Below, one piece after another: positions 1-24,873 of a stretch of 24,873 nt of DNA. Where the stretch lies: positions 1 through 24,873 of the forward strand of contig JAGAFT010000176.1 of NCBI GenBank assembly GCA_017627975.1, read 5' to 3'. The position numbers and the translations under genes were made by a program. The notes under the pieces were generated by a model that saw only the letters and a list, made by a program, of their open reading frames with translations, ran no database searches and had not been told where the DNA came from. Positions within the stretch are counted from its first letter, which is position 1, and each line of letters begins with the position of its first letter. Source of the DNA: Oscillospiraceae bacterium (GTDB taxonomy: Bacteria; Bacillota_A; Clostridia; Oscillospirales; Oscillospiraceae).

Positions 1-96
1 CGGGGCGACATAGTCGTATTCGTCGGCGACAATCGCTTCGCCCTGTTCTACTTCGACCTCATAGGTTTTTCCGTGCAGGGTGATTCTGTATTTCAT
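1..96 (-). CDS. Biotin/lipoyl carrier protein of a sodium-pump decarboxylase (5' part only)
   Basis: Only the first 32 codons are in the window; the gene runs off the left edge. The N-terminus starts MKYRITLHGKTYEVEVE, which is the usual opening of the small biotin carrier (gamma/delta) subunits of oxaloacetate and methylmalonyl-CoA decarboxylases. The biotinylated lysine motif would lie beyond the edge, so biotinylation is inferred from family and context. The ATG overlaps the OadG stop codon (ATGA), which implies translational coupling. It is the last visible gene of the minus-strand operon. An OadB-like membrane subunit would be expected next but cannot be seen. The carrier would shuttle the carboxyl group from the divergently encoded OadA-like enzyme to the membrane pump. 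Confidence 0.8.
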   Translation of the reverse strand, partial: MKYRITLHGKTYEVEVEQGEAIVADEYDYVAP

Positions 97-440
97 TCGT
101 GATGGTCCCCCTTGATTTCTTTAATAGAGAGAAACTGCAGCTGGTTCAGCGGAATCTGGGTGGTCTCGGCGACGATGGCCATGATCATCGCGGCGTCTCT
201 CGGATTGGTGTCCCAGAGCTTCAGCTCACGGGTGTACTTCGGACCGGGCTTCTCCTCTTTTACGGGAGCAGCTTCGGCAGCAGGAGCCGGAGCCGCAGCG
301 GCAGCGGACAAAGCGGCCTTCTTCTCGGCCGAATCGCCGACGGCGGTCATGATCTTGATGATGGCCATCAGCAGAATCAGCGCGAAGAACACCACCAGCA
401 GCCCCGTCACCGAGTACAGGCAGGCATCTCCAAACGTCAT
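93..440 (-). CDS. OadG-family sodium-pump decarboxylase gamma subunit
   Basis: This 115-residue membrane anchor protein fits the OadG family. One N-terminal transmembrane helix (about residues 9-31) is followed by an alanine/proline-rich linker (about 43-60, the usual flexible arm) and a C-terminal soluble part beginning near the NPRDAAMIMAIV segment. Known OadG proteins tether the carboxyltransferase subunit to the membrane beta subunit. The start is the ATG at 438-440, which has a GGAGG SD inside the end of the upstream hydro-lyase gene and overlaps its TGA as ATGA. A second ATGA overlap joins it to the carrier protein. The tight coupling places the hydro-lyase and the decarboxylase in the same pathway. 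No OadB is visible, because it would lie beyond the left edge. Confidence 0.85.
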   Translation of the reverse strand: MTFGDACLYSVTGLLVVFFALILLMAIIKIMTAVGDSAEKKAALSAAAAAPAPAAEAAPVKEEKPGPKYTRELKLWDTNPRDAAMIMAIVAETTQIPLNQLQFLSIKEIKGDHHE

Positions 441-2257
441 GGTTTTTCCTCCAGTTCCTTCAGGATCGGCCGCGGATCGGTGATCCGGCCGGTCAAGGCG
501 GAGGCGGCGATGGTTGCGGGACTCCCGAGATAGATCTTGCTGCTGGCCGGGCCCATGCGGCCGAGGAAGTTGCGGTTGTTGGTGGCGAGGATGACCTCGT
601 CTTCTCCGACGACACCGCCGCCGCGGCCCTGGCAGAGGCTGCAGTAGGGCATAGTGACCATGGCGCCGGCCTCGGCAAAGATCTGCATGTAGCCGAGCTC
701 GATGCATTTTTTATAGATCTCTTTTGTGGCACATGTCACGAGGAACTTCACATTTGCGGGCACATGGTGACCCTTCAGGATCTTCGCTGCGATCTGCATG
801 TCCTCGAGGCGGCCGTTGGTGCAGCTGCCCAGGAAGATCTGGTTGACCGGGGTGCCGATGTATTCCGTCACCGGGTGGACGTTGTCCACAAACTGCGGCA
901 CCGCCAGGTTCGGGACGAAGTCCTCGGCCTTGTAGTGCAGCACCTGTTCATAGCACTCGTCCGGTCCGATGGTCATCCAGGCCACGTCCTCGGGATCCAC
1001 GCCGCTGTAGGCACAGGTCTTGGCGTCGGGGGCAAAGAGGCCGACCTTCGCGCCGCATTCCACCGCCATGTTGGAGATGCAGATTCTCGCGTCCATGCTC
1101 ATGGCGTCCACCGCCGTGCCGCAGAATTCGAGGGAGCGGTAGGTTCCGCCGTTGGCCGTCAGGTCGCCCAGCACGCGCAGGATGATGTCCTTGGACATGA
1201 CACCCTCGGGCAGCACGCCGTCGATCTGGATCTTGATGGCGGAGGGGACGCGGACCCACATCTCGCCTCTGCCCAGGGCCGCCGCCATCTCGGTATAGCC
1301 GACGCCGGTGGAGAAGCAGCCCACCGCGCCGTAGGTGGTGGTGTGGCTGTCGGTGACGAAGATGACGTTGCCGGGCTTGGCATAGCGGCGTTCGGGGATC
1401 AGCTGATGGCCGATGCCCTCGCCGATGATGTGCGTACCGAAGTGGTATTCATCCACCAGGGTACAACCGGAGCGGAAGGATTCGGGATCGTCGAACATGA
1501 CGCAGGGCATCTGGTGGTCGTCGATGACGCCGGCGGTCTCGGGATGGGCGACTTCGGTATAGTGCATGCCGCGGAGCTTGCGCAGCACGGGACCGGTGTA
1601 CACGTCCAGGACGAAGAGCCTCGTGGGCTGGGCCATGACGATGTCGCCGGGGCGCAGGGACGCCGAGTGGGTGTTGCGCATGAGGATCTTCTCGGCAAGG
1701 GTGTGCTCGCCGACATAGTCGGGCTCGGGCGGCAGGGGCTTTTTCTCCTTCGCCTCGCCCCGGGCCTTTGCCTCGTTCTCCTGCTCACAGGCCTTCACAA
1801 GGCCGCCCGCCTCGACGATCTCGAGGAGGTTGTCGGGGATCTTCGGGATGGGATATTCCTTCCCGTCAAACTCGACGCAGAGCTTTTCGAGGTCCACGGT
1901 GACATGGTCGCCGTTCTGGACATGCTTGTAGAGCTCGTCGTTTTCCAGCAGGAGCATGCCGTTGTTGTAGGAGTTGCGGAAGAAGATGCGGGCGAAGCTC
2001 GGCGCGATGACGCAGCGGATGCCCGCCACCTTCATGGCCTCGGGGGCCATCTCGCGGGAGGAGCCGCAGCCGAAGTTCGGTCCGGCGACGATGATGTCGC
2101 CCTGCTGAATCTGGGCCGCGAGATCCGGGTACAGCGGCTCAAAGATGTGCTTGATCATCTCTTCCATCGGAAGACCGAGGATCTGGGTCGGCGCAATGAT
2201 ATCGGTGTCGATGTCCTTGCGCATCAGCCATACGCGGCCGGAGAATCTTTTTTCCAT
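437..2257 (-). CDS. Fused LeuD-LeuC aconitase-superfamily hydro-lyase
   Basis: The 606-residue protein joins both halves of a 3-isopropylmalate dehydratase-like enzyme in reversed order. The small swivel domain comes first (residues 1-155; GCGSSRE at 63-69). A charged linker (about 156-185) follows, and then the large domain (186-606) with DSHT at 303-306, the Fe-S cysteines C479, C539 and C542, and NRNF at 561-564. All visible catalytic motifs are intact, so it should be an active [4Fe-4S] hydratase/isomerase. AcnB also carries its swivel domain N-terminally, but the HEAT-like domain of AcnB is absent here. The substrate loop after DIDTD reads APTQILGLP instead of the YLRx-type loop of LeuD and homoaconitase, so leucine synthesis is unlikely. 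The 2,3-dimethylmalate dehydratase-like branch is a possible relative. The start is the ATG at 2255-2257, with a GAGAGGTG SD just after the upstream stop. Confidence 0.85.
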
Positions 2258-2269
2258 CTCTTACACCTC

Positions 2270-3391
2270 TCAGTTCGCAGCGGGGCAGACATAGCCCGCA
2301 ATGGCGCTTTCCATGGCGGTGGCGGCGCTGCAGAGCATGGTCGGGGCGTCACCCTCGCCGTTGCAGTTGGGGCAGGCGCGGCTGCCGGCGGAAAGGACGG
2401 TGTCCTTGGCATCCACAAGGCCTTGGCTGTGGGCGTAGCAGGCGGAGCAGCCCTGGTTCATCACCAGCGCGCCGGCGTCCATGAACTGGGCGATGAGGCC
2501 CTCGTTTGCCGCCTGGATGTAGACATCCGTAGAGGCAAAGGCCACAAGCGTGCGCACCTTGCGCTGGACCCGGCGGCCCTTGATGACCGCGGCGGCAGCG
2601 CGCAGGTCTTCGATACGCCCCTGAGAGCAGCCGCCGATGAAGACCGATGTCACCGGGATCTCCTTCAGCTCTGCGGCCGGGACCGTGAGTCGGAAGTCAT
2701 TGGGGCCTGCCACCATGGGCACGACCTCGTCCAGCTTCAGGACCGCTGTCGGCCAGTCACAGCGCTCTTCCTCCAGCGCGGCGTCACAGCCCGAGAGGCT
2801 CAGCAGCTGGAAGAAGGCGAGTTTCTCGCTGCCCTCCGGCACGTCGCCCGAGACCAGGACCAGCTTTCCCGTGGTGTCGCCCAGAAGGCCGAGGGCAGCG
2901 ATGGCCGCGTCCTTGGCGCAGACAGGGGCCTTGAGCGCGCCCTCCAGCCGCAGGTGTAGCTTTTCGGGGGCGGACAAGCTGATTTCGCCGCGGACGATGG
3001 CTTCGGCCAGCTCCTCGGGGCTGAGCTTCACCGCCAGCACGCCGCAGGCGCCGTAGACTCTGCCGTAATCGCCGCAGTGGGCGACGACCTGGCCGGGTTT
3101 GACGATCTTTTCCAGCATCAGCTGGTAGTTGGTTCCGTAGCCGTTAAACAGCTCACAGCCCCGCTCGGTGGCAAAGCGAATCAGCTGCTTCTGCCACTCG
3201 GCATGCGCTTCGCTGCCGCAGGGGGTCTCATGGTCGATAAAGACCTTGACTTTTTTTGCATCGGGAAGGGCCCTGTCCCCCAGGAGGGACGGAACGGTTT
3301 TAGCCGCTCCGTCCGTGAGGACAAAGTAATCCGGTTTCAGGGTCAGCGCCGTACCGGGAGCCGCTTCCAAGACAGTCGGAATGGTGTTCAT
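2270..3391 (-). CDS. Degenerate aconitase/LeuC-like protein
   Basis: The 373-residue protein has the outline of an aconitase large domain: IDHETP at 52-57, GGCSQGR with C255, and CSAC with C315/C318. The three cluster cysteines are therefore kept. The DSHT active-site motif is replaced by GDYG (107-110). The HQ of the G-x-G-H-Q segment is replaced by NYQ (88-90). The C-terminal NRNF-x-GR stretch has become SRACPNCNG, which adds a cysteine pair (C340, C343). It has no swivel domain. It starts at the ATG at 3389-3391 (SD GAGAGGAGA) and ends 12 bp before the LeuDC fusion. It may be a non-catalytic partner or stabiliser of the fusion, or an enzyme with different chemistry. No function is assigned. 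Confidence 0.75.
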   Translation of the reverse strand: MNTIPTVLEAAPGTALTLKPDYFVLTDGAAKTVPSLLGDRALPDAKKVKVFIDHETPCGSEAHAEWQKQLIRFATERGCELFNGYGTNYQLMLEKIVKPGQVVAHCGDYGRVYGACGVLAVKLSPEELAEAIVRGEISLSAPEKLHLRLEGALKAPVCAKDAAIAALGLLGDTTGKLVLVSGDVPEGSEKLAFFQLLSLSGCDAALEEERCDWPTAVLKLDEVVPMVAGPNDFRLTVPAAELKEIPVTSVFIGGCSQGRIEDLRAAAAVIKGRRVQRKVRTLVAFASTDVYIQAANEGLIAQFMDAGALVMNQGCSACYAHSQGLVDAKDTVLSAGSRACPNCNGEGDAPTMLCSAATAMESAIAGYVCPAAN

Positions 3392-3424
3392 GGAAAGTCT
3401 CCTCTCAGATGTGGGATCGTCTGA

Positions 3425-6400
3425 TCAGGCCTGGCCTGCCAGTCTCTTGTACTTGGCGTAGCGGTGATTGGTGAACTTCTCCGCCTCGGCGAAGAGCTGT
3501 TCTGCGCGCTCGGGGAAGGTGCGGGTCAGGGAGGCAAAGCGAACCTCACCCATCATGTACTCACGCAGCTTGCCGTTGGGCTCGCCGGAGTCGAGCTGGA
3601 ACGGGTTCTCTCCCGCGTCCTCGCGATCCGGGTTGTAGCGCCACAGCGGCCAGTAGCCGCAGTCCGTGGCGGCCTTTTCCTCGTCCATGGCTTTGGACAT
3701 GCCCTTGGAAAGGCCGTGGTTGATGCAGGGGGCGTAGGCGATGACGATGGACGGGCCGTTGTAGGCCGCCGCTTCCTTCAGCGCCTTGATGGCGTGCTCG
3801 GGGTTGGCGCCGAGGTTAATCTGCGCCACATAGACATAGCCGTAGTTGGAGAGGATCAGGCCGAGGTCTTTCTTGGCCGTCGCCTTGCCGGCTGCGGCAA
3901 ACTGGACGGAGGCGCCGATCGGGGTGGCCTTGGAGGCCTGTCCGCCGGTGTTGGCATAGAGCTCGTTGTCCAGGACCAGGACGTTGAGGTCAAGGCCCGA
4001 GGCCATGACGTGGTCCAGGCCGCCGTAGCCGATGTCGTAGGCCCAGCCGTCGCCGCCCACCATCCAGACGGACTTTTTGGTAAGCGCATCCTGGCGGTCA
4101 CGCAGGAAGCGGATATCCTCGCTGTCTTCGCTGGTATGCCGAAGCATGTGGCGGACCTCGTCGGAGACCTCGCCGGTCTTCTCCACGTTGTCGCCGGCAT
4201 CCAGCCACGCGCTCAGGGCGTTGATGAGGTGCTTGTCGGCGCTGACCTCCAGGACCTTGCGGGCATGGGCTTTCATCTGCTCGCGGATCTGGTCGTCGGA
4301 GAGGCGGATGCCCAGGGCGAACTCGGCGTTGTTTTCAAACAGGGAGTTGGAGAAGGCCGGGCCGAAGCCGCGCTTGTTGACGGTCATCGGGAAGCTCGGC
4401 GTGGAGAAGCCGTAGGCCTGGGAGCAGCCGGTGGCGTTGGCCACATACATCCGGTCGCCGAAGAGCTGGGTCAGGAGCTTCACATAAGGCGTCTCGCCGC
4501 AGCCGGGGCAGGCGCCGTTGAACTCATACAGGGGCTGCTCATACTGGCTGCCCTTGGCGGAGAAGCGGGACATCGGGTTCTTTTTCTCGGAAAGCGTCAG
4601 GCAGTAATCGAAGTTATTTTGCTCGGCGCGGACCTCGTCCAGCGGGACCATCTTCAGGGCCTTCTCCTTGGACGGGCAGACATTCACGCAGCTTCCGCAG
4701 CCCTGGCAGTCCAGCACGCCGACCTGGATGCGGTAGCGGTAGTTCTCAAAGCCCTTGCCCAGAGCCTTCTTCGTGACGCAGGACTCGGGAGCACTGGCGG
4801 CTTCCTCTTCCGTGAACAGGAAGGGACGGATCGCCGCGTGCGGGCAGACCAGGGAGCAGCGATTGCAGCCGATGCACTTGTCCGCATCCCAGACGGGGAC
4901 GTTGTCGGCCACACCGCGCTTTTCAAAGCGGGCGGTATCGGTCGGGAAGACGCCGTCGGCGTAGGGCATCATGGTGCTCACCGGGATGTCGTCGCCCTTG
5001 GCGCTGTTCATCGGGATCAGCACGTCGCTCACGAAGTGGGGAAGATTTGCATCCGGCGTTTTCACATCGTCCTTCAGCTCCGCCCACTCGGCCGGAACCT
5101 CGATCTTCACGACGTTCTCAAGACCGCGCTCGATGGCGGCAAGGTTCATGTTCACGATCTTCTCGCCCTTGCGGGAGAAGGTCTTGACGGCCGCTTTCTT
5201 CATATAGTCTTCCGCCTCGTCGATGGGCAGCACGCCCGCGAGCTTGAAGAAGGCTGCCTGCAGCACAGTGCTGGTGCGGTTGCCGAGTCCGACCTCGGCG
5301 GCGATGCCGGTGGCGTCGATGGTGTAGAAGTTGATCTTCCGCTCAGCCAGGAGGCGCTTGGCACGGTTCGGCAGATTCGCCATCAGCTCTTCGCCTTTCC
5401 AGTGGGTGTTCAGCAGGAAGATGCCGCCCGGCTTCACTTCGCTCACGACATCGAAGGTCTGAATGTAGCTCTGCTTGTGGCAGGCGACAAAGTCCGCCAT
5501 GGTGACATAGTAGGAAGAACGGATGGGCTCGTGGCCGAAGCGCAGGTGGCTTCTCGTGAGGCCGCCGGACTTCTTCGCGTCATACTGGAAGTAGGCCTGG
5601 ACATACTGGTCTGTGTTGTCGCCGATGATCTTGCAGGAGTTCTTGTTGGCGCCGACCGTGCCGTCGGAACCCAGGCCCCAGAACTTGCAGGAGATGATGG
5701 ACTTTCCGGAGGTGACGATGTTCTCGCCCACCGGCAGGGAGTGATGGGTCACATCATCGTTGATGCCGACGGTAAAGTGGTTCTTCTGCTCGCCGGCCAT
5801 GTTGTCATAGACCGCCTTGAGCTGGGCCGGGGTGGTGTCCTTGGAGCTCAGGCCGTAGCGGCCGCCCAGCAGGGTGAGGCTGCGTCCGGACTCATACAGC
5901 GCCGCGCTGACATCCTCAAACAGCGGCTCGCCCAGGGAGCCGGGCTCCTTGGTGCGGTCCAGAGCCGTGAGCACTTTGCAGGTCTCCGGGATAGCGGAGA
6001 GGAAGTGCTTCAGAGAGAAGGGGCGGTACAGGCGAACCTGGATCATGCCAACCTTTTCGCCGCGCTCGGTGAGGTAATCCACGACTTCCTTCAGCGCTTC
6101 GCAGACCGAACCCATGGCGATGATGACGCGCTCGGCGTCGGGTGCACCGTAATAATTAAAGAGCTGATAGTCGCGTCCGGTGAGGGCAGACATCTTCTCC
6201 ATATACTCTTCCATAACGGCCGGGAAGGCATCGTAGGTCTCATTCACGCTCTCGCGGAACTGGAAGCAGATGTCGTCCGTGCCGTTGATGTTGCGGATGG
6301 TGGGATGCTCGGGGTTCAGCGCGCGGTCACGGAACTTTTTCAGCTCTACATGATCCAGCATCTTCTCCAGATCGGCGTAATCGAGGACCTCGATCTTCTG

Positions 6401-6934
6401 GATCTCATGGCTGGTGCGGAAGCCGTCAAAGAAGTGCTGTACCGGAAGATGCCCCTTGATGGCGGCGAGGTGGGCCACCGCACCCAGGTCCATGCACTCC
6501 TGCACGCTGGAGGAGGTCAGCTGCGCCCAGCCGGTCTGACGACATGCCATAACGTCCATCTGATCGCCGAAGATCGAGACGTTTCCGGCCGCGACAGAGC
6601 GGGCCGCGACATGCATGACGGCAGGGAGCTTCAGGCCCGCGATGCGGTACATCGGCGGGATCATCAGCATCAGGCCCTGGGCCGAGGTGAAGGTCGTCGC
6701 GAGAGAGCCGGCCTCCAGCGCGCCCTGGACGCCGGCGATGGCGCCGGACTCGGCCTGCATCTCGACCAGACGGACCGGTGTGCCGAAGATGTTCTTCTTA
6801 CCGTGGGCTGCCCACTCGTCCACATGATTGGCCATGGGGCTGGACGGGGTGATGGGATAGATGGTTGCGACTTCTGTAAATGCGTAGCTGGCGTAAGCGG
6901 CGGCCTCATTGCCGTCCATGGATTTTCTTACCAT
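3425..6934 (-). CDS. nifJ: Pyruvate:ferredoxin (flavodoxin) oxidoreductase, single chain
   Basis: The 1169-residue protein is a full-length homodimeric-type PFOR that converts pyruvate and CoA to acetyl-CoA, CO2 and reduced ferredoxin. The pyrimidine-binding domain starts with IYPITPSSP (25-33). The two-cluster ferredoxin domain shows CIGCNRC (C687, C690, C693, then C697) and CQGCGSC (C743, C746, C749, then C753). The TPP domain begins with CPGCGE (C809, C812) and carries GDG at 961-963. The ATG at 6932-6934 is chosen because a GGAGGAGA SD lies 9 bases upstream; an upstream in-frame TTG overlaps that SD. It is the first gene of the minus operon, about 150 nt downstream of the predicted transcription start. 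Placing PFOR in the operon ties the pathway output to pyruvate. A paralogue acting on another 2-oxoacid cannot be excluded. Confidence 0.93.
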   Translation of the reverse strand: MVRKSMDGNEAAAYASYAFTEVATIYPITPSSPMANHVDEWAAHGKKNIFGTPVRLVEMQAESGAIAGVQGALEAGSLATTFTSAQGLMLMIPPMYRIAGLKLPAVMHVAARSVAAGNVSIFGDQMDVMACRQTGWAQLTSSSVQECMDLGAVAHLAAIKGHLPVQHFFDGFRTSHEIQKIEVLDYADLEKMLDHVELKKFRDRALNPEHPTIRNINGTDDICFQFRESVNETYDAFPAVMEEYMEKMSALTGRDYQLFNYYGAPDAERVIIAMGSVCEALKEVVDYLTERGEKVGMIQVRLYRPFSLKHFLSAIPETCKVLTALDRTKEPGSLGEPLFEDVSAALYESGRSLTLLGGRYGLSSKDTTPAQLKAVYDNMAGEQKNHFTVGINDDVTHHSLPVGENIVTSGKSIISCKFWGLGSDGTVGANKNSCKIIGDNTDQYVQAYFQYDAKKSGGLTRSHLRFGHEPIRSSYYVTMADFVACHKQSYIQTFDVVSEVKPGGIFLLNTHWKGEELMANLPNRAKRLLAERKINFYTIDATGIAAEVGLGNRTSTVLQAAFFKLAGVLPIDEAEDYMKKAAVKTFSRKGEKIVNMNLAAIERGLENVVKIEVPAEWAELKDDVKTPDANLPHFVSDVLIPMNSAKGDDIPVSTMMPYADGVFPTDTARFEKRGVADNVPVWDADKCIGCNRCSLVCPHAAIRPFLFTEEEAASAPESCVTKKALGKGFENYRYRIQVGVLDCQGCGSCVNVCPSKEKALKMVPLDEVRAEQNNFDYCLTLSEKKNPMSRFSAKGSQYEQPLYEFNGACPGCGETPYVKLLTQLFGDRMYVANATGCSQAYGFSTPSFPMTVNKRGFGPAFSNSLFENNAEFALGIRLSDDQIREQMKAHARKVLEVSADKHLINALSAWLDAGDNVEKTGEVSDEVRHMLRHTSEDSEDIRFLRDRQDALTKKSVWMVGGDGWAYDIGYGGLDHVMASGLDLNVLVLDNELYANTGGQASKATPIGASVQFAAAGKATAKKDLGLILSNYGYVYVAQINLGANPEHAIKALKEAAAYNGPSIVIAYAPCINHGLSKGMSKAMDEEKAATDCGYWPLWRYNPDREDAGENPFQLDSGEPNGKLREYMMGEVRFASLTRTFPERAEQLFAEAEKFTNHRYAKYKRLAGQA

Positions 6935-7064
6935 AATAATTCTCTCCTCCAAGTTCTGTGACCTGCACGAATAAATTCGGAATCCGCCGGGGAATCCTTT
7001 TGATAAAACCGGAACCGTGAATTATGAAAAATGAAAATGATCTCTGTCCTTAAGGTTGCATAGC

Positions 7065-7119
7065 TTAATCGATTAATCATTTCACCGTCATTATAATGGA
7101 TTGTTTTGTTGTTTGTCAA
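7065..7119 (-). promoter_or_regulatory. Promoter and operator of the minus-strand operon
   Basis: On the minus strand there is a perfect -35 TTGACA (7114-7119), an 18-bp spacer and a perfect -10 TATAAT (7090-7095). Thirteen bases after the -10 box lies TTAATCGATTAA (7065-7076), a perfect 12-bp palindrome of LacI/GalR-operator type. The site would lie just inside the transcript, where a bound repressor blocks initiation. The near-consensus promoter implies strong expression once derepressed. Confidence 0.8.
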
Positions 7120-7328
7120 GCATTTCTTCCGGGTTTTTCGCGGGCTTTCTCCCGGATCCGGAGGTTTTTTCGCCGTGTCTGCGCCTCTGTTTTATCAAAA
7201 TTATCTAAAAAACAAGGCGTTTTTTGTGCACTTAGCCGATAAAGCAGCAATTTCTTTTGCATTTTCCACAAAAGCACCCGTTAAATTTTATGCAAATTGC
7301 AGAAAAAACGCCGTTTTTCAATTTGTGC

Positions 7329-7382
7329 TTGACAATTTCCGCTCCATCGAATAAGATGAGCTTGCATAGATTAATCGGTTAA
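7329..7382 (+). promoter_or_regulatory. Promoter and operator of the plus-strand operon
   Basis: TTGACA (7329-7334), a 17-bp spacer and TAAGAT (7352-7357) form a sigma-A promoter. TTAATCGGTTAA (7371-7382), one base from the palindrome on the opposite promoter, begins exactly 13 bases after the -10 box. The same geometry at both promoters argues that one repressor controls both. Confidence 0.8.
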
Positions 7383-7417
7383 GTTAAGCATCAGCGGGCA
7401 GATGCCCGGCTCAACTT
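7381..7417 (+). other. Stem-loop in the 5' leader of the oadA-like gene
   Basis: An inner hairpin GGGCA-GA-TGCCC (7396-7407) sits between AAGTT (7381-7385) and AACTT (7413-7417), which can close an outer stem. It lies between the operator and the SD. It may protect the 5' end or be incidental; the outer left arm overlaps the operator flank. Confidence 0.4.
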
Positions 7418-7448
7418 ATTAAAACAGTGTTGAAAGGAGAGTGGAACG

Positions 7449-8888
7449 GTGAGCAAGCTTACCGCCATTCATACCCCGGAAGAGATCGAACTCTTCTATA
7501 ATTATAAGGCACCCGCAAAACCGATTAAGTTCTGCAGCGTCGACCTCCGTGACGGCCAGCAGTCCCTGATCGCCACCCGGATGACCACCGACGATGTTGT
7601 GAAGCTGATCACCAAGATGGACAAAGTCGGTTTCGACAGCATCGAGATGTGGGGCGGCGCCACCTTCGACGTCATGCTCCGCTATCTGAAGGAAGACCCC
7701 TTTGACCGGCTGCGCCGCTGCAAGGCCGCCGCGCCGAACACCACGCTGCGCATGCTGCTGCGCGGACAGAACATCGTAGGCTACCACCAGTATTCCGACG
7801 ATGTGGTGGAACACTTTGTCAACTGTGCCGCCGAGGCCGGGATCGACGAGTTCCTGATCTTCGACGGTCTGATGGACACCCGCAACTGCCAGACGGCGAT
7901 CCGCTCGGCACTGAAGACCGGAAAGAAGGTCTCCGCGAACCTGCTCTACACCACCAGCCCCGCGCACAACGACAAGCTCTACGTTGATGTCGCAAAGCGC
8001 TATGTCGATATGGGCGTCCAGGCCATTCACATTGAAGATATGGCCGGCATGAAGGATCCCGTTTCCGTGTTCCTCACGGTCCACGCGTTGAAAGAAGCGC
8101 TGGATGTCCCCGTTCACTATCAGGCCCACTGCACCGGCGGCATGTCCGACATGGGTTACTGGGAAGCCGTCCGGGCCGGCGCCGACGTCATCGACTGTGA
8201 CTTCTCGGCCCTCTGCAACGGCACCGCCCATCCCCCGCTGGAGAGCATGGTCGTGGCCCTGGCCCAGACCCCCTATGCGGCTGAGATCGACCTCGACCTG
8301 GTGGCCGAGATTAACGCCGACCTCAAGGCCATGCTTCCGAAATATCAGGAGTTCATGAGCCAGTTCACCGGCGTCGACATCTCGGTCCTGCAGCACCAGA
8401 TCCCCGGCGGCATGCTCTCGAACATGGAGAGCCAGCTCAAGCAGATGAACGCCTACGACCGTCTGGAAGAGGTCCTGGAAGAGACCGCCCGGGTCCATGA
8501 GGAGTTCGGCTATCCCCCGCTGGGCACCCCCTTCAGCCAGATCGTCGGCACCCAGGCCACGATGAACGTCATCGCCGGCGAGCGCTACAAGACCATCCCC
8601 AGAGAGAGCAAGACCTATATGCTCGGCAAGTACGGCGCCTTCCCCGCTCCGGTGGATCCCGAGGTTCAGAAGAAGATCATCGGCGACGAGGAACCCATCA
8701 CCTGCCGCCCGGCCGACCTCATTGAGCCGGAATGGGAGAAGTTCAAGGCCGAAATCGGCGATCTCGCCGAGTCGGATGAGGACATCTGCATGTATGCGCT
8801 GTTCCCGCCCGTGGTCCGCAGCTGGCTTGAAGAGCGGAAGAAACGGAAGGAACTGACCATGAAATATAAGATTGAAAGGATCGACTGA
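7449..8888 (+). CDS. OadA/5S-like carboxyltransferase with altered metal site
   Basis: The 479-residue protein matches the carboxyltransferase subunits of oxaloacetate decarboxylase (OadA) and Propionibacterium transcarboxylase 5S along its whole length: LRDGQQSLIATRM, MLLRGQN, IPGGMLSNMESQL, SQIVGTQA and the C-terminal RPADLIEPEWEK. It has no biotin domain, so it should use the separate carrier encoded on the other operon. In the family the metal is held by Asp, a carboxylated Lys in KDMA, and the two His of HxH. Here D35 and H227 remain, but the Lys is E196 (IEDMAG) and the first His is Q225. RDAHQ is also RDGQQ. The substrate may therefore not be oxaloacetate. The start is the GTG at 7449, preceded by GAAAGGAGA. 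It is the first gene of the plus operon. Confidence 0.85.
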   Translation: MSKLTAIHTPEEIELFYNYKAPAKPIKFCSVDLRDGQQSLIATRMTTDDVVKLITKMDKVGFDSIEMWGGATFDVMLRYLKEDPFDRLRRCKAAAPNTTLRMLLRGQNIVGYHQYSDDVVEHFVNCAAEAGIDEFLIFDGLMDTRNCQTAIRSALKTGKKVSANLLYTTSPAHNDKLYVDVAKRYVDMGVQAIHIEDMAGMKDPVSVFLTVHALKEALDVPVHYQAHCTGGMSDMGYWEAVRAGADVIDCDFSALCNGTAHPPLESMVVALAQTPYAAEIDLDLVAEINADLKAMLPKYQEFMSQFTGVDISVLQHQIPGGMLSNMESQLKQMNAYDRLEEVLEETARVHEEFGYPPLGTPFSQIVGTQATMNVIAGERYKTIPRESKTYMLGKYGAFPAPVDPEVQKKIIGDEEPITCRPADLIEPEWEKFKAEIGDLAESDEDICMYALFPPVVRSWLEERKKRKELTMKYKIERID

Positions 8889-8890
8889 GC

Positions 8891-9271
8891 ATGAAACAGA
8901 CCGATTCGGACAAGATCCGCGAGGGTCAGGAGATTCTGGCGGTTCTGAAGGAGCAGCGCGGCGGCGCCATCCTTCCGATCCACAAGAAAATGGCCAACGA
9001 CCCGAAACTGCTCCAGGCCTTCAGCCAGCAGTTCAGGATCTGCAAACAGGAAATCTCCCACATCCCGCCCCAGTACATGGAGCTGATGCTCATGATGATG
9101 GGAGCCGCGGCCGGAAACGCCGTCACCATCCGCGAGCACGGCGAACTCGCCCTGAAGAAGGGCGCCACCCCGGACGAGGTCGGCGAAGCCCTCCGCCTGA
9201 TCTTCTTCTACTTCGGCGCCTCGGCGCTGATCCCCGCCCTGGAGCTCTTTGAGGAGCTGGAAGAGAACTGA
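8891..9271 (+). CDS. Carboxymuconolactone decarboxylase/AhpD-fold protein without the redox cysteines
   Basis: The 126-residue all-helical protein resembles the CMD/AhpD family in its core: GAAAGNAVTIREHGELALKK followed by GATPDEVGEALR. The reactive members carry a Cys-x-x-Cys-x-x-x-His arrangement in this helix. Here only the His (in REHG) remains, and the only cysteine (RICKQ) lies outside the motif, so AhpD-type peroxidase chemistry is unlikely. The ATG follows the OadA-like stop by two bases and has GAAAGGA as SD, so the two are translationally linked. A supporting role for the carboxyltransferase, such as a second small subunit or a decarboxylase on a lactone or keto acid, is possible but not shown. 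Confidence 0.65.
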   Translation: MKQTDSDKIREGQEILAVLKEQRGGAILPIHKKMANDPKLLQAFSQQFRICKQEISHIPPQYMELMLMMMGAAAGNAVTIREHGELALKKGATPDEVGEALRLIFFYFGASALIPALELFEELEEN

Positions 9272-9293
9272 GACAGCATCCAATGTAATCCCG

Positions 9294-9311
9294 CCTTTTC
9301 GCCGGAAAAGG
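9294..9311 (+). other. Intercistronic hairpin upstream of dctP
   Basis: CCTTTTC-GCCG-GAAAAGG forms a 7-bp stem with a 4-base loop. No T-run follows, so it is not a classical terminator. It sits between the CMD-like gene and dctP and could protect the 5' end of a processed dctP message. Confidence 0.5.
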
Positions 9312-9350
9312 TAAAAATAGAACTTATATTTTAAAAAAAGGAGAACAACA

Positions 9351-10337
9351 ATGAAGAAACTCGTTTCCCTGATGGTCTGCCTCGTCCTGGTCTTCGCCCT
9401 GGCAGCCACCCCGGCTTTCGCCGCCAACGACTACAGCTACTGCGTCCACGATGCCTCCACCTACTGCGACGAGGCAATGGAAATGTTTTCCCAGCTCCTG
9501 AACGAGCGCTCCGACGGCCGTTTCAACGCCACCAGCTACACCCCGGGCACCATGGGCAACGAAACCGAGCTGCTGGAGAGCGTTCTCATGGGCGACATGA
9601 CCTTCTCCACCCCGGCCGACACCCTGATTTTCCAGTCCCTGAACCTGTACGACTGGGCCTCTCTGCCCGGCCTGGTCACCAGCGTGGAAGAAGCTCAGAA
9701 GTACATCCTCAGCCCCGACGGCTTTATGGGCCAGATGATGAACGAGGAATTCTACTTTGACGGTGCCGGTGTGGTCCGCCTGGCCGGCATGGACAACGGC
9801 TTCCGCGTCATCGCCTCCAAGAAGCCCGTTGAGACCCTCAAGGACATCCAGGGTCTGAAGACCCGCGTTGCCAACGTCCCCCTGATGAAGGGTCTGTATG
9901 ACGGTGCCGGCGTTCAGTCCACCATCGTCGACTCCTCCGAGGTTATGACCGCCCTGCAGCAGGGCACCGTGGACGCCGTTGAGAACAGCTTCTTCAACCT
10001 CGCCACCCGCGGCTTTATCGACATGTGCCCCTACGTCCTCGCCATCAACTACATCTACTCCTCCCGTTCCATCATCTGCAACGCCGAGTGGTTCGACGCT
10101 CTGTCCGCCGAGGATCAGGAGCTTGTCCGCCAGTGCGCGCAGGAAGCCGCCGACTGGGCCAATGAGCAGACCCTGGCCGAGTATGAGCAGTATGTCAACG
10201 ACGAGCGCTGGACCGTCTATGAGCTCAACGACGAGCAGAAGGAAGTCTTCCAGGCCTCCGCTGACAAGCTCTGGGAAGGCGCCCGCAAGGACTGCGACCC
10301 CGCCATCCTTGACGCTCTGACCGCCGGCAAAGAGTAA
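9351..10337 (+). CDS. dctP: TRAP transporter solute-binding protein (DctP family)
   Basis: The 328-residue extracytoplasmic binding protein would capture the substrate for the DctQM membrane components encoded next. The signal peptide is clear: MKK, a hydrophobic stretch to about residue 20, and AFA/AND cleavage near 24-25. TRAP hallmarks include the GNETELLESVLMGDM region (about 69-83) and GLKTRVANVPL with R172, which aligns with the carboxylate-binding arginine of DctP/SiaP proteins. The conserved arginine indicates a carboxylic acid ligand, but the exact ligand cannot be read from sequence. The SD AAAGGAG precedes the ATG. Hairpins on both sides of the gene suggest that its message is made more abundant or more stable than those of its neighbours. 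Confidence 0.9.
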   Translation: MKKLVSLMVCLVLVFALAATPAFAANDYSYCVHDASTYCDEAMEMFSQLLNERSDGRFNATSYTPGTMGNETELLESVLMGDMTFSTPADTLIFQSLNLYDWASLPGLVTSVEEAQKYILSPDGFMGQMMNEEFYFDGAGVVRLAGMDNGFRVIASKKPVETLKDIQGLKTRVANVPLMKGLYDGAGVQSTIVDSSEVMTALQQGTVDAVENSFFNLATRGFIDMCPYVLAINYIYSSRSIICNAEWFDALSAEDQELVRQCAQEAADWANEQTLAEYEQYVNDERWTVYELNDEQKEVFQASADKLWEGARKDCDPAILDALTAGKE

Positions 10338-10359
10338 TCCCAAAACCTGACTGACCGAT

Positions 10360-10386
10360 ACATCCCCCGCCTTCGACGGGGGATGT
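10360..10386 (+). other. Strong intercistronic stem-loop between dctP and dctQ
   Basis: ACATCCCCCG (10360-10369) pairs perfectly with CGGGGGATGT (10377-10386) around a 7-base loop. No U-tract follows. Such structures after binding-protein genes commonly stabilise the upstream mRNA segment or reduce read-through, giving excess binding protein over permease. Confidence 0.75.
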
Positions 10387-10420
10387 GTTCCCCAAACATA
10401 CGGGAAAGGATTTATGATCT

Positions 10421-10948
10421 ATGTATCGTAATTTTGTGAAGAAGCTCAACGCCTTCAATGAAGGTTTCATCAAGGTGGAAAAGCTGATCTGCGACGTGCT
10501 GTTTGTCTTTCTGATTGTCTGCCTGGTGGCGCAGGTCTTCTACCGCTTCGTGCTCAAGTCCCCCGCCGGCTGGACCGAGGAATTCGCGCGTTACTCCTTT
10601 ATCTTCGTCATGTATCTCGCCTGCGGCTATACCCTGCACTACGGCAAGCATGTGGACATGAACCTGCTCGACACCTTCCTGGACAAGACAAAGAATCCGA
10701 AGCGGGCCTATTACATCATGTCAAAGGTCACCAACGTCACGAACATCGCCTTCTGCGCCTACTTCATGTACATCTTCTGGCCCTATCTGATGAAGCTCAA
10801 GAAGCTCGGGCGCACCATCGTCTCCGCGCCGATCCCCATCTGGGTGATTCAGAGCTCGGTCTTCATCGGCTTTGCGCTGATGCTGTGGCATTCTCTGGTC
10901 AAGCTGCTCCAGCCCTATGAGGGCGACGACGCAGCGGCCGCGAAGTAA
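10421..10948 (+). CDS. dctQ: TRAP transporter small permease subunit (DctQ family)
   Basis: The 175-residue protein has four predicted membrane helices (about 21-44, 57-75, 101-122 and 140-162). It carries the DctQ signature around AGWTEEFARYSFIFVMYLACG, where the W-x-E-E-x-x-R segment follows the first helix. DctQ pairs with DctM in the cytoplasmic membrane to form the Na+-driven importer. It starts 83 bp after dctP, beyond the intercistronic hairpin, with GGAAAGGA as SD, and ends 18 bp before dctM. Confidence 0.88.
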   Translation: MYRNFVKKLNAFNEGFIKVEKLICDVLFVFLIVCLVAQVFYRFVLKSPAGWTEEFARYSFIFVMYLACGYTLHYGKHVDMNLLDTFLDKTKNPKRAYYIMSKVTNVTNIAFCAYFMYIFWPYLMKLKKLGRTIVSAPIPIWVIQSSVFIGFALMLWHSLVKLLQPYEGDDAAAAK

Positions 10949-10966
10949 GGAAAGGAGGAAAACAAT

Positions 10967-12289
10967 ATGGCTGCATTATCCCCGATGGGAGCATTTTTCC
11001 TGTTCCTCATCATGTTCATCGGCACCTGTTTCCTCCTGAAGGTCAACGTGGCCTTCGGCGTCGGCATCGGCTGCATCACGCTGCTGATCTTCGGTCACTA
11101 TGCCAACACCCCGTTCCTGCAGGCCTCCTTCTCCGCCATGGACAGCTTCCCCTTCCTTGCGGTCCCGACCTTCATCCTGGCCGGCGTACTCATGGAACAC
11201 AGCGGCATCTCCTCGGCGCTGATCGACTGGTGCGACGCTCTCATGGGCAAGGTCCGCGGCAGCGTCGGCGCGGTCACCACGCTGGCCTGCATGGCCTTCG
11301 GTCTGCTGACCGGCTCCGCCACCGCCACCCTCTCCGCCATCGGCAAGATCATGATCGAAGAGATGGCAAAGCGCGGCTATAAGAAGTCCTATGCCGCCGC
11401 TCTCGCCGCTTCCACCAGCTTCCTCGGCATCCTGATCCCGCCCAGCACCCCCGGTATCCTCTATGCCCTCACCGCCGGCCTCTCCATCACCAAGGTCTGG
11501 ATGGCGACGGTTGTTCCCGGTCTCGCCATCGGCTTCGGCACGATCTTTCTCAACTGGTGGATCGTCGGCCGCAAGGAGCCGAAGAAGGAGATTGCCGGTG
11601 GCGGCGGTTTCCGCGGCTACATCGTGAACGTCGGCCATCAGACCTGGAACTCCCTGGCGGCCCTGATCATGCCCATCATCATCTTCGGCGGCATCTACTC
11701 CGGCATCTTCACCCCGACCGAAGCCGGTGCGGTGTGCGTGGTCTACGGCACGATCTTCTACTTCATCAAGTACTATAAGAACAAGAAGCAGGGCAAGACC
11801 TTCAAGCAGATTCTCGACGACTCCACCATTCAGACGGCCTCCATCGGCCTGCTGATCGCGCTGTCCCTCTGCGCCGGCCGTGTCATCACCATGTGCGGCG
11901 TCTCCCAGGCGCTGACCGACTGGATGCTGGCCCACGTACACAGCAAGTGGACCTTCCTGATCCTCTACAACGTGGTTCTGCTCCTCTTCGGCATGTTCCT
12001 GAACCAGAACGCGACGATCCTGATCCTGACCCCGCTGCTGCTCGAGACGGCGGAAGCCTACGGCATCAGCGCCATGGAATTCGGCACCATCATGCTGGTC
12101 GCCTGCTGCTACGGCGGTCTGACCCCGCCCTTCGCCACCTACAACTTCATCGCCGCCGGCCTCTCCGGCGAGAGCTTCGGCTCCGTCACCAAGCAGAGCC
12201 TGCCCTTCCTGGCCCTGGGCTATGTCATCATTCTCATCATGTGCGTCTTCCCGGGTGTCTACATGTGGCTGCCCAACATGGTCGGCTGA
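10967..12289 (+). CDS. dctM: TRAP transporter large permease subunit (DctM family)
   Basis: The 440-residue polytopic protein matches DctM. Signature parts are FPFLAVPTFILAGVLMEHSGI (near 60-80), the GSATATLSAIGKIM helix, SFLGILIPPSTP with the paired prolines, and the C-terminal GGLTPPFATYNF. DctM is the transport channel and carries the Na+ sites. AAAGGAGG precedes the ATG. It is the last gene of the plus operon and is followed by a clear terminator. With DctP and DctQ it makes a complete tripartite importer, which fits a locus for catabolism of an external carboxylate. Confidence 0.92.
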   Translation: MAALSPMGAFFLFLIMFIGTCFLLKVNVAFGVGIGCITLLIFGHYANTPFLQASFSAMDSFPFLAVPTFILAGVLMEHSGISSALIDWCDALMGKVRGSVGAVTTLACMAFGLLTGSATATLSAIGKIMIEEMAKRGYKKSYAAALAASTSFLGILIPPSTPGILYALTAGLSITKVWMATVVPGLAIGFGTIFLNWWIVGRKEPKKEIAGGGGFRGYIVNVGHQTWNSLAALIMPIIIFGGIYSGIFTPTEAGAVCVVYGTIFYFIKYYKNKKQGKTFKQILDDSTIQTASIGLLIALSLCAGRVITMCGVSQALTDWMLAHVHSKWTFLILYNVVLLLFGMFLNQNATILILTPLLLETAEAYGISAMEFGTIMLVACCYGGLTPPFATYNFIAAGLSGESFGSVTKQSLPFLALGYVIILIMCVFPGVYMWLPNMVG

Positions 12290-12315
12290 TCACCAAAAAC
12301 TGATTCTTACAGCAC

Positions 12316-12346
12316 AAACGGTCGCCGGACCCGGCGACCGTTTTGT
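12316..12346 (+). terminator. Rho-independent terminator of the plus catabolic operon
   Basis: AAACGGTCGCCGG (12316-12328) pairs over 13 bp with CCGGCGACCGTTT (12331-12343), and the stem runs into TTTTGT. It separates dctM from the lacI promoter. Confidence 0.88.
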
Positions 12347-12358
12347 AATAAGTGTTGC

Positions 12359-12431
12359 TCAATCGATTAATCTCTTCTTTACAAGGCCAGCTTTTTCAGT
12401 TATAATATAGTTAAGCAAGTTAAGCGCATAA
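12359..12431 (+). promoter_or_regulatory. lacI-type regulator promoter with two operator-like sites
   Basis: TTTACA (12378-12383), a 17-bp spacer and TATAAT (12401-12406) form a clear promoter. Upstream of the -35 lies TCAATCGATTAA (12359-12370), one base from the operator of the divergent operons. Thirteen bases after the -10 lies TTAAGCGCATAA (12420-12431), a weaker match (9 of 12) in the same relative position as at the two operon promoters. Autoregulation is likely. Confidence 0.7.
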
Positions 12432-12446
12432 ACAAGAGGTGCCGAT

Positions 12447-13466
12447 ATGTCTACCATTTACGATATTGCCAAGCTCAGCGAGACCTCCGCCGCCACCGTT
12501 TCCTATGTTCTCAACGGCCGCGGGGAGGAGAAGCGCATCTCCCGGCCGACGCAGGAGCGGATTCTGGCCGTTGCCCAAAGGCTCAACTACCGGCCGAATG
12601 TGACCGCACGCCAGCTCAAATCACCGGCCAGTGCCACGATTCGGATTGCCGCCTTCTGGCCGGAGTTTTACTTTGAGCAGTCCCTGGTCTCGGCCATGCG
12701 CGCCATCAAAACGGTCTCCCATCTCTACACGGAGGGCCTTGAGGTCAGCGTCCACTTCTTCACCCCCGGGAAGCTCGCCGATGTCTGGGACAAGATGTCC
12801 CCGGTCAGCTTCAACGGGGTAATCCTCGCCGGCGCCTCCATGGAGGATCTGGCCCATGTGGCCGGACGCCCGCGTGTGGTGCCGGTCGTGCTGGTCAACC
12901 GCCGCTATGAGGGTTTCCCCAGCGTCAGCATCGACCACGAAGCGGCCGGAAAACTCGCCTGCGAGCTCGCTTTCCAGCGCGGCGGCCAGTCCGTCTGCAC
13001 CGTCTGGGACAGCCGCTTCCATGTCGCGACGAACCTTCGCCGCACCGCCTTCACAAAGCGGGCCGAAGAACTCGGTCTGGAGCTGAGCGAGAGCCAGTTT
13101 ATGTGCGAGGGCTCCTCGGAAGACGGCTATGAGCTCGGACGCAGCCTGATTCAGAAGGGGCAGCTGAAGAAAGTGCTCTACTGCAACAACGAGAGCGTCT
13201 CCCGCGGCCTGCTCACCGCGATGAACGAAGCCGGCATCCGGGTCGGCGAGGAGCTCTATCTCTTCACGGCCAACAACGGGCCGGACGCCTTCTGCCGCTA
13301 CATGACGCCGTCGGTCACGACCATCGATTTGAGGATGCAGGAGGTCTTTGAACAGGGACTGAAGCTGCTGCTCGGCATCATCAGCCGCCGGGAGGACCCG
13401 GATACCGTCACCACCATCTCCCCGCGCTATGTCTATCGCGAGTCCATGCCGGAGCTGATGGAGTAA
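12447..13466 (+). CDS. LacI/GalR-family transcriptional regulator
   Basis: The 339-residue protein has an N-terminal LacI helix-turn-helix (TIYDIAKLSETSAATVSYVLNG, residues 3-24), a hinge helix near RPNVTARQLKS, and a periplasmic-binding-protein-like effector domain ending in the TTIDL segment. It is the obvious candidate for the repressor that binds the TTAATCGATTAA-type sites at both catabolic promoters and at its own promoter. Although LacI members usually sense sugars, its position here argues for an organic acid or a pathway intermediate as effector. The ATG at 12447 has AAGAGGTG as SD. The gene ends at a bidirectional terminator shared with the facing hydrolase gene. Confidence 0.9.
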   Translation: MSTIYDIAKLSETSAATVSYVLNGRGEEKRISRPTQERILAVAQRLNYRPNVTARQLKSPASATIRIAAFWPEFYFEQSLVSAMRAIKTVSHLYTEGLEVSVHFFTPGKLADVWDKMSPVSFNGVILAGASMEDLAHVAGRPRVVPVVLVNRRYEGFPSVSIDHEAAGKLACELAFQRGGQSVCTVWDSRFHVATNLRRTAFTKRAEELGLELSESQFMCEGSSEDGYELGRSLIQKGQLKKVLYCNNESVSRGLLTAMNEAGIRVGEELYLFTANNGPDAFCRYMTPSVTTIDLRMQEVFEQGLKLLLGIISRREDPDTVTTISPRYVYRESMPELME

Positions 13467-13503
13467 AGGGAAATCTGCCACACCCACCGAAGGCATAACA
13501 AGG

Positions 13504-13549
13504 AACAGAAGGACAAAGAATCCATAATCGGAGCCTTCGTCCTTCTGTT
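13504..13549. terminator. Bidirectional terminator between the LacI regulator and the GGT-like gene
   Basis: AACAGAAGGAC (13504-13514) pairs over 11 bp with GTCCTTCTGTT (13539-13549), followed on the plus strand by a T-rich tail. The two flanking genes converge on it. Confidence 0.75.
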
Positions 13550-13552
13550 TCT

Positions 13553-15205
13553 TTATATTCCCATGATGCAGCCGTCGCCGCGCGGATCCGTGCCTCCGAC
13601 CAGAACCCGGCAGCTCTCATCCGTGTACTGGATGATCTGTCCTCTTCCAAAAGGTCTATCGTTGTAGCTGCCGGAAAAGGCATCCTGCACCGTGATCCGA
13701 TGCCCTTTGTCACGAAGCGCGGCAATTGTTTTTTCCGGATAATGCGACTCCAGATCAAAGTTCAGCCCACTGCTCCAGCAGAAGCGGGGCGCATCCAGGG
13801 CGTTCTGGGGGCTCATGTGAAAGTCGATCATGTTCATGGCGACCTGGAGGTGCCCCTGCGGCTGCATGAAGCCGCCCATGACCCCGAAGGGCCCCACCGG
13901 GAGACCGTCTTTCATAAGGAAGCCGGGGATGATGGTCTGGTACGGGCGTTTGTGCGGGCCCGCCTGATTGACGTGTCCTTCCTCCAGCGTGAAAGTCGCG
14001 CCGCGGGACTGTAGGACAAGCCCATACTCGGGAATAATAACCGCCGAACCGAAGGGATTGTAGCAGGACTGGATCATGGAGATCATATTTCCGCGGGTAT
14101 CCGCCGCACAGAAGTAACAGGTATCGCATTTCGGAGGATTCCCCGCGCGAAAGTCCTGCGCCCGGTCAGGCCGGATCAGTCTGCGGCGCGCCTCTGCATA
14201 CTCCCGGTTCAGCAGCATCCGGCAGCTGACCTCATTCATATAATCAGGGTCTCCGACATATTTCAGGCTGTCGGCAAAGGCAAGCTTGATGGCCTCCATC
14301 TGAAGATGGACCGTCTCGGGTTTTCCGAAGTCTTCCGGAGAGAAAGAATAAGCATCCAGCAGATTCAACGCCATCAGCGCAGTGATGCCCTGTCCGTTCG
14401 GGGGCAGCTCGCAGACCTCATAGCCGTGATACGTCACCCGCAGCGGGTCATGCGTAACGGGAGAGAAGCCCTGAAAGTCTTTCTCGCTCCAGCGGCCGCC
14501 GCCTTTCTTCGATTCCCGGAGGATCGCCTGCGCAATGCGTCCGCCCTCATAGAGCGAAGCCCCCTCCGTCTCGATGATTTCCCGCAGGAAGGCCGCCATA
14601 GCGGGGTGCTTTACCAGCTGTCCCGGAGCCGGGGCGGCACCGCCCGGAAAGAACTCCCGGTCAAAGTTCCGGGCTTCCTCTTCGGTGAGCCTCGGCGTCA
14701 GCCGGTCGCGCCAAGTCCGGAAGCTGCCCTGGACATAGGGTGTAATGGGATGGCCCTTCTCCGTCAGCTCGATGGCCGGCTGTGCCACCTCTGCCAGAGA
14801 CATGCTGCCGTAGTCTTTCAGAAGCCGGATCCATCCTGCGACGCAGCCCGGGAGCGTGGTGCTGTCCCAGCCGCCGGCAGGGATTCTGCCGGAATAACGC
14901 CGGGAGCGCAGATACTCTTCCGTCAGTTCCCAGGGGGAAAAGCCGGAGGAACTCATTCCGTGAAGCTTCCCTCCGGACCAGATGATGGCAAAATTGTCGC
15001 TCCCAAAGGTCGTGGCCGCCGGCTCTACCACCGGCAGCGCAATGGCGACGGCCACACAGGCGTCAATGGCGTTGCCGCCCTGTTCCAGGATCTTTATCCC
15101 GGCTGCGGTTGCCAGCGGGTGCGAAGAGGCCACCATGGCATTCGCGGCATAGAGGTCCCTCCGCCGGGACGGAAAGCGATACGCATAGGGGTCGTAGCTT
15201 ATCAT
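13553..15205 (-). CDS. Gamma-glutamyltransferase-family Ntn hydrolase, cytoplasmic type
   Basis: The 550-residue protein follows the GGT fold: MVASSHPLATAAGIKILEQG and GGNAIDACVAVA near the N-terminus, PPNGQGITAL in the middle, and GGFMQPQGHLQVAMNMIDF near the C-terminus. GGT precursors cleave themselves before a threonine that becomes the nucleophile. The equivalent here is T362 in CDTCYFCAAD, flanked by cysteines where other members have H/Y-S/A-V. There is no signal peptide, unlike secreted glutathione hydrolases, which resembles the YwrD-like and acylase-like branch. Substrates could be gamma-glutamyl or other amides. The ATG at 15203-15205 has an AGGAGG SD. It is monocistronic and faces the LacI regulator gene, so a link to the catabolic locus is not supported. 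Confidence 0.85.
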   Translation of the reverse strand: MISYDPYAYRFPSRRRDLYAANAMVASSHPLATAAGIKILEQGGNAIDACVAVAIALPVVEPAATTFGSDNFAIIWSGGKLHGMSSSGFSPWELTEEYLRSRRYSGRIPAGGWDSTTLPGCVAGWIRLLKDYGSMSLAEVAQPAIELTEKGHPITPYVQGSFRTWRDRLTPRLTEEEARNFDREFFPGGAAPAPGQLVKHPAMAAFLREIIETEGASLYEGGRIAQAILRESKKGGGRWSEKDFQGFSPVTHDPLRVTYHGYEVCELPPNGQGITALMALNLLDAYSFSPEDFGKPETVHLQMEAIKLAFADSLKYVGDPDYMNEVSCRMLLNREYAEARRRLIRPDRAQDFRAGNPPKCDTCYFCAADTRGNMISMIQSCYNPFGSAVIIPEYGLVLQSRGATFTLEEGHVNQAGPHKRPYQTIIPGFLMKDGLPVGPFGVMGGFMQPQGHLQVAMNMIDFHMSPQNALDAPRFCWSSGLNFDLESHYPEKTIAALRDKGHRITVQDAFSGSYNDRPFGRGQIIQYTDESCRVLVGGTDPRGDGCIMGI

Positions 15206-15235
15206 AGGTCTCCCCTCCTGTCTGGAATCATTTTC

Positions 15236-15264
15236 ATGCTATACGGAATGGCCCTTGTTGTCAA
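15236..15264 (-). promoter_or_regulatory. Promoter of the GGT-like gene
   Basis: On the minus strand, TTGACA (15259-15264), a 17-bp spacer and TAGCAT (15236-15241) lie about 30 bp upstream of the start codon. Confidence 0.55.
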
Positions 15265-15418
15265 GAAAAAGCTCCGAGCCACTTGTCTGGCGTTCCGTCG
15301 GGTACTGCGGGTGCTCTCCCGGGAACAGGCCTTCATCTTGCCCGCTCCGACGGAATATGATAAACTATATGGAAGGAAAAAGAATTGTCCCATTGCTTGG
15401 ATGGGACAGGAGGCAAGC

Positions 15419-16120
15419 ATGAAGAAAGTTATCATTCTCATCGGAAACTACGGTTCCGGCAAGACGGAGATCGCCCTGAACATGGCCGTCATGGCCGCCG
15501 CGGAGGGGAAACGGGTTCAGGTCATCGACCTCGACCGCATCAACGACTACTTCCGCATGTCGGATCATGTGAAGCTCCTGGAAGAGAGCAACATCAACCT
15601 CGTCTCTCCCACCTTTGTCGGGGCCGGCATCACCCAGACCAACATGCCCGCCGCGGTCGGCTCCGCCTTCGCGCAGGACTGGGATCTGGTCGTCTTCGAC
15701 GTCGGCGGGGATCCGGCCGGCGCCCTGTCTCTGGCACGGTATCACATGGACTTCGCCGCCCTGGAGCCCGGCCAGCTGGAGGTCTATGACATCATCAACG
15801 TCCGCCGCCCCATGTCCGAGACGCCGGAGAAGATTCTGAAGCTCAAGGGTGAGATGGAGGGCTTTGCCCGCCAGACCGTCACCGGCTTTATCCACAACTC
15901 CAACCTCCAGGCCTGGGCCAGCGCCGCGGATCTGCATGACGGCTACCCCGTCGTCAAAGCTGCCAGCGAGATGAGCGGCATCCCGGTCGTCCACACCACC
16001 GGACGAAAGGAGTTCCTGGAAGAGTTCCTTCAGGGCGACGGCCTTGACCCGAACTACATCGGCATTCCCATCGCGCTGGAGACCTATATGCACCGCAGCT
16101 GGGACAACTTTGAAATCTGA
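15419..16120 (+). CDS. P-loop ATP/GTP-binding protein of unknown function
   Basis: The 233-residue cytosolic protein opens with a strand leading into a Walker A loop, GNYGSGKT (residues 9-16). LDLDRINDYFR-like text follows near 38-47, and VVFDVGGDPAG near 91-101 looks like a Walker B/switch segment. This layout recalls SIMIBI-class NTPases (MinD/ArsA/CobQ-like), but no specific family can be named. No membrane segment or DNA-binding motif is visible. The ATG at 15419 is chosen over the longer upstream frame because AGGAGG (15408-15413) lies 5 bases before it. The upstream frame is antisense to the GGT-like gene. It is a single-gene unit between that gene's promoter and a bidirectional terminator. 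Confidence 0.75.
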   Translation: MKKVIILIGNYGSGKTEIALNMAVMAAAEGKRVQVIDLDRINDYFRMSDHVKLLEESNINLVSPTFVGAGITQTNMPAAVGSAFAQDWDLVVFDVGGDPAGALSLARYHMDFAALEPGQLEVYDIINVRRPMSETPEKILKLKGEMEGFARQTVTGFIHNSNLQAWASAADLHDGYPVVKAASEMSGIPVVHTTGRKEFLEEFLQGDGLDPNYIGIPIALETYMHRSWDNFEI

Positions 16121-16151
16121 ATCTGGTTCCATCTGCAGGAACCGGACACAA

Positions 16152-16197
16152 ACAGCCCGCAGGGTTCTATCGTCATGATCGTTTCCCTGCGGGCTGT
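16152..16197. terminator. Bidirectional terminator between the P-loop and metallophosphoesterase genes
   Basis: ACAGCCCGCAGGG (16152-16164) pairs over 13 bp with CCCTGCGGGCTGT (16185-16197), followed by GTTTAT on the plus strand. It lies between convergent genes. Confidence 0.8.
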
Positions 16198-16225
16198 GTT
16201 TATGATCCGTCCAGGCCCAAGAACA

Positions 16226-17533
16226 TCAGGCCGCGGGATTCCCGATCTCCAGCGTAAAGCCCTTCAGCAAGGGGGATGCCGTCCGGATCAGCTCCTTCAG
16301 CCACCAGCCGTAGGCATAGCCCTCCGCACAGCGGAAAAACGGCTCATATCCCGGCATGGCTTCGATCCGACCACGCTGTTCGCTCAGGGTTCCGCTCCAG
16401 AACGCGTTCATCACCGTGTAGAAGAAGCCCACCGCATTGTCCTTCTCCTCCTCCGTGATGGGGTTTCGCTCCGACATATAGTTGATGTTGCTGACCGAGT
16501 AATGGTACAGGCCCTCCTGCTGCCAGTCGGTAAAATTTTTCAGCACCGGATCGTCCTGCCCCGCTACCGCGGCCCAGGCATCGACATCAATGCGCCGCGG
16601 CGTATAGCACAGCGTCTTTCCCGACAGATCCAGCAGGCTGTATCCTGTCGGATAGCCCAGCAGGTATTCGGTCAGAAGCTCGGTCAGGCCGTCTTCCTGA
16701 TACACCCCTCGGGTATGCATGTGTCCGCTCAGGTAAAGCGGGACACGATAGGCTCTCAGGAGTTCCGTAAAGCGGTCTCCGTTTTCAATGCAGTAGCCGC
16801 TCCCGGGCTGTCTGCTGATCTCCGGCAGCAGGTTATAGTGTCCCGCAGCCAGGACCACCAGGCCCTTTTCCCGTGCGCCCTGCAGGCAGCCTTCGGCCCA
16901 CCGCAGCGTCTGCTCCGAAAAGAACGGGTCATTGCCGCTGCGGGCCGCGGCCCCCGGCAGGTCGATGGCGCCGGCGCTGTAGCCCGCCGTATCCATCATC
17001 AGCAGCATCACCCCATCCCGGATCACGCAGTAGCTCAGCGAACCCGGATCCCGGCTGCAGGCCTCCCCATAGCCGAAGTCTTCATAATACGACGCAAATT
17101 CCGTCTGTCCCACCGGCGCCAGGTCATGGTTTCCGGGGAGCACATAGACCGGCAGGCCTTCCCGCTCCGCCTTTCGCAGCTTCTCCGCCAGCGCCTCATG
17201 GCGCTGCGGCTTGCCGCCGTTGACCAGATCCCCTGTGAGAAGCAGCATCCCGGCTCCCTGCTGCTTTGCATCCCAGAGCAGTGCGTCGACAAGCTCCATG
17301 TTGTAAGCCACTTCGCTTCCCTGGCTCTTATCCGTATTGTCCGGATCCAGATGGAGATCGGAGGCCACCGCAATCCGAAGCGGAGACCTTTCCGTGTTCT
17401 CTGCCCCGTCCGGCTCTGCTTCGGCCCGGGCCGGCGCCCTTCCTGCCAGCATCTGCAGAAATACGCAGAGCAGCAGAACGGCCCCGCAAAGCCGCCGTCC
17501 GCTCCCGTTTCGTTTTTGTCTGCGCTCCGCCAT
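16226..17533 (-). CDS. Exported calcineurin-like metallophosphoesterase
   Basis: The 435-residue protein carries all dimetal phosphoesterase motifs in order: D-x-H (D59, H61 in SDLHL), GDLVNGG (101-107), GNHD (134-137), GH (231-232) and GHMH (270-273). An N-terminal basic stretch and hydrophobic segment (about 15-30), followed by ARA/EAE, make a signal peptide, so it should act outside the membrane. The substrate could be a phosphodiester or phosphomonoester; an extension of about 160 residues follows the catalytic core. It is transcribed away from the hxlR regulator with a shared upstream region containing AGTAAATTTACT, and terminates against the P-loop gene. Confidence 0.87.
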   Translation of the reverse strand: MAERRQKRNGSGRRLCGAVLLLCVFLQMLAGRAPARAEAEPDGAENTERSPLRIAVASDLHLDPDNTDKSQGSEVAYNMELVDALLWDAKQQGAGMLLLTGDLVNGGKPQRHEALAEKLRKAEREGLPVYVLPGNHDLAPVGQTEFASYYEDFGYGEACSRDPGSLSYCVIRDGVMLLMMDTAGYSAGAIDLPGAAARSGNDPFFSEQTLRWAEGCLQGAREKGLVVLAAGHYNLLPEISRQPGSGYCIENGDRFTELLRAYRVPLYLSGHMHTRGVYQEDGLTELLTEYLLGYPTGYSLLDLSGKTLCYTPRRIDVDAWAAVAGQDDPVLKNFTDWQQEGLYHYSVSNINYMSERNPITEEEKDNAVGFFYTVMNAFWSGTLSEQRGRIEAMPGYEPFFRCAEGYAYGWWLKELIRTASPLLKGFTLEIGNPAA

Positions 17534-17577
17534 TGTCTCCGCCTCCGTCCCATCCGGACCGTCTGGATATCTATATC

Positions 17578-17617
17578 AGTAAATTTACTTTACAACGGAT
17601 TTCTTACCTGCTACAAT
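17578..17617 (+). promoter_or_regulatory. hxlR promoter with 12-bp palindromic operator candidate
   Basis: TTTACA (17589-17594), a 17-bp spacer and TACAAT (17612-17617) form a good promoter. The perfect palindrome AGTAAATTTACT (17578-17589) abuts and overlaps the first base of the -35 box. HxlR-family proteins of the YodB/CatR type bind AGTA/TACT-like palindromes, so autoregulation is plausible. The site also sits in front of the divergent metallophosphoesterase gene. Confidence 0.65.
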
Positions 17618-17690
17618 TCTATCCGAAGAGCTCTGTCTTGTCAATCTCTCATATCAGACAGAACCGATCCATTAAACCGAGGTGAAAACC

Positions 17691-18017
17691 GTGTCTCAGC
17701 ATCATCTGTGTCCCTGCACGGAGGAGTGTTTCCTGCAGGCTGCCCTGTCCGCCATCGGCGGGAAGTGGAAACTGCCGATTCTCTGTTCGCTGGCGGCCAA
17801 CGGCGCCAGCCGCTATAACGACCTGCTCCGCAATGTCCGGGGCATCTCCAACACCATGCTCTCCAAAACCCTTCATGAGATGGAAAACGACGGCCTTCTC
17901 CGCCGCACCGAATATCTGGAGGTCCCCGTCCGGGTGGAGTATGAGCTGACGGAAAAGGCGCAGAAGCTGCAGCCGATTCTGCAGCAGCTGATTCAGTGGC
18001 ATGTTTCCGACGGCTGA
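17691..18017 (+). CDS. HxlR-family winged-helix transcriptional regulator
   Basis: The 108-residue protein shows the HxlR pattern: an N-terminal cysteine cluster (CPCTEEC, residues 7-13), the IGGKWKLPILCSLA helix, GISNTMLSKTLHEMENDGLL as recognition and wing approach, and RVEYELTEKAQKL. Cysteines near the N-terminus are redox or electrophile sensors in several relatives. The GTG at 17691 is chosen because CGAGGTG lies 8 bases upstream; an in-frame GTG at 17682 overlaps that SD. It is followed after 36 bp by the ABC importer, probably on the same transcript, and a related AGTA/TACT site precedes the flavin reductase. It may respond to oxidative or electrophile stress and control both; this is inference. 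Confidence 0.88.
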   Translation: MSQHHLCPCTEECFLQAALSAIGGKWKLPILCSLAANGASRYNDLLRNVRGISNTMLSKTLHEMENDGLLRRTEYLEVPVRVEYELTEKAQKLQPILQQLIQWHVSDG

Positions 18018-18053
18018 AGCTTCACGTTAATCTCTGTTGAATCGTCGTAAGTT

Positions 18054-18704
18054 ATGAGTTTTTTTGAAAAAGTCCTGCAAATCTATACCAGCCGCTGGCC
18101 CTGGTTTCTGGAGCTGATCGGAGAGCAGCTGAAGATCTCTCTGATCGCGGTTCTGCTCGCCGGCATTCTGGGCATGCTCCTCGGGATTTTCATTGCCGAA
18201 CACCGCCGCTTTGCGGAGCCTGTCATGGCGGTCTGCAATGTGTTTTACACGATCCCGGCCATCGCCCTCATCGGGCTTCTGATTCCGCTCATCGGCATCG
18301 GAGAGCGAAACGCCATCATCGCCATTGTCCTGTATGGGATCATGCCCATGGTGCGCAACACCTACACCGGCATCACCAACATCAATGCCAGCACCATCGA
18401 CGCAGCCCTCGGCCTGGGCAGCACCAAGAGACAGATCATGTTCCGCATCCGTCTGCCCCTGGCGGCCAGTGTGATCATCGCGGGTCTGCGCAACGTGGTG
18501 GTCATGTCCATCGCCACCGGTTCCATCGCCGCTTTCGTCGGCGGGGGCGGGCTGGGTGAAGCCATCTTCCGCGGCATCACGATGTACAACACCGCCATGA
18601 CCTTTGCCGGAAGCCTTCTGCTTGTTCTTCTGGCGCTGATCTGTGATTACAGTCTCAGCCGGCTGGAAAAACATATCAAAAAGAAATGGAGAGTTCAAGC
18701 ATGA
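18054..18704 (+). CDS. OpuC/OsmF-type ABC transporter permease
   Basis: The 216-residue inner-membrane permease has about five hydrophobic helices and the binding-protein-dependent EAA-type loop, AALGLGSTKRQIMFRIRLP (about 121-139). It matches permeases of glycine betaine/carnitine/choline importers (OpuBB/OpuCB, OsmW/OsmY). Those systems often encode two permeases, whereas only one is present here, implying a homodimer. No good SD precedes the ATG, which starts 36 bp after hxlR, so expression may depend on coupling. The stop overlaps the binding-protein start (ATGA). Confidence 0.88.
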   Translation: MSFFEKVLQIYTSRWPWFLELIGEQLKISLIAVLLAGILGMLLGIFIAEHRRFAEPVMAVCNVFYTIPAIALIGLLIPLIGIGERNAIIAIVLYGIMPMVRNTYTGITNINASTIDAALGLGSTKRQIMFRIRLPLAASVIIAGLRNVVVMSIATGSIAAFVGGGGLGEAIFRGITMYNTAMTFAGSLLLVLLALICDYSLSRLEKHIKKKWRVQA

Positions 18705-19636
18705 AACACATCAAAACCATTCTGTCCATCCTCCTGACCGTGTGCATGACGCTTGCAGCTTACGGTACAAGCGCGGAAGCCGCCGGCCAGAAGGAAGCCC
18801 CTGCGGCGGCCAAATCTCCCATCCACATCGCTACCAAGCCGATGACCGAGCAGTACATTCTCGGCGAAATGCTCAAGCTCATCATCGAAGACCAGACGGA
18901 TTATTCCTGTGAGATCACCAAGGGCATCGGCGGCGGCACCAGCAACATCATGCCCGCCATGAAGAGCGGGGATTTTGACCTCTATCCGGAGTATACTTCC
19001 AGCGGCTATGTGCTGGTTCTGGGGCACGATGCCAAGGGTGTGGACGACGAAGCGATGTGGGATCAGCTGGTTCAGGAATATCATGATCTCTACCACATGG
19101 CCTGGCTGGGACACTATGGATTCAACAACACCTATTGCCTCACGGTGCGGGGCGAAGTCGCCCGCCAGCATAACCTGAAGGCCTGCTCCGATATGACCTC
19201 GGTAGCAGATCAGCTCATCTTCGGCGGCAACCCCGACTACATTGAGCGGGAAGACGGATTTCAGGCCGTCGTCAAGACCTACGGCTACAACTTCAAGGAC
19301 ATCAAGAGCATCGACATCGGCCTCAAATACGCGGCCCTGGCAAATGCCAGCATCGACGTGACAAACGGTTATACCACCGATGCCCAGCTCGGTGTGCAGG
19401 ACGTGATCGCGCTGGAAGACGATCAGCACCTGCAGGTCAATTACTTCTGCTCCACGGTGGTCCGTGAGGAGGCTTTGGAGAAGTACCCCGGCCTGGAGGA
19501 GGCGCTGATGCTGATGGACGGCATTCTGAGCGATTCCGAAATGGCCGTTCTGAATGCCAAAGTGGAGGTCGACGGTCTGGATGAGACCGCGGTCGCGCAT
19601 GATTATCTTGTGGAAAAGGGCATTCTGAAGGGCTGA
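18701..19636 (+). CDS. OpuAC-type substrate-binding protein
   Basis: The 311-residue extracytoplasmic protein fits the OpuAC/ProX-like domain: IHIATKPMTEQYILGEML opens the mature part, GGGTSNIMPAMKSGDFDLYPEYT lies near 77-99, and a second lobe covers about 140-260. Known ligands of this family are quaternary amines such as glycine betaine, carnitine and choline. The N-terminus has a signal peptide; LTVC (residues 12-15) is a weak lipobox, and AEA/AGQ near 27 is an alternative signal-peptidase I site. The ATG at 18701 is chosen over the one at 18686 because GGAGAG lies just upstream and the signal peptide starts there. It overlaps the permease stop. Confidence 0.87.
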   Translation: MKHIKTILSILLTVCMTLAAYGTSAEAAGQKEAPAAAKSPIHIATKPMTEQYILGEMLKLIIEDQTDYSCEITKGIGGGTSNIMPAMKSGDFDLYPEYTSSGYVLVLGHDAKGVDDEAMWDQLVQEYHDLYHMAWLGHYGFNNTYCLTVRGEVARQHNLKACSDMTSVADQLIFGGNPDYIEREDGFQAVVKTYGYNFKDIKSIDIGLKYAALANASIDVTNGYTTDAQLGVQDVIALEDDQHLQVNYFCSTVVREEALEKYPGLEEALMLMDGILSDSEMAVLNAKVEVDGLDETAVAHDYLVEKGILKG

Positions 19637-19638
19637 GC

Positions 19639-20379
19639 ATGGAGGAGTGCATTCGCTTCGATGGGGTCACGGTTCGTTACGGCCCGCATACAGCCCTGAA
19701 CCGCTTTAACCTGACCATCGGAACCGGAGAGTTTCTGACCATTATCGGCCGCTCCGGCTGCGGGAAAACCACCGCCCTCCGGCTCATCAACGGGCTTCTG
19801 ACCCCGGATGAAGGCTCGGTTTTTGTCTTCGGTCAGGATGTCTCCGGGACAGACCTGATCGCTCTCCGGCGCAGCATCGGCTATGCCATCCAGGATGTGG
19901 GCCTCTTTCCACACATGACCGTCCGGGAGAATGTCGCCTATGTCCCTTCGCTTTCCAGAGCGTGGACCCGGACGGAGACCGCGGAGAACGTGGAAAAGCT
20001 CCTCAGAACCGTGGGACTCAGCCCGGACATGGCCAGGCGCTATCCCCATGAGCTTTCCGGCGGCCAGCGTCAGCGGGTCGGGATCGCACGGGCTCTTGCC
20101 GCTACCCCTCGCATTCTCCTGATGGATGAGCCCTTCGGCGCCGTGGATGAGATCACCCGCCGCAGCCTGCAGGAGGAGATCCGAAAGCTGCAGCAGGAGC
20201 TTGGCATCACCGTCGTCTTTGTGACCCATGATATCAACGAAGCGCTGCGTCTGGGCAGCCGGATGCTCGTGATGGACGCAGGTACCATCGTGCAGCTGGA
20301 CACACCGGAGGCCGTGCAGCGTGCCCCGGCGAATGACTTTGTGCGGGAGCTGCTTTTCGGTGCCGGTAACAACGCTTAA
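19639..20379 (+). CDS. OpuC-type ABC transporter ATPase without CBS domains
   Basis: The 246-residue ATPase has every motif: Walker A GRSGCGKTT (37-45), Q-loop Q85, signature LSGGQ (139-143), Walker B ILLMDE (159-164) and H-loop H197. It energises import by the permease and binding protein encoded immediately upstream; the ATG lies two bases after the binding-protein stop. Osmoregulated relatives (OpuAA, OpuCA) carry C-terminal CBS domains that sense ionic strength or c-di-AMP. This protein ends right after the ATPase core, so the importer is unlikely to be gated that way and may be nutritional. No convincing terminator follows it. Confidence 0.9.
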   Translation: MEECIRFDGVTVRYGPHTALNRFNLTIGTGEFLTIIGRSGCGKTTALRLINGLLTPDEGSVFVFGQDVSGTDLIALRRSIGYAIQDVGLFPHMTVRENVAYVPSLSRAWTRTETAENVEKLLRTVGLSPDMARRYPHELSGGQRQRVGIARALAATPRILLMDEPFGAVDEITRRSLQEEIRKLQQELGITVVFVTHDINEALRLGSRMLVMDAGTIVQLDTPEAVQRAPANDFVRELLFGAGNNA

Positions 20380-20449
20380 AGCCGCGTGCAGGGGTTTCTT
20401 CTCCTTTCTGCTCTTGTGCGATTTATCCCGGAAGACACTTACCTGTAAT

Positions 20450-20504
20450 CAAGTACCTTACTTTTATGTTGGTACTTGTTAAAAATAGTATCCCATGATA
20501 AGAT
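20450..20504 (+). promoter_or_regulatory. Flavin reductase promoter with overlapping inverted repeats
   Basis: TTGTTA (20476-20481), a 17-bp spacer and TAAGAT (20499-20504) make a promoter. CAAGTACC (20450-20457) and GGTACTTG (20471-20478) form a perfect 8-bp inverted repeat whose right arm overlaps the -35. Within it, AGTACCTTACT (20452-20462) is an AGTA-N3-TACT site resembling the palindrome at hxlR. Confidence 0.65.
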
Positions 20505-20560
20505 CATCCGGCACAGTGAAAACCCATAAAAACTTAATCATATAAAAGGAGAATCATCCT

Positions 20561-21130
20561 ATGAAAGATTTCGGCGTAAAACCCTATCTGTTCCCCATGC
20601 CCGTCTACATGATCGGCACCTATAACGAAGATGACACCGTCGACTCCATGGCCATGGCCTGGGGCGGCATCTGTGCCGAGAACATGGTCGCCCTGAACCT
20701 CGAAGAAGACCACAAGACCGTCGCCAATCTCAAGGCCAGAGGCGCTTTCACCCTGTCCGTCCCCGGTACCGACACGCTGGTCGAGTCCGACTATATGGGT
20801 CTGGTCAGTTCCAATAAGGTCCCCGACAAGTTTGAGCGTACCGGTCTTCACGCAGTGAAGAGCAGTCGCGTGGACGCCCCGGTGATCACGGAGTACCCCC
20901 TGACGCTGGAGTGCAAGGTCCTTGAGATGCAGGAGCAGCCCTACGGTCTTCGCGTGCTGGGTGAGATTGTGAACGTCCTGGCGGATGAGAAGATTCTGGA
21001 CGATGAAGGAAAGATCGACGGAGGAAAGATCAACGCCTTCCTGTTTGATCAGGTGAAATTCGACTACTATAAGGTCGGAGAGATCTGCGGCAAGGCCTGG
21101 CACTCCGGCGCCCCCCTGCTGAAGAAGTAA
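20561..21130 (+). CDS. Flavoredoxin-type flavin reductase domain protein
   Basis: The 189-residue cytosolic protein matches the FMN-binding flavin-reductase-like (flavoredoxin) family. It opens with PMPVYMIGTY and has MAMAWGGICAENMVAL (near 30-45), KTVANLKARGAFTLSVP (near 53-70) and a VLGEIVNV segment (about 131-138). Members bind FMN and pass electrons between NAD(P)H or ferredoxin and acceptors; the partner here is unknown. It has a strong AAAGGAG SD and its own promoter. In many Firmicutes such genes sit beside HxlR regulators, and here a similar palindrome is found at both promoters. Confidence 0.87.
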   Translation: MKDFGVKPYLFPMPVYMIGTYNEDDTVDSMAMAWGGICAENMVALNLEEDHKTVANLKARGAFTLSVPGTDTLVESDYMGLVSSNKVPDKFERTGLHAVKSSRVDAPVITEYPLTLECKVLEMQEQPYGLRVLGEIVNVLADEKILDDEGKIDGGKINAFLFDQVKFDYYKVGEICGKAWHSGAPLLKK

Positions 21131-21155
21131 GTCCTGCTCCCGGCGTGCACTCCGC

Positions 21156-21227
21156 TTGCCTTTCCTGCCGGATCGTGCTAAGATAAAACCGCTGTGATGG
21201 GTACCGGTTATCCGGAATGTTACCGGT
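21156..21227 (+). promoter_or_regulatory. Orphaned promoter and repeat operator of a truncated gene
   Basis: TTGCCT (21156-21161), a 17-bp spacer and TAAGAT (21179-21184) make a promoter. Two TACCGGT copies (21202-21208 and 21221-21227) lie downstream with a 19-bp period, about two helical turns, which is typical of a dimer-binding operator. The gene they served is cut off after 14 codons. Confidence 0.6.
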
Positions 21228-21240
21228 CTGGAGGAAAGCC

Positions 21241-21285
21241 ATGAACGAAAAGAAAATTGCAGAGGCCAATTTCAATGACACGTGA
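21241..21285 (+). pseudogene. 5' remnant of an unidentified gene, cut after 14 codons
   Basis: An ATG with a textbook GGAGGAAAG SD begins a reading frame, MNEKKIAEANFNDT, that hits a stop within the first arm of an inverted repeat at 21281. Promoter, repeat operator, SD and start are all intact, so this looks like the front end of a real gene whose body was replaced by mobile DNA. The remaining 14 residues are too few to assign a family. No continuation was recognised further right in the window. Confidence 0.55.
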
Positions 21286-21332
21286 TGTAATTTGAGAAGG
21301 GGGATTTTTAACACCCACCAAATTACATCACG
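21281..21332. repeat. Perfect 14-bp inverted repeat at the mobile DNA junction
   Basis: CGTGATGTAATTTG (21281-21294) and CAAATTACATCACG (21319-21332) are exact reverse complements around a 24-base centre that can itself pair GGGG with CCC. It marks the point where host-like sequence stops and tnpV-linked sequence begins. It could be an element end or a folded recombination site; on RNA it would be a strong hairpin. Confidence 0.7.
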
Positions 21333-21360
21333 ACTGCGGCTCACTTGTGGTAAAGCAGCG

Positions 21361-21414
21361 TTGCAGTTGTGGGAAAGGAGGTAACCGCCCGTAAGGGCGC
21401 TCTCGCAACTACAA
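21361..21414 (+). promoter_or_regulatory. Structured leader upstream of tnpV
   Basis: TTGCAGTTGT (21361-21370) can pair with GCAACTACAA (21405-21414), 9 of 10 positions counting one G-U. The stem encloses an SD-like AAAGGAGGT (21374-21382) and a hairpin CGCCC-GTAA-GGGCG (21386-21399) with a GNRA-type loop. The frame after it is open and in phase with tnpV but lacks a clear start codon. It may be a translational-control leader. Confidence 0.4.
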
Positions 21415-21446
21415 TCATTGTTTTATCAAGAAAGGAGCCGCTTTTT

Positions 21447-21797
21447 ATGAAAATCACCTATTCTCAATGTGGGGACTATCTCATCCCTGACCTTGTTCTC
21501 TTGCAAGAGGAACAGCAGCCTATCGGCAAATATAGCCGTATGCGGAAACGCTACTTAAAAGAGCATCGCCCGGTCGTATACTCCAATCTCCTGTTGTCCG
21601 GCAAACTGAACCAGCATCTTGCCGAGATTGACCAAGCCTGCATGGATCGGATCGAACTGATTACACAGCAAATGAAGGTTCAGGAAGGTGTAACCGAAGC
21701 TCTCAAGGCAGATGATCAAATGGCCTGGGTCAGACATATGTACAGTATCCAGAGTCGTGCCGATGAAGTTGTCTTGAACGAACTCGTCTATGCTTGA
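21447..21797 (+). CDS. tnpV: TnpV family mobile-element protein
   Basis: The 116-residue protein carries the TnpV pattern: GDYLIPDLVLLQEEQQPIG near the start, RKRYLKEHRPVVYSNLLLSGKLN in the middle, and an acidic/helical C-terminus (QSRADEVVLNELVYA). TnpV is encoded in Tn4451-type and related integrative elements of Clostridia. Its role is not established, and no recombinase is visible in the window. The ATG at 21447 has AAAGGAG as SD. The gene lies 12 bp before the DUF6809 gene. Lower GC content than the genes to the left supports acquisition by transfer. Confidence 0.85.
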   Translation: MKITYSQCGDYLIPDLVLLQEEQQPIGKYSRMRKRYLKEHRPVVYSNLLLSGKLNQHLAEIDQACMDRIELITQQMKVQEGVTEALKADDQMAWVRHMYSIQSRADEVVLNELVYA

Positions 21798-21809
21798 GGG
21801 GGCGCGATA

Positions 21810-22091
21810 ATGCAGATACTGGAAGACCTTTATATCGGCAATGTGCGTCCCGGTGAGCGAACGTTCAAGCGAAACAGTCAGTATGCAAAAGCTCTGGATG
21901 AGACTGTGAAGGCTGGGGATGCCTTAACCGCCTCCCTGTCAGACGAACAAGAGGAGTTCTTTGAAGATTACATGACCGCCCAGCGCGAGGTCAACATTTT
22001 GACCGATTGCGAAACTTTTTGCTACGGTTTTAAGGTCGGCGCAAAGATCATGATGGACGTGCTGACCGATGGTCAGATGAGAGAAATATAA
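21810..22091 (+). CDS. DUF6809 family mobile-element protein
   Basis: The 93-residue protein matches the small family with an N-terminal ILEDLYIGNVRPGER motif, an acidic middle and a C-terminal CETFCYGFKVGAKIMMDVL helix. This family is frequent next to tnpV in conjugative and mobilisable elements of gut Firmicutes; its function is unknown. It follows tnpV with a GAGGGGG SD and ends directly at a terminator. Confidence 0.8.
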   Translation: MQILEDLYIGNVRPGERTFKRNSQYAKALDETVKAGDALTASLSDEQEEFFEDYMTAQREVNILTDCETFCYGFKVGAKIMMDVLTDGQMREI

Positions 22092-22138
22092 AAGGATCAG
22101 AGGTGAGCCGTTATGACTCATCTCTGATCCTTTTTCGC
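22091..22138 (+). terminator. Terminator after the tnpV-DUF6809 pair
   Basis: AAAGGATCAGAG (22091-22102) pairs perfectly with CTCTGATCCTTT (22122-22133), with an inner TGAG/CTCA extension, and a T5 run follows. It begins on the last base of the stop codon. Confidence 0.9.
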
Positions 22139-22209
22139 CATTATTCTTCGCAATACTAAGTTCCCTTAGCCATGTGTCAACATCAGACGGCGATTGTAAA
22201 GGTGCTCTT

Positions 22210-23079
22210 CTACGGAAGATTGTCAGCACACTTGAGAAGAAAGTCAATGAAACGCTTTGCTGCGATAGACATCTCGTTTTCATTCCGAGAGATGATGCTG
22301 ATCCGTCGCATGATCATCGGTTCTGTGGGCAGCATGACGATATCATAGTTCTGCTTGCGCAGTACCAACTCCGGAAGGATCGTTACGCCAAGCCCCTGCT
22401 CCACCATGGAGAGAATGGAATAATCATCGTGCATGGTCATACGGATATTTGGCTCCAAGCCGAAAGCACGGAAAGCCGCCAACGGCTCGCTGTAGATTCC
22501 CTCTTCCAACAGTAAAAACGCCTCATTTGCCAGCACTTTCAGAGGCACGGCAGGCAATCTGGCAAGAGGATGATCTTTGGGTAGGCAGGCCCGGTGCTCA
22601 CCATATTTCAGAAAGCGGCTGTCTGTACCCTGCACCGCGTCGGGTGTAACGAAACCGAAATCCAATTCGCCCGTACGCACCCACTCTGGGATCGTGGTGT
22701 AGTCGCCCTGATGAACGATGAGTTGCACATTAGGATACTTCTGCCAGAACTGTTTGATAACCGGCGGAAGCCAGTGACAGGAGATGCTGGATATGGTTCC
22801 GATGCGCACCACGCCTGATTCCAGCCCGCGGATCTCTCCAGCGATGTTCTGCATGGATTGATACTGTGCCACTGCACTCTGGATCGATGGAAGCAGCCGT
22901 TCTCCCTCCGGCGTCAGACGTACTCCATAACGGGAGCGGTACAGAAGATTGATGGAAAGCTCATTTTCCAGCGAGGCGATCATCTGGCTCATGGCGGGCT
23001 GGGTATAGCCCAAAATCTCTGCTGCTTTCGTGAAGCTGCCGACCTCAACGACTTTCAGCAGCGCAACATATCGGTTCAT
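22210..23079 (-). CDS. LysR-family transcriptional regulator
   Basis: The 289-residue protein has the LysR N-terminal winged helix (YVALLKVVEVGSFTKAAEILG and TQPAMSQMIASLENEL, residues 4-40) and a substrate-binding-like effector domain from about residue 88. The effector part includes WLPPVIKQFWQKYP and the GLGVTILPELVL segment. It is transcribed divergently from the phzF-like/racemase pair across a 105-bp region, the usual LysR arrangement, so it probably controls that pair in response to a related metabolite, perhaps an amino acid. The end lies 77 bp beyond the terminator of the tnpV unit. Confidence 0.9.
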   Translation of the reverse strand: MNRYVALLKVVEVGSFTKAAEILGYTQPAMSQMIASLENELSINLLYRSRYGVRLTPEGERLLPSIQSAVAQYQSMQNIAGEIRGLESGVVRIGTISSISCHWLPPVIKQFWQKYPNVQLIVHQGDYTTIPEWVRTGELDFGFVTPDAVQGTDSRFLKYGEHRACLPKDHPLARLPAVPLKVLANEAFLLLEEGIYSEPLAAFRAFGLEPNIRMTMHDDYSILSMVEQGLGVTILPELVLRKQNYDIVMLPTEPMIMRRISIISRNENEMSIAAKRFIDFLLKCADNLP

Positions 23080-23098
23080 TTTTTCAAATAAGCCTCCT

Positions 23099-23152
23099 GC
23101 ATGTGAATATGCAAAATAACAGTTTTACTTATTGTTGGTTTTGCTATATACT
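23099..23152 (+). promoter_or_regulatory. Divergent LysR control region and phzF-like promoter
   Basis: TTTACT (23124-23129), a 17-bp spacer and TATACT (23147-23152) make the promoter of the right-hand operon. AATAA-N9-TTATT (23115-23133) is a LysR-box-like dyad straddling the -35. A second dyad, GCAT-N6-ATGC (23099-23112), lies upstream. Confidence 0.55.
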
Positions 23153-23184
23153 GGAGTCAACCAAAAAGCAAGGAGAGAGCAAAA

Positions 23185-23964
23185 ATGAAGCAATATGTCG
23201 TTGATGCCTTTACCGATTCCGTCTTTCACGGCAACCAGGCAGCGGTCTGTGTGCTGGACAAGTGGCCGAGTGAGGAGCTCATGATGAACATCACGTGGGA
23301 AAACAATTTTTCCGAGACTGCCTTCACCGTCAAGGAGGGCAAAAAATATCATCTGCGCTGGTTCACGCCCGGTGGGGAGATCGATCTCTGCGGCCATGCC
23401 ACCCTGGGCACCGCCTATGTGCTGTTCCGCTTCTATGAGCAGGATGCGGACAAGCTGGTATTCACCACGCTCTCCGGCGATCTGATCGTCACGAAGAACG
23501 GCGAGCTGCTGGAGATGGAATTTCCGGCCTATGACCTCAAACCCGTCGAGGTCACCGACGCCATGGAGGAGGCGCTGGGCGTCCGCCCCAGCGCGGCCTA
23601 TCTCGCCCGCGATCTGCTGTGTGTGCTGGACGATGAGACACAGGTTCGCGCCCTCACGCCGGATCAGGAGAAGCTGAAAGCCCTCCCCGGTCTGTTGCAA
23701 CATGTCACCGCTCGGGGCAGGGACGAGGACTGCGTCTCCCGCAGCTTTGCGCCGAAACTGGCTGTGGTAGAGGACCCGGTCTGCGGCTCCGGCCACTGCC
23801 ACATCATCCCCTACTGGGCGGATACTTTCGGAAAGGGCGAGTTGGTGGCATACCAGGCCTCTAAGCGCGGCGGCACCCTTTATTGCCGCCGGGAGGGCAG
23901 CAAGATCTTCATGGCCGGCAAAGCCGCGCTCTACTCCATCGACGAGTTGTTTGTGGACGCATGA
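23185..23964 (+). CDS. PhzF-family isomerase/epimerase-like protein
   Basis: The 259-residue protein has the two-lobed PhzF/DapF-like fold signatures: DAFTDSVFHGNQAAV (8-22), the catalytic-glutamate segment FSETAF with E44, DLCGHATLG (67-75), and EDPVCGSGHCHIIPYW (196-211). PhzF enzymes isomerise or epimerise small carboxylic acids without cofactor, and most bacterial members have unknown substrates. AAGGAGAG precedes the ATG. It overlaps the racemase gene by ATGA, so the two are co-translated and probably act on related substrates such as amino-acid derivatives. The LysR gene is divergent. Confidence 0.9.
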   Translation: MKQYVVDAFTDSVFHGNQAAVCVLDKWPSEELMMNITWENNFSETAFTVKEGKKYHLRWFTPGGEIDLCGHATLGTAYVLFRFYEQDADKLVFTTLSGDLIVTKNGELLEMEFPAYDLKPVEVTDAMEEALGVRPSAAYLARDLLCVLDDETQVRALTPDQEKLKALPGLLQHVTARGRDEDCVSRSFAPKLAVVEDPVCGSGHCHIIPYWADTFGKGELVAYQASKRGGTLYCRREGSKIFMAGKAALYSIDELFVDA

Positions 23965-24650
23965 GAAAGCTTGGACTGATCGGCGGAACAGGGCCGGAAT
24001 CCACCGTCGAGTACTACCGGCAGATCGCATACGGTGTGCAGAAGCAAAGGGGATGTTTCCCCAATCTCTGCATCGAAAGTCTGAGTGTGTTCGAGGTGCT
24101 GCGCTTCTGTGAACTGGGGGATTATGACGGCCTCACGGACTATCTAGCGCAGGGCTTCTCCTGCCTCGCCAAAGCAGGAGCGGACTTCGCCTGCCTCACC
24201 GGCATCACACCGCATGTGGTTTACGACGAAGTGGCAGCTCGCTCCCCCATTCCCATCGTCAGCATGGTGGAGACCGCCTGTGAATACGCACAGATGCAGG
24301 TATATCACAGAATTGCGCTGCTTGGTACCTATCCCACCATGAGTGGGGAGTTCTTTCAAAGAGCGTTTCGCGCCCATGGTATTGAGGTAGTTACCCCTAC
24401 GGAAGCGGAGATGCGCTACATTGGGGAAAAGATCGAGACCGAACTGGAACTGGGGAATGTCGTCCCCGAAACGCAGACATGTTTTTGTGAGATCGCTGAG
24501 CGTCTCGCATGCGAGGAAGACGCGCAGGCAATCGTGCTCGGTTGCACGGAGTTGCCGCTGATCTTGAATGATTCACTGCTCTCTGTTCCCTGCCTTGATG
24601 TGATGAAGATTCACATTGAAAAACTGATCTCAATGATTATTGAAAACTGA
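23961..24650 (+). CDS. Aspartate/glutamate racemase-like protein with altered first catalytic site
   Basis: The 229-residue protein matches the cofactor-independent Asp/Glu racemase superfamily: LGLIGGTGPEST (4-15), TYPTMSGEFF (123-132) and VLGCTELPL with C195 (192-200). These enzymes use two cysteines as acid and base. The second is present, but the first, in the C-N-T-x-H motif, is replaced by L-T-G-I-T-P-H (79-85), with T80 or T83 nearby. In L-specific E. coli YgeA-type enzymes a threonine stands at the first position, so such activity is possible. The ATG at 23961 overlaps the phzF-like stop. No separate SD is needed. Confidence 0.87.
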   Translation: MRKLGLIGGTGPESTVEYYRQIAYGVQKQRGCFPNLCIESLSVFEVLRFCELGDYDGLTDYLAQGFSCLAKAGADFACLTGITPHVVYDEVAARSPIPIVSMVETACEYAQMQVYHRIALLGTYPTMSGEFFQRAFRAHGIEVVTPTEAEMRYIGEKIETELELGNVVPETQTCFCEIAERLACEEDAQAIVLGCTELPLILNDSLLSVPCLDVMKIHIEKLISMIIEN

Positions 24651-24690
24651 AATACGTCTATGCTCATGTGAGAAAAACCAACCTACTTAC

Positions 24691-24739
24691 AAAGAGGCCG
24701 CGGAGCTGTTGAAATCAACGGGCTTCGCGGCCTCTTTTT
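24691..24739 (+). terminator. Very strong terminator, also the 5' exon of a group II intron
   Basis: AAAGAGGCCGCG (24691-24702) pairs perfectly over 12 bp with CGCGGCCTCTTT (24726-24737). The loop region extends the stem with GTTGA/TCAAC (24708-24712, 24715-24719), and a T5 tract follows. It terminates the phzF-like/racemase operon and is immediately followed by the intron. Confidence 0.9.
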
Positions 24740-24740
24740 G

Positions 24741-24873
24741 GTGCGCCCGGCGAGCGCACATTCTAACGGGTGAAAGTCCCGAGACCGCCCGGCAGCGGGA
24801 AGGTCACAGCCAAAGCCAAGGGTGTCCGTTGTGAAGCGGAATCTGAAGGAAGGCAGCGGCAAAACTCTGGCCC
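24741..24873 (+). mobile_element. Group II intron, class C, 5' end (continues beyond the window)
   Basis: The sequence starts with GTGCG and a perfect GTGCGC/GCGCAC stem (24741-24746, 24754-24759). It continues with GGGTGAAAGTCCCGAG, AAGGGTGTCCG and GGAATCTGAAGGAAG, the conserved domain I segments of bacterial class C introns such as the Geobacillus GsI-IIC type, as I recall them. Class C introns insert just downstream of rho-independent terminator hairpins, and this one begins right after the T-tract of such a hairpin. The reverse transcriptase gene and 3' end would lie to the right of the window. Confidence 0.87.

Follow-up and report, generated by a model that had tools for sequence, protein, structure and literature searches.

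Carboxyltransferases of the OadA/PycB/5S family bind their metal ion through an Asp, a carboxylated Lys and both His residues of an HxH motif. In the excerpted text of a study of oxaloacetate decarboxylase (OAD), the C4 carboxyl is proposed to pass first to the active-site Lys178 and then to biotin (PMC2881705). The accessible portion of a cryo-EM report on pyruvate carboxylase (PC) presents the carboxylysine as one of the ligands of the metal and places biotin, a Thr and the substrate in contact; in the L. lactis enzyme the metal is held by H732, H734, R533 and D534, by carboxylysine 703 through its two oxygens, and by a water molecule, Arg606 binds the substrate, Thr867 and Ser870 contact biotin, and the funnel that docks the biotin carrier is the region matching the PYC_OADA domain (PMC9581989). 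Thr882 of R. etli PC is described as essential in the available part of a further report (PMC5895798).

The protein described here, E-OadA, is encoded in a stretch of DNA of 24,873 nt, the whole of which was analysed and is referred to below as the window. Compared with the carboxyltransferase (CT) domain of the V. cholerae OAD alpha chain (2nx9), E-OadA has E196 in place of the Lys, Gln in place of the first His, RDGQQ for RDAHQ, FLIFDG for FRVFDA and Gly for Val before the catalytic Thr, and its gene has a CMD-family gene as neighbour. The same ligand changes separate it from the P. shermanii transcarboxylase 5S subunit (1rqb), and no 1.3S or 12S transcarboxylase partners were recognised in the window. 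With the CT domains of two-subunit and single-chain PC (5ks8, 2qf7) it shares the fold, the catalytic Thr, the biotin-contact Ser positions and the RDG motif, whereas the ligand set of Lys and both His that PC keeps is changed.

Metal site and family membership of E-OadA

E-OadA (7449..8888, plus strand; 479 aa) is an OadA/5S/PycB-type carboxyltransferase with the HMGL-like TIM barrel (PF00682, E 1.8e-17) and an intact C-terminal PYC_OADA domain (PF02436, E 1.5e-53) of this family; it has no biotin domain and is 44-45% identical to characterised OadA and PycB proteins. Its metal-site residues are D35 (codon GAC, 7551..7553), E196 at the carboxylated Lys position (GAA, 8034..8036), Q225 at the first His of HxH (CAG, 8121..8123) and H227 (CAC, 8127..8129), all on the plus strand. 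The first-pass annotation had proposed that E196 and Q225 replace the Lys and first His while D35 and H227 stay, and alignment and fold concur in this assignment; the phmmer alignments together with the fold match rule out misalignment as the source of the two changed residues. Thus the Asp and second His of the family's ligand set are present, with Glu for Lys and Gln for the first His, and the catalytic Thr, the substrate Arg and Gln and the biotin-contact Ser, Tyr and Asp positions are all found in E-OadA.

Among the 21 NCBIfam models matched by the protein, only the broad PycB domain model scores above its cut-off, at 615.9 bits against 402. For the oadA equivalog TIGR01108 the score is 572 bits, below the cut-off of 756.5, with 446 of 582 profile positions matched, a deficit for which the missing biotin domain accounts in part. 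Identity to DmpG-type 4-hydroxy-2-oxovalerate aldolase and HMGL-like lyases is about 17% over 319 residues, and E-OadA is far closer to OadA in sequence; these lyases are not known to have a PYC_OADA domain and use a different ligand set.

The carboxylate carbon of Glu lies three side-chain atoms closer to the backbone than that of carboxylysine, and the negative charge is kept. We infer from the sequence that Glu196 may serve as a metal ligand; the shorter side chain would then require a shift of the metal or the backbone, or a bridging water molecule. Amidohydrolases outside the CE9 group can have a carboxylysine at the strand that matches the CE9 Glu. The CE9 group itself, as described in the available part of the source, has a Glu/His/His metal site, and so offers a Glu ligand within a TIM-barrel family (PMC12017989).

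The Glu-type clade

Glu occupies position 196 in all 120 listed homologues of E-OadA, the best 120 of 7996 scored, which span 54-99% identity. For residue counts these matches were combined with the window protein and four genes from searched genomes into 125 distinct Glu-type rows, excluding the gene of genome G1338, and were compared with 109 distinct Lys-type rows that, having been collected by scans with the Glu family as seed, represent its nearest Lys-type kin rather than a random sample. Rows were drawn from 119 of 136 loci; of the 17 loci that gave none, 15 are OadB, biotin-carrier or flank stretches, and the remaining two, L051 and L078, which have Lys by motif, were left out of the counts since no RD[AG]xQ was found in them. 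Among the matches listed, all 123 Glu-type rows with letters at position 35 have Asp there (two fragments do not cover it), and all 125 have His227.

Residue 225 behaves otherwise: of the 125 Glu-type rows among the matches listed, 87 have His there and 38 have Gln, and Gln also occurs in three of the 109 Lys-type rows. Gln replaces the first His (HMQCH) in the Lys-type OadAs of two Marinobacter and of a gammaproteobacterial MAG (L046, L066, L072). A tree of 141 rows, comprising 101 Glu-type rows and 40 of the 46 Lys-type representatives, was built with columns 37, 196 and 225 removed; all Glu rows fall on one side of a branch with SH-aLRT support of 100, and position 225 must have changed no fewer than 16 times, 12 of these changes being forced by the starred branches. 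When the tree was rooted with a PC outgroup, using 20 rows of the Glu clade and 30 of the 40 Lys representatives, the Glu clade (100/100) was nested among Lys-type enzymes and joined a subset of the Lys-type rows (98/93); PycB_L162, which has K at position 196 by alignment, forms a long branch. Such a supported and nested clade indicates a single switch from Lys to Glu within this sample. The proposal of two ligands replaced as one feature, with Glu and Gln together marking a clade, therefore holds for E196, which defines the clade; it does not hold for Q225, which is scattered within the clade as His and Gln toggle and is rejected as a clade marker. Likewise, the change from RDAHQ to RDGQQ is borne out by Gln37 in 123 of 123 rows among the matches listed, but the G1338 gene, which has Glu at 196 and His at 225, reads RDGVQ, so that Gln37 is not absolute.

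A non-catalytic or decaying paralogue would account for the two changed ligand positions, and some of the neighbouring LeuC' and LeuB-like proteins described below also lack catalytic residues. This explanation is very improbable given a family that spans the above identity range among the matches listed, with Asp, His, Glu and Thr invariant and the reading frame open; decay, which the first-pass annotation had already discounted, is rejected on these grounds.

Among the papers listed in the literature searches, which lay mostly outside subscription journals, we found no description of a Glu-type OadA; the clade is a variant of a known family. Lacking this Lys, the clade could not run a carboxyl relay of the Lys178 type. 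Whether the lysine carbamate acts as a relay or solely as a ligand could be tested with this natural Glu clade, in which the Thr and biotin site is largely kept.

Conserved and group-specific positions in the active site

The E-OadA equivalents of the L. lactis PC residues H732, H734, R533, D534, carboxylysine 703, Arg606, Thr867 and Ser870 are Q225, H227, R34, D35, E196, R105, T360 and S363. For R. etli PC we take the counterpart numbers to be R548, Q552, D590, R621 and S885. T360 corresponds to Thr882 of that enzyme, the T882A chain 3tw6 differing from 2qf7 at this Thr, and Y628 is a mutated CT residue according to the title of 4jx6. Among the matches listed, R34 and Q38 are kept in 123 of 123 Glu-type rows with letters, R105, T360 and Q364 in 125 of 125, and D74 in 124 of 124; Y112 is present in 116 of 125, with Phe in nine, and S363 in 106 of 125, with Ala in 19. 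D74 and Y112 are presumably the biotin-contact Asp and Tyr positions.

These residues bear on the main rival to a biotin-linked function, in which E-OadA would be a biotin-free lyase or decarboxylase with Mg or Mn bound at its D/E/(Q or H)/H site, which directly chelates a 2-oxo or 2-hydroxy acid for decarboxylation or retro-aldol cleavage, with the CMD protein as partner subunit. DmpG, HMG-CoA lyase and isopropylmalate synthase are relatives that act in this manner, and the idea is possible, if doubtful, in view of the invariant catalytic Thr, the mostly kept biotin-contact positions and the retained PYC_OADA domain. The operon in the window further includes OadG and the start of a carrier gene, and several Lys-type OadAs are as short as E-OadA, which makes the absence of a biotin domain normal.

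Other positions separate the two groups among the matches listed. Position 136 is Arg in 109 of 109 Lys rows and Leu in 123 of 125 Glu rows; position 359 is Val in 109 of 109 Lys rows and Gly or Ala in 124 of 125 Glu rows; position 140 is Ala in 102 of 109 Lys rows and Gly (107 of 125) or Ile (13) in Glu rows; and position 37 is His in 105 of 109 Lys rows and Gln in 123 of 123 Glu rows. Position 230 also differs between the groups. In a model built without ligand, residue 136 sits on barrel strand 134-137, residue 140 lies just past it and residue 359 immediately precedes the catalytic Thr, an arrangement that suggests a roomier, less basic pocket and hence another substrate. The changes V359 to G/A, A140 to G and R136 to L lend weight to the first-pass suggestion of a different carboxyl donor.

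Gene clusters around Glu-type enzymes

Upstream of E-OadA, on the minus strand, lie in order pyruvate:ferredoxin oxidoreductase (PFOR, 3425..6952; TIGR02176, 1737 bits), the LeuC-like LeuC' (2270..3391; 373 aa), a LeuD-LeuC fusion of isopropylmalate/citramalate isomerase type (LeuDC, 437..2257), the OAD gamma chain OadG (93..440) and the start of a likely biotin-carrier gene (1..96). The starts of OadG and of the carrier gene overlap the stops of LeuDC and OadG, respectively (ATGA in both cases). The carrier gene runs off the window edge after 32 codons, with its biotin-lysine region outside the view, and over these codons the identity to the Biotin_lipoyl protein encoded in the L156 OAD operon is 56%. 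Downstream on the plus strand follow the CMD-family small protein (8891..9271), whose start is 2 nt past the E-OadA stop, a TRAP transporter (9351..12289; DctP 9351-10337, DctQ 10421-10948, DctM 10967-12289) and a LacI-family regulator (12447..13466).

Genome searches at 1e-201 returned Glu-type matches in G001 and two others of its family (three of 250 genomes), in G976 alone in its order sample (one of 394) and genus (one of four), and in G976 and G1338 in the family of G976 (two of 396); the samples overlap, G001 and G976 being recounted as centres, and contain five distinct Glu-type genomes in total. A class search at 1e-180, too loose to separate Glu from Lys types, matched 171 of 391 genomes and returned 30 loci, one Glu-type and 29 Lys-type. 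Scanning public contigs with patterns common to Lys-type enzymes gave 80 loci, of which L001 alone is Glu-type, and a scan of viral contigs gave two loci; plasmid tblastn gave 163 records, every one below 60% identity, with residue 196 read in the four genes that were fetched.

All five other genomes have a cluster of LacI, E-OadA, CMD, PFOR, LeuC', LeuDC, Ptb, Buk and a LeuB-like gene, with the first three facing away from the rest; in G001 the LeuB-like gene lies between PFOR and LeuC', and Buk follows Ptb, the contig ending inside Buk. A 2HCT citrate-type symporter is present in four of the five clusters and absent from the G001 stretch. In the window, OadG and the carrier start stand in view in place of Ptb, Buk and LeuB, and no LeuB-like gene was found within it. 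The CMD gene adjoins E-OadA in all six clusters, and the LeuDC fusion, whose nearest solved sequences are isopropylmalate/citramalate isomerases, accompanies the Glu clade in the window and in five of five other genomes, a link that the first-pass annotation had put forward for checking. Among the 70 LeuC' entries compared, taken from 120 listed, the longest contig reaches 3 kb or more in 51; in 10 of the 51 it equals an E-OadA contig in size, against 0.29 expected with jittered lengths. The size-matched contigs include one of 328,692 bases named Desulfovibrio sp., and the link between LeuC' and E-OadA thus seems to extend beyond Clostridia.

The window OadG is 79-93% identical to 119 other OadG homologues (119 listed of 2262), so it resembles many common OadGs and is not specific to E-OadA; a search of 394 genomes gave 10 matches at 1e-20, with 46-55% identity. 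In L151, L152 and L156, the gene right after a Lys-type OadA (KDMAG) is OadG, with OadB close by; LeuDC occupies the slot of that OadA in the window, which leaves E-OadA as the only carboxyltransferase in view, and OadB would fall past the edge. Near E-OadA in the five other genomes, tblastn at 1e-4 found no OadB, OadG or OAD-type carrier, a search that a poorly conserved OadG could escape; the sole carrier match (34% identity) is located some 3 kb outside the G976 cluster and is followed at once by a biotin carboxylase gene. Biotin carriers and OadB are located elsewhere in G001, G497 and G498, the genomes searched for them.

It is quite unlikely that E-OadA is an ordinary OAD alpha chain with a tolerated swap of Glu for carboxylysine and the same substrate and reaction. 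Its identity to characterised OadA and PycB, the conserved R34, Q38, R105 and T360 and the pyruvate type of the adjoining PFOR would suit such an enzyme; the group-specific changes at 136, 140, 230 and 359 argue otherwise, as do the presence of a Lys-type OadA besides E-OadA in G001 and the association in the outside genomes with LeuDC and LeuC' rather than OadB and OadG.

LeuB-like and LeuC' neighbours

The LeuB-like genes lie at L001 3594-4685, L125 4587-5696, L128 16156-17238, L141 5553-6644 and L158 1515-2663. Three of the five were scanned with the leuB profile (cut-off 353.2 bits); G497 lies above it (362.6) and G001 (334.9) and G976 (299.4) below. The LeuB Tyr that protonates the enol after decarboxylation stands in the motif R[DE]xxGGxY; it is present in the five solved LeuBs shown and is kept in none of the five LeuB-like proteins, which have F, L, F, L and L in G001, G498, G497, G976 and G1338. 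All five also read NQLH near the place of the HGSAPD nucleotide loop, a change by which NAD use too may be altered or lost, which leaves the LeuB-like reaction unsure. Judged from these motifs, the proteins form a LeuB subfamily whose chemistry is probably altered; tblastn found no further LeuB in the loci examined, so the comparison is without a control LeuB from the same genomes.

LeuC' (about 370 aa, adjoining LeuDC) has the three Fe-S Cys residues in 69 of 76 rows, the window copy included, for which 70 of the 120 listed entries were used. The LeuC' proteins of the five outside genomes (L001, L125, L128, L140, L158), which are among the seven exceptions, have lost two or three of them, and the window-type and G-type clusters may therefore differ in detail.

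Proposed reaction

We give about an even chance to a reading in which E-OadA is a biotin-linked carboxyltransferase whose substrate is a bulkier beta-oxo acid, and which uses a Glu carboxylate at the metal site and works without a Lys carboxyl relay. E-OadA would be the free alpha CT subunit of an OAD-like, biotin-linked decarboxylase in which the carboxylated Lys was replaced once by Glu; the Glu would supply the metal carboxylate with no need for CO2, D35 and H227 would remain ligands, and the first His position would have become optional. The LeuDC, LeuC' and LeuB-like neighbours would make a substituted oxaloacetate (a 2-oxo-3-carboxy acid with a C3 substituent), whose carboxyl E-OadA would move directly to biotin via the Thr360/Ser363 site. 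The remaining 2-oxo acid would pass to PFOR and the resulting acyl-CoA to Ptb and Buk, and carboxybiotin would be decarboxylated by the OadB pump, from which any Na+ coupling would arise.

The substrate Arg, catalytic Thr, PYC_OADA domain and carrier start, taken with the changed metal site and pocket, are best fitted by this biotin-linked use of a C3-substituted oxaloacetate. Against it stand the five outside genomes, in which no OAD biotin parts were found next to E-OadA and in which it would have to share a carrier with the Lys-type OAD of the same genome; the Ala at S363 and Phe at Y112 in part of the matches listed; the non-specific OadG, the OadB out of view and a Glu shorter than carboxylysine; and the altered nucleotide loop of the LeuB-like proteins and the lack of their gene in the window. 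The CMD protein finds no explanation in the biotin-linked reading and is a weak point of it.

The cluster hints at acid catabolism built from drifted relatives of the leucine pathway and OAD. A more speculative and unlikely extension is a new fermentation route in which the Tyr-less LeuB-like enzyme stops at the substituted oxaloacetate, which the Glu-type OadA decarboxylates via biotin for Na+ pumping. If true, the route would conserve energy that LeuB would waste, and biotin-dependent carboxyl transfer would proceed without any lysine carbamate.

Other features of the window

The window CMD protein has no Cys pair of the AhpD-type CxxC motif at the usual place. A gamma-glutamyltranspeptidase family protein (13553-15205; PF01019, 421 bits) faces the LacI gene. 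The LeuD part of LeuDC has an odd loop after DTD, where LeuD-type proteins have their specificity motif; it reads APTQILGLP in the window (437-2257) and PGKRGTIP in L001 (659-2452).
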